Shown here piece by piece: positions 1 to 64,000 of a DNA stretch of 64,000 nt. This DNA comes from Shouchella patagoniensis (lineage in GTDB: Bacteria > Bacillota > Bacilli > Bacillales > Bacillaceae_D): NCBI RefSeq assembly GCF_002019705.1, contig NZ_KV917377.1, positions 4,455,085 through 4,519,084 on the forward strand, in the 5' to 3' direction. A program made the translations under genes and the position numbers. The notes under the pieces are model-generated. The model saw only the letters and a program-made list of their open reading frames with translations, made no database searches and was not told the origin of the DNA. Within the stretch, counting starts at the first letter, position 1. Every line of letters starts with the position of its first letter.

Positions 1-231
1 GAAAAGAAATACGTTTATAAGACTCGGAGTGATGAAGATGAACGAAAAGTGATTGTGAAACTAACGGATGTTGGTGCAGATGTACTGCATCTAAACTCAA
101 GTTTGGATGAAGGCAAGCTTACCGGAATTTTTGCACAAGCATCAACAAAAGAGCAGGAAGCCATTATTCAATCATTCCAATTACTAAAAGAGTTAGCCAA
201 AAAGAATGAGGAACAGGAACAAATTGATTAG
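1..231 (+). CDS. MarR-family transcriptional regulator, C-terminal part (partial)
   Basis: The window opens inside this gene; 76 codons and the stop are present, and the frame is open to base 1. The visible part carries the MarR wing signature, a run of Arg-Ser-Asp-Glu-Asp-Glu-Arg-Lys followed by a beta strand ending Leu-Thr-Asp-Val-Gly, then the C-terminal dimerisation helices. MarR proteins are dimeric winged-helix repressors, often controlling stress or efflux genes. It lies 10 bp upstream of a GNAT acetyltransferase, so the two are probably cotranscribed and the acetyltransferase may be its target. The effector cannot be told from this fragment. The start and DNA-recognition helix are outside the window. 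Confidence 0.72.
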   Translation, partial: EKKYVYKTRSDEDERKVIVKLTDVGADVLHLNSSLDEGKLTGIFAQASTKEQEAIIQSFQLLKELAKKNEEQEQID

Positions 232-241
232 GGGTGAGGTT

Positions 242-688
242 ATGAAGTACAGGAAAGCAACGATAAAAGACATCAATGTTCTAATCGATTTACGGAAAAA
301 GCAGCTTAGTGACGAGGGGATCAAAGCTGATGGTACGATTAATCAGGAGCTTCATCAATTTTTCGAAGTTACATTAAACGATCAGTCACTTATTCAATTA
401 TTGGTTGAAGAAAAGGATCAGATCATCGCATGTGGTGCTGTTATGTTTTATCAGTTCCCACCTACTTACACGAACAAAAGTGGGAGAAAGGCTTATATTA
501 CAAATATGTATACAGAAAAAGAATACCGTGGAAAAGGGATTGCTACTAAAATACTCACCAAACTGGTGGAGGAAACACGTCAAATTGGCATCTCGAACAT
601 ATGGCTCGGTGCTTCAATGTTAGGAAGGCCCGTTTATAAGAAGTTTGGTTTTACTGAAACAGATGAGTGGTTGGAGTTAACGGTATAG
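242..688 (+). CDS. GNAT-family N-acetyltransferase
   Basis: 148-residue single-domain GNAT acetyltransferase. The acetyl-CoA pyrophosphate-binding motif A is visible as Glu-Tyr-Arg-Gly-Lys-Gly-Ile-Ala at about residues 97-104, preceded by the usual strand (Tyr-Ile-Thr-Asn-Met-Tyr). A C-terminal Tyr-Lys-Lys-Phe-Gly-Phe motif completes the fold. The ATG at 242 is chosen because AGGGGTGAGG lies just upstream; an open frame reaches back to 206 but has no ribosome binding site. It follows the MarR gene by 10 bp, suggesting one transcript. The substrate (small amine, peptide or drug) is unknown. Confidence 0.85.
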   Translation: MKYRKATIKDINVLIDLRKKQLSDEGIKADGTINQELHQFFEVTLNDQSLIQLLVEEKDQIIACGAVMFYQFPPTYTNKSGRKAYITNMYTEKEYRGKGIATKILTKLVEETRQIGISNIWLGASMLGRPVYKKFGFTETDEWLELTV

Positions 689-731
689 GGCATTGAAAAT
701 TTATGGCGTCATGTGAAAGGACAATACATAA

Positions 732-1415
732 ATGATTGGAACGATAGTAAACGTTTTGACAATCATCGTTGGTAGTATGATTGGTCATTTTTTTAAGAAA
801 GGATTAAAGGATTCCCATCATGAGATAATGATGCAAGCGATGGGGCTCGCTGTTGTGGGATTAGGGGTAAGTTCAATTGCGGTACACCTTCCTGTAAGTC
901 ATTATCCAGTCCTATTTATTATTAGTTTGGCGATTGGTGGCTTAATTGGGGAATCAATTCGGTTTGAAGAACGATTTAATCGAGCACTTTCTGTATTGCT
1001 GAAAGGAAATGTAAATGAAGGATTAACAACGGCTATCTTGCTGTTTTGTGTAGGTACTCTATCAATTGTAGGTCCAATTGAAGCTGCATTAAATCATAAC
1101 TATACCTATCTATATTCGAATGCCATACTAGATGGATTTACATCTATTGTTTTAGCGTCGACGTTTGGTATTAGCATTGCTTTTTCAGCGATTGTTTTAC
1201 TTGTTTGGCAGGGTAGCATCTATGCCTTCGCTTCGTTTGCATCTGTAGCAATAACACCAGAGATTTTAACAGAGATCTCAATCATTGGAGGAGTCCTTAT
1301 TTTAAGCACAGGTTTAAGCATTCTCGGTTTAAAGAAATTTAAAACAATGAACTTGTTGCCTGCAATGATTGTTCCAGTCGTGTTTTTTACAGTGAAAGCA
1401 TTGGTTGGCTTTTAA
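732..1415 (+). CDS. DUF554-family integral membrane protein
   Basis: 227-residue hydrophobic protein with about six membrane segments and Gly-rich turns (for example Val-Gly-Leu-Gly-Val-Ser and Gly-Gly-Leu-Ile-Gly-Glu-Ser). The opening Met-Ile-Gly-Thr-Ile-Val-Asn-Val plus an early Gly-Ser-Met-Ile-Gly-His is typical of the DUF554 (YdfK/YqgA) family of bacterial inner membrane proteins, whose transport function is undefined. The length matches the family. It is followed by a terminator shared with the convergent deacetylase gene. Function is not inferred beyond membrane location. Confidence 0.82.
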   Translation: MIGTIVNVLTIIVGSMIGHFFKKGLKDSHHEIMMQAMGLAVVGLGVSSIAVHLPVSHYPVLFIISLAIGGLIGESIRFEERFNRALSVLLKGNVNEGLTTAILLFCVGTLSIVGPIEAALNHNYTYLYSNAILDGFTSIVLASTFGISIAFSAIVLLVWQGSIYAFASFASVAITPEILTEISIIGGVLILSTGLSILGLKKFKTMNLLPAMIVPVVFFTVKALVGF

Positions 1416-1427
1416 TAAAGAACAGTA

Positions 1428-1459
1428 AAAACGTCCTAACGATCTGTTAGGGCGTTTTA
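1428..1459. terminator. Bidirectional intrinsic terminator between DUF554 gene and deacetylase
   Basis: Arms 1431-1440 (acgtcctaac) and 1446-1455 (gttagggcgt) pair with one G-U wobble and are flanked by A- and T-runs on both sides, so the hairpin can stop transcription from either direction. The deacetylase stop codon lies inside it. Confidence 0.8.
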
Positions 1460-2223
1460 TTACGCTCTTTTTCAATAGAAGATGAAAGATAATCTTCTAT
1501 TGTGTAAGGCTGATGACCCGTTAGTTCTGAAAGCGTTAAAAATGTATAGCCTTGTTTATGGAGAGTGGGGATAATCTCTTTTACTGCTTCAACTGTTTCA
1601 GAGCGATCACCACCACCGTCGTGTAAAAGAATAACGTCCCCAGGTTGAATATTACTTAATACATGTGACACGATTTGTTTTTTACTACGGTTATCCCAAT
1701 CCCGCGGGTCTTGATGCCAAGACCAAAGCGATATTTTATGCTCTTTTTCAAGGGCGACGTCAATAATATCGTCATTGTAATACCCACCCACTGGTCGAAA
1801 AAATAACGGTTTAATGCCAAACATATCCATTAAGAGGGTGTCCGTTTGCTCGATTTCTTGCGATAAATTTGTTTTACTCACATGTTCATTATAATCGTGT
1901 GTGAACGTATGATTTCCAATTTCATGATTCTCAAATAAAATTCGTTTCACGATATCTGGATGTTCTTTGACATCTTCACCAACGACAAAAAAAGTCGCCT
2001 GCACACCGTATTCATCTAATACATTTAATAACGTTGGTGTATTTGAACGATGCGGCCCATCGTCAAATGTTAACGCAACAACTTTATCGTCGGTTTCGAT
2101 ATCCCATATGACACTTCCGGTTTTCTCATATTCTGAACGGTCTCTTATGACTGCTTGCGAGATATCACTGACAAGTAAAAGAACCAATAATTGTATAAGC
2201 ATAGTTGCGTAAACTGTCTTCAA
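1447..2223 (-). CDS. Polysaccharide deacetylase (NodB/CE4 family), membrane-anchored or secreted
   Basis: 258-residue CE4 esterase that removes acetyl groups from cell-envelope sugars such as GlcNAc. After an N-terminal hydrophobic segment (about residues 1-25, signal or anchor) the NodB motifs appear in order: Thr-Phe-Asp-Asp-Gly-Pro-His (motif 1, catalytic base and metal Asp), His-Thr-Phe-Thr-His (motif 2, metal histidines), Phe-Arg-Pro-Val-Gly-Gly (motif 3), Leu-Leu-His-Asp-Gly-Gly-Gly-Asp (motif 5). The TTG at 2223 is preferred because AAAGGGAGATG precedes it at normal spacing; an upstream in-frame TTG at 2250 has none. It acts outside the membrane. Its peptidoglycan or exopolysaccharide target cannot be decided. 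Confidence 0.9.
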   Translation of the reverse strand: MKTVYATMLIQLLVLLLVSDISQAVIRDRSEYEKTGSVIWDIETDDKVVALTFDDGPHRSNTPTLLNVLDEYGVQATFFVVGEDVKEHPDIVKRILFENHEIGNHTFTHDYNEHVSKTNLSQEIEQTDTLLMDMFGIKPLFFRPVGGYYNDDIIDVALEKEHKISLWSWHQDPRDWDNRSKKQIVSHVLSNIQPGDVILLHDGGGDRSETVEAVKEIIPTLHKQGYTFLTLSELTGHQPYTIEDYLSSSIEKERNKTP

Positions 2224-2469
2224 GCAATCATCTCCCTTTGTAAATTTCAATAAAGGTATTATTTGCTAATCGTTTTGTTTTTATGTAATTGAATCTGTTA
2301 AATAAAAATGGACACTTTATCTGAATGATTAATTAATAAGAATTATACAAGTGTTATTGGCTGTTTCTGTTGGTCATTCTCTAGACTGTAAGATAAGGGT
2401 GTCTTAATAGCAGGACATTTGAAGAAAACAATAAAATAAGCGATTAGAAGCATTCCTATCAAATTCTAC

Positions 2470-2631
2470 TCATTCTCTTTTTTGTTGATCATCTTGTTTT
2501 CTTTTTAATCCTTCTTCGATTAATAGATAAACAGTTTTAGAAAATGTTTTAATCTTGTATTCTTTTTGATAACACTCTATTTTTTGTACTAAAGTTTTCG
2601 GGAATTTAATAAGTTTCGGTTTACGTTCCAA
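2470..2631 (-). CDS. Small ribbon-helix-helix-like protein
   Basis: 53-residue basic protein. A short strand (Lys-Leu-Ile-Lys-Phe-Pro) is followed by one helix (Leu-Val-Gln-Lys-Ile-Glu) and a second beginning Thr-Phe-Ser-Lys-Thr-Val and ending Glu-Gly-Leu-Lys-Arg, the layout of CopG/Arc-type RHH DNA-binding proteins. The TTG at 2631 sits 11 bases after AAAGGGG; an in-frame GTG at 2652 lacks a binding site. No partner toxin gene is seen next to it, so it may be a free-standing regulator. The assignment rests on pattern only. Confidence 0.5.
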   Translation of the reverse strand: MERKPKLIKFPKTLVQKIECYQKEYKIKTFSKTVYLLIEEGLKRKQDDQQKRE

Positions 2632-2831
2632 TTTTTGTGATGCCCCTTTCACGGAGAATATTATGCTTGTATAAGTAGCTTGTCAACAAGATTTTTTATT
2701 GGGGGCATGTACTAGGATTTATTAAATATGAAGGAATTATTTTTTCGAAATAGGAGAGTATATACTATTAGAAAAAGATATTGACTTTCTGAAATGACAG
2801 GGGTATGTTTTGGTTTATAATCTACCAGACG

Positions 2832-2985
2832 TCTGAAGGCTTAACAATTGATTGTGAATTGTGCAAGAACCAAGAGAAACATCTAAAATTCTTGAGGTGA
2901 ATTCTTTTTATAAAGGTATGGCTCATTAATAGCCCTCGATCCGACAATTCACCTCGTAAGCCTCTGTGGAGCGAAGAATGACAAT
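2832..2985 (+). promoter_or_regulatory. Candidate c-di-AMP riboswitch (ydaO/yuaA leader) before ktrA
   Basis: The untranslated region upstream of ktrA holds the landmarks of the ydaO class: GGCTTAA followed by a small hairpin (caattgattgtgaattg), then GAACC, then GAGGTGAATTC around 2894-2904, then CCGACA plus AATTCACCTCGTAAGCC at about 2951-2967 and GAGCGAAGAATG near 2972-2983. GAGGTGAATT and AATTCACCTC are reverse complements and close the main helix. In Bacillus subtilis the same class precedes the KtrA gene yuaA and shuts down potassium uptake when c-di-AMP is high. No clear terminator is visible between it and the gene, so the expression platform is uncertain. Confidence 0.7.
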
Positions 2986-3026
2986 AATTATACTATTTCT
3001 TTGGGTATGGTAAGGGAGTGTGACGG

Positions 3027-3692
3027 TTGGCACAAGTAAAACAATGTATAGTAATCGGGCTTGGTAGTTTTGGTGGTAGTGTATGTACCGAAATTAATCG
3101 GCAAGGTCATGATGTTATGGTGGTAGATATAGACGAGTATCGATTAGAAGAATACAGAGAAATTACAGCTCAAGTTGTCTGTATGGATGCAACTGAAGAA
3201 CGATTACTAAAAACATTAGGGTTAAATCAATTTGATTTTGGCGTTGTTGCAATTGGTTCAAACATTGAGGCAAGCATACTCATTTCAGTTAGTTTAAAAG
3301 AATTAGGTGTACCTGTTATTTGGGCAAAAGCTGAGAATTACCATCACAAAAAATTACTTGAACGCCTAGGAATTGACCATGTGATTATGCCTGAAATTGA
3401 TATGGGCGTGCGAGTTGTGCAAAATATGCTCTCAGAGTCATTTGTTGATTATATTGCGCTGTCAAATGAATATAGTATTGTAGAATATAAAGCAGGAACA
3501 AAAATGATTGGAAAGTCACTTGCCGGTTTAAATTTCAAAATGAAATACCGCTTAAACCTTGTGGCGATTCAGTCAAAAGGAGCCACTAATGTAACTCCTA
3601 TGCCTGACGATACAATCAAACAAGGAGATATTTTGATTGTCATCGGTCATGATCGTGATATTAAACGATTTCAAGAAGAAGGGTTAGAATGA
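3027..3692 (+). CDS. ktrA: KtrA/TrkA-type RCK regulatory subunit of a K+ uptake system
   Basis: 221-residue cytoplasmic RCK protein. The N-terminal half is a Rossmann domain with Gly-Leu-Gly-Ser-Phe-Gly-Gly at about residues 12-18 and Asp at the end of strand 2 (Val-Val-Asp-Ile-Asp) for nucleotide binding. The C-terminal TrkA-C half ends with Gly-Asp-Ile-Leu-Ile-Val-Ile-Gly. KtrA rings bind ATP/ADP and c-di-AMP and gate the KtrB channel. The TTG start has AAGGGAGTG upstream. Odd: no ktrB follows; instead a decayed ABC ATPase lies downstream, so the channel partner must be elsewhere. Family identity is firm; KtrA versus KtrC rests on the riboswitch-like leader. Confidence 0.88.
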   Translation: MAQVKQCIVIGLGSFGGSVCTEINRQGHDVMVVDIDEYRLEEYREITAQVVCMDATEERLLKTLGLNQFDFGVVAIGSNIEASILISVSLKELGVPVIWAKAENYHHKKLLERLGIDHVIMPEIDMGVRVVQNMLSESFVDYIALSNEYSIVEYKAGTKMIGKSLAGLNFKMKYRLNLVAIQSKGATNVTPMPDDTIKQGDILIVIGHDRDIKRFQEEGLE

Positions 3693-3844
3693 GCTGGTTG
3701 AGATGTGGACATGCTTAGAAATGACAATAACGTGATAGAGTCCCTCTTGTTAATAATTTTTTTGTCAATTAATTTCGTTAATAGGCTGTGGAGAAGTTCT
3801 GACCTCTTTTTCACCAAACAACGGGACTTAACTAAATAATCTTT

Positions 3845-4164
3845 GATATGTATAGGGTTGTGGTATATCTTTAGCGATGCTCTTATGTTTATTGGAGCCG
3901 CAAGCGTATTTAGAAAGAGTGGCAGTAAGTTGATGACGTTCTCATTATTCTCGCAAGCGTTGTTATCGGCAATTCCATCCACAAATAAGCAAAAAAAAAT
4001 GAGAACGGATTATTTTAAAAGGCGATGTACCTAGTTCGATGAATATTCCAAGCGGTTGCCGATTCCGGACGCGATGCCCAATCGCCACGGACGCATGTAT
4101 AGAACAGCCCCCAGAATTTAGAGATATAAGCAGTGGTCACTATGTTGCGTGTCATTACGCATAA
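3845..4164 (+). pseudogene. Decayed oligopeptide/dipeptide ABC transporter ATPase (OppD/DppD type), C-terminal remnant
   Basis: From 4003 to the TAA at 4162-4164 one frame reads as the conserved C-terminus of Opp/Dpp ATPases: Ile-Leu-Lys-Gly-Asp-Val-Pro-Ser, then [11 protein letters not shown], then Gly-His-Tyr-Val-Ala-Cys-His. Just upstream, in another frame, is Ser-Gln-Ala-Leu-Leu-Ser-Ala-Ile-Pro, the segment that normally precedes it; the frames switch within the A-run near 3990-4000. Before that, pieces resembling Val-Val-x-Tyr-Ile-Ser-Asp and Ile-Gly-Ala-Ala-Ser-Val-Phe-Arg-Lys can be read with further shifts. The Walker A region is missing. This is a relic, not a working gene. Confidence 0.7.
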
Positions 4165-4182
4165 ATCTTTAGTGTAATAGAA

Positions 4183-4213
4183 AAGAGGGCAACCCCGGTT
4201 GCCCTCTTTATGT
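4183..4213. terminator. Bidirectional intrinsic terminator
   Basis: AAGAGGGCAACC / GGTTGCCCTCTT form a 12-bp perfect stem with a 2-base loop region, flanked by A-run and T-run. It would end both the remnant Opp transcript and the lipoprotein gene on the other strand. Confidence 0.85.
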
Positions 4214-4220
4214 TATCTAT

Positions 4221-5132
4221 TTATTCTTCGCCTGCATCTTCTTCTAAGTTAAGGTCGCCTAGCAATTCATCTTCAAATTCATTCGCGTCAATAGCATTAT
4301 CTAGTGCTTCTTGAGGAATTTCAATTTCTTCAATTTCATTAAATAAAGAATATGTTCCTTCTGCGTTACCAGTCATGTTAATGGTTGTGCCATCTTCTTC
4401 TATGATAACGTCATAGCTCATTTCCATTTTTTCTTGATAGAACGTCTCTTTATTCACATAAATAGTGTAAGCCATATTCTCAAGTTCAAACTGTTCCATT
4501 GTTTCTGCGAGTTCTTCTTCAGAAAGCCCTATATCGTCTTGGCCCATTTCCATAAAAGAAAGAACAAGTTCATTTAAGTCTTCGTTTGCTCCCTCAACAT
4601 GAAGAATATAGAAATCTTCGTCTTCTTCAAGTGTGATGTGTTCGGATAGATCTTGCATCATTGCTAACTGTTCTTGTGTATCTACTTGCATTTCTTCAGC
4701 CATGGATAAATCATCGCTCATGTCAATCATGAACCATTCTGTTCCGAGTGGATTTTGCATGTAGAGTATGCCATCGACTATGTACTGGCTTGTTAAAAAG
4801 TCCATACCTAGTTCTGGTGAAGACATCGTTGTATTCATTGAAAGTTCTAATGGTTCTTGAATGGCATCAGCTTGAATAGCTAAACCCATTTCCATTTGTT
4901 CACCATCAGCATCAATAATGTAATCCATGGTTAGATCCATTTGAAGACTATTTACTTCTTTCATTGCTTCCGTTGTTTTTGTGAGTACTTCTACCGCAGT
5001 CATTTCTTTTTCTTGCTCTTCTGCACCCGTTTCCGCGTCTGTACTTGCATCTTCTGCGTTGTTATCGCTTCCACAGGCAACCAACATAAGCGTAGTAAAT
5101 GGAATGAGCATAAATCCAGTCATTTTTTTCAT
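4221..5132 (-). CDS. Acidic LppX/LolA-like lipoprotein (DUF6612-type)
   Basis: 303-residue lipoprotein. The signal peptide ends in Leu-Val-Ala-Cys at residues 17-20, so Cys20 would be lipidated and the protein held on the outer face of the membrane. It is followed by a very acidic linker (Asp/Glu-rich) and a beta-rich region beginning Val-Leu-Thr-Lys-Thr-Thr-Glu-Ala-Met-Lys-Glu-Val-Asn, the pattern of the DUF6612/LppX-like fold. The ATG at 5132 follows AAGGGGAGATTATT; the longer frame starting at 5171 has no ribosome site. The strong net negative charge fits an alkaliphile. The ligand is unknown. Confidence 0.75.
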   Translation of the reverse strand: MKKMTGFMLIPFTTLMLVACGSDNNAEDASTDAETGAEEQEKEMTAVEVLTKTTEAMKEVNSLQMDLTMDYIIDADGEQMEMGLAIQADAIQEPLELSMNTTMSSPELGMDFLTSQYIVDGILYMQNPLGTEWFMIDMSDDLSMAEEMQVDTQEQLAMMQDLSEHITLEEDEDFYILHVEGANEDLNELVLSFMEMGQDDIGLSEEELAETMEQFELENMAYTIYVNKETFYQEKMEMSYDVIIEEDGTTINMTGNAEGTYSLFNEIEEIEIPQEALDNAIDANEFEDELLGDLNLEEDAGEE

Positions 5133-5343
5133 AATAATCTCCCCTTGATGTTTGTTTTGGCGTAATGGCAAAAATAAATCAGGCCTATAATTCCATTAAC
5201 CACTATAATTCAGAAAAGCTTCAACAATCAACCCCTGAGTTAAACAGATTTTTCCTGTAATAACGGTTGAGAGAATGCAAAAAACCCGCCGTAAGCGTGT
5301 TTAAGCTTGTTTAAATGAGATAGAAAAAAAGTGAAAAGATTAT

Positions 5344-5372
5344 TTGACAACCCAATTATTGCAGCGTATAGT
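5344..5372 (+). promoter_or_regulatory. Consensus sigma-A promoter for the mph leader
   Basis: TTGACA at 5344-5349, a 17-bp spacer, then TATAGT at 5367-5372. This near-perfect promoter predicts a start near 5379, giving about 330 nt of leader before the mph start codon. Confidence 0.8.
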
Positions 5373-5400
5373 TAAAACTACTTTTTATACAGGAGGCTTT

Positions 5401-5451
5401 ATGAAAATGATTGACTCAGTCAGATTACGTTTAACCTATATGAACAACTAA
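5401..5451 (+). CDS. Leader peptide 1 with RLR stalling motif
   Basis: A 16-codon ORF, MKMIDSVRLRLTYMNN, begins 10 bases after a perfect AGGAGG at 5391-5396 and about 22 bases from the predicted transcript start. Arg-Leu-Arg at codons 8-10 is a +X+ motif; in ErmDL-type leaders such motifs are known to stall ribosomes when a macrolide sits in the exit tunnel. The codons after the motif lie in a hairpin (arms 5437-5444 and 5453-5460), so a stalled ribosome would change the fold of the leader. It is too short to be anything but regulatory. Its role in inducing the downstream mph is inferred. Confidence 0.8.
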   Translation: MKMIDSVRLRLTYMNN

Positions 5452-5544
5452 CTTCATATGTTCAAGGGCTCTGTTCTTATGCAGAGTAAACGGAATCAGT
5501 CTGTCCATTTTTATATTCTTCTACGGTTTAAACAAATGGAGAAA

Positions 5545-5568
5545 GGCGGATGAATCTGCTTTTTTTAC
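5545..5568 (+). terminator. Terminator-like hairpin 1 in the mph leader
   Basis: GCGGA and TCTGC arms (one G-U pair) are separated by TGAA and followed by TTTTTTT. It overlaps the start of the 27-codon ORF at 5550. It is short, so termination strength is uncertain. Confidence 0.5.
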
Positions 5569-5633
5569 TATATTCGGAAACTCCGAGGATTTTTTTGGTT
5601 TTTAAAGAATGGAAGACACCCGTTTACGCTTAA
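5550..5633 (+). CDS. Short leader ORF of 27 codons overlapping leader peptide 2
   Basis: The ATG at 5550 lies 8 bases after GGAG (5538-5541). It encodes a 27-residue hydrophobic peptide beginning Met-Asn-Leu-Leu-Phe-Leu-Leu-Tyr and ending Val-Tyr-Ala, with its stop at 5631-5633, one base before the terminator arm at 5635. It overlaps the RLR-containing leader 2 in another frame. Its translation could govern whether leader 2 is translated or whether the last terminator folds. It may also be chance. Confidence 0.35.
   Translation: MNLLFLLYSETPRIFLVFKEWKTPVYA
5573..5598 (+). terminator. Terminator-like hairpin 2 in the mph leader
   Basis: TCGGA AAC TCCGA forms a 5-bp stem followed by GGATTTTTTT. 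It is weak but has a clear T-tract, and is the middle of three such structures in 120 bases. Confidence 0.4.
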
Positions 5634-5656
5634 GCTACAGAGAGATAATTCTGTAG
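5609..5656 (+). CDS. Leader peptide 2 with RLR motif, fused to a terminator hairpin
   Basis: A 15-codon ORF, MEDTRLRLSYREIIL, repeats the core of leader 1 (Arg-Leu-Arg-Leu-Ser-Tyr against Arg-Leu-Arg-Leu-Thr-Tyr). The shared residues use different synonymous codons (aga/cgt, cgt/cgc, tat/tac), which suggests selection on the peptide rather than a recent DNA duplication. Its Tyr-Arg codons form the 5' arm and its stop codon ends the 3' arm of the terminator at 5635-5656. A ribosome stalled on the RLR motif would cover the 5' arm and prevent termination. The ribosome binding site is poor (AAAG only, GAGGA further upstream). Confidence 0.6.
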   Translation: MEDTRLRLSYREIIL

Positions 5657-5663
5657 TTTTTTT
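5634..5663 (+). terminator. Intrinsic terminator (attenuator) just upstream of mph
   Basis: CTACAG at 5635-5640 pairs with CTGTAG at 5651-5656 and is followed by TTTTTTTG. It lies inside leader peptide 2 and 50 bases before the mph start, the classic position for a transcription attenuator. Confidence 0.75.
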
Positions 5664-5706
5664 GTGTGTAGGAAAATGCCTGTCACAAACGAGGAGGCGA
5701 AACCAA

Positions 5707-6603
5707 TTGAATAAACAAAACGTAAAACAATTAGCAAATGAGCACGGAATTCAAATAGTTGAAACAACAATAAAATTAAATGAATCGGGACTTGATTTTC
5801 AAGTTGCACACGCAGAAGATACTACGGGACAAAAATGGATTTTACGCATTCCGAGACGTGCTGATTCGATGCGCTCAGCTGAAATCGAAAAGGCTGTACT
5901 TGATACCGTTAACAAACATGTTTCTTTTCAGTCGCCACTTTGGGTGATCTACACAAATGAACTCATCGCGTATAAACAGCTTTCTGGCGTGCCTGCGGGA
6001 ACCGTTGATCCAGAAAACCAAAACTATATATGGGAATTGGATGTTGAGAACATTCCAGATTCTTATCATAAAAGTCTTGGACACGTATTGGCTGAGCTAC
6101 ATCATGTTCCAATTAAAGATTTATCTATATCAGGGCTTACCGTTCATACAGCTGATCAAGCGAGACAATCAATGAAACAACGAATGGACCGTGTCAAACA
6201 CACATTAGGTGTAAGTGATGAGCTATGGAAAAAATGGCAAGCTTGGTTAGAAAATGAACCAATGTGGCCAAAAACAACTGGCTTAAGCCACGGAGATCTT
6301 CATCCAGGTCATGAATTGATCAATGATCAATCTGAAGTGACGGGCCTAATTGACTGGACAGAAGTTTCAGTAACCGATGTGTCGAGAGATTTTGTCACTC
6401 ACTACATGGTTGCTGGAGTGGAGGGACTTGAAAAAACAATCGCTGCTTATGAGCAAGCAGGAGGAAACACTTGGCCATTAATGAAAGAACATATCATCGA
6501 ACTCGCAGGCGCTAATGCCATAGGTGTGGCAGAGTTTGCGGCGGTTTCTGGCTTGAAGGAATACGAAGATATGGCAAAACAGATGCTAGGTGTAAGCGAA
6601 TAG
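5707..6603 (+). CDS. mph: Macrolide 2'-phosphotransferase (Mph family)
   Basis: 298-residue cytoplasmic kinase that inactivates macrolides by GTP-dependent phosphorylation of the desosamine 2'-hydroxyl. It matches Mph(B)-like enzymes throughout: Leu-Asn-Glu-Ser-Gly-Leu-Asp-Phe-Gln near the start, Trp-Ile-Leu-Arg-Ile-Pro-Arg-Arg, the catalytic loop Ser-His-Gly-Asp-Leu-His at residues 194-199, the metal-binding Leu-Ile-Asp-Trp-Thr-Glu around Asp216, and the C-terminal Lys-Glu-His-Ile-Ile-Glu-Leu. The TTG at 5707 follows GAGGAGGCG. Expression should be controlled by the leader at 5379-5706 (two RLR peptides, three hairpins). A MATE exporter follows 88 bp later. Drug range is not predictable from sequence. 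Confidence 0.92.
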   Translation: MNKQNVKQLANEHGIQIVETTIKLNESGLDFQVAHAEDTTGQKWILRIPRRADSMRSAEIEKAVLDTVNKHVSFQSPLWVIYTNELIAYKQLSGVPAGTVDPENQNYIWELDVENIPDSYHKSLGHVLAELHHVPIKDLSISGLTVHTADQARQSMKQRMDRVKHTLGVSDELWKKWQAWLENEPMWPKTTGLSHGDLHPGHELINDQSEVTGLIDWTEVSVTDVSRDFVTHYMVAGVEGLEKTIAAYEQAGGNTWPLMKEHIIELAGANAIGVAEFAAVSGLKEYEDMAKQMLGVSE

Positions 6604-6691
6604 ACGGAAAAGAACGAGTCATTGCATTTATAATGAGGGACGTGGTGATGTTCCGTTCCTCATTGCTTGTTCGAAGGAAGGAAACATACAA

Positions 6692-8086
6692 ATGAATAAA
6701 AAGAATAATAGTTCAAAACTTGGAAGTGAACCAATCGGAAAGCTTCTACGTGATTTATCGATTCCGGCTATGATAGGTATGTTTGTTATGGCGCTTTACA
6801 ATGTCGTTGACGTCATTTTCATTTCCTATGGCGTAGGAATTGAGGCAGTTGCGGGGTTAACGATTGCCTTTCCAGTTATGATGATTATGATGGCGGTTTC
6901 TGCGGCAGTTGGAATTGGTGGAGCGTCTGTTATATCCAGAAGATTAGGTGAAAACCGAGAAGAAGAAGCAAACAATGTATTTGGGACCGTTATATCTTTA
7001 ATTTTACTTATTAGCGGAGCTGGAGTTATTAGTGCTTTTTTCTTCTTAGAAGATTTACTTATTCTGTTTGGAGCAACACCGGAAATTTTGCCATACTCAT
7101 ATGATTATATGTTTCCAATCATGCTCGGAACGGTTTTCTTTGCCTTTACCTTTGCGACGAATAATATCATTCGTTCAGAAGGAAATGCTCGGTTTGCGAT
7201 GGTGACAATGATCATCCCTGCCGTTGTAAATATTATTTTAGATCCAATTTTTATTTTTACTTTAGATATGGGTGTGCAAGGTGCAGGGGTTGCGACAGTT
7301 GTGGCGCAAGGCTCGATTAGCATTTATATATTACGTTATTATTTAAAAGGAAATAGCTCATTAATATTGAGCTGGACCAATGTTACGCTTAACTATTCAC
7401 TTGTGAAAGAAATTCTATCGGTAGGTTTTCCAGCATTTGTCCAACAAGCATCTGGTAGCTTAATGATGATTGCCATTAATGCGATGCTCATCCAACATGG
7501 AAGTGATTTACATGTCGGTGTCTTCGGAATAATTCAGCGGATTATGATGTTCACCGTTATGCCAATGATTGGTGTGATGCAAGGGATGATGCCGATAGTC
7601 GGATATAATTACGGGGCGAAAAACTTTGAGCGGATGAGGGAAACCATTTGGCTGACGCTGAAAGTCGTTGTACTCTGTTCAATTGGAGTCGTCTTTATTA
7701 TGATGGCGTTCCCGTCTATTTCGATGAGGATCTTTACAAATGATCCCAATGCAATAGACGCAGGAATAACCGCGATGCGCATCATGTTTGCTGGATTCTT
7801 CTTAGCAGGTGTCCAAATTGTCGCTGGAGGTTTGTACCAGGCGTTAGGTAAGCCGGTGCCGGCATTAATTTTATCATTATCAAGACAAATCATTTTTTTA
7901 ATTCCGTTAGTGTTAATTTTACCTCAGTATTTTGGTATCATTGGTGTGTTTATGGCTTTTCCAATTGCCGATGTGCTGTCATTTATTCTTTCTTCAGCAT
8001 TGTTGTATCGCGATCGCGACACGATTTTGGTGAAAGGCAAGGATGAAGAGAAAATGGTTTTAGAGAATGAAGAACAAAGCAAATAA
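6692..8086 (+). CDS. MATE-family multidrug efflux transporter
   Basis: 464-residue membrane protein with the twelve hydrophobic segments and twofold repeat of MATE (NorM/DinF superfamily) exporters, which use Na+ or H+ gradients to expel cationic drugs. Conserved pieces include Pro-Ala-Met-Ile-Gly-Met-Phe at the start of helix 1 and Gly-Tyr-Asn-Tyr-Gly-Ala-Lys in the second half. GAAGGAAGG precedes the ATG. The 88 bases between mph and this gene hold a hairpin (AATGAGGGA / TCCTCATT) without a T-run, so the two may share a transcript; a role in macrolide export is inference only. A terminator follows. Confidence 0.9.
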   Translation: MNKKNNSSKLGSEPIGKLLRDLSIPAMIGMFVMALYNVVDVIFISYGVGIEAVAGLTIAFPVMMIMMAVSAAVGIGGASVISRRLGENREEEANNVFGTVISLILLISGAGVISAFFFLEDLLILFGATPEILPYSYDYMFPIMLGTVFFAFTFATNNIIRSEGNARFAMVTMIIPAVVNIILDPIFIFTLDMGVQGAGVATVVAQGSISIYILRYYLKGNSSLILSWTNVTLNYSLVKEILSVGFPAFVQQASGSLMMIAINAMLIQHGSDLHVGVFGIIQRIMMFTVMPMIGVMQGMMPIVGYNYGAKNFERMRETIWLTLKVVVLCSIGVVFIMMAFPSISMRIFTNDPNAIDAGITAMRIMFAGFFLAGVQIVAGGLYQALGKPVPALILSLSRQIIFLIPLVLILPQYFGIIGVFMAFPIADVLSFILSSALLYRDRDTILVKGKDEEKMVLENEEQSK

Positions 8087-8094
8087 AGAATGGA

Positions 8095-8132
8095 GCATGA
8101 TCGGGAGCATACGCTTCTGGTCATGCCTTTTT
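8095..8132 (+). terminator. Intrinsic terminator after the MATE gene
   Basis: GCATGATCGGGAGC pairs with GCTTCTGGTCATGC using several G-U pairs, followed by CTTTTTG. Confidence 0.7.
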
Positions 8133-8202
8133 GTAGGCAAAAAAGTTTAGAAAATGATAAGAAATGGTTTATGAAATGATTAGATCCGAAAAGTAAGCTG
8201 AA

Positions 8203-8409
8203 ATGGTGGTCGTTTTTGGCTCATTTGCCTTTGCTGGTGTGTTGACTATGCAACAACTTGGTTTTGGTATGGCCATCGCAATAGCTCTTGATGCGACGAT
8301 TGTACGACTATTTCTTGTCCCAGCTGCAATGAAACTTTTAGGTGATTGGAATTGGTGGCATCCGTTTAAACAAACAAAGCAAAGAGACCGTAAACGTTCT
8401 GTAAGTTAA
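8203..8409 (+). pseudogene. C-terminal fragment of an MMPL/RND-type membrane transporter
   Basis: The 68 codons match the last two membrane segments of MMPL transporters of the YdgH type: Phe-Gly-Ser-Phe-Ala-Phe-Ala-Gly, then Gln-Leu-Gly-Phe-Gly-Met-Ala-Ile-Ala, Asp-Ala-Thr-Ile-Val-Arg, and the end motif Lys-Leu-Leu-Gly-Asp-Trp-Asn-Trp-Trp. Full members exceed 700 residues, so more than 90 percent is gone. The upstream 70 bases show no related coding sequence. The frame itself is undamaged, but there is no convincing ribosome site, so translation is doubtful. Confidence 0.75.
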
Positions 8410-8469
8410 GAATGGAAAAGACCACTCGTCAGAAAATCGTTTATAATAAGTGGAGCAAGGAGAAAGGGG

Positions 8470-8964
8470 AGTAAACGAAATATCGATTCGTTTAAGCTAA
8501 TTATTTCATACGTCTTGATAACGATCATTCCCATTGCATTGTTTGTACTCTTTCTCCATTTGCTGTTTCATCTGTTTTTGACAAATGTGGAAGAAATGCA
8601 AGGCAATTACCAATTAGAAAATGAAGAATCGCTTGAAGCATTTTTTTATGAAGACCTTGCTTCAATAACAGAAGTAAAGCAAGCGGTCCTTACAACACCA
8701 AGTATTCACAGCATGTGGGTTTTTAAAAGTAACCATTATTGATAACGAGAAAGGAATTGGAGAAAAGGATTTGCCCTCTATCTTTGAGCGTTTTACTGTG
8801 TAGAAACATCAAGAAAAACAGATTTAGGCGGCAGTGGGAATGGTTTGGCCATTGCGAAACAAATCATAGAAGCACATAAGGGAGAGATTGGTGTAACGAG
8901 TGAAGTTGGAAAAGGAACAGCTATTTACTTCACCGTGCCACTGCGTCATAAGGAGGGCATATGA
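8470..8964 (+). pseudogene. Sensor histidine kinase, internally deleted and frameshifted
   Basis: Bases 8470-8742 encode the N-terminus of a membrane sensor: one hydrophobic segment (Ile-Ile-Pro-Ile-Ala-Leu-Phe-Val-Leu) and about 55 extracellular residues, stopping at TGA. From about 8730 in another frame comes the end of a HATPase domain: Gly-Ile-Gly-Glu-Lys-Asp-Leu-Pro-Ser-Ile-Phe-Glu-Arg-Phe, then Gly-Gly-Ser-Gly-x-Gly-Leu-Ala-Ile-Ala and Gly-Lys-Gly-Thr-Ala-Ile-Tyr-Phe. Everything between, including the phospho-acceptor His, is deleted, and one base is missing near 8797. No good start codon remains. The last codons overlap the response regulator start by 4 bp (ATGA), as in an intact pair. 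Confidence 0.8.
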
Positions 8965-9671
8965 AGCGTATATTTATTGTAGAAGATGAAGAAAGCATTT
9001 CTGAATTGCAAAAGGATTATTTAGAGATAAACGGATTTGAGGTTGAGATTGAACATAACGGGAAAGTCGCATTGACGAGGGCTTTAACAGAAAGGTTTGA
9101 TTTAATTGTGCTTGATGTGATGTTACCAGAAATGGATGGTTTCGCAGTTTGCAAAGCCATTAGACAAGAAAAAGAAATTCCCATTCTTATGGTAACCGCA
9201 AGGGTGGAAGAAATTGATTTTATGAGAGGGCTCGGACTCGGGGCAGACGACTATATCTTTAAACCATTTAATCCAAACCATTTCGTTGCGAGAGTGAAAG
9301 CTCATCTTGCTAGGTATGATCGACTGGTGGGTATGAATGAAGATACGCAAGAACAAACGATGATAGGACGATTATGTATTGATCATAGTGCAAGAATTGT
9401 TCAATTAGATGGAGAACCGATTCATTTGCGGGCAAAAGAATATGATTTGCTGACGTTTCTTGCTGGAAATCCTGGTCAAGTGTTTACGAAAGAACACCTT
9501 TATGAACGAATTTGGGGAATGGATGCGATTAATGAGCTAAGCACTGTAACAGTTCACATAAAAAAAATCCGGGATAAATTGCAGCGGAACGAGACTGAAT
9601 TTGATCAAATTGAAACGGTTTGGGGTGTAGGGTACCGATTTAAACGATCATATACGGGAGAAAACCAATGA
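8961..9671 (+). CDS. OmpR/PhoB-family response regulator, orphaned by loss of its kinase
   Basis: 236-residue two-domain regulator. The receiver has the acidic pocket Val-Glu-Asp-Glu-Glu (7-11), the phospho-acceptor Asp52 in Val-Leu-Asp-Val-Met-Leu-Pro, Thr in Val-Thr-Ala-Arg and Lys in Ile-Phe-Lys-Pro-Phe. The C-terminal winged helix shows Leu-Arg-Ala-Lys-Glu-Tyr-Asp-Leu-Leu and ends Val-Trp-Gly-Val-Gly-Tyr-Arg-Phe. The ATG overlaps the old kinase stop and follows AAGGAGG. All key residues are intact although the kinase is destroyed, so it may be fed by another kinase or be on the way to decay. Its likely former targets include the lost MMPL exporter (inference). Confidence 0.92.
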   Translation: MKRIFIVEDEESISELQKDYLEINGFEVEIEHNGKVALTRALTERFDLIVLDVMLPEMDGFAVCKAIRQEKEIPILMVTARVEEIDFMRGLGLGADDYIFKPFNPNHFVARVKAHLARYDRLVGMNEDTQEQTMIGRLCIDHSARIVQLDGEPIHLRAKEYDLLTFLAGNPGQVFTKEHLYERIWGMDAINELSTVTVHIKKIRDKLQRNETEFDQIETVWGVGYRFKRSYTGENQ

Positions 9672-10081
9672 CTTCAATGAGTGTGATTCTTTTTTAGGAA
9701 CTATATAAAAAAATAGCATCGAGTTTTACATATAAGAGGACCAGTAGCTCTTTGAATTGGATTCGATTTGGTTAAACTGTGTTAAGAAATTAATTAAATT
9801 TCACTTACCCTAGGATAATATAAATTAAAGAGCCATTACTAAAAGAAAAGTAAGGGCTTTTCACATTTAATTAACCGAGACATATATTTTTGGAATCCAC
9901 TTATGAATGTTTTACACTTTCTTAATTAAGTGTCTTATTTGCAATTTCATACAACGATATTCCATATCACTTATTGTTTCCAAACGAGGGTCTATTCCAT
10001 TATGATAGAGTGAAATAGATAGCAGCGAATTTGTTTTTAGTCTCAAAGTGAAAACTCATTCGAAAGAGCAAGGGGGAAACC
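9672..10081. other. Intergenic region, 410 bp, AT-rich
   Basis: No credible coding sequence. A loose hairpin (AAAGAGCC at 9829-9836 with GGGCTTTT around 9854-9861) may end the response-regulator transcript. The rest is very AT-rich and presumably holds the promoter of the FHA-domain gene; I cannot place it with confidence. Confidence 0.5.
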
Positions 10082-10084
10082 AAC

Positions 10085-10774
10085 GTGCAAGGAGTTTGCA
10101 TACGAATTGATAAAGGAGAAGGGTTCTCTGCTGATCCACATGTTTCGTTGGTGCATGGCGAAATGATTATTGGTCGTTCTAGAGGAGAACAGGGGTATAA
10201 AACAGAGTCAGCTCTTTATTTCCCTAACCCTTATATATCTAGGCGACATGCAAGAATACAAGAGGAAGATGGGCACTACTCGATAATGGATTTAAATAGC
10301 AAACACGGGGTTAGCGTTAATGGAATGACTTTGGAAAAAAATCGGTCTTTTCCGCTGAACCATCGTGATTCAATCGAGCTCGCAAAAGGTATTATTGAAC
10401 TAACGTTTTTAAATGCAAACGAAATCAATGAGTTGACGAGAGAACTTGATTTTAGCATGATAGCATCAAGGATTCATGTGGATCGGGCAAGACGTCAAGT
10501 AACGATAGATGGCAAACGGCTCGCATTAAGTGGTAAACATATGGAATTGCTACTATGCTTATATGAAAAACGAAACCAAGCTGTGAGCTATGAAGCATTA
10601 AAGCGAATTGTCTGGTCAGAGCGACTTGCTGAAAGTGACGATGCTATCCCGGATGTGGGTAAGGAAGAGATTAATGCGTTAGTCTATCGCTTGCGGCAAA
10701 AGCTTGGTGAATACGGGAAGTGCGTTGTGACAATTCCGAGATACGGGTATATGTTAGAAATTGAAAAGAACTAG
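10085..10774 (+). CDS. FHA-domain winged-helix transcription regulator
   Basis: 229 residues with an unusual order of domains. Residues about 25-105 are a forkhead-associated domain: Ile-Ile-Gly-Arg-Ser, then Ile-Ser-Arg-Arg-His-Ala-Arg-Ile, and Leu-Asn-Ser-Lys-His-Gly-Val-Ser-Val-Asn-Gly, the phosphothreonine-binding residues. Residues about 130-229 form an OmpR-type DNA-binding domain (Leu-Ser-Gly-Lys-His-Met-Glu-Leu-Leu and the end Ile-Pro-Arg-Tyr-Gly-Tyr-Met-Leu). The FHA module thus sits where a receiver normally is, suggesting control by Ser/Thr kinase phosphorylation. The GTG at 10085 follows AAGGGGGAAACCAAC. A class D beta-lactamase follows by 138 bp; regulation of it is plausible but unproven. 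Confidence 0.88.
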   Translation: MQGVCIRIDKGEGFSADPHVSLVHGEMIIGRSRGEQGYKTESALYFPNPYISRRHARIQEEDGHYSIMDLNSKHGVSVNGMTLEKNRSFPLNHRDSIELAKGIIELTFLNANEINELTRELDFSMIASRIHVDRARRQVTIDGKRLALSGKHMELLLCLYEKRNQAVSYEALKRIVWSERLAESDDAIPDVGKEEINALVYRLRQKLGEYGKCVVTIPRYGYMLEIEKN

Positions 10775-10912
10775 GAGGAAGCCCTCCTACAATTAAAATA
10801 ACAGAAAAATAAAAATCTTATTAGGGGATTGTGATGAACTCATCATCTTTGTTCCATGTTTCTTTTTGTAGAAGCTTGCTAAGATAAGGTGTATAGAAAA
10901 GGGGAGTAGAAA

Positions 10913-11728
10913 ATGAAGAAGTTAATCATAACGGTTTTCTTAGCGGCTATTGGTACTGCTTTTTTATTTTTCCGCGAAGATCCAGAGCCAATAGAAGCAA
11001 GCAATGCGGAGAATTTATTGGAAATTGGTGAGAGTAAAGCAGCGGCAATATTGGAAGATAAAAATGCGGCTTTTGTGCTTAGTGATGTAACGCAAAGAAG
11101 GTCGTTTATATATAATAAAGATCGTGCCTATCAAAGTTTTTCGCCTCAATCGACTTTTAAAATTCTAAATGCATTAATCGGATTAGATACAGAAGTTGTT
11201 GAAGATGAATATGTAATAAAAAATTGGGATGGGGTAAAGCGTGAAATCGACGTTTGGAACCAAGACCATACTCTTGGTTCCGGTCTGAGAGATTCCGTCG
11301 TTTGGTATTACCAGGAATTAGCAAGAGAAATTGGCGAAGCAGAGATAAAAGAAGGTCTTGTTAAAGCGAATTATGGAAATAAAGACATCAGCGGGGGAAT
11401 TGATGAGTTTTGGTTAAGTAGCACTCTCCAAATATCACCAGTCGAGCAAGCTCACTTTCTAGCAGCTTTATATCGAGAAGAATTACCATTTGATGAGCAT
11501 GCGTTAAAAACGGTGAAGCGGATGATGATTGAAGAAGAGGGAGACCGTTATACTCTGTATGGAAAGACGGGTCAAGGCGATGGGATTGGTTGGTATGTTG
11601 GATTTGTTGTGAAGGGCGGCCAGACTTATAGTTTTGCTACAAACTTAGATGGTACGAGTGCAGAAGCAAAAGAAGCAACTCAACAGATCTTAAACGAATT
11701 TCAATTAGTAGAGGATCAAGATAGATAA
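10913..11728 (+). CDS. Class D (OXA-type) beta-lactamase
   Basis: 271-residue serine beta-lactamase or penicillin-recognising enzyme of the Gram-positive class D group (YbxI/BSU-1-like). All motifs are in place: Ser80-Thr-Phe-Lys (nucleophile and carboxylatable Lys), Ser-Val-Val about residue 126, Tyr-Gly-Asn about residue 155, Trp before Leu-Ser-Ser-Thr-Leu, and Lys218-Thr-Gly. An N-terminal hydrophobic segment (residues 3-19) without a lipobox Cys implies secretion or anchoring. AAAAGGGGAGT precedes the ATG. The gene upstream is an FHA/winged-helix regulator. Hydrolytic spectrum cannot be judged; some Bacillus homologues have weak activity. Confidence 0.9.
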   Translation: MKKLIITVFLAAIGTAFLFFREDPEPIEASNAENLLEIGESKAAAILEDKNAAFVLSDVTQRRSFIYNKDRAYQSFSPQSTFKILNALIGLDTEVVEDEYVIKNWDGVKREIDVWNQDHTLGSGLRDSVVWYYQELAREIGEAEIKEGLVKANYGNKDISGGIDEFWLSSTLQISPVEQAHFLAALYREELPFDEHALKTVKRMMIEEEGDRYTLYGKTGQGDGIGWYVGFVVKGGQTYSFATNLDGTSAEAKEATQQILNEFQLVEDQDR

Positions 11729-11740
11729 GAATCAGAGAAT

Positions 11741-11765
11741 AAAGAGCCGATTTGGCTCTTTTTAT
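11741..11765 (+). terminator. Intrinsic terminator after the beta-lactamase
   Basis: AAAGAGCC GATTT GGCTCTTT followed by TTATTTT. Confidence 0.85.
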
Positions 11766-11921
11766 TTTGCTTATGACAATAAAAAACACACTTGTCTAAA
11801 AAGCAATAGTACAATAAACTATGAAAGTGGAAAAGCCGTGATTTAAATGAAGCGCACGATCTGTTACAATTAAATATGGACGGGAAAAATAATGTTTCTG
11901 TCTCTAAAAAGGAATGGAACC

Positions 11922-12602
11922 ATGGAAAAAACATTCATTCAAGCTGACATTGCAAGTTATGTTGGAAAGTTATTACGCGATTACTTTGGAAAAGGTCCGT
12001 CTTCTGTTTATGTTTCAATTAATAAGCCTTATGTAACTTTGCATATAAGAGGTTTTCTCGCACCAATGGAACGAGTCTTAATTGCCCAACAAAAAGAATT
12101 AAAGGTAGAAGAAGTTAGAGATTATCTTATGGAAGAGATGATTCCTGATTTGAAAGTAACTCTTACAAATCATTTAGGTGAGACTGTAAGAGAACTCTTT
12201 TATGATTGGTCACTCGATAGTAGTTCAGGGATGATTCTTTGTGTTCTCGATAACGATTCAAGCATGAACGAAATGCATAACTATGAGAAAAAAGAAGCGA
12301 TTCACAAAGAGGTTGCTCATGTCAGTGAATTAGCGGAAAAGTTACCAACATTTGTTGATTCTTGTTTTGTAAATGAACGAACGTTGCTCATTAAACGTGA
12401 AGGTATTTTAGTGCGCATCGAAAAAGAGTTAATAAAAAATGGGTTTGAAGAAGAACTGAAATTATCAAAAAAACGGCTAGAAAAAACGCTTTTATTGGAA
12501 AGCAATATACATGATTTACTGGAAGCTGATATCGTAGATTGTTATGTAGATTGGGATTTTGAAGCGGATTCTAGTTATATTCTTTTAACACTGAAAAAAT
12601 AG
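11922..12602 (+). CDS. DUF2294-domain protein with two tandem copies
   Basis: 226-residue soluble protein. Residues about 5-110 match DUF2294: Val-Gly-Lys-Leu-Leu-Arg-Asp-Tyr-Phe-Gly-Lys-Gly-Pro-Ser-Ser-Val, then Leu-His-Ile-Arg-Gly-Phe-Leu-Ala-Pro-Met-Glu. The second half has the same strand-helix rhythm and looks like a degenerate repeat. The ATG at 11922 sits 8 bases after AAGGA; an upstream in-frame ATG at 11892 has no site. The family's biochemical role is undefined, so none is assigned. A strong terminator follows. Confidence 0.7.
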   Translation: MEKTFIQADIASYVGKLLRDYFGKGPSSVYVSINKPYVTLHIRGFLAPMERVLIAQQKELKVEEVRDYLMEEMIPDLKVTLTNHLGETVRELFYDWSLDSSSGMILCVLDNDSSMNEMHNYEKKEAIHKEVAHVSELAEKLPTFVDSCFVNERTLLIKREGILVRIEKELIKNGFEEELKLSKKRLEKTLLLESNIHDLLEADIVDCYVDWDFEADSSYILLTLKK

Positions 12603-12640
12603 CATATAGGCAGCAATGAACCGGATGAATAAAGCCGGAC

Positions 12641-12684
12641 ATAAGCCGAAAAGGATGATGAAGTGAATCCTTTTCGGCTTTTTT
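12641..12684 (+). terminator. Strong intrinsic terminator
   Basis: AAGCCGAAAAGGAT and ATCCTTTTCGGCTT form a 14-bp perfect stem with a short loop, followed by TTTT. Confidence 0.92.
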
Positions 12685-12726
12685 ACGTATAAGAAATGCA
12701 TGCCTCGCATTAAGGGAGGAAATCAA

Positions 12727-12903
12727 GTGAAGTTTTTAATTGATCATACGACGCAGGTCATTCACCGAGCTTCGCTAATAAGCGATGCGTGTCATGTACA
12801 CACAACGGTGGCAAATGAAAGAGAAATGGTACAAGATGAATCGTATATAGTACAATTACAATCGAGTGGTTATACAAAATGTGAGCAATGTCATACGATA
12901 TGA
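12727..12903 (+). CDS. Small Cys/His-containing hypothetical protein
   Basis: 58 codons from a GTG preceded by AAGGGAGGAAATCAA, a good ribosome site. The product contains two histidines and a Cys-His pair in the middle (Asp-Ala-Cys-His-Val-His) and ends Lys-Cys-Glu-Gln-Cys-His, a pattern that could bind zinc. I do not recognise the family. It stands alone between a terminator and the D-serine ammonia-lyase gene. Confidence 0.6.
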   Translation: MKFLIDHTTQVIHRASLISDACHVHTTVANEREMVQDESYIVQLQSSGYTKCEQCHTI

Positions 12904-13015
12904 TACATTGTACGATTTATGAATGAGAAATCCACTGTAGTAGTATGATGTGAGTTTGTTTACTGCTAGAGATTAATCGATAGGGTGTCATATTCATACT
13001 TAGGAGGCATTATAC

Positions 13016-14374
13016 GTGGTTCAAACGATAGCAGGAAAACAAGTAGCTGAATGGGTAAAAGCGCTCCCGTTACTTGATGAAGTGATAGCAACGCGGGAAG
13101 TCTATTGGAACAATCCGAATCAATTACCGGTGGATGAAATGGGAAAGAATGCAAAGTTAACGATGAGTGACGTGATGCAAGCGGAACAGCGGTTGCGGCG
13201 TTTTGCACCGTATCTTACAGTCGCCTTTCCAGAGACAAAAATAACGGATGGCATTATTGAATCAGCATTAAAAAAAATTCCCGCAATGAAAAAACAATTA
13301 GAACAACGTTTTAAAGTGAATATTCCCGGTGATCTTTGGTTGAAATGCGATAACGACTTGCCAATTTCAGGATCAATTAAGGCGCGGGGTGGCATTTATG
13401 AAGTGTTAAAACATGCAGAAAGCCTTCTGTTTGAAAATCAGTTCTTGCAAGAAACAGACGACTATTCGATTATAGCGGAGCCAAAGTTTAAATCATTTTT
13501 TTCTTCTTATTCCATTGTTGTCGGTTCAACAGGCAATCTTGGTTTAAGCATTGGAATCATGAGTGCAAAACTAGGTTTCCAAGCAACAGTACATATGTCT
13601 GCTGACGCCAAACAATGGAAAAAAGAAATGTTGCGTGATCAAGGAGTGAATGTTGTCGAGCATGTCGCTGATTATAGTAAAGCCGTTGAAGAGGGAAGAG
13701 CGCAAGCTGGTGCCGATCCGAACAGTTACTTCATTGATGATGAACATTCAGAAGATCTTTTTTTAGGTTATGCGGTTGCGGCACTACGTTTAAAAGAACA
13801 GCTTAACAAAAAAGAAATTCGCATCAATAAAGCAAACCCACTTCATGTGTATTTACCGTGTGGAGTAGGTGGTGGCCCTGGTGGTGTGGCGTTTGGTTTA
13901 AAACTTGTTTTTGGTGAGAATGTGCATTGTTATTTTGCGGAGCCAACCCATTCCCCGTGCATGCTTCTAGGTATGATTACAGGAGAGCATAACAATGTTT
14001 CTGTTCAAGATTTTGGAATTGATAATAAGACAGCCGCTGATGGTCTTGCGGTAGGAAGGGCTTCTGGCTTTGTCGGGCGCTTAATGGAACCACTCCTTTC
14101 TGGTATCTATACAGTAGAAGATGCCATTCTCTATGAACTGCTCGCGGATATCGCTGATTTAGAAGGGATTCAATTAGAACCTTCTGCATTAGCTAGTCTG
14201 TATGGCCCGGTTCAAGCAGCTAGAGTAAGAGACGTCACTAAACATCAAGGAACGCATATTGCTTGGGCAACAGGAGGAAGTATGGTGCCACAGGATACGA
14301 TGTTAATGGATTATCAAAAAGGAAAAAAACAGCAGGTTTTAAGCATAAGAAAAGACGCAAGGAGCGCGGACTAA
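13016..14374 (+). CDS. dsdA: D-serine ammonia-lyase (D-serine dehydratase)
   Basis: 452-residue PLP enzyme that converts D-serine to pyruvate and ammonia, detoxifying D-serine and allowing its use. The PLP lysine is Lys122 in [10 protein letters not shown]. The cofactor phosphate loop [10 protein letters not shown] and a Gly-Ser-Thr-Gly-Asn-Leu-Gly-Leu-Ser active-site stretch are also intact; length matches E. coli DsdA. The GTG follows TTAGGAGGCA. No DsdC-type regulator or transporter is adjacent. Its last codons form the left arm of a 26-bp terminator stem and its stop overlaps that of the convergent patatin gene. Confidence 0.95.
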
Positions 14375-14400
14375 CCGCGTTCCTTGCGTCTTTTCTTATG
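14344..14400. terminator. Bidirectional 26-bp terminator holding both convergent stop codons in its loop
   Basis: Arms 14344-14369 and 14375-14400 are complementary at 25 of 26 positions with one G-U wobble. The loop is the five bases ACTAA, containing the dsdA stop TAA (14372-14374) and, on the other strand, the patatin stop TAG (14373-14371). Both arms are coding sequence. TTTTCTTATG and its counterpart supply weak T-tracts either side. Confidence 0.9.
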
Positions 14401-15279
14401 TTGTTCAAAATTCCAAGTAGTCAAAAAATCGCTTGCTGCCTGATAACCGGATTGATAGAGGTCGTCCATTTGAGTTGCACTTAATTCAAAATCGGTTGCT
14501 GTGATTTCACCAGGATCAATGGTAATGGTTCTTTCAAGTGTTTCCCCTTTTAAATAACGAAGGTCATGAGCTTGCATCATTGTCCGAAAGACATTATAAG
14601 CTAAGTGAAAGGGGGTAGGGATTGTTGCTTTAGCGCTTATCGTATCTTTTAAAAAATGAAATCCAAACGTTGGAAAGCGGGGATTTTTTGCATCAAATAA
14701 CCAGATGGGAAAATTACTGAGTAGGCCGCCGTCAATAATATATGCTTTTTGTTTTTTCGTTTGTAAATGAACGGGACGATAGAAAAAAGGGATAGATGTG
14801 CTCATCATAACAGCTTTAGCTAAGGAAAACGTGGCAGGGTTTATATTGTATTTAGGCAAGTCATCTGGAAAAATAAGCATGCGACCGTTTGTAATGTCAG
14901 ACGCAATTATTTTTAGTTTACCAGCTGGCAAGTCCGCAAAGGTGGAAATGCCTTTCTTTAAAAGAAGGTTGTGCAACCATTTTTCAATATAATCGTTTTG
15001 GTACATCCCTAGATGAAGTAATAGATGAGCCATGTTTCCAACGAAGGGTATTCGATTTAACCATGTTCTTCCTCTTAATAAATGGAAGTCAATTAATTTA
15101 ATGTGTTCATTAATTTCATTACTTTTGTATCCTGCGGCAAGTAGGGATGCAATGATTGAACCGACAGATGTTCCTGCAAGCCTGACCCATTCAACATTGT
15201 TCTCTTCCATCGCTTGAATCGCACCTGCAAAAGCAATACCACGAATGCCGCCTCCTTCAAAAACAGCATCTGCCTTCAT
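14371..15279 (-). CDS. Patatin-like phospholipase (lysophospholipid/lipid acyl hydrolase)
   Basis: 302-residue patatin-fold hydrolase. Visible catalytic elements are the oxyanion loop Gly-Gly-Gly-Ile-Arg-Gly near residue 10, the nucleophile elbow Gly-Thr-Ser-Val-Gly near residue 37, and the dyad Asp in [11 protein letters not shown]. It probably cleaves acyl chains from membrane lipids. The ATG at 15279 follows GAGGAGTGAG; the longer frame starting at 15312 is unsupported. The C-terminal Lys-Lys-Arg-Arg-Lys-Glu-Arg-Gly is encoded by the terminator arm, so the end of the protein is constrained by RNA structure. Confidence 0.9.
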
Positions 15280-15411
15280 TTTCTCACTCCTCTGCCAAAC
15301 TTGTATGGACAAGTAATACTTGTCTACCTTAGCATATGTTCAAATAACGCAGATGTTCTTCTTTTTAATGAGAATGATAACAGTACCTATAAAAGAGAAT
15401 GTGCGGTGAAT

Positions 15412-15419
15412 AAATAAAG
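15412..15419. repeat. Left target-site duplication of the IS
   Basis: AAATAAAG, identical to 16782-16789 on the other side of the element. Confidence 0.85.
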
Positions 15420-16781
15420 GAGAGCGTAAAATAGTTTGTGTAAATGAATAAAAGCACGAAAAAGGGAAGCCCTTTTCTAGTAGAATTAAGTCACCACAAC
15501 CAACCCACAGAAAAGAGGACTTCCCTATGACTGATTTTACTACAGATATTGCCCAAGCTCTAGTTCGAAAAGAAGATTTACAAGGTTTTCCGATTTCATT
15601 TAGAAGCAGCCGTCAATACGCTTTTAGCGACAGAGCTCACGGCGTTTTTAGACTACGAAAAATACGACCGCCTTGGCGTGAATTCGGGTAACTCTAGAAA
15701 TGGTTCTTACAATCGTACACTTCACACCGAATTTGGTGATCTTCAGCTCACCATTCCAAGAGACCGGAATGGAGACTTTCACCAACAAACGGTCGCACCT
15801 TACAAGCGATCAAATGAAACCCTGGAGTCCTTCGTCTTGCATATGTATCAAAAAGGCATCACGACAAGTGAAATCGCTGATTTGTTGGAGCGCATGTATG
15901 GTCATCATTACACGCCTCAAACCATCTCAAACCATCTCAAACATGACCAAAACGATGGAAACGCAAGTCAGAGCCTTTAAAGAACGCCCACTCGCGAAAC
16001 GATATGTATGTATCTATTTAGATGCCACTTTTATTGCGGTTAAACGTGACACGGTTTCAAAAGAAGCCGTTTACTTAGTGATTGGTATTCAAGAAGATGG
16101 CTCAAAAGAGGTCTTGGCGTATTCCATTGCCCCTACAGAGTCCGCGTTTATTTGGCAAGAAGTTCTTGAAGACCTACGTGAACGAGGGGTTGAAGACGTT
16201 CTTTTGTTTATTTCTGATGGGCTAAAAGGCATCAAAGATGCCATCCAACTCATATATCCATCGTCACGTTACCAAGCGTGCTGCGTCCACCTTTCTCGTA
16301 ACCTCGCCCATAAAGTAAGAGTCTCGGATCGTGCGGAAGTGTGTGAAGACTTTAAATCTGTGTATCGTTCTTCGAGTCAGGAAGAAGGACAAGAAGCGCT
16401 TGATGTCTTTATAGCAAAGTGGAAAAAAGCGTATCCTCGTGCGATCAAAGCCCTTGAACAGAACGAGCATATTCTCACCTTTTATGAATTTCCTAAAGCC
16501 ATTTGGCGAAGCATTTACTCAACAAATCTCATCGAGTCATTTAACAAACAGCTAAAGAAATACAGCAAGCGCAAAGAACAATTTCCAAACGAGTCGTCGA
16601 TTGAGCGTTTTTTGGTGAGTCAATTTGAACCGTATAATCAAAAGTTTTCTACACGATGTCACCTCGGGTTTGATTAAGCCCGTGCCGAATTAGTGGAGAT
16701 GTTTGACCAGATAGAGGCGTAAGAAATGACTTACATACTAGGAGTAGGGTTTTCTATTTACACAAAATTCTTGACGGTCCC
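15420..16781 (+). mobile_element. IS256-family insertion sequence, inactive
   Basis: A 1362-bp element bounded by imperfect 26-bp inverted repeats (left from 15420, right end at 16781; 19 of 26 match, sharing TTTGTGTAAAT) and an 8-bp target duplication AAATAAAG at 15412-15419 and 16782-16789. It carries one IS256/Mutator-type transposase reading rightward, disrupted in three places. The clean target duplication shows it transposed here as a unit; the lesions came later or elsewhere. Confidence 0.9.
15527..16722 (+). pseudogene. IS256-family (Mutator-type) transposase, broken
   Basis: DDE-type transposase that would be about 395 residues if intact. It starts at ATG 15527 after AAAGAGGAC. Three defects: a frameshift at about 15582-15592, after which the frame resumes with His-Leu-Glu-Ala-Ala-Val; a tandem 10-bp duplication ACCATCTCAA at 15921-15940 that shifts the frame; and an in-frame TAA at 16675-16677 where family members usually have Gln. 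The catalytic core still reads well (Cys-Ile-Tyr-Leu-Asp-Ala-Thr-Phe, Phe-Ile-Ser-Asp-Gly-Leu-Lys-Gly, Ser-Thr-Asn-Leu-Ile-Glu). Removing one duplicate copy restores the frame at that point exactly. Confidence 0.92.
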
Positions 16782-16789
16782 AAATAAAG
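16782..16789. repeat. Right target-site duplication of the IS
   Basis: AAATAAAG, matching 15412-15419. Confidence 0.85.
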
Positions 16790-16876
16790 ATTTTTTAGTA
16801 CTTATACATAATTTCTTACTTGGTTGTACATTTTATATAGAAGTAAGACAAAAACCAAAAAATGGAGTGAAGAAAA

Positions 16877-17407
16877 ATGAATAAACGTTGGACAACCACA
16901 TTAGCGGTTTCACTTATTACGATTTCACTTGCTGCTTGTGGAAATAATCAAGATAATAATCAGCCACAAGATCCAATGGATCCAAATGAAGATATGGAGC
17001 TGAATGAACCAAACAACGACAACGTTGAAGGCCAAGGAAATGGTCACACCAACATGCATGATAACATGGATGATATGCATATGGGCGTATCAGACGAAGT
17101 GGCTGACCGTGTTATGGAATTAGAAGGTGTAAATCATGCGACAGCTATTGTAGTGAACAATCATGCCTACATTGCTGTAGAAATGGATGATGCGGCTCAT
17201 GATGTTTCTGATGATTTAAAAGCACAAATTTCAGATAAAGCAAAAGAAACGGATGAAGAGATTGAAAATGTTTATGTTTCTGCAAACCCTGACTTTGCTG
17301 AACGATTAGAAGGGTACGGAGAACGAATTCAAAATGGAGACCCAATTGAAGGATTTGCGGATGAATTTATGGAGTCAGTAAATCGCATTTTTCCAACTAG
17401 AGAATAG
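16877..17407 (+). CDS. YhcN/YlaJ-family spore lipoprotein
   Basis: 176-residue lipoprotein with signal peptide and lipobox Leu-Ala-Ala-Cys (Cys21). A low-complexity Asn/Asp/Met/His-rich linker (about 22-70) leads into the YhcN/YlaJ domain, with Val-Ala-Asp-Arg-Val-Met-Glu-Leu-Glu-Gly-Val and Thr-Ala-Ile-Val-Val-Asn-Asn-His-Ala-Tyr-Ile-Ala-Val. Relatives are forespore or spore-membrane lipoproteins affecting germination or outgrowth, which supports a spore-forming host. GGAGTGA precedes the ATG. The His/Met-rich linker might bind metal, which is speculation. The IS lies just upstream and may have separated it from an older neighbour. Confidence 0.85.
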   Translation: MNKRWTTTLAVSLITISLAACGNNQDNNQPQDPMDPNEDMELNEPNNDNVEGQGNGHTNMHDNMDDMHMGVSDEVADRVMELEGVNHATAIVVNNHAYIAVEMDDAAHDVSDDLKAQISDKAKETDEEIENVYVSANPDFAERLEGYGERIQNGDPIEGFADEFMESVNRIFPTRE

Positions 17408-17409
17408 GG

Positions 17410-17442
17410 AAAAGGAAGCCATGATTGTGGCTTCCTTTTTTT
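17410..17442 (+). terminator. Intrinsic terminator after the spore lipoprotein
   Basis: AAAGGAAGCC ATGATTGT GGCTTCCTTT followed by TTTT. Confidence 0.88.
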
Positions 17443-17618
17443 AAGCTTAATTAGCACGCTAAAGAGAGTTGCTTGTATTGCAGATGCGTACTTCTTCAAA
17501 AAATGGTGGCGCCTATAAGTTTATATACGCGCAATAATAACGAAAAATCCTGTTAATAGTTCTAGTACTCATAAGTAGTAGCTAAGAGAGACTCACTTGA
17601 CCGACCAAGCGCTTTGTA

Positions 17619-17894
17619 ATGATGAAGCTTCCACACCAAATTTTATTCGCTCCATATCGTGACACTGAGAGGAACGTTACACGCATGAATTGGCAGACGA
17701 AAATCAATTATTTACTTGGACATCTGATTGGCGTTTCATTTTTTGATGGGAGAGGGACAAGTGCGGTTTTGTGTTATACACAAATCGGAGAATTATTTTT
17801 AATGGAGTATTTGTATCATAAACAATTTGCGCTTAAACATTATGAATTTCAACTGATTCAAGAGATCCCTCCTTTCCCGGCCAGTTATGAATAG
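17619..17894 (+). CDS. Hypothetical 91-residue protein
   Basis: An open frame of 91 codons, unrecognised, with mixed hydrophobic and aromatic content and no signal peptide. Neither the first ATG (17619) nor the internal ATG at 17685 (Met-Asn-Trp-Gln) has a strong ribosome site; GAGAGG lies about 12 bases before the latter. Support comes from the strong terminator directly after the stop. Moderate to low confidence as a gene. Confidence 0.42.
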   Translation: MMKLPHQILFAPYRDTERNVTRMNWQTKINYLLGHLIGVSFFDGRGTSAVLCYTQIGELFLMEYLYHKQFALKHYEFQLIQEIPPFPASYE

Positions 17895-17897
17895 GGT

Positions 17898-17932
17898 AAG
17901 TAAGTTTTGTTTAGAACAAAACTTACTTTTTT
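17898..17932 (+). terminator. Intrinsic terminator
   Basis: AAGTAAGTTTTGTT TAG AACAAAACTTACTT followed by TTTT; a long stem with a tiny loop. Confidence 0.88.
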
Positions 17933-18261
17933 CAATTCGATTGTAAGGAAAATGATTATATAGATGTACAGTTTTTGGACAAGCTTTGAGCTTGCTAAAA
18001 AAAATTATTTGAAGTTTGCAAAATCGTCAACATGATCATTTCAAAGGCTACGGAAAATCTTGGTTCTAAGCATTTCCCTTTTTTAGCGCGCTTTTATTAT
18101 AATGAAGAAGTCTGGAACACGGTTGACGAGAATGACTTGTTAATCTCTTTTTTTGTTTTTTCCTATTTCTATAATAGAGTAGGAATCGGTTCATACTGCG
18201 CACAAATTGACCGGAATGGTTGGGGATGTAGCTTTAAAATAAAGGCAAGGAGTTGAGAGGT

Positions 18262-19122
18262 ATGGCAATGATTGATGTATTGCAAGAGACAATTGACTAT
18301 ATGGAAAAAAATATACTTGAGCCTATTTCAATGGATGAAATAGCTAGACAGGCAAATGTGTCTCCTTTTCATTTTCAACGGTTATTTTCAGTCCTAACGA
18401 ATATGTCGGTGGGTGACTATTTGCGAAAACGACGATTAACGTTAGCGGCTCAAGAATTAGTCAATTCTAACTTGAAAATTATTGATATTGCCTTTAAATA
18501 TCATTACGAAACTCCCGAAGCTTTTACAAAAGCCTTTCGTAAGCAACACGGGGTTACACCGAGAGATGTACGTAAGGGGATTGGAAAAGTAAATGCATAC
18601 AACCGACTCACTATACAGGTAAATTTGAAGGGAGTAGACCCAATGCGCTATCGAGTAGTTGAACGAGGAGAATTTCATGTTATTGGAACGAAGCGAACGT
18701 TTTCAATTAAGAACAACCAGAACACGAAAGAGATACCAACGATGTGGTCTGACAGTAGCAAGGACGGGACAATTGCAAAATTAGCTCAATGGAATGACGG
18801 ACAAATCAAAGGCTTGCTTGGCGTATGCATTGATAACCAAGTCAATACAGCCCAAGAGGAAGTGGAATATTGGATTGCTACTGAAACAACAGGGGAGTCA
18901 AGTGAATATGAAAAGTTGATTCTTCCTGCCTCGACATGGGGAGTATTTGAAGTACATGGACCGGCTCCGACATCCATACCAAAAGTTTGGAGAAAAATCT
19001 TTTCTGAATGGCTGCCATCCAATCCGTATGAGCATGCAGAAACGCCAGAGCTTGAAGTTTATTTGGATGAAGATGTGTTTAAAGAAGATGCTTATGCTGA
19101 AATATGGATTCCATTAAAATAG
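18262..19122 (+). CDS. AraC-family regulator with GyrI-like effector domain
   Basis: 286 residues. The N-terminal third is an AraC-type double helix-turn-helix (Met-Asp-Glu-Ile-Ala-Arg-Gln-Ala, Ser-Pro-Phe-His-Phe-Gln-Arg-Leu-Phe, and the second motif Ile-Ile-Asp-Ile-Ala-Phe-Lys-Tyr ending Gly-Val-Thr-Pro-Arg-Asp-Val-Arg). Residues about 120-286 form a GyrI-like/SOUL ligand-binding domain, ending Ala-Tyr-Ala-Glu-Ile-Trp-Ile-Pro. This order is that of Rob/SoxS-like or BltR-type multidrug sensing activators. ATG 18262 follows AAGGAG by nine bases; a TTG at 18253 is less likely. No obvious target is adjacent. Confidence 0.9.
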   Translation: MAMIDVLQETIDYMEKNILEPISMDEIARQANVSPFHFQRLFSVLTNMSVGDYLRKRRLTLAAQELVNSNLKIIDIAFKYHYETPEAFTKAFRKQHGVTPRDVRKGIGKVNAYNRLTIQVNLKGVDPMRYRVVERGEFHVIGTKRTFSIKNNQNTKEIPTMWSDSSKDGTIAKLAQWNDGQIKGLLGVCIDNQVNTAQEEVEYWIATETTGESSEYEKLILPASTWGVFEVHGPAPTSIPKVWRKIFSEWLPSNPYEHAETPELEVYLDEDVFKEDAYAEIWIPLK

Positions 19123-19173
19123 AGCATCACGAAACCATTAACGAATGGGAATCAATATTTGAAGAGAGTACAA

Positions 19174-19207
19174 TAAAAAGCTCGCTTATGAAAAAGCGAG
19201 CTTTTTA
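19174..19207. terminator. Bidirectional terminator between AraC regulator and dehydrogenase
   Basis: AAAAAGCTCGCTT ATGAA AAGCGAGCTTTTT, a symmetrical hairpin with A-run and T-run serving both convergent genes. Confidence 0.9.
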
Positions 19208-19210
19208 ACG

Positions 19211-20350
19211 TTATGGTTTAAAGATTGTCTTAATGCTTCCATCTGCTTTTTGATCAAACGTTCGGTAGGCTTCAGCGGCATCCTCAAGCTTTACTTTATG
19301 AGTAATGATGTCTGTCGGGTCAAATGTGTTGTTTTCAATCATCTCATAGAGTTTTGGCATTAAATGAACAACCGGGGCTTGCCCCATTTTAAGGGATACA
19401 TTCCGAGTGAAAAAATCACCTAGCGGAAAGCCGTTTGCTTCAGTGCCATAAACGCCAGTTATTTGAACTGTGCCAAACTTTCTTACAGATTCGCTTGCCG
19501 TTATAATTGGCTGAATGGTTCCAAATTGGTTGTCATAGTCAGAGCCAAATGATTGTCCGCTAGGAACAGTTCCATCCATACCTACACAGTCAATCACGAC
19601 ATCAGCACCACCTTCTGTGCGCTCATAAAGAAGTTGACCAATTTCAGGGGTGTCAGCGAAATTATACGTTTCAACATTGTTTGTCCGTTTACCGTGTTTT
19701 AAACGATGTTCAACTTGATCAACTGCAATGACTCGTTTCGCTCCTTTTAACCAAGCGAACTTTTGAGCCATTAAGCCAATTGGACCTGATCCGAGAATGA
19801 TGACTGTATCTTCTTTTTTAACTCCGCTATGTTCAACACTCCAGTAAGCTGTAGGGATAACATCCGATAAGAATACAACACTCTCATCGTCTAGCTCACT
19901 TTTTTCAGGTATTTTGAAGGAAGTTGTATCACCATATGGAACTCTTAAGTACTCTGCTTGACCTCCGGGATGGTTTCCGAAACCTTCTGCAAACCCAAAC
20001 AATCCACCTGCGTCTGAATGAGGATTATCATTTGATTGATCACATTGACTCTCCATCTGATGGTTACAGTAGAAACAATCTCCGCAACTCACATTAAATG
20101 GAATGACAACACGATCTCCCTTCTTCAAAGTCTTTACCTCCGAACCAACTTCTTCAACGATCCCCATCGGCTCATGCCCTACAACATAGTCTTTTTCTGG
20201 AACGATCCCTCCATGGTACAAATGCAAATCAGAACCGCAGATTCCACTGGCTGTGATTTTGACAATGATATCGGTATTCTCTTTTATGGATGGAGCTTGT
20301 ACATCTTTTGTTTGCATATTTTCTTTACCTTGGAATGTGACAGCTTTCAT
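19211..20350 (-). CDS. Zinc-dependent alcohol dehydrogenase (threonine/formaldehyde dehydrogenase-like)
   Basis: 379-residue medium-chain dehydrogenase. The catalytic zinc ligands are seen in Gly-Ile-Cys-Gly-Ser-Asp-Leu-His and Val-Gly-His-Glu-Pro. The lobe has Cys-Gly-Asp-Cys-Phe-Tyr-Cys-Asn plus a later Cys (structural zinc). The NAD-binding turn is Gly-Ser-Gly-Pro-Ile-Gly followed by Ala-Val-Asp-Gln. The insertion after the second zinc site and its length resemble glutathione-independent formaldehyde dehydrogenases and B. subtilis AdhB. AAAGAGGTGTAAGC precedes the ATG. Substrate not decidable from sequence. Confidence 0.9.
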   Translation of the reverse strand: MKAVTFQGKENMQTKDVQAPSIKENTDIIVKITASGICGSDLHLYHGGIVPEKDYVVGHEPMGIVEEVGSEVKTLKKGDRVVIPFNVSCGDCFYCNHQMESQCDQSNDNPHSDAGGLFGFAEGFGNHPGGQAEYLRVPYGDTTSFKIPEKSELDDESVVFLSDVIPTAYWSVEHSGVKKEDTVIILGSGPIGLMAQKFAWLKGAKRVIAVDQVEHRLKHGKRTNNVETYNFADTPEIGQLLYERTEGGADVVIDCVGMDGTVPSGQSFGSDYDNQFGTIQPIITASESVRKFGTVQITGVYGTEANGFPLGDFFTRNVSLKMGQAPVVHLMPKLYEMIENNTFDPTDIITHKVKLEDAAEAYRTFDQKADGSIKTIFKP

Positions 20351-20573
20351 GCTTACACCTCTTTTTTAAAAAGTTTATCTACCCCTCTATACCTTTTTAT
20401 ACCAGAATAAAACGTTACAAGTACCTTGCGATGGAACGACTAGTTATTCTTTCAAAAGATGGTGAACATAGGTCTAGCATGTAGGAATTTGATTTAAGAA
20501 AAATAAAGGTCTATGGGCTTATTTATTGAATGACTTCAAAGTGTAGTATAAGCACAAAAAGGAGCATAGATGA

Positions 20574-21584
20574 ATGGGAATAACGAGGTATGTCAGAGAA
20601 GTAGACCGTTTAGAAAAAGGGGGCTTGTCATTAGTCATTAGTATTTATTATCCAATCGAAAAACAGACGTCAAGCAAGTACATGGACTTGTATGAACCTG
20701 CAAAAAAAGCTGCATTGACAAAATTCCTTGAAATGGGGGTAAGAGAAGAATTAATAAAGTCCTTAGAGACTACAGTTGCGAACGCGAACGCGAAAGCGAT
20801 TGAAAAACACTTGCCACTACCTATTGTCCTTTTATCTCCTGGTATTGGAATAGACCGCGATATGTATCAATCGCTCATTGAGCCAATGATATTAGCAGGG
20901 AATGTGGTTGTGACGGTTGGACATGTTTGTGATACATATTTTACTGTGATGCCCGATGGTGAGCTCATTGATCAAGCTAAGCATATAGCGGAGCTGGATT
21001 ACACAAATTTTAAAGCGTTAACAGAGCTCGTACATAAGCGAGTGAAAGACTTACAATCTGTGTTGGACCAGTTGAAGCAATGGAATGAAGAAGATGAAGT
21101 GTTAAACGGACTCTTTAGCTTTGATACTATTATTGGAGTAGGTCACTCATTAGGAGGGGCTGCATTAATTGAATTAGCGAGGGTCGACAAACGAATTTGT
21201 TCCATTATTAGCTTAGATGGTAGTTTACACGTGGTGAATGCAACAGACCCATTACCTGTGGCACTTCTTAATATGCGTCAAGAAGAGAGCTCCTTTGAGG
21301 AGATGAAAGTAAGTTTAAAAGAACCGATCGCTCGTGAACTTTCAAAAAATCAGCAGCGACTTTTTTCTTTAACGGAAAAAAGTGTCTATATGAAAGTAAA
21401 AGGAGCTGATCACCTTACTTTTTCAGATGTTCCCACATTATTTGAATTAGGGCAATTCAGTGTGAGGAAGGCAAGGTATAAGGCTTTCAATACAACAATT
21501 CTTACTTTTATGCAATCAAATTCTTTGGATGGTTCATCAGAACTTGTAAAGAAGATCGACTGCAAGGGGGTTGAAATAAAATAA
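20574..21584 (+). CDS. Alpha/beta hydrolase of the platelet-activating-factor acetylhydrolase type
   Basis: 336-residue cytoplasmic hydrolase. The order of motifs fits PAF-AH-like esterases: Leu-Leu-Ser-Pro-Gly-Ile-Gly (oxyanion strand), Val-Gly-His-Ser-Leu-Gly-Gly (nucleophile Ser near residue 195), Ser-Leu-Asp-Gly (acid) and Gly-Ala-Asp-His-Leu-Thr-Phe (catalytic His). AAAGGAGCATAGATGA precedes the ATG. No signal peptide. Substrate unknown; a lipid or peptide ester is possible. Confidence 0.78.
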   Translation: MGITRYVREVDRLEKGGLSLVISIYYPIEKQTSSKYMDLYEPAKKAALTKFLEMGVREELIKSLETTVANANAKAIEKHLPLPIVLLSPGIGIDRDMYQSLIEPMILAGNVVVTVGHVCDTYFTVMPDGELIDQAKHIAELDYTNFKALTELVHKRVKDLQSVLDQLKQWNEEDEVLNGLFSFDTIIGVGHSLGGAALIELARVDKRICSIISLDGSLHVVNATDPLPVALLNMRQEESSFEEMKVSLKEPIARELSKNQQRLFSLTEKSVYMKVKGADHLTFSDVPTLFELGQFSVRKARYKAFNTTILTFMQSNSLDGSSELVKKIDCKGVEIK

Positions 21585-21689
21585 ACAAGAATACCCGCAA
21601 GAGGAATATAAAAATCTTGATAAGCACGCACAATGATGTCATTTAGCATGACTTAACTCAGCTTTTTTGGCGTTTACAAGGAGGAAAAC

Positions 21690-22230
21690 GCCCCCATATA
21701 GCGAAATCTCCACAACTGTGGTCTAATCTCCGCGACTTGAATGGAGTCTCCACATGAGAGAGCGAAATCTCCGCACCAAATAGCAAAATCTCCACACAGA
21801 GCGCTCAAAATTCCGAAAAAGAGCAGAAATCTCCACAACTGCGGTCTAATCTCCGCGACTTGAATGGAGTCTCCACATGAGAGAGCGAAATCTCCGCACC
21901 AAATAGCGAAATCTCCACATAAGGGAGCGAAAACTCCACCCCATATAGTAAAATCTCCACACAAATCGCTCAAAACTCCGAAAAAGAGCAGAAATCTGCT
22001 CAACTGTGGTCTAATCTCCGCGACTTGAATGGAGTCTCCACATGAGAGAGCGAAATCTCCGCACCAAATAGCAAAATCTCCACACAGAGCGCTCAAAATT
22101 CCGAAAAAGAGCAGAAATCTCCACAACTGCGGTCTAATCTCCGCGACTTGAATGGAGTCTCCACATGAGAGAGCGAAATCTCCACCCCGTATAGCGAAAT
22201 CTCCACCCCGTATAGCAAAATCTCCACATG
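21690..22230. repeat. 21-bp minisatellite with a 123-bp higher-order unit
   Basis: About 25 diverged copies of a 21-bp unit containing GAAATCTCC(A/G)CAC. A six-unit block of about 123 bp, recognisable by CTAATCTCCGCGACTTGAAT, recurs with starts at about 21713, 21836, 22001 and 22124. Spacings are 123, 165 and 123, the middle copy having two extra 21-bp units (42 bp). Because 21 is a multiple of three, one minus-strand frame stays open for 188 codons of a seven-residue repeat, but there is no ribosome site, and I do not call it a gene. It lies between the hydrolase gene and the terminator of citrate synthase. Confidence 0.9.
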
Positions 22231-22263
22231 AGTAAATCAAACTCGGAGAATCTCTAAAAGAAC

Positions 22264-22300
22264 AAAAAAAGCCACTGTAAATCTAAAATTTTACAGTGGC
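22264..22300 (-). terminator. Intrinsic terminator after citrate synthase
   Basis: On the minus strand GCCACTGTAAA and TTTACAGTGGC pair over 11 bp, followed by TTTTTTT. Confidence 0.9.
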
Positions 22301-22306
22301 CTACAT

Positions 22307-23401
22307 TTAATCCGTTATGACTTTCTTGCCAATATATTCTTGCTCTGGTCTGAAAAGACGGTTATTCTCTGCTTGTTCCAGTAAATGACTGCTCCAGCCA
22401 ACGATTCTACTAACACAAAATGTAGGTGTGAACCACTCTGGATCAAATTTAAGGGCGTCCATAACAGCAGCAGCGTAGTATTCAACGTTAACATGAAGTG
22501 AACGTCCTGGTTTATATTCCTCAAGCAATCGAGTTGCGGTTTCTTCGATTGCGGTTGCGTTAATGAGGTGTTGATCACTGTTACCCGATGTCTTTAAAAC
22601 GTCACGTAAGGCGATTGCTCTTGGGTCCGTGACTTTATAGACGCGGTGACCAAAGCCCATTAGCTTTTCTCCACGGCGAATTTTTGCTCGTAGAAATTCT
22701 TCAAGACTAGTGGTGTTCGTTTGGATTTCCTCTAATAAGCGAAGTACTCCAGTAGGAGCACCACCGTGTAACGGTCCTTTCATTGCACCGAGTGCTGCGC
22801 ATATGGCGGAAGGTAAGTCAGACTCAGTAGAAGCGACAACTCTTCCGGCAAAGGTAGATGCATTCATTCCATGTTCCATTGTCAAAATTAAGTAGGCATT
22901 TAAAGCAGCAATCTGTGCTGGTTTTGCTTCATTTCCGGTAAGCATATAAATGTAATTTGCGACATGATCAAGTTCTGGTTTAGGCTCTAGTGGTTCATTG
23001 CCATCTACTAATTGAACCCATGTACTAATAATTGTTGGAAATAATGCAATGAGACGAGTCGCTTCTTTTATAGTCGGAGGCCATTGTGCATGAGCATCAA
23101 TACTTGATATACAAGTGCGTAAAACCTCCATTACGCCTAAGTCCTTAGGTAACGCTTGTATGAATGTTTTTACATGTGTGGGCAATATACGATTGTTCTT
23201 GAGATCTGTTGAAAATTGATTTTTCTCAGCGGTGGTTGGGATTTTCCCCATAAGGAGTAAAAAAGCAACTTCCTCAAAAGTAGCAGTGCGAGCAAGCTCC
23301 CCTGTGTCGTATCCACGATATAACAATATCCCTTTCGAACCATCCACATCACTGATCGTTGTTTTTGTAACAACAACACCTTCTAAGCCGCGTACAAACA
23401 T
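22307..23401 (-). CDS. citA: Citrate synthase (CitA/MmgD-like)
   Basis: 364-residue short-form citrate synthase joining acetyl-CoA (or propionyl-CoA) to oxaloacetate. Catalytic landmarks are the substrate His in Met-Asn-Ala-Ser-Thr region (Glu-His-Gly-Met-Asn), Gly-Ala-Met-Lys-Gly-Pro-Leu-His-Gly-Gly-Ala, Phe-Gly-His-Arg-Val-Tyr, and the catalytic Asp with Phe-Asp-Pro-Glu nearby. ATG 23401 follows GGAAAGGGTG; a start at 23434 has no site. It is divergent from a LysR gene exactly as citA and citR are in B. subtilis, so citA is favoured over methylcitrate synthase. Confidence 0.85.
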   Translation of the reverse strand: MFVRGLEGVVVTKTTISDVDGSKGILLYRGYDTGELARTATFEEVAFLLLMGKIPTTAEKNQFSTDLKNNRILPTHVKTFIQALPKDLGVMEVLRTCISSIDAHAQWPPTIKEATRLIALFPTIISTWVQLVDGNEPLEPKPELDHVANYIYMLTGNEAKPAQIAALNAYLILTMEHGMNASTFAGRVVASTESDLPSAICAALGAMKGPLHGGAPTGVLRLLEEIQTNTTSLEEFLRAKIRRGEKLMGFGHRVYKVTDPRAIALRDVLKTSGNSDQHLINATAIEETATRLLEEYKPGRSLHVNVEYYAAAVMDALKFDPEWFTPTFCVSRIVGWSSHLLEQAENNRLFRPEQEYIGKKVITD

Positions 23402-23462
23402 AAACAACACCCTTTCCAATATTTTCTTTATCATAATGGAATGATATGATAAAGAAAATTAA

Positions 23463-23485
23463 ATAATTATGGTGAAAATGATTAT
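23463..23485. promoter_or_regulatory. Candidate LysR operator in the citA/citR intergenic region
   Basis: ATAAT at 23463-23467 and ATTAT at 23481-23485 frame a dyad in the 108-bp divergent interval, compatible with the loose T-N11-A pattern of LysR sites. Suggestive only, as the region is AT-rich. Confidence 0.3.
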
Positions 23486-23509
23486 GATTATTAATCAGAG
23501 AGGGAGAAT

Positions 23510-24385
23510 ATGAATATTCAATGGATTGAAAGCTTTCTAACAGCAGCTAGAGTTGAGAATTTCAGAAAAGCAGCTACGGCGTTATATGTTTCCCAACCAA
23601 CAGTGACCGTGCATATTCATCAATTAGAGAAATTGATTGGCGCTGAATTATTTGAACGGACAGGTCGTAAAGTCGTTTTGACTCATTTGGGGAGAGAGTT
23701 TGTACCGTATGCTCGTAAAATGTATGACTCTTACCATGAGGGAATCTCCTATATGGATAAGAAGGTACAAGGGTATCAAAGTGAAGTGAACTTGGCCGTC
23801 TCTCCATTAGTTGCCTCGACTTATTTACCTCACTGGGTTAAAGCGTTTGTTAAACGTTATCCAAAAATAGAAGTAAATGTAGACGTCATCGAATCTGCAC
23901 TCATTGATCAGACGGTTGAACTAGGAAATGCAGATATTGGTTTATCTAGGAGTCCTGCTCAAACATCTGGGGCTACAAGTGTATGTATTCAAACAGAAAA
24001 ACTCGTGTTTGTGGCTCCTCATGACGGTTATGATGCAGAAAGGAGTCTACCTGTTGATGTTGAAGAGGTTCTTCGTACACATCGTTTATTAACCCATAAT
24101 CATCCACTGTATTGGGATGACGTTTTGCTTTCATGCAAACACTTTGTACCTGATTTACAAGAAATGAAAGTGTCACAAGTTCATGTGACAAAACGATTTA
24201 TTGAAGAAGGTATGGGGTGTTCTTTTTTACCCTTGTCTGCTGTACGCAGGGAGTTAGCCGAAGGTAGAATGTTAGAAGGAGAGGTTCCGGATATTCTCTT
24301 ACCTACTGTATCCACCTATTTAATTAAAAAGTCACCATCAAAAGAGGGCGAAGCTTTTGCGAATATTGTGCGAGAGCTGGCATAA
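23510..24385 (+). CDS. citR: LysR-family regulator (CitR-like)
   Basis: 291 residues. The N-terminal winged helix-turn-helix is textbook LysR: Phe-Leu-Thr-Ala-Ala-Arg, Phe-Arg-Lys-Ala-Ala, Leu-Tyr-Val-Ser-Gln-Pro-Thr-Val-Thr, Leu-Glu-Lys-Leu-Ile-Gly-Ala-Glu-Leu-Phe-Glu-Arg. The remainder is a periplasmic-binding-like sensor domain. AGAGGGAGAAT precedes the ATG. Divergent placement from citrate synthase points to repression or activation of citA, as known for CitR of B. subtilis. Confidence 0.88.
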   Translation: MNIQWIESFLTAARVENFRKAATALYVSQPTVTVHIHQLEKLIGAELFERTGRKVVLTHLGREFVPYARKMYDSYHEGISYMDKKVQGYQSEVNLAVSPLVASTYLPHWVKAFVKRYPKIEVNVDVIESALIDQTVELGNADIGLSRSPAQTSGATSVCIQTEKLVFVAPHDGYDAERSLPVDVEEVLRTHRLLTHNHPLYWDDVLLSCKHFVPDLQEMKVSQVHVTKRFIEEGMGCSFLPLSAVRRELAEGRMLEGEVPDILLPTVSTYLIKKSPSKEGEAFANIVRELA

Positions 24386-24395
24386 CCGTCTTAAT

Positions 24396-24442
24396 GAACA
24401 AACCATCTTCCATAAAGGAATGATGGTTTGTTCATCTTTTTT
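24396..24442 (+). terminator. Intrinsic terminator after citR
   Basis: GAACAAACCATC and GATGGTTTGTTC (12 bp) around a 14-base loop, followed by ATCTTTTTT. Confidence 0.88.
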
Positions 24443-24531
24443 GAAGCGTTTTTTCAATGTAGCTATCATCTTTCAAAGCCTAAAAAAGGATAGTTGCTAA
24501 TTAAAAAAAGTAGATAAGTATGATACAAAAG

Positions 24532-24545
24532 CGAACGTATGTGTG
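24532..24545 (+). promoter_or_regulatory. Weak LexA-like box upstream of the YdjM-like gene
   Basis: CGAACGTATGTGTG resembles the Gram-positive SOS box CGAACRNRYGTTYC in the left half and centre but departs in the right half. It lies just after a possible -10 (TATGAT at 24519-24524), a sensible operator position. Confidence 0.3.
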
Positions 24546-24591
24546 TTATCATTGGACAAGCGTAATATACGCGTTACGAAAGGAGAATGCC

Positions 24592-25065
24592 ATGACTGGT
24601 AAAACCCACATAATTGGCGGCATTCTTGCATGTCAGGCAGTAGATACATTTGTTTTTGGGAATGATGGTGGTTTTGTTTATTATGCAGCGGGTGTGGCGG
24701 GGGCCTTATTGCCGGATATTTGCCATACGCATTCAAAGATAGGGAGACGTTTTCCTGTTATATCAAAAATGGTAGCAACGATATTTGGACATAGAACATT
24801 TACTCATAGCTTGCTTTTTTTGGTCATTATTAACGCTACTCTACTATTCTTCTTTCCTGATAATGAAGCATTGCGACGCGGTGTGCTTATTGGAATGGCC
24901 TCACATTACGTACTTGATGCACTAACTGTTAGAGGGATTCGTTTTCTTTATCCTGCCGATATACGTGTCCGATTTGCAAGAATTCGAACTGGAGGCGGAT
25001 TTGAATCCATTATGCTCGCTCTGTTTGTTGTTGCAATTGGCTGGATTTATGTCGTCCATGTCTAG
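24592..25065 (+). CDS. YdjM-like membrane-bound metal-dependent hydrolase
   Basis: 157-residue membrane protein of the YdjM/DUF457 family: start Gly-Lys-Thr-His-Ile-Ile-Gly-Gly, then Leu-Leu-Pro-Asp-Ile-Cys-His, Gly-His-Arg-Thr-Phe-Thr-His-Ser-Leu, and Ser-His-Tyr-Val-Leu-Asp-Ala-Leu-Thr. The spaced His and Asp residues form the presumed metal site, with three or four membrane helices between. ATG 24592 follows GAAAGGAGAATGCC; the upstream in-frame start at 24520 is not used. Homologues in enterobacteria are SOS-inducible; here only a weak LexA-like box is seen. Confidence 0.85.
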   Translation: MTGKTHIIGGILACQAVDTFVFGNDGGFVYYAAGVAGALLPDICHTHSKIGRRFPVISKMVATIFGHRTFTHSLLFLVIINATLLFFFPDNEALRRGVLIGMASHYVLDALTVRGIRFLYPADIRVRFARIRTGGGFESIMLALFVVAIGWIYVVHV

Positions 25066-25106
25066 TAAATAAAAATGAAGTGAACATACATAATGTAATG
25101 AAATTG

Positions 25107-25138
25107 AAAACTGCTATAGGCATCTATAGCGGTTTTTC
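25107..25138 (+). terminator. Intrinsic terminator
   Basis: AAACTGCTATAG GCAT CTATAGCGGTTT followed by TTCGC; one G-U pair. Confidence 0.7.
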
Positions 25139-25193
25139 GCAATAAAGTAGGTTTCACTTAAGAGATTTAAATGAACAGAACGGGGAGGATACG

Positions 25194-25820
25194 ATGTCAA
25201 AAAATATGAAGGACAGCTTAATTGATTCTTATAACAAGAAAGCACAAGAAAGAGAGCTAGATTTAGTGTCAGATTGGAAATTAACAGAACGGCAGCGTTT
25301 TTTAAAGATGATTCAAAAGGAAAATGCAAAACATTTTTTAGAGATTGGAGCAGGTCCAGGAAAAGATAGTCTTTTTTTTCAACAGAATGGCATGACTACT
25401 TTTAGCACGGACATTTCAGAAAAGATGGTTGAATTGTGCAAGCAAAAAGGGTTAAAAGCAGAAGTGATGAGTTTTGAAGCTCTTGAGGTAGAAACGAATT
25501 GTTTTGATGCGATTTGGGGATTAAATTGTTTGCTCCATTTGCCAAAAGCACGGTTAGGCTTAGTGTTGGAAGAAATAAAGCGGGTATTGAAACCCAATGG
25601 TCTGTTTTATTTAGGTGTTTACGGTGGTAGAGATTCTGAAGGAATTTGGGAAGAGGATGTTTACGAACCGAAACGTTTCTTTTCCTTTTTTAAAGATGAA
25701 GATTTATTGTCTGTTGTTTCGGAATATTTTAAAGTTGAGTCCTTTCAAGTGATTCCCAAAAGTGTCATAGGAGGCACACTTCATTTCCAAGCATGTGTGT
25801 TAAGGAAAGTAGCTGTCTAA
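25194..25820 (+). CDS. Class I SAM-dependent methyltransferase
   Basis: 208-residue soluble methyltransferase. Motif I is Phe-Leu-Glu-Ile-Gly-Ala-Gly-Pro-Gly-Lys-Asp (about residue 50), the acidic end of strand 2 is Ser-Thr-Asp-Ile-Ser, and Ala-Ile-Trp-Gly-Leu-Asn-Cys-Leu-Leu-His matches the motif IV region. GGGGAGGATACG precedes the ATG. The substrate is unknown. It is a monocistronic gene between terminators. Confidence 0.88.
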   Translation: MSKNMKDSLIDSYNKKAQERELDLVSDWKLTERQRFLKMIQKENAKHFLEIGAGPGKDSLFFQQNGMTTFSTDISEKMVELCKQKGLKAEVMSFEALEVETNCFDAIWGLNCLLHLPKARLGLVLEEIKRVLKPNGLFYLGVYGGRDSEGIWEEDVYEPKRFFSFFKDEDLLSVVSEYFKVESFQVIPKSVIGGTLHFQACVLRKVAV

Positions 25821-25880
25821 TGTTAGCGTTAGACATAAATTGATTAAGTGTTTGAACGAGATGGATTACTAATAGGGCAG

Positions 25881-25915
25881 AAAAAAACTTGTTGCATGGC
25901 AACAAGCTTTTTTTC
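25881..25915. terminator. Bidirectional terminator
   Basis: CTTGTTGC ATG GCAACAAG flanked by AAAAAAA and CTTTTTTT; serves the methyltransferase and the azlCD operon. Confidence 0.88.
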
Positions 25916-26244
25916 TATGTACCGCTTAACAAACGAACTCCAGCCATAAGGGTAACGCCTATTAAAACAGTAAGCGATAGACTCTTTGTAAAAAGTGCTA
26001 CTAAAATGGTAGGAATGAGTACGATAACTGCCTGCCAATCAAATGAAATTAATTGGTCTGAATCAGTAAGAATTCCTTCTACAACAAGTGCGGTCAGTAT
26101 ACAGATTGGAATAAATGAGAGCCATTTTAGAACAATTGACGACATCTGAATTTTTCTCACAAAAATAAATGGGAGTACTCGTGGGATAAAGGTAACAAGC
26201 ATACAACCTAAGATTAGTAAGAGCATACTGGAACTAATCGTCAT
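25915..26244 (-). CDS. azlD: AzlD-type branched-chain amino acid exporter subunit
   Basis: 109-residue protein with four membrane helices. AzlD pairs with AzlC to export branched-chain amino acids or their analogues. The family pattern Gly-Cys-Met-Leu-Val-Thr-Phe-Ile-Pro-Arg-Val-Leu-Pro-Phe near the N-terminus and a terminal Val-Gly-Val-Thr-Leu-Met-Ala-Gly-Val-Arg-Leu are visible. Its start lies inside the azlC end (11-bp overlap), so translation is coupled. Confidence 0.88.
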   Translation of the reverse strand: MTISSSMLLLILGCMLVTFIPRVLPFIFVRKIQMSSIVLKWLSFIPICILTALVVEGILTDSDQLISFDWQAVIVLIPTILVALFTKSLSLTVLIGVTLMAGVRLLSGT

Positions 26245-26965
26245 TTGATAGCACCACCCCTATTGTTGCAGCAAAACAGGTTGATAATAAAACGGCAATA
26301 TGTCCAGAAACGAAGAAGGAAAAGACGATCATGGACACAACGACAAGTAGAACGACAAACATATTCAGTTTTAGTCTGGCTGATTGCGACTGCTCAAGTT
26401 GAAGAACGAGCAGAGCAATAAACATGGCGATTAACGCATAATCAAGCCCAAATGCATGTGGATTACTAATCCATTGTCCAAGTATTGCCCCGGCAGTGCA
26501 CGCGGCTGCCCAACAAAGATAGGCAGTAAGATTTAATCCATCCATCCATTTTGCATAAAGGCGTCCATCACGTGCTGCTCTTGTGGAGGCGACTCCAAAA
26601 GATTCGTCTGTTAGTAAAGCACCAAAACCAATATTTCGTAGGAACGATTCTTTTGTAAAGTAAGGAGCAAGTGTCAAGCTTAAAAGAAAGTGACGCAAGT
26701 TAACAATAAAGGTTGTCGTGATAATCACAGGTAAAGTGGCTCCTGCGACAAGTAATGCGCAGATAATGAATTGGGCAGAGCCAGCATAAACAAAAATGGA
26801 TAAAGCGGCAATTTCAATGATGCTTAAGCCGGAGGCGGTGCCAACAATGCCAAAAGCGATACCGATGCTCATGTAGCCAAAGAGAGTAGGAGCACAGTCT
26901 TTCGCTCCTTGAAGGAAGCTGTTAGTAGAAGAAATTTCTTTTAAAAAAGGTTTTTGGGCATTCAT
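26234..26965 (-). CDS. azlC: AzlC-type branched-chain amino acid exporter subunit
   Basis: 243-residue membrane protein. AzlC signature Pro-Thr-Leu-Phe-Gly-Tyr-Met-Ser-Ile-Gly-Ile-Ala-Phe-Gly, then Tyr-Ala-Gly-Ser-Ala-Gln-Phe, Asn-Leu-Arg-His-Phe-Leu-Leu-Ser and Leu-Thr-Asp-Glu-Ser-Phe-Gly. ATG 26965 follows AAAGGAGGCC; the open frame to 27019 lacks a site. The azlB regulator found in B. subtilis is not adjacent. Confidence 0.9.
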   Translation of the reverse strand: MNAQKPFLKEISSTNSFLQGAKDCAPTLFGYMSIGIAFGIVGTASGLSIIEIAALSIFVYAGSAQFIICALLVAGATLPVIITTTFIVNLRHFLLSLTLAPYFTKESFLRNIGFGALLTDESFGVASTRAARDGRLYAKWMDGLNLTAYLCWAAACTAGAILGQWISNPHAFGLDYALIAMFIALLVLQLEQSQSARLKLNMFVVLLVVVSMIVFSFFVSGHIAVLLSTCFAATIGVVLSNDD

Positions 26966-27308
26966 ATAGGGCCTCCTTTCCGCTAAATACAATAAGGCGC
27001 TCCTAGCTATTTTAATCACTCTATAAGAAGAGGGGAAGTGATTTTTTATAAAAAAAGAAAAAGGAAAGTTGTCACTTCAGGCATAATGCTTTTGAAAGTA
27101 TTTTGTATGGATCGAGCTACGGGCATGGTTTAACAATTTGCCAATCCGATTCATCTCACTGATTGTTCATTTAGTGATTGTAAGGCGGAGATACGAGAAT
27201 AATTAGTTTGTAATCGTTCTAAAATTCAACTAAATTTATGCTAAGATAAAGAGAGAGTAATCAAGGTGGTGCAGTGTATCCTATCAATTAAGCGAAAGGA
27301 GTTTAATA
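26966..27308. other. Intergenic region between azlC and the MBL gene, 343 bp
   Basis: Holds the divergent promoters. I looked for a T-box leader because seryl-tRNA synthetase lies in the downstream operon; AAGGTGGTGCAG near 27265 is only superficially like the T-box motif AGGGTGGNACCGCG, with no specifier stem or terminator. A short reading (Gly-His-Gly-Leu-Thr-Ile) near 27122 recalls a histidine-kinase ATP site but is too short to call. Confidence 0.4.
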
Positions 27309-28088
27309 ATGGAAGATCCGTGGTTTACAATTTCTGAACTAGATAGCAAAACGTATGCGATTAGCGAATATGGACATTGGGAAAAAGTCCATTCGTTTTT
27401 GCTTTTAGGAGAAGAAAAAGCTGCTCTTATTGATACTGGACTAGGCATTGATTCAATTCAACGTGTTGTGGACAAGTTAACGAACTTACCAATAGATGTA
27501 CTAACAACTCATGTTCACGCCGATCATATTGGCAGCCATGGCGAGTTTGATCAGCTTTTTGTCCACGAAGACGAAGAAGATTGGCTTATTTCTGGAATAA
27601 AAGGGTTAGCAATTGAACAGATAAGAAAAGATATAGGAAGAGACATCACCATTCCAACCCCAGCCTCATTTGATCCATCTACATATCGTCCTTTTCAAGG
27701 GAAGCCATCGGGGTTGCTCAAGGACAAAGATGAAATTAATTTAGGGAATAGAACATTACTCGTCTATCATACGCCAGGGCATTCGCCTGGACATATCAGC
27801 TTATTTGATAAACAAAATGGTTTTTTATTTACAGGCGATTTATTTTACGATCAGACGCCTATTTATGCATTTTATCCAACAACTAGTCCATCTGATTTAG
27901 TTGCTTCTTTAGAGAAAATTGCCGCGATAAAAGGTGTAAACCAAATATATGGATCGCACAATTCCATTGGCATTGATCCTCGTATCTTTGCTGAAGTTCA
28001 TCGTGCAATCACTTATTTACGTGAAAACGATCTAATTACGTTTGGATCAGGCGTTCATGAGTTTGCAGGATTTTCTGTACGGTTTTAA
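27309..28088 (+). CDS. MBL-fold metallo-hydrolase
   Basis: 259-residue metallo-beta-lactamase fold enzyme, glyoxalase II-like. The metal motif is Thr-His-Val-His-Ala-Asp-His-Ile-Gly (about residues 64-72). Further ligands are in His-Thr-Pro-Gly-His-Ser-Pro-Gly-His, Phe-Thr-Gly-Asp-Leu-Phe and Gly-Ser-His-Asn. GAAAGGAG precedes the ATG. It ends 28 bp before a seryl-tRNA synthetase gene with no terminator, so the two form an operon. A role in destroying a seryl-type inhibitor or a mischarged product is conceivable but unproven. Confidence 0.88.
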   Translation: MEDPWFTISELDSKTYAISEYGHWEKVHSFLLLGEEKAALIDTGLGIDSIQRVVDKLTNLPIDVLTTHVHADHIGSHGEFDQLFVHEDEEDWLISGIKGLAIEQIRKDIGRDITIPTPASFDPSTYRPFQGKPSGLLKDKDEINLGNRTLLVYHTPGHSPGHISLFDKQNGFLFTGDLFYDQTPIYAFYPTTSPSDLVASLEKIAAIKGVNQIYGSHNSIGIDPRIFAEVHRAITYLRENDLITFGSGVHEFAGFSVRF

Positions 28089-28116
28089 AACGAACGAAAG
28101 AGAGGAATGAACCAAT

Positions 28117-29391
28117 ATGTTAGATATTCAGTTCATACGTGAACATGCAGATAGAATTCAATTAATAGCCGAACAAAAAAAGATGAACGTCCCAATAGAC
28201 GAGCTTTTAACTATTGATGTGAAACGACGAGAGTTTATTCAAAAGATTGAGGGTTTCCGTACAAAACGTAATCAGGAAACAAAACAGATTGCAGTACTCG
28301 CAAAGCAACAGTTAAAAGAAGAAATGGAAAAGAAGAAAACAATCGTCCGCGAATTAAACCAACAGATCAAGGGCACAGAGAGTGAATTACAAGAGGTTGA
28401 ACAAAGATATAAGGAATTAATGAATTTAGTTCCAAATCTTGTTTCATCTGACACACCTGTAGGTGACTCAGATGAAGACAACGTTGTCCTAGAGCATGTA
28501 GGAGAACCGAGGTCATTTTCATTCAAAGCCCAAGATCATATGGAACTTGGATTGGCTCACGACATGTTTGACATCGAGAGAGGAGTCAAAGTAGCTGGTA
28601 CGCGTAATTATATATTAAAAAATGATGGTTTATTTCTTCATCGGGCCGTGCAACAATTGGCTATTGATTTATTACATGAACGTGGATTTACAATGATGGA
28701 TGTTCCCTTGATGGCAAATGAAGAAGTCCTGTACAGCACAGGTTTTTTTCCGACTGGAAAAGACCAAACGTACCATTTGGAAAAAGATAATAAGTATTTA
28801 GTAGGAACGGCAGAAGTGCCTCTCGTTGGATACTATGGTAATGAAATCCTGGAAATGAGTGAACCGATTAAGTTGGCTGCAGTTTCAAATTGCTTTCGAA
28901 GGGAAGCGGGATCTGCAGGGCGAGACGTGCGTGGTTTGTACCGTGTGCATCAGTTCGCTAAAGTCGAACAAGTAATTATATGTAAAAACGACCTAGCGTT
29001 ATCTGATCAAATTTTAACTGAAATTACAGAGAATGCAAAAGAATTAATGCGTTTGCTTGAGCTGCCATATCGTGTTGTTGCGGTTTGTACAGGTGATATG
29101 TCTCAAAAGAATTACAAGCAGTACGACATCGAAACGTGGATGCCTAGTCGTGGCAGTTACGGAGAAACGCATTCTTCATCAAATGTAACGGATTTTCAAG
29201 CGAGGCGATCAAATCTTCGTTATCGTGACGAAGCGGGAGCATTGCACTATTGTTTTACATTAAATAATACTGCAGTTGCAACTCCCCGTATTCTAATTCC
29301 GCTTTTAGAAAATCATCAACAAGAAGATGGATCCATTTATATTCCACAGGCGCTAAGGAAGTATATGTATGGAAAAGCGGAAATACGTTAA
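28117..29391 (+). CDS. serS: Seryl-tRNA synthetase, divergent form
   Basis: 424-residue class II synthetase charging tRNA-Ser. The N-terminal coiled-coil arm spans about residues 28-105. Class II motif 2 is Cys-Phe-Arg-Arg-Glu-Ala-Gly-Ser-Ala-Gly-Arg-Asp-Val-Arg-Gly-Leu-Tyr; motif 3 is Asn-Asn-Thr-Ala-Val-Ala-Thr-Pro-Arg-Ile. Two positions differ from the usual bacillary enzyme: the motif 3 run normally reads Leu-Asn-Gly-Ser-Gly-Leu-Ala, and Pro-Ser-Arg-Gly-Ser-Tyr-Gly-Glu replaces Pro-Ser-Gln-Asn-Thr-Tyr-Arg-Glu. AAGAGAGGAATGAACC precedes the ATG. No T-box is seen. This may be a second, acquired SerRS; whether another copy exists lies outside this window. Confidence 0.9.
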   Translation: MLDIQFIREHADRIQLIAEQKKMNVPIDELLTIDVKRREFIQKIEGFRTKRNQETKQIAVLAKQQLKEEMEKKKTIVRELNQQIKGTESELQEVEQRYKELMNLVPNLVSSDTPVGDSDEDNVVLEHVGEPRSFSFKAQDHMELGLAHDMFDIERGVKVAGTRNYILKNDGLFLHRAVQQLAIDLLHERGFTMMDVPLMANEEVLYSTGFFPTGKDQTYHLEKDNKYLVGTAEVPLVGYYGNEILEMSEPIKLAAVSNCFRREAGSAGRDVRGLYRVHQFAKVEQVIICKNDLALSDQILTEITENAKELMRLLELPYRVVAVCTGDMSQKNYKQYDIETWMPSRGSYGETHSSSNVTDFQARRSNLRYRDEAGALHYCFTLNNTAVATPRILIPLLENHQQEDGSIYIPQALRKYMYGKAEIR

Positions 29392-29403
29392 AACAGTTCC
29401 TGT

Positions 29404-29436
29404 GAAGACCGATAGTTAAAATCGGTCTTTTTTTTA
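29404..29436 (+). terminator. Intrinsic terminator after serS
   Basis: AAGACCGAT AGTTAAA ATCGGTCTT followed by TTTTTTT. Confidence 0.9.
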
Positions 29437-29861
29437 TGCCATTGAATACAAATTGGTGAAGATGAAAAATACATAAAAATGAAATAAGGTGAAAAAGAAG
29501 TGGAATTGTACGGAGGTTAGACTTGAATATATATTATTTTACCATAGTTTAATAGATTTTCACTTTTAGAAACTTTCATTTATAAATATGCTGATATTGG
29601 TGAAACTTTAGGATTTATTTCTTGCCAAATTGTGGATTTTAGCATATGCTTAATATATGAATTATTTCAAGAAAATGATTCTCCTTTCAATTTTTCTATT
29701 GTGCGTTTTCTTGCTTTTCGTCAAATCAGACGTGTAGAGACTTTAGGAGCTATGACCGAGTGCTCATCATAATATGGTGAACGTAAGGTTTTAGTACTAA
29801 GGTAGTTTGTTGTTGTCGTGGCTCAAGTCTATGAATCTAGAAAAAGATATGGGGTGTGTCG
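29437..29861. other. AT-rich intergenic region before vanW, 425 bp
   Basis: No strong gene. One 26-codon ORF (29657-29737) encodes what looks like a bare signal peptide: Lys-Lys followed by a hydrophobic stretch Ile-Leu-Leu-Ser-Ile-Phe-Leu-Leu, but has no ribosome site; it may be the relic of a lost secreted protein. The promoter of the VanW gene must lie here but I cannot place it. Confidence 0.4.
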
Positions 29862-30746
29862 ATGAAACAGTTATTGACATTTATAGCTTTTATTTCGATT
29901 ATTGGTTTGTCTGCTTGTGGTCAAGTAGAGGCGCAGGTGGGGAGCTTTAATTCTACAAAGAATCTGGGCCAAAAAGAAAAACAAATTCCAGATTTATCAA
30001 TCGCGGTATATGATGGGGATGAGCAAATTGATTTGCTCCCTGTAGAGTCGATAAATGAAGAATACTTAAAAGAGTGGGCTGGCGAATTAGCTAGGGGAGA
30101 AAATGGGTACGATCAAGCAATGCGTCCCGCTAAATGGAGAAATGGTGAGCTAATCGGTGGAAAAGACCAAGTCATTCTTTATGAAGCTGAATTAATAGAA
30201 AAAATCCTACAACTACCTGTATGGGAACGGAATGTTGTTCTTCCAGTGGAAAGGCAAGAGATTGCTGCAAAAGTAAGTGATATTGGAAATATGAATGACA
30301 AGGTTATCGGAAAAGGAAAAACAAGATTTGATAAAAGTGTTGGAGGGAGAATGGAGAACATTCGCCTCTCTACTGAAAGTATTGATTATGTTGTCCTTGG
30401 TAGTGGAGATACGTTTACGTTTAACGGAGTGACTGGAGAGCGAACGCTCGAAAATGGATATAAAGAAGCAACTGTTATTATGGACGGTGATTTTGTCGAT
30501 GGTGTTGGTGGAGGGATTTGTCAAACGTCAACAACACTCTATAATGCAGTACTAGATGCAGGGTTAACTGTTATTGAACGACATCCTCATTCTTTACCTA
30601 TTTCTTATGTAGAGGAAGGGTTGGATGCGATGGTTAATTGGGGCACAGCTGATCTACGTTTCCGCAACGATTTTGATTACCCTGTCGTTATAAGGGGGGG
30701 CATTAATCAAGAAGTTGGTGAAGTTTGGTTTGAGGTTCGCTCATAA
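29862..30746 (+). CDS. VanW-family lipoprotein
   Basis: 294-residue lipoprotein: signal peptide with Leu-Ser-Ala-Cys lipobox (Cys near 19), then the VanW domain with Asn-Ile-Arg-Leu-Ser, Phe-Asn-Gly-Val-Thr-Gly-Glu-Arg, Gly-Gly-Gly-Ile-Cys-Gln-Thr-Ser-Thr-Thr-Leu-Tyr-Asn-Ala and Glu-Arg-His-Pro-His-Ser. VanW proteins accompany some vancomycin clusters, but most, like this lone one, are general envelope or germination proteins; no van genes are adjacent. ATG 29862 is chosen after GGGGTG; an in-frame GTG lies 6 bp upstream. Confidence 0.88.
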   Translation: MKQLLTFIAFISIIGLSACGQVEAQVGSFNSTKNLGQKEKQIPDLSIAVYDGDEQIDLLPVESINEEYLKEWAGELARGENGYDQAMRPAKWRNGELIGGKDQVILYEAELIEKILQLPVWERNVVLPVERQEIAAKVSDIGNMNDKVIGKGKTRFDKSVGGRMENIRLSTESIDYVVLGSGDTFTFNGVTGERTLENGYKEATVIMDGDFVDGVGGGICQTSTTLYNAVLDAGLTVIERHPHSLPISYVEEGLDAMVNWGTADLRFRNDFDYPVVIRGGINQEVGEVWFEVRS

Positions 30747-30761
30747 AAAAATAATTTATCT

Positions 30762-30792
30762 GCTTTGTCCGCTGTCTGGGCAAGGTTTTTTT
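30762..30792 (+). terminator. Intrinsic terminator after vanW
   Basis: CTTTGTCC GCTGTCT GGGCAAGG followed by TTTTTTT, with two G-U pairs. Confidence 0.7.
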
Positions 30793-30923
30793 GTTGTGAT
30801 GTTAGATTTTCTTACGCGAAATTCTGATTTTTATAAAGACAATAGATTAAAATAATGCTATATTCTCTTTTAAGGAATAATTAAGGAATAATTAAAGACA
30901 TGTCCGAAAATGAGGTGAATGAG

Positions 30924-32462
30924 ATGAGTGAAGTAAAAAGCAACAAAAAATTAGGCGCAAGAGTGCTAGATTCTGTGGAATACATAGGGAATAAATTACC
31001 GCATCCGTTTATGCTATTTCTGTACTTAGCAATTGCGGTTACACTTATATCAGCCATTGTAGATTTTATAGGCGTTTCCTTTACCCATCCGGGTACAGGG
31101 GAAGAAACTGCGGTACAAAGTCTTTTATCGACAGAGGGCTTAATGTACATGTTGGAATCAATGATTTCAAATTTTATTGGATTTACCCCTCTTGGTCTAG
31201 TTTTAACAATGATGCTAGGCATTGGGCTTGCCCAGCAAGTTGGCTTAGTTGAGACATTTATTAAGAGTACGATATTGAAGGCACCAGCAAAACTAGTGAC
31301 TCTTGCGGTAGTTGGTACAGGAATTATTGGTAATATTGCTTCAGATGCAGCCTTTGTTCTTGTCCCTCCTCTTGGGGCTATGGTGTTTTACGCTCTTGGG
31401 CGTCATCCAATTGCTGGCATGGCAGCAGGTTTCGCCGGGGTTGGTGCGGGGTTTACTGCCAACTTTATCATAGCAGGGACAGATGTTCTTTTATCAGGTA
31501 TATCTACTGAAGTAGTTCGGACAATTGATCCAGAAATGTCTGTACTCGTTACGGACAACTGGTTCTTTATGAGCGCTTCAGTTGTAATGTTGCTACTTAT
31601 TTGTACTTTTGTGACAGAGCGAATCATTGAACCACGTCTTGGTAAATATAACCCTAAGTATGGGGCGAAAGAGTTTGTGAGCCAAGAGATGGAAACGGTT
31701 GGACCAAAAGAAAGTAAAGCTCTAATAATATCTATAATTGTTGGACTTGTTTATATCGGAATTGTTTGTCTGTTTATCGTTCCAGGAAATGGAATATTAA
31801 GAGGGGAGAATGGAGAAGTAATTCCATCCCCGTTTTTAAATAATATTGTACCGCTGCTTTTATTCTTATTTCTATCCGTATCGATTGCATACGGAGTTGC
31901 CGTCGGTGTTATTAAATCAACGAGGGACATACCTGAAATGATGGCAGAAGCAATTAAAAGTATGGCCGGTTACATTGTGTTAATCTTTGCTGCTGCCCAG
32001 TTTATAGCTTATTTTGATTGGAGTAATATTGGTGTATGGATTGCAGTAAGTGGGGCAGAGTTTTTAGAGAGTGTCAATATGACAGGTGTTGGCGTCCTTG
32101 TTGGCTTTATTTTATTGACTACTTTATTAAATTTATTTATCTTCAGTGGCTCTGCCCAGTGGGCATTAATGGCTCCGATTTTTATTCCGATGTTTATGCT
32201 ACTTGATTATCATCCAGCTCTTGTGCAGTTAGCATACCGGATTGGGGACTCATCAACAGGTGTCATTACACCGATGAATCCATACGTTCCAATGGTGCTG
32301 GCATTTATGAAGAAATATGATTCACGCGCAGGGTTTGGAACATTATTTTCGGTAATGCTACCATATACACTTATTATTTTAGCGTTTTGGATTATTTTAT
32401 TTATCGTGTGGACGGGCTTTGAATTGCCAATTGGACCAGGTGTAACAGACTATAAAGGGTAG
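30924..32462 (+). CDS. abgT: AbgT-family p-aminobenzoyl-glutamate transporter
   Basis: 512-residue membrane protein of the AbgT family, which imports p-aminobenzoyl-glutamate (a folate breakdown product) or exports sulfonamides. Typical pieces are Leu-Pro-His-Pro-Phe-Met-Leu-Phe at the start, Gly-Ile-Gly-Leu-Ala-Gln-Gln-Val-Gly-Leu, Ala-Ser-Asp-Ala-Ala-Phe-Val, Ala-Gly-Phe-Ala-Gly-Val-Gly-Ala-Gly-Phe, and the C-terminal Ser-Gly-Ser-Ala-Gln-Trp-Ala. The ATG at 30924 follows GAGGTG; one at 30900 is less well placed. It leads a three-gene run with two M20 hydrolases, the second AbgA-like, so PABA-Glu uptake and cleavage is the likely job. Confidence 0.92.
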   Translation: MSEVKSNKKLGARVLDSVEYIGNKLPHPFMLFLYLAIAVTLISAIVDFIGVSFTHPGTGEETAVQSLLSTEGLMYMLESMISNFIGFTPLGLVLTMMLGIGLAQQVGLVETFIKSTILKAPAKLVTLAVVGTGIIGNIASDAAFVLVPPLGAMVFYALGRHPIAGMAAGFAGVGAGFTANFIIAGTDVLLSGISTEVVRTIDPEMSVLVTDNWFFMSASVVMLLLICTFVTERIIEPRLGKYNPKYGAKEFVSQEMETVGPKESKALIISIIVGLVYIGIVCLFIVPGNGILRGENGEVIPSPFLNNIVPLLLFLFLSVSIAYGVAVGVIKSTRDIPEMMAEAIKSMAGYIVLIFAAAQFIAYFDWSNIGVWIAVSGAEFLESVNMTGVGVLVGFILLTTLLNLFIFSGSAQWALMAPIFIPMFMLLDYHPALVQLAYRIGDSSTGVITPMNPYVPMVLAFMKKYDSRAGFGTLFSVMLPYTLIILAFWIILFIVWTGFELPIGPGVTDYKG

Positions 32463-32490
32463 TAAGGCAATAAAAGGGAGAGATTAACAC

Positions 32491-33693
32491 ATGTTTGAAC
32501 AAGAAGCGAACAAGGTACAAGCACGCATGGTTGAGTGGCGTCGCCATTTGCATAAAAATCCAGAACTGAGTCATGAAGAAGAACACACCCGCACGTTTAT
32601 TTGCGCGACTTTAGAAAAATTGGGAATTTTATATGAAACGATGGAAACAAGTTATGGAGTCATTGGTGTAATCAGTGGAGAAAAGCCAGGGAAAACAGTT
32701 GCCTTAAGAGCTGATATTGATGCCTTACCAATTAAAGAAGTAAATAACGTCTCCTATCGCTCGCAAAAAGAGAGAGTGATGCATGCATGTGGGCATGACG
32801 CACATACAGCGATGTTGCTCGGTACTGGAGCGGCTTTACAAGAACGCAAAGAAGAGATTGAAGGAACCATCTTACTTTTATTTCAACCAGCGGAAGAGGA
32901 TGCACCAATAGGTGGGGCACAAGCGATGATGGAAGATCAAACGTTTTTAAAGTGGAAACCAGACGTGATTTTTGGTCAGCACGTTTGGCCTGATTTGCCA
33001 GTAGGACAAATTGGGGTTCGTCCTGGAGCTATGATGGGAAATTCGGATCGTATTACAATTACAGTAAAAGGATCTGGTGGACATGCAAGCATGCCACATC
33101 AAACGGTCGATGCGGTGGTTGTGGCAAATCAAATTATCTCTGGATTGCAAACGATTGTGAGCCGCAATATTGATCCATTAAATTCGGCTGTTATTACAAT
33201 TGGGAAAATAACAGGTGGGGATCGGTATAACATTGTAGCGAGTGAAGTGACGTTGGAAGGGACAGTTCGCACACTTTCACCAGAAGTGCGCTCACAAGTA
33301 GAGACAAACATTAAACGCCTTGTTATGCAAGTAGCAGATGGTATGGGAGCTAGTGCTGACATTAACTATCAAAGAGGGTATGCTGCGACTATTAACACAC
33401 AATCATGGGCGAGTGTGGTAAAGGAGCAAGCGGAAATACTTTTTGGTCCTAATGCTACGCCAAGTGTCAGTCCAAGTCTTGCTGGTGAGGATTTTGGTCG
33501 TTTCTTATTGCACTATCCAGGGGCTTATTTTTGGCTTGGAACGGCGATTGCCGAACGAGATGTACAGCGTCCACTTCACGATCCTGCTTTTGATATTGAT
33601 GAGAAAGCAATGGAATATGGAATGAATTTAATGGCTACAATCGCTGTTGAGTCGTTGCAAAAGCTAAATAAGGGAGCGAAGGTAAATGGCTAA
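32491..33693 (+). CDS. M20-family amidohydrolase (IAA-amino-acid/hippurate hydrolase type)
   Basis: 400-residue M20D metallohydrolase cleaving N-acyl amino acids. The metal and active-site motifs are Arg-Ala-Asp-Ile-Asp-Ala-Leu-Pro-Ile, His-Ala-Cys-Gly-His-Asp-Ala-His-Thr (bridging Asp/Cys ligands), Gln-Pro-Ala-Glu-Glu (catalytic Glu), Gly-Gln-His-Val-Trp, and Leu-Ala-Gly-Glu-Asp-Phe-Gly near the end. AAAGGGAGAG precedes the ATG. It overlaps the next hydrolase by 8 bp. In E. coli the PABA-Glu hydrolase is an AbgA-AbgB pair; this gene occupies the place of AbgB but looks like a general M20D enzyme. Confidence 0.9.
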   Translation: MFEQEANKVQARMVEWRRHLHKNPELSHEEEHTRTFICATLEKLGILYETMETSYGVIGVISGEKPGKTVALRADIDALPIKEVNNVSYRSQKERVMHACGHDAHTAMLLGTGAALQERKEEIEGTILLLFQPAEEDAPIGGAQAMMEDQTFLKWKPDVIFGQHVWPDLPVGQIGVRPGAMMGNSDRITITVKGSGGHASMPHQTVDAVVVANQIISGLQTIVSRNIDPLNSAVITIGKITGGDRYNIVASEVTLEGTVRTLSPEVRSQVETNIKRLVMQVADGMGASADINYQRGYAATINTQSWASVVKEQAEILFGPNATPSVSPSLAGEDFGRFLLHYPGAYFWLGTAIAERDVQRPLHDPAFDIDEKAMEYGMNLMATIAVESLQKLNKGAKVNG

Positions 33694-34981
33694 TTGGATT
33701 GATGAATGGATTAAAAAGAAAGAAAGTAAGATCCAAACATGGCGTCGTCATCTCCATCAGAGAGCAGAAGTTGGATTTTGTGAATATGAAACAACGCATT
33801 ACATCGTCGAACAATTAAATGGGCTTGGGTTCACACTCTATACAGGCGAAAATGTAATGGATAAAGAGGCACGGTTTGGGGTGCCGAGTGAACAAACGCT
33901 TGCTACGCACGAAGAACGAGCGCTTACAAATGGTGTACCAAAAGAATTTCTTGAAGAAATCAAAGGTGGATTTACGGGTGTTATTGCCGTACTAGATACG
34001 GGAAGACAGGGCAAACATGCAGCAATGCGTTTTGATATTGATGCCTTGCCAATTGAAGAGGCTGAAGAAGAAACCCATCTCCCTGCAAAACTTGGCTTTC
34101 GTTCCACTCATGCTGGAATGATGCACGCATGTGGCCATGATGGACACACTGCAATTGGAATTGCTATTGCTCATTTCATAAGTGAACATTGCAATCAGTT
34201 GAACGGTCGTTTTACCCTCATATTTCAACCAGCAGAAGAAGGAAGCCGCGGAGCAAACGCGATTGTTCAAAAAGGCTGGTTAGATAACGTTGATGTTTTT
34301 TGGAGTGGCCATCTAGGTATTAAACCGTTGCCAGTCGGGACACTGGTCTCTGGCGCTACAGACATTTTGGCGACAACAAAAATCGATGTAGAATTAAGTG
34401 GACAAACGGCTCATGCAGGAATGAGTCCACATGAAGGGAAAAATACACTTGTTGCTGCTTCTTCATTAGTACTCGGTCTGCATGCGATTGCTCCTCATGG
34501 AGATGGAACAACACGGATTAATGTTGGTTATATGGAGTCAGGTAGTGGACGAAATATTATACCTGGTCATGCGTTCCTTCAGTTAGAGACGCGTGGGTCT
34601 TCAACGCGTGAAAATCAATACATGAAACAAGAGGCGTTTAGAAGGATTGAGGGTGCTGCGCAAATGCATGGAGTATCAGCACAGATTGATATTGTCGGTG
34701 AAGGACTAGCTGCAAATACTGATCATATGTGGCTTACGGCGATTCCTGAAGCGGTCAAAGAAAGCGATTATGTGTCCGCAGTGCAAGACAACTTATCTCT
34801 CGGCGGATCTGAAGATGTTACATATATGATGCAACATGTACAAAAAGCAGGAGGAAAAGCAGCATACATGATTTACGGTACACCACTTGCGGCAGGACAT
34901 CACCACCGTTTGTTTGATTTTGATGAAGCAGCGTTACCTGTTGCAGTCAGTGCATTGGCGCATTTAGTTGATACATTGTAA
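33686..34981 (+). CDS. abgA: AbgA-like M20 hydrolase (p-aminobenzoyl-glutamate hydrolase subunit A)
   Basis: 431 residues. It follows E. coli AbgA along its length: Trp-Arg-Arg-His-Leu-His, then the AbgA-specific insertion with Gly-Val-Pro-Ser-Glu-Gln-Thr-Leu and Gly-Gly-Phe-Thr-Gly-Val-Ile-Ala, then Gly-Met-Met-His-Ala-Cys-Gly-His-Asp-Gly-His-Thr-Ala-Ile-Gly, Phe-Gln-Pro-Ala-Glu-Glu-Gly, Gly-Ser-Gly-Arg-Asn-Ile-Ile-Pro, and the end Ala-Ala-Gly-His-His-His. Cleaves PABA-Glu to p-aminobenzoate and glutamate in the cytoplasm. GGGAGCG precedes the ATG within the upstream gene. Confidence 0.9.
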   Translation: MANWIDEWIKKKESKIQTWRRHLHQRAEVGFCEYETTHYIVEQLNGLGFTLYTGENVMDKEARFGVPSEQTLATHEERALTNGVPKEFLEEIKGGFTGVIAVLDTGRQGKHAAMRFDIDALPIEEAEEETHLPAKLGFRSTHAGMMHACGHDGHTAIGIAIAHFISEHCNQLNGRFTLIFQPAEEGSRGANAIVQKGWLDNVDVFWSGHLGIKPLPVGTLVSGATDILATTKIDVELSGQTAHAGMSPHEGKNTLVAASSLVLGLHAIAPHGDGTTRINVGYMESGSGRNIIPGHAFLQLETRGSSTRENQYMKQEAFRRIEGAAQMHGVSAQIDIVGEGLAANTDHMWLTAIPEAVKESDYVSAVQDNLSLGGSEDVTYMMQHVQKAGGKAAYMIYGTPLAAGHHHRLFDFDEAALPVAVSALAHLVDTL

Positions 34982-34985
34982 AATA

Positions 34986-35024
34986 AAAAGAAACGATCCC
35001 AGAGGAAGTGGAGCGTTTCTTTTA
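34986..35024 (+). terminator. Terminator between abgA and the regulator gene
   Basis: AAAGAAACGATCCCA pairs with TGGAGCGTTTCTTT with two bulges, followed by TTATG. Moderate strength; some readthrough into the regulator is possible. Confidence 0.65.
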
Positions 35025-35044
35025 TGTATAGGTAGGTGAATGAA

Positions 35045-36337
35045 ATGAATATCCGTCTAGGTGTTGTAGGACCTGAAGATTCTGTTTCGCAAATCGTCGA
35101 GATTGCAAGTGGGTACCAAAATTTCACTGTTATCCCGATCACATATACACACGTAACGGAGGCACCTGCACTTGTTCAAGCACAAATTGGGATGGTCGAT
35201 CAATGGTTGTTTTCTGGACAAGCTCCTTATTCAATCTGTATAGAAGCTAACGTCGTTTCTGAAAAAGCAGCTTGGTTTCCGCCTTTGCAAGGCTCGAGTT
35301 TGTTAGGTACCTTTCTTGAAGCATTGTATCAATCGGAGGAGAAAGTGTTATCTGTAAGTTTGGATACGATCTCGCCTGAGTATACAAATTGGTTGATTTC
35401 AGAGTTTTCGTTGAAATACTTAACAATTGATACATTCTTTTATCCTGGTCATGTTGCCCATGATACGCTTGTTCACTATCATAAAGAAGCCTACGATTCT
35501 GGAAAATCAACTCTCGCATTTACGTGTATTCGAGGTGTTTATAAGGCGTTAATCGAATTAGGCGTACCTTGCTATCGAGTAAGGCCAGCTGAACCTGTTA
35601 TTCGGGAGACGCTTGCCAGAATACAAGACCATGCAAATTATTTATTTTACAAAAAAGCCCAAATAGCAGTAGTTGGAGCTGAGGTGCCTTTTTCATTAAG
35701 TGAAAGAAAAGAAATTACGTATTCATACAAATTAAAGCATCAGGAACTTATTGTGCGAAAACGTTTGCTCGAATACGCTGAATCGTTGCAAGGCTCTTTT
35801 CTTGAGGTTGGAAATGGTCATTTTGAGATTTATACGACTCGAGGAGAGATTGAAGAACAAGGATGGCCTTATGAGATTATCGAAGATATCAGACAAAGTG
35901 CGAAACTTCAATTATTCATTGGAATAGGCTATGGTCGAACAGCAATTGCAGCCGAACGCCATGTACAGATGGCACTGGATTATAGCAAGCAGTCAGGGAA
36001 TCCTACAATCGTTTTAGTTGATGAGGAGAAGCGAGTAATGGAAGCGGGTCGAGGTGAAGACCCACTTCACTATGCGCAAATGCAGCTTAGTGATGCAGCA
36101 ACGAAGACAGCGATTAGTCCAGCAGCCATTGCGCGTATCATTGCAAAAGCAAAACAGCAAAATCGAGAGCATTTTTCGTCGTCGGAATTGGCACAATGGC
36201 TTCAAAGTACAGAACGAAACGCGCGTCGTATTCTCCAAGAATTGGAACGTGGAGGTGTCATCGAGCAATCGGGTGAAGAACAATCTGGTAAGAGAGGTAG
36301 ACCGAAGCGAGTGTATCGTTTTATTACTCAAAACTAA
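35045..36337 (+). CDS. Unusual transcription regulator: sensor region, GGDEF-like domain and winged helix
   Basis: 430 residues, not a family I can name. Residues 1-190 resemble a sugar- or effector-binding fold (Ile-Arg-Leu-Gly-Val-Val-Gly-Pro-Glu-Asp). The middle contains Leu-Phe-Ile-Gly-Ile-Gly-Tyr-Gly-Arg-Thr-Ala-Ile-Ala-Ala-Glu, the pattern of degenerate GGDEF-like or GTP-cyclohydrolase-III-like domains. The last 75 residues form a winged helix (Ser-Ser-Glu-Leu-Ala-Gln-Trp-Leu, Gly-Lys-Arg-Gly-Arg-Pro-Lys-Arg). ATG 35045 follows AGGTAGG; an in-frame GTG at 35036 is the alternative. Placed after abgT-M20-abgA, it probably controls that cluster. Confidence 0.65.
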   Translation: MNIRLGVVGPEDSVSQIVEIASGYQNFTVIPITYTHVTEAPALVQAQIGMVDQWLFSGQAPYSICIEANVVSEKAAWFPPLQGSSLLGTFLEALYQSEEKVLSVSLDTISPEYTNWLISEFSLKYLTIDTFFYPGHVAHDTLVHYHKEAYDSGKSTLAFTCIRGVYKALIELGVPCYRVRPAEPVIRETLARIQDHANYLFYKKAQIAVVGAEVPFSLSERKEITYSYKLKHQELIVRKRLLEYAESLQGSFLEVGNGHFEIYTTRGEIEEQGWPYEIIEDIRQSAKLQLFIGIGYGRTAIAAERHVQMALDYSKQSGNPTIVLVDEEKRVMEAGRGEDPLHYAQMQLSDAATKTAISPAAIARIIAKAKQQNREHFSSSELAQWLQSTERNARRILQELERGGVIEQSGEEQSGKRGRPKRVYRFITQN

Positions 36338-36375
36338 TCGTTGCTTAGGAAAAAAGAAGTGGGGAGGGTTTAATC

Positions 36376-36924
36376 GTGCTCATTAGTCAACAAAAAATCG
36401 AAATTCGAGTCCTTCGTAAACGTGATAAGCATATTCTAGCAAGATGGTTAACGGATCCAACTATTCTTAAGTATTACGATGGAAGAGATAACCCTTCTTC
36501 CTTAGAACGAGTGCGTACGAGGTTTTATAAAAAAGAAGATCGTGTCACGCGTTGCATTGTCGAGTATGAGCATGTGCCGATTGGCTATATGCAATTTTAT
36601 CCGATTAATGATGAAGAGCGAGTACGATATGGATATGCGAATTCAATCAATGTATATGGGATGGATCAATTTATTGGTGAAAATAGCTATTGGAATAAAG
36701 GAATTGGAACAACACTTGTGAAAATGATGGTGGCCTATTTAACTGATGAAGTGAAAGCAGATAAAGTTGTCATGGATCCTCAAATTCAAAATAAACGAGC
36801 ACTTGCTTGTTATGCGAAATGTGGGTTTCAAGAAGTGAAACACTTGCCTCTACACGAGCTACATGAAGGGGAAAGGCGCGATTGTTTGTTAATGGAATAT
36901 GTTAAAGAAGACGAAAAAAAGTGA
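36376..36924 (+). CDS. AAC(6')-like GNAT aminoglycoside acetyltransferase
   Basis: 182 residues resembling the acetyltransferase half of AAC(6')-Ie: Ile-Leu-Ala-Arg-Trp-Leu-Thr-Asp-Pro, Tyr-Gly-Arg-like Tyr-Asp-Gly-Arg, Tyr-Gly-Met-Asp-Gln-Phe-Ile-Gly-Glu, the CoA motif Trp-Asn-Lys-Gly-Ile-Gly-Thr, Met-Asp-Pro-Gln-Ile-Gln-Asn, and the end His-Glu-Leu-His-Glu-Gly-Glu-Arg-Arg-Asp-Cys-Leu-Leu-Met-Glu-Tyr. It may acetylate the 6'-amino group of aminoglycosides. GTG 36376 follows GGGGAGG. Many chromosomal homologues give little resistance, so activity is unproven. Confidence 0.85.
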   Translation: MLISQQKIEIRVLRKRDKHILARWLTDPTILKYYDGRDNPSSLERVRTRFYKKEDRVTRCIVEYEHVPIGYMQFYPINDEERVRYGYANSINVYGMDQFIGENSYWNKGIGTTLVKMMVAYLTDEVKADKVVMDPQIQNKRALACYAKCGFQEVKHLPLHELHEGERRDCLLMEYVKEDEKK

Positions 36925-36928
36925 AGCA

Positions 36929-36960
36929 AAAAAAGCATGTGCTCCTGCACATGCTTTCTT
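36929..36960. terminator. Bidirectional terminator
   Basis: AAAGCATGTGC TCCT GCACATGCTTT flanked by A-run and TCTTC; serves the acetyltransferase and the convergent oxidoreductase. Confidence 0.9.
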
Positions 36961-36963
36961 CTA

Positions 36964-37956
36964 TTAGATCAATTCTTTTGCGAGTAACCTGTAGCTATCT
37001 AATCGTGTTTCATAGGAATGTTGGTTGCTATTAATCATTACTTCATCAAACTGATATTCTTGTTGTTCTTGTTCGAGTTGCCGCGCGACTTCTGTTGCCG
37101 TACCGACAAGGTGGAGCTTGCGATTTTTCTCAATAATGGCTTGATCCATTTCACTAAGTGGAAAATCTTTCGCTTCCTCTGGTGTCATCGTTTGTCGAAT
37201 TTGTCCTTTAACAAGGAAGAGGCGGGATAAATCAATTGGTCGCGCATAGAATTCCGCTTCTTCTTTTGTTTTTGCGACTGTGGCGGCATAAGTGACATTA
37301 ATGACGGGTGTCTCCATAAAATAGGAAGGTTCAAAATACGTCCGATATGCATCAAAAATGTCTTTGGACATGTCACCATTAAAAAATTGAGCAAATGAAT
37401 AGCCAACCCCGAGACGTCCTGCTTGACGCGCGCTATTCCCACTTGAACCAAGGAGCCATGCTTCTGGCAAAGCAATTTGGTGAGGAGAAGCCATCACTTG
37501 ATTGTACAAGGGATCATTCGTTTTTTGATCGTTTATTAATTGTAAACTTGTAGCAAATTTATCATATAAGTCATTAGGCGTATATGGTCTTCCTTCAGCT
37601 AAGGCTTGAATCGAATGGTGGTCTCCACCAGGTGCACGCCCCACACCGTAATCTATACGACCAGGAGCAAGGGCGCTAAGTGTTTTAAACACTTCAGCAA
37701 GCTTTAATGGTGAGTAATGCATCATCATCACGCCGCCAGTGCCAATCCGAATTCGTTTTGTTTTTGCGGCCAGGTGTGCAGCGGTAATTTCAGGAGCGGA
37801 GCTGGCAAATGATGGTCCGCTATGGTGTTCGGCCATCCACATGCGTTGAAAGCCTAGTTCGTCACCGAGTAAAGCTAGTTTCTCTGCAAATTGCAAAGCT
37901 TCAGAAGATGTATGGCCTTTAGAAATAGGGGCTTGGTCAAGTATACTAAGTTTCAT
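36964..37956 (-). CDS. LLM-class (luciferase-like) flavin-dependent oxidoreductase
   Basis: 330-residue TIM-barrel flavoenzyme of the YceB/YtmO type. Diagnostic stretches: Leu-Asp-Gln-Ala-Pro-Ile at the start, Trp-Met-Ala-Glu-His-His, Gly-Thr-Gly-Gly-Val-Met-Met-Met-His-Tyr, Arg-Ile-Asp-Tyr-Gly-Val-Gly-Arg-Ala-Pro-Gly, and Trp-Leu-Leu-Gly-Ser-Ser-Gly. It uses reduced FMN and oxygen; the substrate is unknown. GGAAAGGACTGAA precedes the ATG. Monocistronic. Confidence 0.9.
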   Translation of the reverse strand: MKLSILDQAPISKGHTSSEALQFAEKLALLGDELGFQRMWMAEHHSGPSFASSAPEITAAHLAAKTKRIRIGTGGVMMMHYSPLKLAEVFKTLSALAPGRIDYGVGRAPGGDHHSIQALAEGRPYTPNDLYDKFATSLQLINDQKTNDPLYNQVMASPHQIALPEAWLLGSSGNSARQAGRLGVGYSFAQFFNGDMSKDIFDAYRTYFEPSYFMETPVINVTYAATVAKTKEEAEFYARPIDLSRLFLVKGQIRQTMTPEEAKDFPLSEMDQAIIEKNRKLHLVGTATEVARQLEQEQQEYQFDEVMINSNQHSYETRLDSYRLLAKELI

Positions 37957-38125
37957 TAAGTGTTCAGTCCTTTCCTGTCTTTCATGTTAAGCAATATAAC
38001 ACAGTATTAGGTTAGATATACATTGATCTGCTTCACCAAGTGGCAATGGTAAATAGGGACTTTTTGTTGAGTTCAGTTGTCTGAAACTGCAGGATAGCCT
38101 AAAATAAATTGGAAAAAATTACATA

Positions 38126-38151
38126 TGAACGATTTAACTTCCTAAAACGTA
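38126..38151 (+). promoter_or_regulatory. Candidate SigY autoregulatory promoter
   Basis: TGAACG at 38126-38131, 16-bp spacer, CGTA at 38148-38151, 26 bp before the sigY start. The -35 matches the element known for B. subtilis SigY and the -10 is close to its CGTC, so self-activation is likely. Confidence 0.65.
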
Positions 38152-38176
38152 TAACAATTGAAAGCGAGGTGAAGCC

Positions 38177-38698
38177 GTGGATAGAGAAGACGCTAAGTTA
38201 ATTAAACAAGCACAAAAAGGTGATGAACAGGCCATTACCGCGTTACTTAGTAAACATTATCAATTCATCTATTTATATTTCTTGAAAGTAACGATGCACC
38301 CTGCGCTTGCAGAAGATCTTACACAAGAAACAATGACGAAAGCGATCATCAGCATCCGTTCTTATAAAGTAAAGAAAGCGGCGTTTTCAACATGGTTAAT
38401 TCGAATTGGAACAAATTGTTGGCTTGATGGCAAACGAAAAGAAAAACGTGAAAAGGCGTTTCAGCATGAGCAGCAACTGCGGTGGTCGTTAAGACATGAA
38501 GAGGATACAGATTGGATTGAAGTAAAAGAAGCGCTAGCCAAGTTAAAGGATATTCAACGAATCCCTGTTTTACTAAAGCATTATTACGGCTATTCGTACG
38601 ATGAAATGGCGTTAATTTGTGATGTGCCTGTTGGAACAGTGAAGTCTCGTGTAAATGCGGGCATGAATCAATTAAGGAAGGAGCTGAACCATGACTGA
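38177..38698 (+). CDS. sigY: ECF sigma factor SigY
   Basis: 173-residue ECF sigma factor. Region 2 has Tyr-Gln-Phe-Ile-Tyr-Leu-Tyr and Asp-Leu-Thr-Gln-Glu-Thr (about residues 25-55), followed by the DNA-melting segment with Phe-Ser-Thr-Trp-Leu. Region 4 has Leu-Lys-His-Tyr-Tyr-Gly-Tyr-Ser-Tyr-Asp-Glu-Met-Ala and Gly-Thr-Val-Lys-Ser-Arg-Val. The GTG at 38177 follows GAGGTGA. The gene order sigma - small membrane protein - YxlD - PLDc_N protein - ABC ATPase - permease is exactly that of sigY-yxlCDEFG in B. subtilis, which decides the name. Overlaps yxlC by 8 bp. Confidence 0.9.
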   Translation: MDREDAKLIKQAQKGDEQAITALLSKHYQFIYLYFLKVTMHPALAEDLTQETMTKAIISIRSYKVKKAAFSTWLIRIGTNCWLDGKRKEKREKAFQHEQQLRWSLRHEEDTDWIEVKEALAKLKDIQRIPVLLKHYYGYSYDEMALICDVPVGTVKSRVNAGMNQLRKELNHD

Positions 38699-38993
38699 TC
38701 AAACAGAAAAGAGACTGAAAGAAGGATTGGCAATAATGGACCGTAGTGAAATGGAGAAGCCGTCAGAAACGGAGTTGCTTCAACTTGTTCGGGAAACACG
38801 TCGGAAGCAACGGAAAGAATCTGTCGCCTTTATTTTTGTAGCACTATTGTTGGCAAGCATAGCGATTCTTGGTTTTGCGACCACTCCTTTTCTCTTGATT
38901 GTTGTTTACGGAATCCTAACAGTAGTAACAGCCATTGTTTTTTTAATGCTATTGCGGATAAAAAAGGGGGATCGTCAGAATGGAAGAGCTTAA
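38691..38993 (+). CDS. yxlC: YxlC-like SigY operon membrane protein
   Basis: 100 residues: a charged N-terminal half that may bind SigY and two membrane helices (about residues 44-65 and 66-90). In B. subtilis YxlC and YxlD act together as negative regulators (anti-sigma) of SigY. Overlaps sigY by 8 bp and yxlD by 14 bp, so all are translated together. Assignment rests on size, topology and position. Confidence 0.75.
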   Translation: MTDQTEKRLKEGLAIMDRSEMEKPSETELLQLVRETRRKQRKESVAFIFVALLLASIAILGFATTPFLLIVVYGILTVVTAIVFLMLLRIKKGDRQNGRA

Positions 38994-39198
38994 CTCCATT
39001 CCTTTATGGGTGTTAATGGTTTTAGCCGTCTTATTAATTGCTCAAAGCTTATTTTTATTTTTTCATAGCCGTAACAATGATCAATGGAAATGGTTCTGGG
39101 GGATATGGGGTTGTATGCAAGTTCCTACGCCAATCATTGCCTATTTTCTTTGGACGAAATGGCTTCAACCTAAATTGCGAAATTGGGAGGGACGTTAA
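38980..39198 (+). CDS. yxlD: YxlD-like regulator of SigY
   Basis: 72-residue small membrane protein with two hydrophobic helices, the first at about residues 8-28, and a Trp-rich stretch (Trp-Lys-Trp-Phe-Trp-Gly). GGGGGATCG precedes the ATG. By position and size it is YxlD, the membrane negative regulator of SigY. The stop abuts the next start directly. Confidence 0.75.
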   Translation: MEELNSIPLWVLMVLAVLLIAQSLFLFFHSRNNDQWKWFWGIWGCMQVPTPIIAYFLWTKWLQPKLRNWEGR

Positions 39199-39396
39199 AT
39201 GGACTATATGGAAATAATTAAGTTACTCGCACCACTTATTTTAGTTCAGTTTATTTTAATTATCGTTGCGTTCATTGATTTGTTTAGAAGGCAACATACA
39301 AAAGGACCAAAGTGGGTTTGGGGACTTATTATTGTGGGTTTTAATTTATTTGGACCGATTGTTTATTTCCTATTTGGAAGAGGGTCATCGCAATGA
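39199..39396 (+). CDS. yxlE: YxlE-like PLDc_N-domain membrane protein
   Basis: 65-residue membrane protein, mostly a PLD-nuclease N-terminal module: two helices separated by Gly-Pro-Lys-Trp-Val-Trp-Gly, ending Gly-Pro-Ile-Val-Tyr-Phe-Leu-Phe-Gly-Arg. Such modules occur in membrane proteins and sigma/anti-sigma operons. Starts immediately after the yxlD stop, with GGGAGGGACGT as ribosome site, and overlaps yxlF by 4 bp (ATGA). Confidence 0.82.
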   Translation: MDYMEIIKLLAPLILVQFILIIVAFIDLFRRQHTKGPKWVWGLIIVGFNLFGPIVYFLFGRGSSQ

Positions 39397-40316
39397 AACT
39401 AGATGTAAAAGGTTTATCAAAAGACAAGCGGGTCAACAATCTTTCATTTACGCTCCAACCAGGAAGAATGACTGCGCTTATTGGCGAGAATGGAGCTGGT
39501 AAAACAACGCTTCTCCATATGTTAGCAGGACTATTGCGATCGAGTGCTGGACAAATCATTCCTTCTGAAACACAGACCGATTTTCGGAAATCAATTGGTT
39601 TTTTACCGCAATATCCAGCCTTTCATAACTGGATGACAGCAAATGAGTATTTGGTTTATGCAGGAAAGTTAAGTGGTGTTGAAAAGCGTGTTGTGAACAA
39701 AAAAGCAAAGCAATTACTTAATCGGGTTGGATTAGCTGATGCGTGTAACAAGCAGATAAGTACATTTTCTGGTGGGATGAAACAACGCCTTGGAATTGCA
39801 CAAGCTTTAATTGGAGACCCGCAATTGCTATTGATGGATGAACCAGTTTCAGCACTTGATCCAAAAGGTAGAGCGGAAGTGATGGCTTTATTAAAAGAAT
39901 TAAAAGGAAACTGCACAGTCATGTATTCAACTCACGTACTTCATGATGCGGAACAAATCTGTGATGATGTACTCATGCTTCATCAAGGAAAATTAATTAA
40001 GTCAACTTCGCTTTCTGATTTACTCTCCTTTACAAAAAGCAATAGTTTAACCGTTAAAGCTTCAGAGGACATAACTGATTTTGCTAATCGTCTAAAAGAA
40101 AAACAACCATCTTGGCTCCTAGAAATAAGGGGGCATGAGTTTACAGTGCAAGATAAAGATGACAACGATATTCGGCGTTTACTTTTAAAAGAATTAAGTC
40201 AAGCAGATGTACCTTTCAAGCAAATTGCAGTTGATAGCAAGACGCTAGAAACTGTATTTCAGGAGGTTGTTGCCGATGCAAATGTTCCCCGTGCTCTTAA
40301 AAAAAGAATGGCTTGA
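39393..40316 (+). CDS. yxlF: YxlF-like ABC transporter ATP-binding protein
   Basis: 307-residue ABC ATPase, with Walker A Gly-Glu-Asn-Gly-Ala-Gly-Lys-Thr-Thr (about residues 31-39), signature Phe-Ser-Gly-Gly-Met-Lys-Gln-Arg, Walker B Leu-Leu-Leu-Met-Asp-Glu-Pro and the H-loop Ser-Thr-His. A C-terminal extension of about 90 residues is typical of ATPases pairing with ABC-2 permeases. It works with YxlG; the substrate of this SigY-controlled exporter is not known. Confidence 0.9.
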   Translation: MKLDVKGLSKDKRVNNLSFTLQPGRMTALIGENGAGKTTLLHMLAGLLRSSAGQIIPSETQTDFRKSIGFLPQYPAFHNWMTANEYLVYAGKLSGVEKRVVNKKAKQLLNRVGLADACNKQISTFSGGMKQRLGIAQALIGDPQLLLMDEPVSALDPKGRAEVMALLKELKGNCTVMYSTHVLHDAEQICDDVLMLHQGKLIKSTSLSDLLSFTKSNSLTVKASEDITDFANRLKEKQPSWLLEIRGHEFTVQDKDDNDIRRLLLKELSQADVPFKQIAVDSKTLETVFQEVVADANVPRALKKRMA

Positions 40317-41049
40317 GGCATGCAGAAGTTATCGTATATTATGGATGCCAGCGTTTTTTATCTTACTTGGTGCGATGCAGCCTCTCACAATGTACTATTT
40401 GGAAGACTTGTTAATGGTGTTAGGGGGCTTACCGGAGGGGGCTCAGCTCGCTTTTCCGGAAATGTCTGCCGTAGACATTTATAGCGACACGATCGGTCAA
40501 TTTTCACAGGTGGGTATACTTGCGGTGGTACTCGGCTATATGGGTATGTTTACGAACGAACGAAAAACAGGAGAAGCAATGCTCGTGCTTGCAAAACCAG
40601 TCTCTTACTTTGCTTATTGGTTTTCAAAGTGGACGATGGCTGCAATAGTAGTACTATTTAGTTATGTGATGGGTCTTGTTGCAGCCCTATTTTATATTCA
40701 ATTGTTATATGGTAGAATCCCGTTTACTGCAATCATTTCATCAGCGCTAGCTTATGGATTATGGCTCCTTGTCATTGTATCGCTTACGCTAGGGATTGGT
40801 ACGTTTTTAAACAACCAAGCACTAACAGCTATTAGTAGCGTCATGATTGCTTTTGTATTAACGGTTACACCCATATTGCTAGGTGAAGGAGCGAGGTTCA
40901 CTCCAGGAGGTTTATTGCAACTGTTTGAGCATCTTGCTTCAGGAAATCTCATTGAAAGTTATGCCTCTGCCTATGTTAGTGTCGCCCTTATTTTTCTTTG
41001 TGTTATTGGTGGAGGGTTCTTTATCAAAAAGACAGATTGGACAACATAA
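40276..41049 (+). CDS. yxlG: YxlG-like ABC-2 type permease
   Basis: 257-residue membrane protein with six helices, the partner of YxlF. The N-terminal Leu-Leu-Lys-Lys-Glu-Trp-Leu-Glu-Ala amphipathic start is usual for ABC-2 permeases, and Asn-Glu-Arg-Lys-Thr-Gly-Glu-Ala follows helix 2. ATG 40276 follows AGGAGG by nine bases, inside the yxlF end (41-bp overlap). Last gene of the operon; a hairpin follows. Confidence 0.88.
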   Translation: MQMFPVLLKKEWLEACRSYRILWMPAFFILLGAMQPLTMYYLEDLLMVLGGLPEGAQLAFPEMSAVDIYSDTIGQFSQVGILAVVLGYMGMFTNERKTGEAMLVLAKPVSYFAYWFSKWTMAAIVVLFSYVMGLVAALFYIQLLYGRIPFTAIISSALAYGLWLLVIVSLTLGIGTFLNNQALTAISSVMIAFVLTVTPILLGEGARFTPGGLLQLFEHLASGNLIESYASAYVSVALIFLCVIGGGFFIKKTDWTT

Positions 41050-41050
41050 G

Positions 41051-41084
41051 AAAATCCTGCGGCAATTGCTGCAGGATTATTCTT
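41051..41084. terminator. Terminator at the end of the SigY operon and of the kinase gene
   Basis: AATCCTGCGG / CTGCAGGATT hairpin flanked by AAAA and TTATTCTT. Modest T-tract; convergent genes on both sides. Confidence 0.7.
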
Positions 41085-42699
41085 CATATAAAGGAATCGA
41101 GATAAAAACGGTTGTCCCAACATCAAGTTTACTATCATAGTGAATTTTTCCTAGGTGCGCTTCAACAATTTTGTGACTTATTGTTAGACCAAGCCCTGTA
41201 CCTTTTTCTTTGCGCGAATAAAAGGGTTCACCTAGCTTCTCAATCCGATCGCTACTAATACCACATCCATTATCTTGGACAGTAATACATACGTAATCGT
41301 CTATTGGTTTTGAATCTACTTCTATAATTGTAGCGCCTGCTTCAGTTGCATTTTTAATGATATTAATAAATAGTTGTTTTAATTGGTTTGCATCGCCTCT
41401 TACGAAAAGATCTTCATCCGTATTTAGTCGGATTGATGAGCCGTGTAAATGGGCTTCAGAGTTAAGAAGACGAACAATGTCTTTTAAGACTGATCGAACG
41501 TTCGTTCGAGAAAAGGCGATCTCTTGTGGTCGAGACAAGACTAGGAGTTCGCTTGCGATCATATTGATTCGTTCCAATTCGTCAAGCATAATGCGATGCA
41601 ATGGGTTTTCTTTTTCACTCTCTGTCTGAAATAGTTGCACAAACCCGTGTAGTGACGTAAGTGGGTTCCGGATTTCGTGCGCAATGCCAGCAGCGAGTTC
41701 ACCAATAACCGCTAATTTTTCAGTAGTACGTAACTTTTCTTCGGTTTCAATCATCTTCGTAATATTATTTGCGTAGCCCGTAATACCAACGATTTCATCC
41801 TCAATTATGATTGGTACAGACGCACAATTGACTATTACTTTTTTACCCGTACGATGATTCACGTGAACTTCATTGCATTGGTGCGCTCGTCTTTCGTTTA
41901 TTACACGTGAGAATTTCTTATGTAGTCTAAGATGATCTTCTTCACGAATAAATGAAATGAAAGGCTTACCAATCGCATCATTTCGTTTATAACCAGTGAC
42001 GTATTCAAATTGATCATTTAGATCAACGATTGTTCCATTTAAATCAATCATATAAACAAGCTCGGGATTATGTTCAAACAATGCTTTGTAACGAAGCTCA
42101 CTTTCAGCTAACTTTTTTTCAGCCTTAATTCGTTCAGTTATATCTCGACCAATGACGACGAGTCCTTTTCTCTCCCCATTTTCGCGGAATAGTGGTGTTT
42201 TAATGGTGTCAAATATTTTTTCTTCCCCATTAGGAAGCGTAAAGACTTCTTCAGCTCGTGTCATTTCTCCGTTTTGCCATGTTTCTTCATCGGTCTTTTC
42301 ACAGTATAGAAGGGCATCTCGATAAAACTTGCTATACTCTGCCAGCTCGGAATCTTTTTTTCCTTCGTAAGCAACCCCCTCTAGTTGGTATAGCTTTAAG
42401 CCAAACTCATTTGCTTGAATCCAACGTCCTTCGCCATCTTTAAAGTTGACGAAATCAACCATGGAATTGATTAGAGTGCCGACTTTTTCTTTTTCCTCTC
42501 GTAGCGTCTGAATTTTTTCTGATTTTCTCATAAGAAAATAGATGAATATACCTGTTGCTGCAACAAAAATAATGCCTTTTACTTTTTGAAACAAGGTATA
42601 AAGTTCTGGTTCCCATGAAGACAGGCCAATGTCTGTTCCTACAATCCAGAATACGCTAATACCTACATAAAGGAGTAACACTTTCTTTTTAGATTTCAT
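41077..42699 (-). CDS. Membrane PAS-domain sensor histidine kinase (sporulation-kinase type)
   Basis: 540 residues. Two N-terminal membrane helices (about 5-22 and 35-55) with only a short external loop, then two or three PAS domains. The HisKA box Ile-Ala-His-Glu-Ile-Arg-Asn-Pro-Leu-Thr-Ser-Leu carries the phospho-His. The HATPase domain has Asn-Ala-Thr-Glu-Ala (N box), Asp-Asn-Gly-Cys-Gly-Ile and Gly-Thr-Gly-Leu-Gly-Leu. This layout is that of KinA/KinE phosphorelay kinases feeding Spo0F, and no response regulator is adjacent, which fits. ATG 42699 follows AAAGGCGG; a TTG lies at 42723. Confidence 0.88.
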   Translation of the reverse strand: MKSKKKVLLLYVGISVFWIVGTDIGLSSWEPELYTLFQKVKGIIFVAATGIFIYFLMRKSEKIQTLREEKEKVGTLINSMVDFVNFKDGEGRWIQANEFGLKLYQLEGVAYEGKKDSELAEYSKFYRDALLYCEKTDEETWQNGEMTRAEEVFTLPNGEEKIFDTIKTPLFRENGERKGLVVIGRDITERIKAEKKLAESELRYKALFEHNPELVYMIDLNGTIVDLNDQFEYVTGYKRNDAIGKPFISFIREEDHLRLHKKFSRVINERRAHQCNEVHVNHRTGKKVIVNCASVPIIIEDEIVGITGYANNITKMIETEEKLRTTEKLAVIGELAAGIAHEIRNPLTSLHGFVQLFQTESEKENPLHRIMLDELERINMIASELLVLSRPQEIAFSRTNVRSVLKDIVRLLNSEAHLHGSSIRLNTDEDLFVRGDANQLKQLFINIIKNATEAGATIIEVDSKPIDDYVCITVQDNGCGISSDRIEKLGEPFYSRKEKGTGLGLTISHKIVEAHLGKIHYDSKLDVGTTVFISIPLYEE

Positions 42700-43441
42700 C
42701 TGAAGTTCCGCCTTTGTGATCAATCAATCAATTAGATGTGCCGTTTTTAGATTAACTGCTATACAACAGAATGACAACTATGAAATAAAAAGTCAGTCAA
42801 TTTAGCTAACGGCATGAGCGTTTTCGTGGCGCCTCTGGTGCTCGATTTACTGTTTTTATAAAAGTGGGAATTTGGCTAAAAAGGTCAAATAAACAAGAAT
42901 ATAATCTGATGGAAAATAGGCATAAAGTTGGGCTGTTACAATCGAATAAAAAGAAAACGTACACAGTGTTAGCTTCACTTAAAATGGAGCGTGAAAAAGA
43001 TATTTATAACCAGCTTTATCATCCATAAGGGTACTTATAATCGATCACATTTGTTTTCAGGTTGAAGAGACTATGTGTGATTTGTTTTTATACATCAGGT
43101 TTTACGCATTTATTTGAATAGAGGGTTGACTTATTATTAAGAGATGCAAGGCATAGCAGCTTCCCTTTTTTTTAACATCGATAACAGTTATGTTGTGAAT
43201 CCTGCAGAACCCAATGCTGCAGTTGGTTATTCTGATACATTGTTGGATAATAAATTTACTAAAAGGGGGTTTACATTAGCAGAGCTGATTCATTTAGAAT
43301 CAAGGTGCGGGAGTATTGACTTTACAAGCTACCAAGACATTGTGGTTGAGAAAAAAGCCGAATAGGCTATGTTATACTACTGAAAAAACACTTAAGATTA
43401 GAACAAATGCTGCTTTTAAGTGTGTGTGGAGATGGTGATTT
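42700..43441. other. Low-coding region between the kinase and nucleotidyltransferase genes
   Basis: Two open frames are seen but neither is convincing. One of 39 codons (42909-43028) is Lys-rich with no ribosome site. One of 73 codons (43144-43365) contains Phe-Thr-Leu-Ala-Glu-Leu-Ile-His-Leu-Glu-Ser and lacks a good start; it could be the tail of a lost gene. A dyad ATCACAT / ATGTGTGAT with a following TTGTTTTT (about 43040-43092) may be a terminator. ACACTTAA / TTTAAGTGT (43388-43423) forms a hairpin in the leader of the next gene. Confidence 0.4.
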
Positions 43442-44161
43442 TTGACAAAGTTAGAACCTGTAGAAGTAGCAAGGAGTTTTGTGGAGTTGAACTATCCGAA
43501 CTGTGAGGCTGCTTTGCTTGCAGGGAGTACAATCAGAGGTGAAGCGACAACTACTTCTGATTTGGATATTGTAGTATTTGATCAAACGTATAAGACGTCT
43601 TTTAGAGAGTCGCTCATAATGAATAATTGGCCGATTGAAGTATTTTTGCATACACTTGAATCATTTCGTGATTTTTTTAGAGCGGATATTGAAAGAGGCC
43701 GTCCATCTTTACCAAGAATGGTCGCAGAAGGGGTTGTGTTAAAAGATACGGGAGTGATTGAATCAATTAAAGTAGAAGCAACTATTTTACTTAATGAGGG
43801 GCCAAAAGCATGGACAAAAGCTGAAATCGATCAAAAGCGTTACGTAATTACGGATCTAGCTGAAGACTTTATTGGGAGTGAGGACAGAGCGGAAGCGATC
43901 TTTATTGTGGGTGAGTTGGCTATGCATGTAAGCGAATTCATCTTGCGAACAAACAAAGAATGGATTGGTCATTCGAAATGGTCTATACGTGCTTTGCGAG
44001 CACATAATCACCAGCTTGCAGAATTATTTATTGAAGCATTTGATTCCTATTATCGGACAAGTTCAAAAGAAAAAGTTGACCGATTAGTAACTCAAATTCT
44101 TAAACCTTACGGGGGAAAGTTGTTTCATGGATACCGCCTTGGGAGGAAGGAACCGAAATAA
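43442..44161 (+). CDS. Nucleotidyltransferase-fold protein (aminoglycoside nucleotidyltransferase-like)
   Basis: 239 residues. The NT-fold signature is clear: Ala-Gly-Ser-Thr-Ile-Arg-Gly-Glu followed by Thr-Ser-Asp-Leu-Asp-Ile-Val-Val (residues about 27-45), giving the Gly-Ser and the two metal Asp residues; a third acid may be Glu in Ile-Glu-Val-Phe. The remainder is helical. This resembles small streptomycin/kanamycin nucleotidyltransferases but the family also includes other substrates. TTG 43442 follows GGAGATGGTG. Its leader carries a hairpin at 43388-43423. Confidence 0.7.
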   Translation: MTKLEPVEVARSFVELNYPNCEAALLAGSTIRGEATTTSDLDIVVFDQTYKTSFRESLIMNNWPIEVFLHTLESFRDFFRADIERGRPSLPRMVAEGVVLKDTGVIESIKVEATILLNEGPKAWTKAEIDQKRYVITDLAEDFIGSEDRAEAIFIVGELAMHVSEFILRTNKEWIGHSKWSIRALRAHNHQLAELFIEAFDSYYRTSSKEKVDRLVTQILKPYGGKLFHGYRLGRKEPK

Positions 44162-44192
44162 TCTACATTTTAAGATAACTTTTAAAAACATG

Positions 44193-44221
44193 TTGACACA
44201 TCGGAATTATGGGAATAATAT
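44193..44221 (+). promoter_or_regulatory. Consensus promoter of the sulfate transport operon
   Basis: TTGACA at 44193-44198, 17-bp spacer, TAATAT at 44216-44221. The spacer contains CGGAATTATGGGAAT, which may be an operator for a cysteine-metabolism repressor such as CymR; that is a guess. About 105 nt of leader follow. Confidence 0.72.
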
Positions 44222-44230
44222 ATAAACAAA

Positions 44231-44264
44231 TCCGACAGGTAAAGAAAGTGTAGTTCTTGTCGGA
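44231..44264 (+). promoter_or_regulatory. Hairpin in the leader of the sulfate operon
   Basis: TCCGACA and TGTCGGA form a 7-bp stem around a 20-base loop, no T-tract. It does not match the S-box pattern. Could stabilise the mRNA or bind a regulator. Confidence 0.4.
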
Positions 44265-44330
44265 GAATCTTAACTCATTAATGCCGACTAAATACATAAG
44301 AATACAAGATAAAAGGAGGGGATTAGTAAG

Positions 44331-45338
44331 ATGAAAAAAATGGCTTATCCACTAGTTGCATTGATTTTTCTTACAGCATGTAATTCAGAAGTCGCTGGAG
44401 GCAACGAAGGGGATGTGGAACTATTAAATGTCTCTTATGACCCAACTAGAGAGCTTTATGCAGAGGTTGATAAAGCATTTGTGGAGTATTGGCAAGGGGA
44501 AACAGGCCAATCAGTAACGATTAATGCCTCTCATGGAGGCTCTGGAAGTCAAGCACGCTCTGTTCTTGACGGTTTAGAAGCTGATGTTGTCACGTTAGCA
44601 CTAGCCTATGATATTGATATCTTGCAAGAACGTGAATTGCTTGATGCAGATTGGCAATCCCAATTTGAACAGAATTCTTCTCCTTATACATCAACGATTA
44701 ATTTTTTAGTACGCGAAGGCAACCCGAAAAACATTCAAGACTGGGATGACTTAATCCGTGAAGATATTGAAGTCGTAACACCAAACCCTAAAACGTCAGG
44801 CGGGGCTCGTTGGAATTACTTAGCAGCTTGGGGATTCGCTGAAGATCTTTATGGTTCTGAAGAGGCTGCGGAAGATTTTGTCGGGAAACTCTATCAAAAT
44901 GTATCTGCATTAGATTCAGGGGCAAGAGGATCAACAACAACATTTGTCGAACGCGGTATTGGAGATGTTTTGTTAGCTTGGGAAAACGAAGCCATTCTAG
45001 CAGCTAACGAACTTGGCGAATCGGAATTCGATATTGTTACTCCATCCAAATCAATCTTAACGGAACCACCTGTTGCAATTGTAGATGCTGTTGTTGATCG
45101 TAAAGGCACGAGAGACGTAGCAGAGGCATACCTCGAATTTCTATATACAGATGAAGGCCAAAAACTGATTGCAGAAAATTACTATCGTCCGAGAGATGAA
45201 GCAATCTTAGAAGAACATCGTGACTATTTCCCGGAAGTAGAATTGTTTACGATTGATGAAAAGTTCGGTAGCTGGCAGGAAGCACAGGAAAAGCACTTTG
45301 CAGATGGCGGTATTTTTGATGCAATCTATCAGCCTTAG
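44331..45338 (+). CDS. sbp: Sulfate/thiosulfate ABC transporter substrate-binding lipoprotein
   Basis: 335 residues, lipobox Leu-Thr-Ala-Cys near residue 16, then a CysP/Sbp-type periplasmic binding fold: [11 protein letters not shown], His-Gly-Gly-Ser-Gly-Ser-Gln-Ala-Arg, [11 protein letters not shown] and Leu-Leu-Ala-Trp-Glu-Asn-Glu. The first and third motifs hold the sulfate through main-chain amides and Ser/Arg. AAAAGGAGGGG precedes the ATG. First gene of sbp-cysT-cysW-cysA. Confidence 0.93.
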
Positions 45339-45353
45339 ATTTAGGAGTTTTTT

Positions 45354-46181
45354 ATGAAACGTATACTTCCGGGATTTGGACTCAGTTTAGGTTTTACGAT
45401 GTTATATATGAGCTTTATCGTCTTCGTTCCTCTTGCAGCGTTGCTTTTATTTACTGTTTATAATGGGTGGGATACGTTTTGGAATGCGGTAAATGATCCG
45501 AGGGTATTTGCCGCATTCCGGTTGAGTTTTACATCCTCACTAATTGCAGCACTCATTAATGGTGTGTTTGGTTTACTTATTGCGTGGGTTCTCGTACGTT
45601 ATTCTTTTCCTGGGAAAAGGTTAATGGACGGTATGATTGACTTGCCTTTTGCATTGCCAACAGCTGTTGCTGGTATCGCTTTAACAAGCCTTTATACAGA
45701 AAGTGGATGGATTGGGTCGCTGTTAGCCCCTCTAGGAATTAAAGTTGCTTTTTCACCACTTGGGGTGACGATCGCATTAACGTTTATTGGTCTTCCGTTT
45801 GTTGTACGCATGGTCGAGCCCGTTTTAAAAGCATTGGATAAAGAGACCGAAGAAGCATCAGCTTTGTTAGGAGCGACATCGTTTCAAACGTTTAAGACCG
45901 TCATTTTTCCGGTGCTTATTCCTGCTCTTTTAGCTGGGATGACACTGGCTTTTGCTAGAGCGCTTGGTGAATATGGTTCAGTTGTGTTCATTGCTGGGAA
46001 TATGCCAATGAAAACGGAGATTGTACCACTGTTAATTATGACAAAGCTGGAGCAGTTTGATTATGGTGGGGCAACAGCAATTGCTGTTGTGATGCTAACC
46101 ATTTCATTCTTGCTGTTGCTAGCGGTAAATGGTCTACAATGGTTAATTGCAAGGAAGTTAGGGCAAAGGAGGGCGTCGTAA
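45354..46181 (+). CDS. cysT: Sulfate ABC transporter permease CysT
   Basis: 275 residues, six membrane helices. Permease loop (EAA-type) reads Glu-Glu-Ala-Ser-Ala-Leu-Leu-Gly-Ala followed by Phe-Lys-Thr-Val-Ile-Phe-Pro, and Ala-Arg-Ala-Leu-Gly-Glu-Tyr-Gly-Ser-Val is the CysT end motif. It follows sbp by 15 bp and its stop overlaps the cysW start by one base. Confidence 0.92.
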   Translation: MKRILPGFGLSLGFTMLYMSFIVFVPLAALLLFTVYNGWDTFWNAVNDPRVFAAFRLSFTSSLIAALINGVFGLLIAWVLVRYSFPGKRLMDGMIDLPFALPTAVAGIALTSLYTESGWIGSLLAPLGIKVAFSPLGVTIALTFIGLPFVVRMVEPVLKALDKETEEASALLGATSFQTFKTVIFPVLIPALLAGMTLAFARALGEYGSVVFIAGNMPMKTEIVPLLIMTKLEQFDYGGATAIAVVMLTISFLLLLAVNGLQWLIARKLGQRRAS

Positions 46182-46999
46182 TGCTTAGACAAAAAACATG
46201 GATTAGTTATGTACTTATTACGATCGCCTTCTTGTTTCTAACTGCTTTCTTGTTTCTGCCTCTTATTGTTATTTTTACAGGTGCATTTGCGCAAGGTATA
46301 GATGTCTTCTGGGCAGCAATCACTGAACCTGCCGCACGATCAGCAATCCAATTGACGTTAATCGTAGTAGCAATTACTGTTCCACTCCACACTTTGTTTG
46401 GACTTTCTGCGGCATGGGTCCTAACGAAATTCCAGTTTAAGGGGCGTCAACTTCTCATTACATTAATTGAAATCCCTTTTGCGGTTTCTCCAGTAATTGC
46501 AGGGCTTCTTTTTATCTTATTATATGGTGTACATGGTTTTTTTGGCGAATGGCTGCAAGCAAATGGGTTTCAGGTTATTTTTGCTTTACCAGGAATTGTA
46601 CTTGCTACAATGTTTGTTACTTTACCATTTATTGTTCGTGAATTGATTCCTTTGATGGAGGCGCAAGGTTCAGAAGCAGAAGAAGCTTCTGTTACCCTTG
46701 GTGCAAGTGGGTGGAGTACATTCCTCCGTGTAACACTTCCTTCAATTAAATGGGGATTATTATACGGAGTAATCTTATGTAGTGCTCGAGCGATTGGTGA
46801 GTTTGGAGCTGTTTCAGTTGTTTCTGGGAGAATTCGTGGTATGACAAATACAATGCCTTTGCATGTAGAAATTCTTTATAACGAGTATCAGTTTGCGGCT
46901 TCCTTTGCCGTGGCAGCATTAATGTCGTTATTTGCACTCGTTACGATCGGAGTGAAGCAATGGGTTGAGTCGAGGCAGAGAGGAGGAAGCAATCAATGA
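46181..46999 (+). CDS. cysW: Sulfate ABC transporter permease CysW
   Basis: 272 residues, six helices, with [10 protein letters not shown] and [10 protein letters not shown]. The ATG at 46181 follows AAAGGAGGGCGTC inside cysT; the open frame back to 46139 is not used. It overlaps cysA by 4 bp (ATGA). CysT and CysW form the heterodimeric channel. Confidence 0.92.
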
Positions 47000-48063
47000 C
47001 AATTGAGATCAAAGGTATTCATAAAACGTTTGGTTCAACAGCGGTCTTAAAAGATGTTGATTTAATGGTTGAGCAAGGTGAGTTGCTTGCCTTACTTGGT
47101 CCGTCCGGTTCTGGAAAAACGACGTTACTACGTATGATTGCTGGTCTTGAAACAGCTAATACCGGGCAAATCATGATCAAGGACCGAGACGTTACAAATG
47201 TATCGCCACGTGAACGAAAAGTAGGTTTTGTTTTTCAACATTACGCATTGTTTGCTCATATGACGGTAGAAGCAAATATTGCTTATGGATTAAATGTCCA
47301 GAAGCGAAGTTTGCGTCCAACGAAAGAGAAAATAAAGGAAACCGTTGATGAGCTAATTAAGCTTGTTAAACTTGATGGACTTCAGACTCGTTATCCCTCT
47401 GAACTTTCAGGAGGCCAGAGACAACGTGTTGCATTGGCACGTGCGTTAGCCATTAAACCAGATGTATTATTACTTGATGAGCCTTTTGGTGCTCTTGATG
47501 CTCAAGTACGAAAAGAATTGCGCCGATGGTTACGCACGCTTCATAAACAAACCGGTATTACAACAGTATTTGTTACCCATGATCAAGAAGAAGCATTAGA
47601 TGTTGCTGATAAAATTGTTGTCATGCGAGATGGTGAAGTTGAACAAGTCGGTACGCCCATTCATGTATACGATGAACCAGAGACACCGTTTGTTTATCAA
47701 TTTCTTGGTAATGCGAATCGTTTTACTGGGGTCACTCACGCAGGCAAATTACAAGTAGGTGAAGCGAATTGGGAACTATCTTCTACGATAGAAGAACAAG
47801 AGGTGGTCGGATTCGCGCGTCCTCATGAAATTGCTTTATCAAAAACCTATCGAGATGGCGCAGACTTAAAAGTCACGATCCAGTCGGTTCACCCAGTCGG
47901 GCCAATTGTTTTTATCGAAGCAATTCGTGAAGGTGCAGAAGAGCCGATAGAAATTCAATTGCCAAAAAAAGTGTTTAAAGAGTTAAATTTACAAGAACAT
48001 GAGGAAGCTTATATAAGACCGGAGAAACTTGGGGTATTTCAAGTAGGAGAATATGTGATTTAA
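46996..48063 (+). CDS. cysA: Sulfate ABC transporter ATPase CysA
   Basis: 355 residues. Walker A Gly-Pro-Ser-Gly-Ser-Gly-Lys-Thr-Thr (about 36-44), signature Leu-Ser-Gly-Gly-Gln-Arg-Gln-Arg, Walker B Leu-Leu-Leu-Asp-Glu-Pro, H-loop Thr-His-Asp. The C-terminal TOBE region (about residues 235-355) is the regulatory part usual in CysA. A terminator follows at 48106. Confidence 0.93.
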
Positions 48064-48105
48064 GAAAAAGAGGTTGTTAGTACAGACGACAGACAAGACC
48101 ATAGA

Positions 48106-48142
48106 TAAAAAATCTCTGCGATAGTATCTCAGAGATTTTTTT
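48106..48142 (+). terminator. Terminator of the sulfate operon
   Basis: AAAATCTCTG CGATAGTATCT CAGAGATTTT followed by TTTG. Confidence 0.88.
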
Positions 48143-48245
48143 GAGTTGATAGAAGTTCATCCTTTAATTGACTTACTATTTAATTTTACTTACTAGAGAG
48201 AGGATAAAGGATAAGCATCATCTATTCCACATCAGTAAGTGTTTT

Positions 48246-49043
48246 TTACGTTAAAACAGCGCGGTCGTTTGCGAATGCATCACCACGAATTTTTTGGAAT
48301 TCTTGAAGCAATTTCACAACAGTCAATCGTTGTTTCTCCTCATAGGATGCTTCAAAGATAATTTGTCCTTTGTCCATCATAATTAGGCGATTTCCAAGAT
48401 CGAGTGCTTGTTGCATATTATGAGTAACCATTAATGTAGTTAAGTTTGTATGTTCCACGATATCTTTCGTTTTACTTGTAATTAAAGCAGCTCGAGATGG
48501 ATCCAGTGCTGCCGTATGTTCATCAAGAAGTAAGAGGGATGGATTTGTAAATGTCGCCATTAATAGAGATAATGCCTGTCTTTCACCACCAGAGAGAAAG
48601 CCGACTTTCGCAGAGAGGCGATCTTCAAGTCCAAGTCCGAGTGAGGCTAGTTGCTCTTTAAAAAAAGATCGTCTGCTTTTCGTTACACCCATCTTGAAAT
48701 AGGAACGCTTTCTAGCACGGCTAAAAGCGATTGCCATATTTTCTTCGATCGTCATTGTTGGCGCGGTACCTGCTTGAGGATCTTGGAAAACGCGACCAAT
48801 CAGTTTTGATCGTCCGTGTTCTGCAAGAGCTGTGACGTTTTTACCATCAATTTCGATTGTTCCTGTGTCGGGTGGGAGGTGCCCAGCAATTAAATTCATT
48901 AATGTTGATTTTCCGGCACCGTTGCTACCAATAATCGTAACAAAATCTCCATGCTCTAAATGCAAGTTCACTTGATCCAAAGCCGTTTTTTCATCAACTG
49001 AACCTTCATTAAACATTTTATGAATATTATTTAGACGAAGCAA
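48246..49043 (-). CDS. ABC transporter ATP-binding protein (TrpZ-like)
   Basis: 265 residues with Walker A Gly-Ser-Asn-Gly-Ala-Gly-Lys-Ser-Thr, signature Leu-Ser-Gly-Gly-Glu-Arg-Gln-Ala, Walker B Leu-Leu-Leu-Leu-Asp-Glu-His and H-loop Val-Thr-His. The Walker B ends in His rather than Pro, a feature of ATPases of the ABC_sub_bind transporter group. It overlaps the permease by 17 bp. The group includes predicted tryptophan/tyrosine importers (TrpXYZ), but the substrate is not proved. Confidence 0.88.
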   Translation of the reverse strand: MLRLNNIHKMFNEGSVDEKTALDQVNLHLEHGDFVTIIGSNGAGKSTLMNLIAGHLPPDTGTIEIDGKNVTALAEHGRSKLIGRVFQDPQAGTAPTMTIEENMAIAFSRARKRSYFKMGVTKSRRSFFKEQLASLGLGLEDRLSAKVGFLSGGERQALSLLMATFTNPSLLLLDEHTAALDPSRAALITSKTKDIVEHTNLTTLMVTHNMQQALDLGNRLIMMDKGQIIFEASYEEKQRLTVVKLLQEFQKIRGDAFANDRAVLT

Positions 49044-50046
49044 TCTGGTCGCCTCCTTTTGTACTACTTTGCAACTCTTTCATTCGTTTTGCTTTACGCC
49101 GTCGATCTTTTTGCCGATCAATAATCGATGGTACTACAAGAGCAATAATAACGATAACGGCAGTAATCAAACGTAAGTCGCCAGCTTGAAGAAAATCAAC
49201 ACGAAGTGCAGAGGCGACAATTATGCGATAAATAATAGCTCCAAGAATAACTGCAAATGTAATTTTCATAAGAGAACCTTTACCAAAAATGGATTCTCCG
49301 ATAATAACAGATGCAAGACCAATAATAATCATCCCAATGCCCATGCTCACATCTGCGAAATTAGTGTATTGGGTGACCGTAGCGCCAGCAAGTGCTACAA
49401 ATGCATTAGACATGCCAAGACCGATAATCTTAAGCCGGTCCGTATTGGCAGAAAAGCTTTGAATCATTTTAGGATTATCCCCTGTTGCCCGTAAGGCCAG
49501 ACCAGATTCGGTTTTAAGAAAGAAATCAATAATTAGCTTTACGGCTAAAACTAGGACAAGCATAAATAATACGATTCCCCAAGTGGAAGGAGTAAAGCTA
49601 GAAAGCCCGATAGATGAAAGAAAATTGTTAAAGGCATTGTCGATAGGCAAGCTTTGCCACCACGTTCCAAATAACGAAACGAGTGTTTCATCATTGCGAA
49701 GCGAGATATTTGAGCTTCCCATGATTCGTAAATTGATTGAATATAAAGCGATCATCATTAAAATACCGGATAAAAGTGGATTGATCTTTCCTTTTGTATG
49801 AAGTGTTCCCGTAATACAACCAGCTAGAAACCCTGCTAAAAGTGCGCAAAACGTTGCTAAAAGTGGCGGGTAGCCACTAGAAATCATAATTGCAGCTACG
49901 GCTCCACCAGTTACAAAACTACCATCAACAGTGAGGTCAGGAAAATCGAGCACACGAAACGATAAATAGACACCAAGTGCCATGATTCCATAAATTAAGC
50001 CTAGTTCAACCGCTCCAAAAGTGGAGAGAAAAATTGGGTTTGACAT
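49027..50046 (-). CDS. ABC transporter permease (TrpY-like, BPD_transp_2)
   Basis: 339 residues with about nine helices of the LivH/RbsC-like permease fold. Gly-Leu-Ile-Tyr-Gly-Ile-Met-Ala-Leu-Gly-Val-Tyr-Leu-Ser near the N-terminus and Leu-Asp-Phe-Pro-Asp-Leu-Thr-Val-Asp-Gly-Ser-Phe are characteristic of permeases that go with ABC_sub_bind proteins. The C-terminal tail is Lys-rich. Middle gene of a three-gene operon. Confidence 0.9.
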   Translation of the reverse strand: MSNPIFLSTFGAVELGLIYGIMALGVYLSFRVLDFPDLTVDGSFVTGGAVAAIMISSGYPPLLATFCALLAGFLAGCITGTLHTKGKINPLLSGILMMIALYSINLRIMGSSNISLRNDETLVSLFGTWWQSLPIDNAFNNFLSSIGLSSFTPSTWGIVLFMLVLVLAVKLIIDFFLKTESGLALRATGDNPKMIQSFSANTDRLKIIGLGMSNAFVALAGATVTQYTNFADVSMGIGMIIIGLASVIIGESIFGKGSLMKITFAVILGAIIYRIIVASALRVDFLQAGDLRLITAVIVIIALVVPSIIDRQKDRRRKAKRMKELQSSTKGGDQIASSK

Positions 50047-50067
50047 CGTTGTCCACTTCCTTTGCAG

Positions 50068-51042
50068 TTACTCGGTAATGACATCTTCAGCTAATTCATC
50101 CCAGCTTGTGTTCCAATCTAATCCCATTCGTTCAGCCGCACCTTTATTAAATACAAGCTTCAACTCTGGAGGAAGCTCAACGGACATTGTGCTAACATCG
50201 GCACCATTCTCTAAGATTTCTACAGCCATTTCACCAGTTTTATAACCGATATCATAATAAGAGAATCCAAACCCGGCAAAACCGCCAGCTTCAACAGAAT
50301 CAAGCTCACCAACAAACAATGGTAGGCTTTCCCTTTCGGCAACATTGATAATCGAATCAAGTCCAGCGACTGCGTCATTGTCCGTAATAATATAAAAGGC
50401 ATCGATGGATCCAAGTAAACTTTCAGCCGCTGTTAGTACATCCGCTGTCGTTTGAATAGGCGCCTCATGAATAGTCATACCTAAGGCAGCGGCGGCTTCT
50501 TTTGCAAGCGAGACTTGGTGCTGGGAGTTTTGTTCTCCTGTGTTGTAAATCATGCCAATGTTTTCATAGCCAAATTCTTCGTTCATTAACTCAATTGAAT
50601 TGGAGATAGCATCTGGATGAAAATCTACTGTACCTGATGCATTGCCGCCAGGTTCTTCTAAGGATTCAACGAGTTGAGCTCCAACTGGATCGGTAACAGA
50701 AGTAAATAGAATTGGGGCATCAGTCACTGATGATTCCATAAATTGTGCAGCAGGTGTGGCATTAGCAAAAACTAGATCAAGTCCTTCGCTTGCAAAGTTG
50801 TCTGCGATCGACTGCAATTGATTTTGATCTCCATTTGGATTGGCATCATTGTAATTTACATTAAGACCAGCTTCTTCAATCGCTGCTTTGAATCCTTCCG
50901 TAGCCTGATCAAGAGAAGGATGATCAGCGTATTGCACGACACCAATCTCATAAGAATCTTCTCCAGATGTTTCCCCGTCACCGCATGCAGTAAGCACACT
51001 CGATGCAACCAACCCAATCATGAGCAAATACTTTTTGTTCAT
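50068..51042 (-). CDS. ABC transporter substrate-binding lipoprotein (TrpX/ABC_sub_bind family)
   Basis: 324 residues. Lipobox Leu-Thr-Ala-Cys (Cys20), then the ABC_sub_bind fold: Ile-Gly-Val-Val-Gln-Tyr-Ala-Asp-His-Pro-Ser-Leu-Asp, Ser-Val-Thr-Asp-Pro-Val-Gly-Ala, and Asp-Asn-Asp-Ala-Val-Ala-Gly-Leu. Relatives bind aromatic amino acids. GGGGGAGAACAA precedes the ATG. Leads the operon with the permease 21 bp downstream. No T-box or TRAP site is evident in the 5' region. Confidence 0.9.
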   Translation of the reverse strand: MNKKYLLMIGLVASSVLTACGDGETSGEDSYEIGVVQYADHPSLDQATEGFKAAIEEAGLNVNYNDANPNGDQNQLQSIADNFASEGLDLVFANATPAAQFMESSVTDAPILFTSVTDPVGAQLVESLEEPGGNASGTVDFHPDAISNSIELMNEEFGYENIGMIYNTGEQNSQHQVSLAKEAAAALGMTIHEAPIQTTADVLTAAESLLGSIDAFYIITDNDAVAGLDSIINVAERESLPLFVGELDSVEAGGFAGFGFSYYDIGYKTGEMAVEILENGADVSTMSVELPPELKLVFNKGAAERMGLDWNTSWDELAEDVITE

Positions 51043-51216
51043 TTGTTCTCCCCCTAAAGATCAACTAATTTGATAATAGAATAGCTAGTAAAAGATCATT
51101 TCTATAATAGAAACATAACTTATTCGAAAGATTTAGTCTATATGATAATTTAAATAATTTAACAGAAACAATCATTATAATGGAAATTTGTTAAAAGAAT
51201 GGCTCTTTTCTGTTAA

Positions 51217-51240
51217 AATAATCTTTATATAAAGATTATT
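51217..51240. promoter_or_regulatory. Perfect 24-bp palindrome overlapping a -10 element
   Basis: AATAATCTTTAT followed immediately by its exact reverse complement ATAAAGATTATT. It begins inside an extended -10 (TG-T-TAAAAT, 51211-51219), directed toward the methyltransferase, so it would cover the transcript start. This is the geometry of a repressor operator. Confidence 0.65.
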
Positions 51241-51295
51241 CTCTACCATAAGGTGTTTTACTTAATTGGGGATAATTGTGAGAGGAGAGATAGTC

Positions 51296-51367
51296 ATGTG
51301 CGATCGCAAAGATGGTAATCAAATTAAAAGAGGTAAAACAATCAATCTAGTTGAGTACATCTATTAA
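51296..51367 (+). CDS. Short ORF with strong ribosome site upstream of the methyltransferase
   Basis: 23 codons, beginning Met-Cys-Asp-Arg-Lys-Asp-Gly-Asn and ending Leu-Val-Glu-Tyr-Ile-Tyr, from an ATG 4-8 bases after GAGAGGAGAGA, the best ribosome site in the region. It ends 21 bp before the methyltransferase start, whose own site is weak. It may be a leader peptide whose translation delivers ribosomes to the next gene. No known family. Confidence 0.45.
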   Translation: MCDRKDGNQIKRGKTINLVEYIY

Positions 51368-51388
51368 CAAGAGTGTTTAACTGTTAAA

Positions 51389-52027
51389 TTGGAGGAGTAT
51401 GAATTAAAAGGTTTTGATATGTGGGCAGATAACTACGATCAAACAGTACAGGTAAGTGAAGAAACGAATTCATACCCATTTGCTGGATACAAGGAAATTC
51501 TTAATCAACTTTATAATGAAATAATGAAGCGAGAGCTTTCGGTCATACTAGATATTGGTTTTGGAACAGGAATATTGGCGAACAAGTTGTATGAAAATGG
51601 TCACCAAATTGAAGGAATTGATTTTTCAGACCGAATGATTGAGATTGCATCGAGGAAAATGCCTAAAGCTAGGTTGTTAAACTGGGATATATCGAGGGGT
51701 TTACCAAGTGAGGTTAAAGAGAAACGCTATGATTCAATTGTTAGTACTTATGCGCTGCACCACTTAACGGATGCCGAGAAGAAGACTTTTTTAGAAGAAG
51801 CAGTTGCTTTATTAAAAGTAGATGGAACGCTGTACATTGGCGACGTCGCCTTTCAAACGCGTCCAAAATTAAAACAATGTCGTCTTGACCATTTACCAGA
51901 CTGGGATGAAGAGGAGCATTACTTTGTTGCCGATGAATTAATAAATGACATAAATTTCTTTGCTGATGTAACATTTCATCAACTATCACATTGCGGCGGG
52001 ATTTTTGTTATCAAGAAAAAGAATTAG
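51389..52027 (+). CDS. SAM-dependent methyltransferase
   Basis: 212 residues. Motif I Ile-Leu-Asp-Ile-Gly-Phe-Gly-Thr-Gly (about residue 52), strand 2 end Gly-Ile-Asp-Phe-Ser, motif IV region Asp-Ser-Ile-Val-Ser-Thr-Tyr-Ala-Leu-His-His-Leu. The N-terminal Phe-Asp-Met-Trp-Ala-Asp-Asn-Tyr-Asp is common to YrrT-like small-molecule methyltransferases. The start is uncertain: TTG 51389 keeps the N-terminal motif, an ATG at 51419 would truncate it. A palindrome and short ORF upstream suggest dedicated control. Confidence 0.82.
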   Translation: MEEYELKGFDMWADNYDQTVQVSEETNSYPFAGYKEILNQLYNEIMKRELSVILDIGFGTGILANKLYENGHQIEGIDFSDRMIEIASRKMPKARLLNWDISRGLPSEVKEKRYDSIVSTYALHHLTDAEKKTFLEEAVALLKVDGTLYIGDVAFQTRPKLKQCRLDHLPDWDEEEHYFVADELINDINFFADVTFHQLSHCGGIFVIKKKN

Positions 52028-52043
52028 ATAAAAAATGGTTGTT

Positions 52044-52096
52044 TAGCTTGTTTACAAAGCCCCATGAAAACGGGATTTTGTCAACAAGCTTTTTTA
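52044..52096 (+). terminator. Terminator after the methyltransferase
   Basis: AGCTTGTT and AACAAGCT arms, extended by imperfect pairing of ACAAA and TTTTGT, followed by TTTTTT. Confidence 0.75.
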
Positions 52097-52364
52097 CTGA
52101 TGAGTGATTGTCTAGTACTATTCTCCTGTTTTGTTCCGCTTCTAGTCGCCTATCGTCGTCCCCAACGGCATTGAAAGACACTAATTTAATGGCTCTTTTT
52201 TTATATTCGTTTGATCTTAGACCCGCAAGTGCTTAGAGTCATGAGGTTGATTCCGTTAATAAACAAAAAAACATAACTTCTATACTATTTTATGGTAAAC
52301 TAAAGTAGGATATAATTACCGCAATTTATTCATTCATACTATTATTTTAAGAGGAAGTGAACAA

Positions 52365-52745
52365 ATGAGCAATAAGACGCTTGAATCTGTCGAGAAGACA
52401 GAAGTAATTGAAGGTGTAAAACAAGTAAGCACGCCGTCTAATAGCCAAAGGAATACTGGTGGTCCAAGTCGCGTAATGAAGTGGACATTTGGTGGGTTAG
52501 AAGCTTTATGGGGCTTCCCTATGATAGGTGGACTACTTATTTTAAGTCTTGCATGGGTTCCATTAGGAATTATGCTTATTCTACATATCATTGGTTTAGT
52601 TTTTGCAGCTAAAGAAAATCGTAGCAAAACGGGTCATATTTTGGGCGTGTTAGCTTCGGCTCTTGGTTGGATTCCTGGTGTTGGTATGATACTTCATATC
52701 CTTGCTGCAGTATTCCTAATGATTGAAGCAGGTAAAAACAACTAA
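52365..52745 (+). CDS. Small membrane protein with two hydrophobic hairpins
   Basis: 126 residues: a polar N-terminal 35 residues, then Leu-Trp-Gly-Phe-Pro-Met-Ile-Gly-Gly-Leu, Ile-Ala-like helices and a repeat-like second pair (Leu-Gly-Trp-Ile-Pro-Gly-Val-Gly-Met-Ile-Leu-His). The two stretches with Leu-Ile-Leu-His-Ile and Met-Ile-Leu-His-Ile suggest an internal duplication. AGAGGAAGTGAACAA precedes the ATG. Not a family I can name; location in the membrane is clear. Confidence 0.8.
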   Translation: MSNKTLESVEKTEVIEGVKQVSTPSNSQRNTGGPSRVMKWTFGGLEALWGFPMIGGLLILSLAWVPLGIMLILHIIGLVFAAKENRSKTGHILGVLASALGWIPGVGMILHILAAVFLMIEAGKNN

Positions 52746-52759
52746 GAAGCACTTATTTT

Positions 52760-52793
52760 AAAGAGGTATCTCTATAGAGATACCTCTTTTTTG
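52760..52793 (+). terminator. Intrinsic terminator
   Basis: AAAGAGGTATCTC TATA GAGATACCTCTTT followed by TTTG. Confidence 0.92.
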
Positions 52794-52805
52794 TACGCCT
52801 GACAA

Positions 52806-53020
52806 GTGCACAAGATCCATTATTCATGTCCCTAACGGTGAAGGGCGTGTAAGTGGTTAGCTAATGGCAATGGTGTTTGAGATGAGTCGGAATCTGAAGG
52901 AAGTGGGAGGGGGACATCTAGGAGGGTGGGGCGCATGCGGTCACAAAAGAAAATCTTGTACCAAGAGGTGAATCTAAATGAATCGCGACCTGTCACGAGG
53001 TAATCTTATCGCGTCATTAA
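52806..53020 (+). ncRNA. 5' fragment of a group II intron (domain I), no ORF and no domain V
   Basis: The stretch GTCCC-TAACGGTGAAGG at 52828-52844, then TTAGCTAATGGCAATGG and GAGTCGGAATCTGAAGGAAG at 52885-52903, matches the order of domain I landmarks in bacterial group II introns (for example GTGAAGG ... GTTAGC ... GGAATCTGAAGGAAG). Further intron-like sequence (CTTGTACCAAGAGGTGAATCTAAATGA) runs to about 52983. The conserved domain V hairpin and the reverse-transcriptase gene are absent. A truncated relic, possibly left by an incomplete retrohoming event. Confidence 0.6.
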
Positions 53021-53335
53021 AACGTTCGAATCAATATTTTAGTAGAAATCTCGTCGGTTTTTGAACGAGCGACGAGATCGATGGATTGGAAGAAGACTCT
53101 AATTCATCGATGAAAAGAATGGAAGATGGTTGGAACAAAATAGCAAATCTGATCTTATTAGGGGCTTTTAAAAAGGAAAAGCATGGGATAAGTAAACACT
53201 AGAAAAGTCTACTGGCGCATAGCCAGTAGACTTTTCCTTCATCGAACCCTCAAACAAGGGTTGAGGTATTACAACCTTTGTTCGACTTAACTGCAACCGC
53301 CGTAAACCCGAACGGTGGAATAAGAGGACGGGAAT
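53020..53335. other. Non-coding region between the intron fragment and the transporter gene
   Basis: Contains a dyad CTCGTCG / CGACGAG near 53047-53081 and otherwise no gene. A terminator hairpin is listed separately at 53202-53237. The 100 bases between that hairpin and the transporter stop show no recognisable sulfurtransferase gene. Confidence 0.4.
53202..53237. terminator. Bidirectional hairpin terminator
   Basis: AAAAGTCTACTGGC GCATA GCCAGTAGACTTTT, a 14-bp perfect stem with A/T flanks; ends the transporter transcript from the minus strand. Confidence 0.85.
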
Positions 53336-54577
53336 CTAACAAAATGTATCTCTTGGTTTTGGTACGGATAGTCCAAAGAGTGGACGGAGTTTTAAGGCGA
53401 GGAATGTTCCACCAAGTGCCATAACGCCCCAAATATAGCCATGTCCACTGAAAGAAGCAATTCCACCAAAATAAGCACCAACGTTACAACCAAAAGCAAG
53501 ACGTGCACCGTAACCCATTAAGAGGCCACCAATGACCGAAGCTGCTGCGTTTTTTGCTGTAATATTCGAGAACTTGAACAATCCCCCTGCAGCAGAAGCG
53601 ATAAAAGCACCGATAATAACGCCAAAGTTTAAAATCGTTGTTGTATCAGCAAAGATTGAAGCTTGTAACGCCTCGGTATTTCCTTGCCAGTAACCCCAGC
53701 TTGCTACATCAAAACCAACAGCTTCAGCTGCTTTTGAACCCCAGAGCGTGAAGGCAGAAGTCACGCCCCAAGGCGTTCCACGAATTAACAAAGTTAATGC
53801 ATTTAGTATGGCAAGAACGATTGCAGCCGCAAACAAAGGCCACGAACCACGGAGGAGACGTTTCCATCCAACCGCTGAAGGTACTGGGGCCATTTCAGGA
53901 GGTTTGCGTTTCTTTTCAATAAAGATCGTAATGAGCGCAATAATGCCAAAAAGAGCAAGTGAAGCAATCCATGCCCCGCCATAGCCGAGGCCAGTTGATG
54001 TTGCCAGAGAGAACGGTTCTGCTGCTGGCATATCTTCCATCCAGAAATCAAAATGTGCCGCGCCAATTGTTGAACCGATAATGAAAAACAACAACGTAAT
54101 AAACATGACAGAACGTCCGCCACCAACAGCGTAAAGTGTTCCAGATGCACAACCACCGCCTAGCTGCATCCCAATACCGAAAATAAACGCACCAACTAAT
54201 AAGCTTACGCCAATTGGAGAAACATACCCATTTGCTTCAGCGCCAAAGAATGTAGTACCAACAGCAAGGATTGGAGCAAATAATGTACAAGCTACAGCAA
54301 GCATGACCATATGCGCTCGTAAAGATTTACCGTTTCCGACTGAAGCTAGTCTGCGAAAGGCTGATGTAAAACCAAACCGGGCATGAAATAATGTGTATCC
54401 AAGACCAATCCCTACTAGAAGTAATAGGGGTTGAACGAGATGTTGTGTGAACGCTAAAAAAATTGTCAAAGCTACCGCTACAATAATGCCACCTGCGACA
54501 AGTATATATTGAGGGTTTTTTAATGGCGGCGCTTTTCTTTCTGTGTTGTTATTTGCATTTTGTACAAGAGTAGCCAT
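53336..54577 (-). CDS. YeeE/YedE-family sulfur (thiosulfate) transporter
   Basis: 413 residues, about ten to twelve short helices. The TsuA-type signatures are both present: Gln-Leu-Gly-Gly-Gly-Cys-Ala-Ser-Gly-Thr-Leu-Tyr-Ala-Val-Gly-Gly-Gly (about residue 140) and Gly-Ala-Arg-Leu-Ala-Phe-Gly-Cys-Asn-Val-Gly-Ala (about residue 360); the cysteines conduct thiosulfate through the pore. AATAAGAGGTGATCTA precedes the ATG. A TusA-type sulfurtransferase gene, the common partner, is not adjacent. Confidence 0.9.
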   Translation of the reverse strand: MATLVQNANNNTERKAPPLKNPQYILVAGGIIVAVALTIFLAFTQHLVQPLLLLVGIGLGYTLFHARFGFTSAFRRLASVGNGKSLRAHMVMLAVACTLFAPILAVGTTFFGAEANGYVSPIGVSLLVGAFIFGIGMQLGGGCASGTLYAVGGGRSVMFITLLFFIIGSTIGAAHFDFWMEDMPAAEPFSLATSTGLGYGGAWIASLALFGIIALITIFIEKKRKPPEMAPVPSAVGWKRLLRGSWPLFAAAIVLAILNALTLLIRGTPWGVTSAFTLWGSKAAEAVGFDVASWGYWQGNTEALQASIFADTTTILNFGVIIGAFIASAAGGLFKFSNITAKNAAASVIGGLLMGYGARLAFGCNVGAYFGGIASFSGHGYIWGVMALGGTFLALKLRPLFGLSVPKPRDTFC

Positions 54578-54898
54578 TAGATCACCTCTTATTCTTATTA
54601 TTTTACTATGGATTATAATATCGTAGTCGGAACAGTTGCTTCTGTCAAGAATGAGATTTTAAAAAGAATCGTTTGGAGGATTGAAATACACATTAAAAAG
54701 GTTAGCTGAAGCTGCTGATATAGTGGGGGAAGTCTTATCCTTGTAATCCGATTTGTGAAATTGGATTATAAATCAAATATATTTGCTGTAAATGGTGGGC
54801 CTATCATGATTGGTTGAGGTGAAAGACACTGCTAGGAACTGTGATCATAGCTTATGCATTAATTTATTTTCGCATATCTTATCATCTATTAAAGGATT
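54578..54898. other. Intergenic region, 321 bp, with an 11-bp dyad
   Basis: Promoter of the transporter lies at the left. A perfect-pairing dyad TAATCCGATTT GTG AAATTGGATTA (54744-54768, one G-U) is of unknown role; no T-tract follows directly. No gene is seen. Confidence 0.45.
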
Positions 54899-55540
54899 CT
54901 AGTTAATAGTTGAATAAATCGACTCTTCAATACCTGGAAGGAGTCGATACACACTCTTATTAATATATGTTTCAATCTCTTGTTTAATGGTATAAAACCC
55001 GTTCCAATGAAGTGAAGTGTAGAGAGTGGTTCCATGTCGTAAACCAACGGATACAAGTCTTTTCTCAAGTGTTGTAAAGCCATTAGAATCGGCTAGTGCA
55101 TTACATAGTGTAATGACTTTACTATACAGATCATAGGTTCTGTGTTGATTAAGGATATCAATTAGAGTCGCTTGCATATAATTTGGAACAAGGTTCCAAG
55201 CTGCGGCAAGTTCAATGTTTTTGTTTCCATTTGGAAATGAATGAGTAACACAAACGAGTGCATTTCCTGAAAACCCTAATTCTTCTAAATAAGTGTAGCC
55301 ATCATATGAATGAATAACTGATTTTGTCACACCTTTGTACCTGCCAATATCATGCAAGAGAGCTGCATTATACTCTAAATCAATATTCAAATTAAATCCA
55401 AATTTATTAAGTTCTTGTAAGATTATTTCGGTAGCTCTTGCGACATGAATGGAATGGTCAACCCATGGACCGGGGTTCTTTTCACTTGCAAGTGTTAATA
55501 ATGTGAGAGCATAATCTCTGTCTTGGATATAGTTCATCAT
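54899..55540 (-). CDS. HD-domain phosphohydrolase-like protein
   Basis: 213 residues. The HD motif is clear: Trp-Val-Asp-His-Ser-Ile-His-Val-Ala near residue 26, then Ala-Ala-Leu-Leu-His-Asp-Ile-Gly-Arg-Tyr with the metal His-Asp pair (about residues 61-66), and a third His in Val-Thr-His-Ser. Such proteins hydrolyse nucleotides or phosphoesters; the substrate is unknown. Two adjacent ATG codons start it after AAAGGAATAC. It is monocistronic. Confidence 0.82.
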   Translation of the reverse strand: MMNYIQDRDYALTLLTLASEKNPGPWVDHSIHVARATEIILQELNKFGFNLNIDLEYNAALLHDIGRYKGVTKSVIHSYDGYTYLEELGFSGNALVCVTHSFPNGNKNIELAAAWNLVPNYMQATLIDILNQHRTYDLYSKVITLCNALADSNGFTTLEKRLVSVGLRHGTTLYTSLHWNGFYTIKQEIETYINKSVYRLLPGIEESIYSTIN

Positions 55541-55623
55541 GTATTCCTTTCTAAACCTCTTTATTTATACTACTTCACCTTTGTAATTGAAAGTCCTTTC
55601 TTGATTTATTTTTCTTATAGGAT

Positions 55624-55666
55624 TAAAAAAAGCAAAGCAGAGTAAAACTCTGCCTTGCTTTTTTAA
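55624..55666 (-). terminator. Terminator after the binding-protein gene
   Basis: On the minus strand AAGCAAGGCAGAGT and ACTCTGCTTTGCTT pair, followed by TTTTTAATC. Confidence 0.85.
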
Positions 55667-55669
55667 CCG

Positions 55670-56542
55670 CTATTTCATCCAATTATCTACGAGTTCGCGG
55701 TTGTTTTCAATCCATTCTTTTGCTGCTTCAACATCATCAAGTTCATTTTGAAGGGCAAGTAATTCAGATAACGAATCATCATCAAAATAACTGTTATTTA
55801 ACCAATCGACAATTTCAGGTATATCTTCTGCTAGTCCGTTACGAGCAATATAATAAATATCGTCAGGGTCACCGTATACATTATCTGGATCTTCCAAGTA
55901 TTTCATGTCGTAATCATTAAAAGACCAATGTGGATTCCATAAAGTAACAACAATAGGTTCTTCGTTCTGATAAGCAGTTTCAAGCTGTTGAATCATTGCT
56001 TGCTCTGACGAAGAAGAAAGAGTAAAGTCTTCAAGACCGTAATGAGGGATAATTTCATCTTCAGTAATTTGCATTAAAGCAGACCCAGGGTCGATACCAA
56101 CAATGGTACCGTTTAGTTCGTCATAATAACTTTTTAAGTCCTCAATTGAATGAATGTCTTCCATATAAGTTGGGACGGCAAGTCCAAGTGTGGCTCCTTC
56201 GTAAATGACTCCATCTTCTTGTACATCAATTGTTTCAGAGTCTTTTGTTAGGTAGGCTTGATCCGTAAACGGCAACCATGTATTAAAAGCAATGTCAAAA
56301 TCTCCATTCTCTGTTCCTTCAAATAAGAACGCTTTCTCAACTGCTGCAGCCTCAACTTCATATCCTTTTTCTTCTAAAAGTTGTTCCCATACATGGGCAA
56401 AGGCTATCGCTTCTGCATATGTATTGTATCCAATATTAATTTCTGTGCTATTTTCTGTTGTTCCTTCACCTTCGTCATTTCCGCATGCAGCTAGCGTACT
56501 GACTGCAATTAGGGAAACTCCAGCAATAATCATTTTTTTCAT
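55670..56542 (-). CDS. Glycine betaine/proline-type ABC substrate-binding lipoprotein (OpuAC family), orphan
   Basis: 290 residues. Lipobox Leu-Ala-Ala-Cys near residue 20, acidic linker, then the OpuAC domain: Asn-Ile-Gly-Tyr-Asn-Thr-Tyr-Ala-Glu-Ala, Asn-Thr-Trp-Leu-Pro-Phe-Thr, Gly-Ile-Asp-Pro-Gly-Ser-Ala, Trp-Asn-Pro-His-Trp. The scattered Trp and Tyr suit an aromatic cage for a quaternary amine. ATG 56542 follows GGGAGGATC; the open frame to 56581 is not used. No ATPase or permease gene is near, so it must feed a transporter encoded elsewhere. Confidence 0.88.
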   Translation of the reverse strand: MKKMIIAGVSLIAVSTLAACGNDEGEGTTENSTEINIGYNTYAEAIAFAHVWEQLLEEKGYEVEAAAVEKAFLFEGTENGDFDIAFNTWLPFTDQAYLTKDSETIDVQEDGVIYEGATLGLAVPTYMEDIHSIEDLKSYYDELNGTIVGIDPGSALMQITEDEIIPHYGLEDFTLSSSSEQAMIQQLETAYQNEEPIVVTLWNPHWSFNDYDMKYLEDPDNVYGDPDDIYYIARNGLAEDIPEIVDWLNNSYFDDDSLSELLALQNELDDVEAAKEWIENNRELVDNWMK

Positions 56543-56829
56543 GACGAATGATCCTCCCAAAGTGTGTTTATCATGTATCACTATTTTAGAATAGCATAAC
56601 TATACATTAGTATGCACATGTTCTTGGTTGAATAATCAAAAAGTGGTAGAGCATGAACCTTGAGAATAGCTTCTCATGAAGCGTTTTTTCGCGTTGGTCT
56701 ACAGGAGGAAATCCGTTCTTAACAACTGTAAAATGTATAATCTTACTAATCATTAAATACGTCACTCTGTGAGTAATTTAGGAGAAATGGGGTATATGAA
56801 AGAAAAACATGTAAAGAGGAGTGGAGAAC

Positions 56830-56976
56830 TTGGATCCCATTATATGGATTATAATAGCGCTACTTTTATTTTCTGTTTTAGCTGGTGTAACAAAAGCGGT
56901 TATTCGAGTGATCTTTACAATTGCAGCAATTAGTGTATTAATTATTCTAATTGGTCAGCTTATAGGTGTAATGTAG
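56830..56976 (+). CDS. Small single-helix membrane protein
   Basis: 48 codons from a TTG after AAGAGGAGTGGAGAAC. The product is almost wholly hydrophobic: Trp-Ile-Ile-Ile-Ala-Leu-Leu-Leu-Phe, a central Lys-Ala-Val-Ile-Arg, then Ile-Leu-Ile-Gly-Gln-Leu. Probably two short helices or one long one in the membrane. Too short for most gene finders, but the ribosome site and composition make it credible. Function unknown. Confidence 0.55.
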   Translation: MDPIIWIIIALLLFSVLAGVTKAVIRVIFTIAAISVLIILIGQLIGVM

Positions 56977-57122
56977 CTTTTACGATTTAAGCGTATAAAT
57001 GTGATCTATCAAGCATGCCTTGATAAATTTTTTCTATAAAACCTATGAAAAGAAAAATAAAACGCTGTTGTACGAACATGCTCATTGAACGCGTTAATTA
57101 TTTTATAGAAAAGAGGGAGAAT

Positions 57123-57794
57123 ATGAAAGCCATCCTGTTTGATTTAGATGGAACGTTACTTGATCGCAGAGCGTCATTACGTCGTTTTATAAAAGAGCAA
57201 CGGGAACGACTTGGAAACGAACTGAAAGAAACGGATGAGCTGAGTTACGAGGAAGATTTCCTGACGTGGGATAATAATGGATATGTGACGAAAGACATTG
57301 TTTATCAAAAGCTTATCGCTAAATACAACATAAAGTCTTTTACAGCAACAGAGCTTTTGCAGGACTATGAGGAGTTTTTTTATACAAGCTGCATTCCATT
57401 TGCTAATTTGATATCGACTTTAGCAGAATTGCAGAAACAGTCAATAAAGCTTGGTATTGTTACAAATGGAAAAAAAGATTTTCAGCAAAAAAACCTTGAG
57501 GCTCTTGGAATTGCAACGTATTTTGAGTCTGTTGTCATATCTGAAGCTGTAGGCGTAAAGAAGCCTGATCCTGCAATCTTCTTACATGCAGCAGAGGAAC
57601 TTGGCGTCCTGCCTAAAGAGTGCTTGTTTGTTGGCGATCATCCTGAGATTGACTTTTCAGGTGCAGAAGCTGTTGGCATGACGGGTGTTTGGCGTGTGAA
57701 TGGCATGTGGAAGCCCCCAAAAACGACACACGAAATAACGAATTTAACTCAACTGTTGCTAATAGTTGATGAAATAAACAATAATAGTCATTAA
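57123..57794 (+). CDS. HAD-superfamily hydrolase
   Basis: 223 residues. Motif I Phe-Asp-Leu-Asp-Gly-Thr-Leu (nucleophile Asp8, acid Asp10), motif II Ile-Val-Thr-Asn-Gly, motif III Lys in Gly-Val-Lys-Lys-Pro-Asp, motif IV Gly-Asp-His-Pro-Glu-Ile-Asp. The insertion is a C1 helical cap, as in phosphoglycolate-phosphatase-like enzymes (subfamily IA). ATG 57123 follows AAAGAGGGAGAAT. Likely a small phosphatase of unknown substrate. Confidence 0.9.
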   Translation: MKAILFDLDGTLLDRRASLRRFIKEQRERLGNELKETDELSYEEDFLTWDNNGYVTKDIVYQKLIAKYNIKSFTATELLQDYEEFFYTSCIPFANLISTLAELQKQSIKLGIVTNGKKDFQQKNLEALGIATYFESVVISEAVGVKKPDPAIFLHAAEELGVLPKECLFVGDHPEIDFSGAEAVGMTGVWRVNGMWKPPKTTHEITNLTQLLLIVDEINNNSH

Positions 57795-57870
57795 ATAAGT
57801 CTTGTATGTGGGTAAGAGAAGCGCTTTATGACGCTTGTTTGTTATTACCCGAAGAAAGGCCGGTTTACGT

Positions 57871-58764
57871 ATGAAAAACTATATTTTTCTCGTCTTTGGT
57901 ACATTCCTCTTTGCTGTGTCTGTGACTATCTTTGCGATGCCTAATTCGTTAGCAGAGGGAGGAGTACCGGGGCTAGCACTTCTGCTTTATCATGGCTTTG
58001 GGTTTTCACCAGCTTTAATTACTCTACTTGCTAATGCTGTGACGTTATTGATTGGCTATCGTTATTTACCCAAAGATATGATCATGAAATCGATCCTAAC
58101 GATTCCGCTCTTTTCATTTTTTATTTTTCTATTAGAAGGCTTTGGGAGTAGTATCCCTGACCCTTTACTAGCTGCGTTATTTACTGGGTTGTTTACAGGA
58201 ATCGGGTTTGGTTTTATTTTTCGGGCAGGAAGCACAACTGGCGGTACATCTACGCTTGCGCGAATGCTCAATTATAAATTTGGTTGGGAGCTAACTGGAA
58301 CAAATTTTGTTCTTGATGCATCGATTGTACTGGCTGGGGTATTTATCATTGGTCCCCTCCATACGATGTATACGGTACTAGCGCTTTTCATAGGGAAACG
58401 TGTAACAGATTATGTACTTGAAGGCTTTGAGTCTAAAAAAATCATTCATATCTTTTCTCCAAAGACAGAGGAAATCGCAAACGCAATTCAGCTTAATCTC
58501 GGAGCCCATACAACCATTTTAAAGGGCGAAAAAAATCAAGAAGGAGTAGAAGAACATCTTCTATATGTCGCAATCCCTAAGCAAAGGCTTTTCTATTTGA
58601 AAAAACTTGTCCAAGGCATCGATGTTAATGCATTTACAGTTGTACATACAGTAAAAGATGTGACTGGAGGAAGCTTTGCCGAGGCCCATCACCCTACACA
58701 AAAAACATTTAAAAACGAGCAAGCAGAGAAGAATTATTATCAAAGACAAGCAGACAAAGAGTAA
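57871..58764 (+). CDS. YitT-family membrane protein
   Basis: 297 residues. Five or six N-terminal helices beginning Phe-Ala-Met-Pro-Asn-Ser-Leu-Ala-Glu-Gly-Gly, with Arg-Ala-Gly-Ser-Thr-Thr-Gly-Gly-Thr-Ser-Thr-Leu-Ala-Arg, are the DUF161 signature. The C-terminal 80 residues are a soluble DUF2179 domain (Thr-Thr-Ile-Leu-Lys-Gly-Glu, Ala-Phe-Thr-Val-Val-His-Thr). Membrane location is certain; transport role is unproved. Ribosome site weak (GAAAGG). Confidence 0.88.
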   Translation: MKNYIFLVFGTFLFAVSVTIFAMPNSLAEGGVPGLALLLYHGFGFSPALITLLANAVTLLIGYRYLPKDMIMKSILTIPLFSFFIFLLEGFGSSIPDPLLAALFTGLFTGIGFGFIFRAGSTTGGTSTLARMLNYKFGWELTGTNFVLDASIVLAGVFIIGPLHTMYTVLALFIGKRVTDYVLEGFESKKIIHIFSPKTEEIANAIQLNLGAHTTILKGEKNQEGVEEHLLYVAIPKQRLFYLKKLVQGIDVNAFTVVHTVKDVTGGSFAEAHHPTQKTFKNEQAEKNYYQRQADKE

Positions 58765-58776
58765 GCAGACGTATAA

Positions 58777-58812
58777 AAGCAGGCATGTTCTTATGGACAT
58801 GCTTGTTTTTTT
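58777..58812 (+). terminator. Intrinsic terminator after yitT-like gene
   Basis: AAGCAGGCATGT TCTTATGG ACATGCTTGTTT followed by TTTTT, with one mismatch. Confidence 0.8.
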
Positions 58813-58934
58813 ACGGAGTAAATATGCGATCTGTATACATTGTTTTTCATTTTTTAGTCAAGTTATCCAATGACTCCACTACACAATCACTCTAGCATTA
58901 TAAGGAATAAAACTGTGATTAGTGGAGGTTCATA

Positions 58935-59903
58935 ATGATGAAAAGAACGAGGAGTAAATGGATTGTACCAGCGTCTTTAGTATTGTTAGCTGCTTGTGGG
59001 GGGAGTGCAAACTCCGATGGAAAAGAAGCTGTGAAATTGGTTTTGAACTGGTTTCCTAAAAGCCAAATGGGCGGCTTTTATGCTGCTCAAGTAAACGGAG
59101 ACTATGAAGACAATGGTCTTGATGTGGAAATTGAACCAGGTGGACCAGAGGTTTCCGCGATACAACTAGTTGCTTCTGGTAATGCAGATTTCGGGCTTGC
59201 CCATGCGGATCAACTCCTTGTGGCCAGGAATGAAGGGATCGAATTTATTGCTCTCGCTGCCACTCAACAAGAAAGTCCACAGGCGCTCATGTTCCATGAA
59301 GGGAAAGGGGTATCTAAATTCGAAGGAATCAATGGGAAGACAATGTACATTGAACCTGGTATTCCTTATTGGGATTACTTAAAAAGTCAATACGATTTAA
59401 GCGAGGTAGAGGAACTTGCTTATACAGGTCAGAATGTTAATTTTCTAGCAAATGAAGATTCCATTACCCAGGCATTCCAAACTTCTGAACCATTCTTCCT
59501 TGAACGACAAGGTGTAGCAACAGAGACAATGCTCATTTCTGAAGCTGGTTATAATCCTTATAACGTTGTTTTATTTGTGACAAAAGACTATTTTGATAAA
59601 AACGAAGAAACGGTTGATCAATTTATGAAGGCTTATCAATCAGGGTGGGAAACGTACGAAACAAATTATGATGATATAAATGAAACAATCCATGAGGTGA
59701 ATCCTGAAATTGCCATGGAAGAGCTTGAATTCGAAGCGGAGGCACAGTATGAGTTTGTATTTGGTGGTGATGCCGAGGAGCATGGGGTTGGTTACATGTC
59801 ACATGAAAGATGGCAAGAGTTGATTGACCAACTAGTTGACATTGGTCAACTAGATCAAACTGTTGATGCAGCAGAAGTTTTTACAACAAAGTATTACGAC
59901 TAA
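58935..59903 (+). CDS. NMT1/THI5-like ABC substrate-binding lipoprotein
   Basis: 322 residues, lipobox Leu-Ala-Ala-Cys near residue 20. NMT1-family start Val-Leu-Asn-Trp-Phe-Pro-Lys-Ser-Gln-Met-Gly-Gly-Phe-Tyr-Ala-Ala, then Gly-Gly-Pro-Glu-Val-Ser-Ala-Ile-Gln-Leu-Val-Ala-Ser-Gly-Asn-Ala-Asp-Phe-Gly. Relatives bind pyrimidine precursors, riboflavin precursors, taurine or similar. GGAGGTTCATA precedes the ATG. No permease or ATPase adjoins; it sits 112 bp before the xanthine-dehydrogenase operon, so a purine-related ligand is a reasonable guess. Confidence 0.85.
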   Translation: MMKRTRSKWIVPASLVLLAACGGSANSDGKEAVKLVLNWFPKSQMGGFYAAQVNGDYEDNGLDVEIEPGGPEVSAIQLVASGNADFGLAHADQLLVARNEGIEFIALAATQQESPQALMFHEGKGVSKFEGINGKTMYIEPGIPYWDYLKSQYDLSEVEELAYTGQNVNFLANEDSITQAFQTSEPFFLERQGVATETMLISEAGYNPYNVVLFVTKDYFDKNEETVDQFMKAYQSGWETYETNYDDINETIHEVNPEIAMEELEFEAEAQYEFVFGGDAEEHGVGYMSHERWQELIDQLVDIGQLDQTVDAAEVFTTKYYD

Positions 59904-60015
59904 CAGTTAGATGTAGAAAAAGAGTGTAAGATCATCTCTCGTAAACTTTAACAACAAGGATCGGAATCTTTATACTAATCACAATTATAAAAATCGTAAG
60001 AGAGGGTGCTAGCAA

Positions 60016-60999
60016 ATGGAGAATATGCATGAAATCTTTCCTCACCTTAATGATCCTATGCAAAAATCAATGCTTGCAACCATTGTCCATGTGGATGGCT
60101 CTGCGTATCGAAGAGAAGGAACAACGATGTTATTTAAAGCAGATGGCACTCAAATTGGTCTTCTAAGTGCCGGTTGTATTGAAGAAGATCTATATGCTCA
60201 GTTTGTTCCAGTTTGGGAAGACGGACCTATTTGGAAGTCCTATGATATGACTAGTGAAGATGACTTGTTATGGGGTGTAGAGGGGAGTGGTTGCAATGGT
60301 GTTGTCACTGTCTTGCTTGAACCTGTTACTGCCAAGTTAAGAAAGGAACTAACGTGGGTAGAAAAGGAATTGAAGTCCGGTAACTGGGTTGCCAGGGCGA
60401 GGTCATATTCCGAAACATACTATCAATCAAAATCGGGTCAATGGCTTGGCGAGAAGTGTCTAGCAATGTCATTTTCGGGAGATGAAACAAGTGGATTCAA
60501 TGAGCAGAACAAAATGTACATCCACATAGTCCATCCTAAACCAAGATTGATTCTATTTGGTGCTCATTTAGATGCACGCCCACTTGTTCAATTTGCATCG
60601 CAATCAGGATTTGCTGTTCATGTTTGTGATTGGCGTCCTGCCTTTTGTCGGCGTCATTTTTTTCCACAGGCAGAAGCAATGTACCTTGGTTTTCCACATG
60701 AAGTATTACCACAACTCTCATTTTCTCCTAACGATTATGTTGTTTTAATGACACATCATTTTGATCGTGACCGCGAAATTATGTTGTATATGCTTAAACA
60801 AGAGGTTGCTTATATAGGGGTCCTTGGGTCAAAAAAACGAACCAGTCGTTTACTGGCGACGTCTCAATTACCTGACAATGTGAGAAGTCCAATCGGCTTA
60901 GCCATACAAGCGGAAGGGCCTTATGAAATTGCTATTAGTATCGTTGCAGAGCTCATTCAAGAAATAAAGCGTACAGATAGAAGAATGACAGTTAAATGA
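60016..60999 (+). CDS. pucA: XdhC/PucA molybdenum-cofactor insertion protein for xanthine dehydrogenase
   Basis: 327 residues. XdhC N-terminal domain (Leu-Ala-Thr-Ile-Val-His-Val-Asp-Gly-Ser-Ala-Tyr-Arg-Arg-Glu-Gly, Ser-Ala-Gly-Cys-Ile-Glu-Glu-Asp-Leu) and a C-terminal Rossmann domain (Phe-Gly-Ala-His-Leu-Asp-Ala, Met-Thr-His-His-Phe-Asp-Arg-Asp, Gly-Val-Leu-Gly-Ser-Lys-Lys-Arg). XdhC binds sulfurated Moco and passes it to the dehydrogenase. First gene of a pucABCD-like operon in the B. subtilis order; AGAGAGGGTGCTAGCAA precedes it. Confidence 0.92.
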   Translation: MENMHEIFPHLNDPMQKSMLATIVHVDGSAYRREGTTMLFKADGTQIGLLSAGCIEEDLYAQFVPVWEDGPIWKSYDMTSEDDLLWGVEGSGCNGVVTVLLEPVTAKLRKELTWVEKELKSGNWVARARSYSETYYQSKSGQWLGEKCLAMSFSGDETSGFNEQNKMYIHIVHPKPRLILFGAHLDARPLVQFASQSGFAVHVCDWRPAFCRRHFFPQAEAMYLGFPHEVLPQLSFSPNDYVVLMTHHFDRDREIMLYMLKQEVAYIGVLGSKKRTSRLLATSQLPDNVRSPIGLAIQAEGPYEIAISIVAELIQEIKRTDRRMTVK

Positions 61000-61592
61000 A
61001 GGTTATTGCCATTGTACTCGCGGCTGGTAAAGCATTACGAATGGGTAGAAATAAAATGGCTCTACAATTAGGTGAGGATACGGTCGGAAACCGAACTGTT
61101 TCTGCCGCTTTAGCCGCCGAAGTTGACCATGTTATTGTATGCATCGGTGCTAATGATTCCGCTCAATGGCTTCAATTAATCAACCATTCGCAGGTTTCTA
61201 CCGTTACTTCTATCGAAGCGGAAAAAGGTCAGGCCTATTCATTACGTGCAGGTATAAGTAAAGTAATTGATATGGATGCTGATGCGATTGTTGTTTTGTT
61301 AGGAGATCAACCCTTTATTCAATCATCATTCATTCAACAACTGATTGAAACAGCAAAAGAAAATTCAGAAGCTATCTATGTGGCTGCTTCCTTTGAACAA
61401 AAAGAAAGGCCACCAATCTTATTTAGAAAAGCGATTTTTTCAGACTTAATGCAATTAAAAGGTGATGAGGGAGCACGTAAATTTGTTCGTTCACGTCTTG
61501 TGAAAGGACTAAAGGTCTATTCCTCAGACGAAATCAATTTTGTTGATATTGATACGAAGGAGGATTATGCATGGGCTTGCAAACACCTGTAA
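60996..61592 (+). CDS. pucB: MobA-like NTP transferase (PucB)
   Basis: 198 residues. Nucleotidyltransferase start Val-Leu-Ala-Ala-Gly-Lys-Ala-Leu-Arg-Met-Gly-Arg-Asn-Lys, then Leu-Leu-Gly-Asp-Gln-Pro-Phe and Gly-Asp-Glu-Gly-Ala-Arg-Lys. Attaches a nucleotide (CMP) to molybdopterin to make the dinucleotide cofactor for xanthine dehydrogenase. It overlaps pucA by 4 bp (ATGA) and pucC by 22 bp. Confidence 0.9.
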   Translation: MKVIAIVLAAGKALRMGRNKMALQLGEDTVGNRTVSAALAAEVDHVIVCIGANDSAQWLQLINHSQVSTVTSIEAEKGQAYSLRAGISKVIDMDADAIVVLLGDQPFIQSSFIQQLIETAKENSEAIYVAASFEQKERPPILFRKAIFSDLMQLKGDEGARKFVRSRLVKGLKVYSSDEINFVDIDTKEDYAWACKHL

Positions 61593-62449
61593 AACAAACT
61601 GCTTTTCCGATTGTCTGGATGCCAGAGACAATCGAAGAAGCATGGGAAATGAAGAAAAAGACAGTAGGCGCAGTTTTTGTTGCGGGGGGTACCGTTATTC
61701 AGATGCGGCGAGAACAAGGAGTAAGTCAAGCAACACATTTAATTAGCTTAACAAATATAGAACAGCTTAAAATGATAAATGATGGTGATACGTTGCTTGA
61801 GATCGGCTCTCTATGTGTGCTTTCTGATTGTCTGAAAGCTTCTGCTATCAAAGCGGAAGTACCGTTACTTATAAAAGCAATTGCTTCAATCGCTGCGCCG
61901 GCTGTTCGTAATAGAGGGACGATAGGAGGCAACGTAACCTATCGACAAGGGGATGCGATTCCTGTAATGGTTGCTCTTGATGCAGATGCCGTTATTTATT
62001 CAGATAATGGTTATGAATGCATATCGGTAGCAGAATATGTAGAGAACCTCGAACCATCGATTTTGCTTGCGGTGCGTTTTCGTAAAGAAAAACCAACAAA
62101 AGCGAAATTCATTTATGAAAAGGTAGGAAGACGAGAAGCCTTTACTCTTTCCCTATTAACGATTGCCTGTGTTGTTGAATTAGATGGTGCCGTGCTTAAG
62201 CAAATCAAACTTGCTATTGGTGGAGGCGATATGATCCCACAGCGGTTAACAGAAATAGAGAACGTGTTAACTGGAGCTCCTTTAACAGAGGAGCTGCTGA
62301 CAGTAGCGTATTCACGATTTAAAAAAGCAGGCGTGATTTGTACAACGCCATTCGCAACAGAAGAGTACGTTCGGACAGTGCTTGCCAATATTGTTGTGTC
62401 ATCTCTGGAAGAGTTTATGAAAGAGGAGGTACGCTATGGTAAGGACTAG
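61571..62449 (+). CDS. pucC: Xanthine dehydrogenase FAD-binding subunit (PucC)
   Basis: 292 residues of the CO-dehydrogenase/xanthine-dehydrogenase FAD family. FAD motifs: Val-Ala-Gly-Gly-Thr (near residue 38) and Ala-Ser-Ile-Ala-Ala-Pro-Ala-Val-Arg-Asn-Arg-Gly-Thr-Ile-Gly-Gly-Asn (near 105). ATG 61571 follows GAAGGAGG. It carries electrons from the Mo/Fe-S part to the acceptor. Overlaps pucD by 14 bp. Confidence 0.92.
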   Translation: MGLQTPVKQTAFPIVWMPETIEEAWEMKKKTVGAVFVAGGTVIQMRREQGVSQATHLISLTNIEQLKMINDGDTLLEIGSLCVLSDCLKASAIKAEVPLLIKAIASIAAPAVRNRGTIGGNVTYRQGDAIPVMVALDADAVIYSDNGYECISVAEYVENLEPSILLAVRFRKEKPTKAKFIYEKVGRREAFTLSLLTIACVVELDGAVLKQIKLAIGGGDMIPQRLTEIENVLTGAPLTEELLTVAYSRFKKAGVICTTPFATEEYVRTVLANIVVSSLEEFMKEEVRYGKD

Positions 62450-64000
62450 GCCGGATGGTATTCCAAAAGTAACAGGACAACTAAGCTATTTAACCGATCG
62501 AACATTTCCTAATACGCTTTACGGGAAAATCTTGCGTAGTCAGTATCCCCATGCCTTGATAAAACGTATTTCAATTGATAAAGCGAAAGCACTTCCTGGA
62601 GTACGAGCTGTTTTAACTCACGAAGATGTTCCTGGGATAAATGGCTTTGGCATTATCGTTCCAGATCAACCTGTGTTTTGTTCCGATCGTGTTCTTTATA
62701 TTGGTGATGCGATTGCCGCAGTAGCAGCCGATACGAATGCAATTGCAGAAGAAGCGCTTCATTTCATTGAGGTTGAGTATGAGGAACTACCAGTTTTAGA
62801 TACTCCAGAGAAAAGCTTGACATCTGAAGCCCCACTCCTATATCCAGACGGGAATGTGTTGCATAAAGCAACCCATCAAAAAGGGGATGTATCTGCAGGT
62901 TTTTCTGCTTCAACATGCATGGTTAAAGAGACGTATGATGTTCCAAGGCAAATGCATACGTATATGGAAACTGAGGGTGGGGTCATTGTGCCAGAAACTG
63001 ATGGAGGCATAACGGTTTATATGGGCACGCAACATGGCTTTAAAGATCGATTTCAGCTGTCGAGAATTCTTGCTATCGACGAAGAGAAAATCCACGTTGT
63101 CTCTAGTCCGATGGGTGGTTCTTTTGGGGGGAAAGATGAGTTAAATGTCCAACCTTATGCAGCTTTGTTAGCCCTGAAAACAGCTTGTCCAGTAAAGATC
63201 CACCAAACAAGGAAAGAATCAATGATTTCAGGCATCAAAAGGCATCCAATGAAAATTAAAACACGAACAGGTGCAGACGAATATGGACGAATTCTTGCAC
63301 ATGAAGTAGAGATTATTGCTGACACGGGTCCGTATTCAACACTTGGTCCAGCAATTCTTGATTTTGCTGTTGAACATGCGGTTGGCCCTTATCGAATTCC
63401 ACATGTTCTTGTTGAAGGAAAATCGGTTTTTACAAATAATGCTGTTTCAGGAGAATTTCGTGGCTTTGGCGGTAATCAAATAACCTTTGCTTTAGAAGGA
63501 CAGATGGATCGGTTAGCAGAAAAGTTAGGAATTGAACCACTTGAGTTACGTGAACGCAATCTTCGAAAAGAAAACGACTTAGGACCGCTTGAGCAGCGTA
63601 TTGTCCCAACAGACGGCGCGCGCGCGGTAGTGAAAGCCATTAAACATACTTCAGAACCTGTTATAAATCAGGCTTCTCGTAAACGTATGGGCACAGGAAT
63701 TGCTGTGACAATGCATGGTGGCGGATTAGGGTACGGTCGCCTTGATAAATCAGGCGGTAGAATAGCGTTAACAAATGAAGGAAAGATCGCTGTTTCTTTT
63801 GGCTTTGAGGAAGTCGGGCAAGGAATCATCCATGTCATAGAAACCATTGCAACAGGGGCGTTTGACTGTTCCGAAGAGGATTTACTCATCCAAATTGGAG
63901 ATACGCGAACAACGCCTAGTACAGGTTCAACGACGGCCTCACGAGGAACAAGTATGGTATGGAACGCAATAAACCGTTTAAAGCCACCGTTTGTTGCTGC
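62436..64000 (+). CDS. pucD: Xanthine dehydrogenase molybdopterin-binding subunit (PucD), 3' end beyond the window
   Basis: About 521 codons are present; the gene runs off the window. The aldehyde-oxidase/xanthine-dehydrogenase pattern is clear: Gly-Lys-Ile-Leu-Arg-Ser at the start, Gly-Asp-Ala-Ile-Ala-Ala-Val-Ala-Ala-Asp, Glu-Thr-Glu-Gly-Gly, Ser-Phe-Gly-Gly-Lys-Asp-Glu, Glu-Phe-Arg-Gly-Phe-Gly-Gly (Moco-binding Arg), and Val-Gly-Gln-Gly-Ile. ATG 62436 follows AGAGGAGGTACGCT. The small Fe-S subunit (pucE) is expected just past base 64000. Catalyses hypoxanthine/xanthine oxidation; the usual length is about 745 residues. Confidence 0.93.
   Translation, partial: MVRTRPDGIPKVTGQLSYLTDRTFPNTLYGKILRSQYPHALIKRISIDKAKALPGVRAVLTHEDVPGINGFGIIVPDQPVFCSDRVLYIGDAIAAVAADTNAIAEEALHFIEVEYEELPVLDTPEKSLTSEAPLLYPDGNVLHKATHQKGDVSAGFSASTCMVKETYDVPRQMHTYMETEGGVIVPETDGGITVYMGTQHGFKDRFQLSRILAIDEEKIHVVSSPMGGSFGGKDELNVQPYAALLALKTACPVKIHQTRKESMISGIKRHPMKIKTRTGADEYGRILAHEVEIIADTGPYSTLGPAILDFAVEHAVGPYRIPHVLVEGKSVFTNNAVSGEFRGFGGNQITFALEGQMDRLAEKLGIEPLELRERNLRKENDLGPLEQRIVPTDGARAVVKAIKHTSEPVINQASRKRMGTGIAVTMHGGGLGYGRLDKSGGRIALTNEGKIAVSFGFEEVGQGIIHVIETIATGAFDCSEEDLLIQIGDTRTTPSTGSTTASRGTSMVWNAINRLKPPFVA

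Follow-up and report, generated by a model that had tools for sequence, protein, structure and literature searches.

The macrolide 2'-phosphotransferase gene (mph) of Shouchella patagoniensis is very probably controlled by a ribosome-mediated transcription attenuator of the ErmD/ErmK type that has one sensor, the RLR-containing peptide encoded by leader 1. This kind of attenuator is itself known, and the window adds a probable mph-controlling member to it. A second short ORF that also encodes RLR (ORF 2, or "leader 2") is, judging from the sequences compared below, most likely the conserved downstream strand of the RNA (strand 3), the partner strand of the switch. The anatomy of the region, its conservation, the complementarity of strands 2 and 3 with its covariation, and the rarity of the second RLR all emerge directly from our computations. 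Coordinates refer to the window, that is, the whole stretch of 64,000 nucleotides that was analyzed, and the features of the mph leader region are as follows:

5344-5372, forward strand: sigma-70/sigma-A type promoter, TTGACA-17-TATAGT, with 11 of 12 consensus letters; TTGACA and TATAGT are both retained in the related locus L031
5391-5396, forward strand: Shine-Dalgarno (SD) sequence AGGAGG of leader 1, -10.3 kcal/mol against the anti-SD
5407-5451, forward strand: leader 1 peptide, MIDSVRLRLTYMNN, whose RNA is strand 1; RLR at codons 6-8, with a TAA stop ending at 5451; an alternative upstream start is ATG 5401
5465-5514, forward strand: strand 2, the switch core, containing b (AGAGTAAACGG, 5483-5493) and c (AGTCTGTCCATTTTTA, 5498-5513)
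5469-5486, forward strand: hairpin H1 (CTCTG..CAGAG), kept across the leader-RNA family
5542-5563, forward strand: T1, a terminator-like hairpin with a T run, read from the sequence and folds
5573-5587 (stretch 5569-5597), forward strand: T2, a terminator-like hairpin with a T run, between T1 and strand 3; present in L031 too
5604-5642, forward strand: strand 3, the complement of strand 2, from which ORF 2 is read; its parts are c' (5604-5617), b' (CCGTTTACGCT, 5620-5630), TAAG (5631-5634), and ACAGAG (5637-5642)
5609-5656, forward strand: ORF 2 ("leader 2"), MEDTRLRLSYREIIL, probably no translated sensor
5632-5659, forward strand: T3, the last terminator, with a T run, from the terminator scan
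5707-6603, forward strand: macrolide 2'-phosphotransferase, Mph(B)/(M)/(L)-like, with a TTG start and the SD GAGGAGG (-13.6 kcal/mol)
6692-8086, forward strand: MATE family efflux transporter, predicted, possibly on the mph transcript

Much of this layout had been described in an earlier note on this DNA, and the promoter and AGGAGG site ahead of leader 1, the second RLR-coding ORF, the three terminator-like hairpins, and the overlap of the last of them with the end of ORF 2 are all present. Judged from sequence alone, intrinsic terminators lie between leader and gene; the terminator scan found three sites, T2 and T3 among them, and since shuffled sequences gave a mean of 1.8, the scan by itself is weak. 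The mph product matches the NCBIfam models Mph(B), Mph(M), and Mph(L) with E values of 6e-120 to 4e-114, under the curated cut-offs. A search of the whole window against Rfam gave no match at the gathering score, and at 12 loci searched at E values up to 1, there were nine matches, none to a family describing this leader. Between the mph promoter and a divergent lipoprotein gene lies a repeat-like stretch (5285-5318, GTTTAAGCTTGTTTAA) that is kept in L031. The surroundings also include a BPU-like class D beta-lactamase gene about 4 kb downstream (10913-11728), preceded at 10085-10774 by a gene whose product shows FHA and response-regulator-like C-terminal matches.

A scan of genome contigs yielded a single close relative of this locus, L031 of Bacillus sp. 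JCM 19041, whose mph is 82% identical to that of the window. The RLR leader of the earlier note stands, with ATG 5407 (14 codons) a likelier start than ATG 5401: the latter codon is ATA in L031, and counting from 5407 gives an SD spacing of 11, that of the family. Window and L031 are identical at 62 of 63 core positions and at 25 of 26 positions in 5607-5632, compared with 5 of 10 in the gap between T2 and ORF 2. The contrast between core and gap, as well as the good promoter and SD, speaks against a relict leader whose anatomy was inherited while mph is no longer regulated, an explanation that we regard as extremely improbable. Downstream of mph in L031 (3483-4873), the MATE gene matches in pieces in different frames, as would be seen in a draft assembly or a broken gene.

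Leader 1 is an SD-led leader of about 14 codons with a +X+ motif at codons 6-8, and it has the length, RLR register, and SD spacing common to ErmDL-type leaders. On ErmDL, telithromycin and erythromycin are reported to halt translation when codon 7 occupies the P site (PMC8298421); by analogy with this published work, we infer that ribosomes would stall on leader 1 in a drug-dependent manner. RLR has been called a hallmark of small ORFs in macrolide-sensing attenuators (PMC6310831). The same source describes the hflXr/rli80 attenuator of Listeria, which resembles the mph leader in its 14-amino-acid RLR ORF and its terminator/antiterminator switch; it serves a different gene and is likened here by ORF and switch only, although 11 members of the leader-RNA family precede HflX-family genes.

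The ErmD/ErmK attenuator of Bacillus licheniformis, through which ermK is reported to be transcriptionally attenuated (PMC4335068, PMC5418344), shares with the mph leader a 14-codon leader peptide, RLR at codons 6-8, the leader-to-core spacing, the core RNA, b', the last terminator, and control at the level of transcription. Unlike it, the mph leader precedes mph instead of erm, has the extra hairpin T2, and has a strand 3 that happens to read as an RLR ORF. In the B. licheniformis plasmid record pBL141-1 (L092), which carries a predicted ErmD gene, the leader (MTHSMRLRFPTLNQ), core, b', and T3 are all present; therefore, the RNA is that of the ermD/ermK attenuator family. The window scores 108 bits against model R1, though the window and L092 both sat in its training set. 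While the core RNA is common to an ermD leader, the window does not hold an erm(D)-class operon, as the downstream gene is Mph-like and not an Erm methyltransferase.

The likeness of the two ORFs had been taken to imply selection on the peptide. RNA complementarity explains it instead: leaders 1 and 2 are alike because both strand 1 and strand 3 have to fit strand 2, for which they compete, and peptide selection is therefore not implied by the likeness itself. Among the first 34 bases of ORF 2, 29 pair with strand 2. Within ORF 2, the duplex reaches -31.2 kcal/mol, against a mean of -17.8 (standard deviation, 3.1) for 3000 random synonymous recodings, none of which (0/3000) pairs as well. Leader 1 has no such excess of pairing, with 1346 of 3000 recodings as low; in the window it pairs with strand 2 to a modest degree, 21 of 300 shuffles doing as well. 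The strand 2:3 duplex of the window as a whole has an energy of -35.8 kcal/mol (z, -5.45), which none of 300 shuffles equals. The pairing extends along ORF 2 beyond b' as well: ATGGAAGAC of ORF 2 pairs with GUCU-UCCAU in c, b' corresponds to the codons CGT TTA CGC of ORF 2, GC and TAAG form pairs next to and within the H1 loop, and ACAGAG pairs with CUCUGU. Nucleotide pairing thus accounts for ORF 2, down to the G of CGC at 5628, whose partner in the duplex is C5482. Complementarity of this sort reveals a constraint on the RNA and, taken alone, leaves room for a further one on the peptide.

The leader RNA extends well beyond the window. Mph homologues of the same order (L021, L023, L025, and L027) have a single RLR leader, equipped with a good SD, and after it a core RNA much like that of the window; a core lies within 1000 bases at 8 of the 31 loci examined, where L001 is the window itself and L002 and L031 are one locus. 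Of the 397 genomes searched in the order, 41 contain the core pattern; a slightly looser version hits 24 of the 41 genomes searched in the family, and the reversed-pattern control hits none in either search. A covariance model built from the 63 distinct members collected up to that stage, applied with strict filters, has matches in 80 of 398 genomes of the class. In total, we gathered 147 distinct members, after removal of 4 duplicate rows and then of 4 more at merging (from 151 to 147). An SD-led leader is present in all of the first 63 distinct members (63/63), ending 30 to 38 nt ahead of the core. Over the 147 members, a regular expression recognizes an SD-led leader in 135, of which 127 have +X+; 4 of the 12 misses were inspected, and each has a leader with another SD. 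At a further hit, on an Acinetobacter plasmid (L095), the core regular expression finds none.

Directly before the last terminator, b' occurs at a score of at least 9.5 of 11 in 77 of the 147 members, compared with 4 for b read backwards and 1 or 2 for each of six shuffles. At a score of at least 8.5 of 11, the number of b' sites rises to 101; b backwards then gives 31 and the shuffles 11 to 21, so this 101-site set includes false sites, and in 46 of the 147 members, no b' is found beside the terminator at that threshold. The main counts were therefore redone on the 77 strict sites (at least 9.5). A still earlier rule (threshold of 8, loose hairpin) had found b' in 119 of 147 members versus 88 of 147 for b backwards; it was too permissive and was replaced by the stricter one. 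The two segments covary, with b/b' combinations that include AAACGG/CCGTTT, AAATGG/CCATTT, AAAGGG/CCCTTT, AATCGG/CCGATT, and GGAGCAAA/TTTGCTCC, while several divergent members have no good b' partner for their varied b. Covariation at b was judged from the covariance-model members, because the search pattern had fixed b in the first 63 and made them unusable; 33 of the 90 rows used have the consensus b, and members with an indel in b were left unscored. Across the 101 sites, the strand 2:3 duplex has a mean z of -4.69, with 90 sites at or below -2 and 3 at or above 0, values that are in part built in, b:b' pairing having been the basis on which the sites were selected. The ermD record L092 has a strand 2:3 z of -8.6. 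As a family-wide helix, c:c' was rejected, being weak outside b (mean z, -0.47; 34 of 101 sites at or below -1).

If the leader held two serial stall sensors, as the earlier note proposed, ORF 2 would also be translated and would stall the ribosome at its own RLR, keeping T3 open; we consider this unlikely. The strongest remaining argument for it comes from L031, where a GTG with the SD GAGGT (-7.4 kcal/mol) opens the frame of ORF 2 and where the peptide MED(T/N)RLRLSYR is retained, L031 being the only close relative found; there, however, the ORF ends differently, after 19 codons from ATG or 24 from GTG. In the window, the second ORF has no initiation signal of its own: ATG 5609 has an anti-SD energy of -2.7 kcal/mol, which is matched by 58% of 2000 random window positions, and the nearest SD-led start, TTG 5595 (-6.4 kcal/mol), is in a different frame without +X+. 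The codon CGC does depart from the commonest b' (CTC), creating RLR, yet the stall motif is not conserved in homologues. The triplet in the b' frame is RLL at 33, PLL at 32, RLH at 7, and RLR at 6 of the 101 sites, with others at 23, and for the 77 strict sites the counts are 32 RLL, 25 PLL, and 6 RLR. The six RLR sites are those of the window, JCM 19041, L124, L125, L128, and L130, the last four from one genus and with a GTG start lacking an SD, while the second leader copy in the window's own genome (L116) has RLLN at that place. Translation across b' is possible in places, given an in-frame ATG at 32 and an SD-led start at 10 of the 101 sites, but RLR together with an in-frame ATG occurs at two sites only, those of the window and JCM 19041. 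Among homologues, +X+ is kept in leader 1 (127 of 135 recognized leaders), and RLR is rare at the ORF 2 site (6 of 77 strict sites).

The attractive two-sensor reading is thus corrected here as probably wrong. What survives of the earlier interpretation is a macrolide-type RLR leader, intrinsic terminators, and the logic of transcription attenuation before mph, without a second stall sensor. More generally, a leader may seem to encode several stall peptides because an attenuator's competing RNA strands resemble one another by design. The claim that a serial two-leader arrangement is undescribed was also too wide, since two-leader macrolide regions have been published for ermA, ermD, and ermB (PMC8274638; for ermD also PMC6333372), and msrD is reported to lie under two leaders (PMC10314930). 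Like the mph leader, the ermA, ermB, and ermD regions have two short ORFs before one macrolide resistance gene, and their second ORFs are reported as leader peptides, with stalling on both stated for ermA; the second ORF of the mph leader differs in lacking an SD and conservation. ErmDL2 was considered as a homologue of ORF 2 and rejected: the short ORF of the ermD record L092, presumably ErmDL2, sits just before ermD and not at b'.

For the one-sensor attenuator that we favor, the following course of events may be envisaged. In the absence of drug, leader 1 would be read fast or would stay paired with strand 2, and T3, along with T1 and T2, would stop transcription. In the presence of a macrolide, the ribosome would stall at R6-L7-R8 of leader 1, covering strand 1 and freeing strand 2. 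The emerging strand 3 could then zip onto strand 2 and hold the 5' arm of T3, so that the polymerase would continue into mph, and we expect such read-through to take place in vivo. In the tlrB and vmlR attenuators of B. subtilis, a drug-induced stall on a short ORF is likewise reported to relieve termination (PMC6851288, PMC9226507). A further likeness is the RYR used by tlrB. Both attenuators differ from the mph leader in that their leaders are other ones and in that SD-sequestering hairpins and NusG pausing are documented for them. The tlrB, vmlR, and cplR leaders are reported to combine transcriptional and translational control (PMC6851288, PMC9226507, PMC10201436), and the mph leader might accordingly act mainly on translation, governing access to the mph SD instead of termination. 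This seems very unlikely to us, as the mph SD (about 5690) is located downstream of T3 and is not part of the strand 2:3 helix, the T run of T3 is a good one, and terminators recur across the leader-RNA family.

Folding of the family members bears on the proposed switch. In the consensus structure of 63 cores, the leader SD region and the RL codons pair with strand 2, and 7 of the 28 pairs are changed on both sides. The folding sets of 77, 64, 78, and 63 sites consist of members within a length limit whose leader, with +X+, was recognized by the regular expression; for the 64-site set, a terminator was required too. When 77 members are folded free up to the terminator, leader:c pairing forms in 72 and b:b' in 3; under a mask imitating the stalled ribosome, b:b' forms in 64 and T3 falls from 67 to 42. 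With the RNA stopped before the 3' arm of T3, strand 2 captures the 5' arm in 71 of 78 folds with a stalled ribosome versus 23 of 78 free ones, and on strict sites in 60 of 63 versus 17 of 63. The window itself has 9 of the 11 nt of this arm held when stalled and 0 when free. In the ermD record L092, 8 nt of the arm are held, free and stalled alike, which counts against a full account. Since T3 can coexist with b:b' in the window at equilibrium, antitermination at T3 would have to be kinetic, a mode that these folding models support.

The upstream hairpins fit this scheme less readily. The best of the terminators lying between core and b' (mostly T1, but T2 in the window) is present in 44 of 64 stalled folds versus 59 of 64 free ones. 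A role for c as the antiterminator of T1 was rejected, as c pairs with the 5' arm of the upstream terminator in just 15 of 64 members (T2 being the one measured for the window). In folds of the window, T1 and T2 persist inside the strand 2:3 loop, and the one-sensor model leaves the passage of the polymerase through them unaccounted for; our guess is that they are weak terminators or pause hairpins.

What deserves following is that a single RNA module stands before many resistance genes. When the first long ORFs downstream of the 147 members are clustered, they comprise 46 mph, 36 ABC-F, 21 Erm, 14 Mef-type MFS, 12 RlmA-like, 11 HflX, and 3 Lmr(B)-like genes, besides 2 singletons; 2 members have no such ORF. 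These families were named from ten representatives, several of them under the NCBIfam cut-offs, and HflX is assigned at the family level only. It is likely, in our judgment, that one macrolide-sensing leader RNA forms an exchangeable cassette that has been repeatedly placed before at least six unrelated resistance-linked families across Bacilli (mph, Msr ABC-F, Erm, Mef-type, RlmA-like, and HflX), and that in multi-copy genomes a single stall signal might induce an entire resistance regulon. One common RNA would thereby link the ErmD/ErmK switch with mph, ABC-F, Mef-type, RlmA-like, and HflX genes, which predicts macrolide-inducible resistance regulons in many Bacilli. In the genome of the window, the second leader copy, L116 (contig C1, 3420516-3420650; leader MISGRLRNVALNNR), lies ahead of an Msr-type ABC-F gene. 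Two relatives from the same genus (G003 and G005) have one leader ahead of an ABC-F gene (L042 and L044), with mph downstream on the same strand.

A rapidly built leader tree requires 38 changes of gene family, where the least possible number is 6 and the shuffled mean is 83, and the well supported branches alone force 9 changes for mph and 7 for ABC-F; the tree rests on 131 columns for 147 rows, and 82 of its 142 inner branches are weak. Given these changes, the leader RNA seems to have switched genes repeatedly, although the alignment is short and ancient duplication is the alternative. In titles and the beginnings of abstracts from the open-licence literature, an attenuator before mph, or one common to several gene families, was not found among the matches listed, which is weak evidence of absence. 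For B. halodurans, erm and mphB are reported to form a presumed operon, in a text that does not use the word leader (PMC9927578). The mef(E) leader and the ermK regulatory region are stated to have the peptide in common, yet homology between the two is not discernible (PMC4335068).

Variant forms of the leader were also seen. Ahead of ABC-F genes in one genus, a compact form (L124-L128, L130-L132, L136, and L137) has b' 67 to 68 nt after b and an AGGTGG-type SD, with no separate T1 in three stretches (L124, L126, and L136). The leaders of L003, L073, L109, and L138 (MLPRIWFRALNK, MPSRRLWIRALNK, MTHSITLRFPTLNQ, and MTLRFQTLNQ) keep the conserved RNA and lack +X+, and they possibly differ in drug specificity. 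At L049 (468-1297), group II intron RNA hits adjoin the mef-type locus, suggesting a mobile neighborhood.
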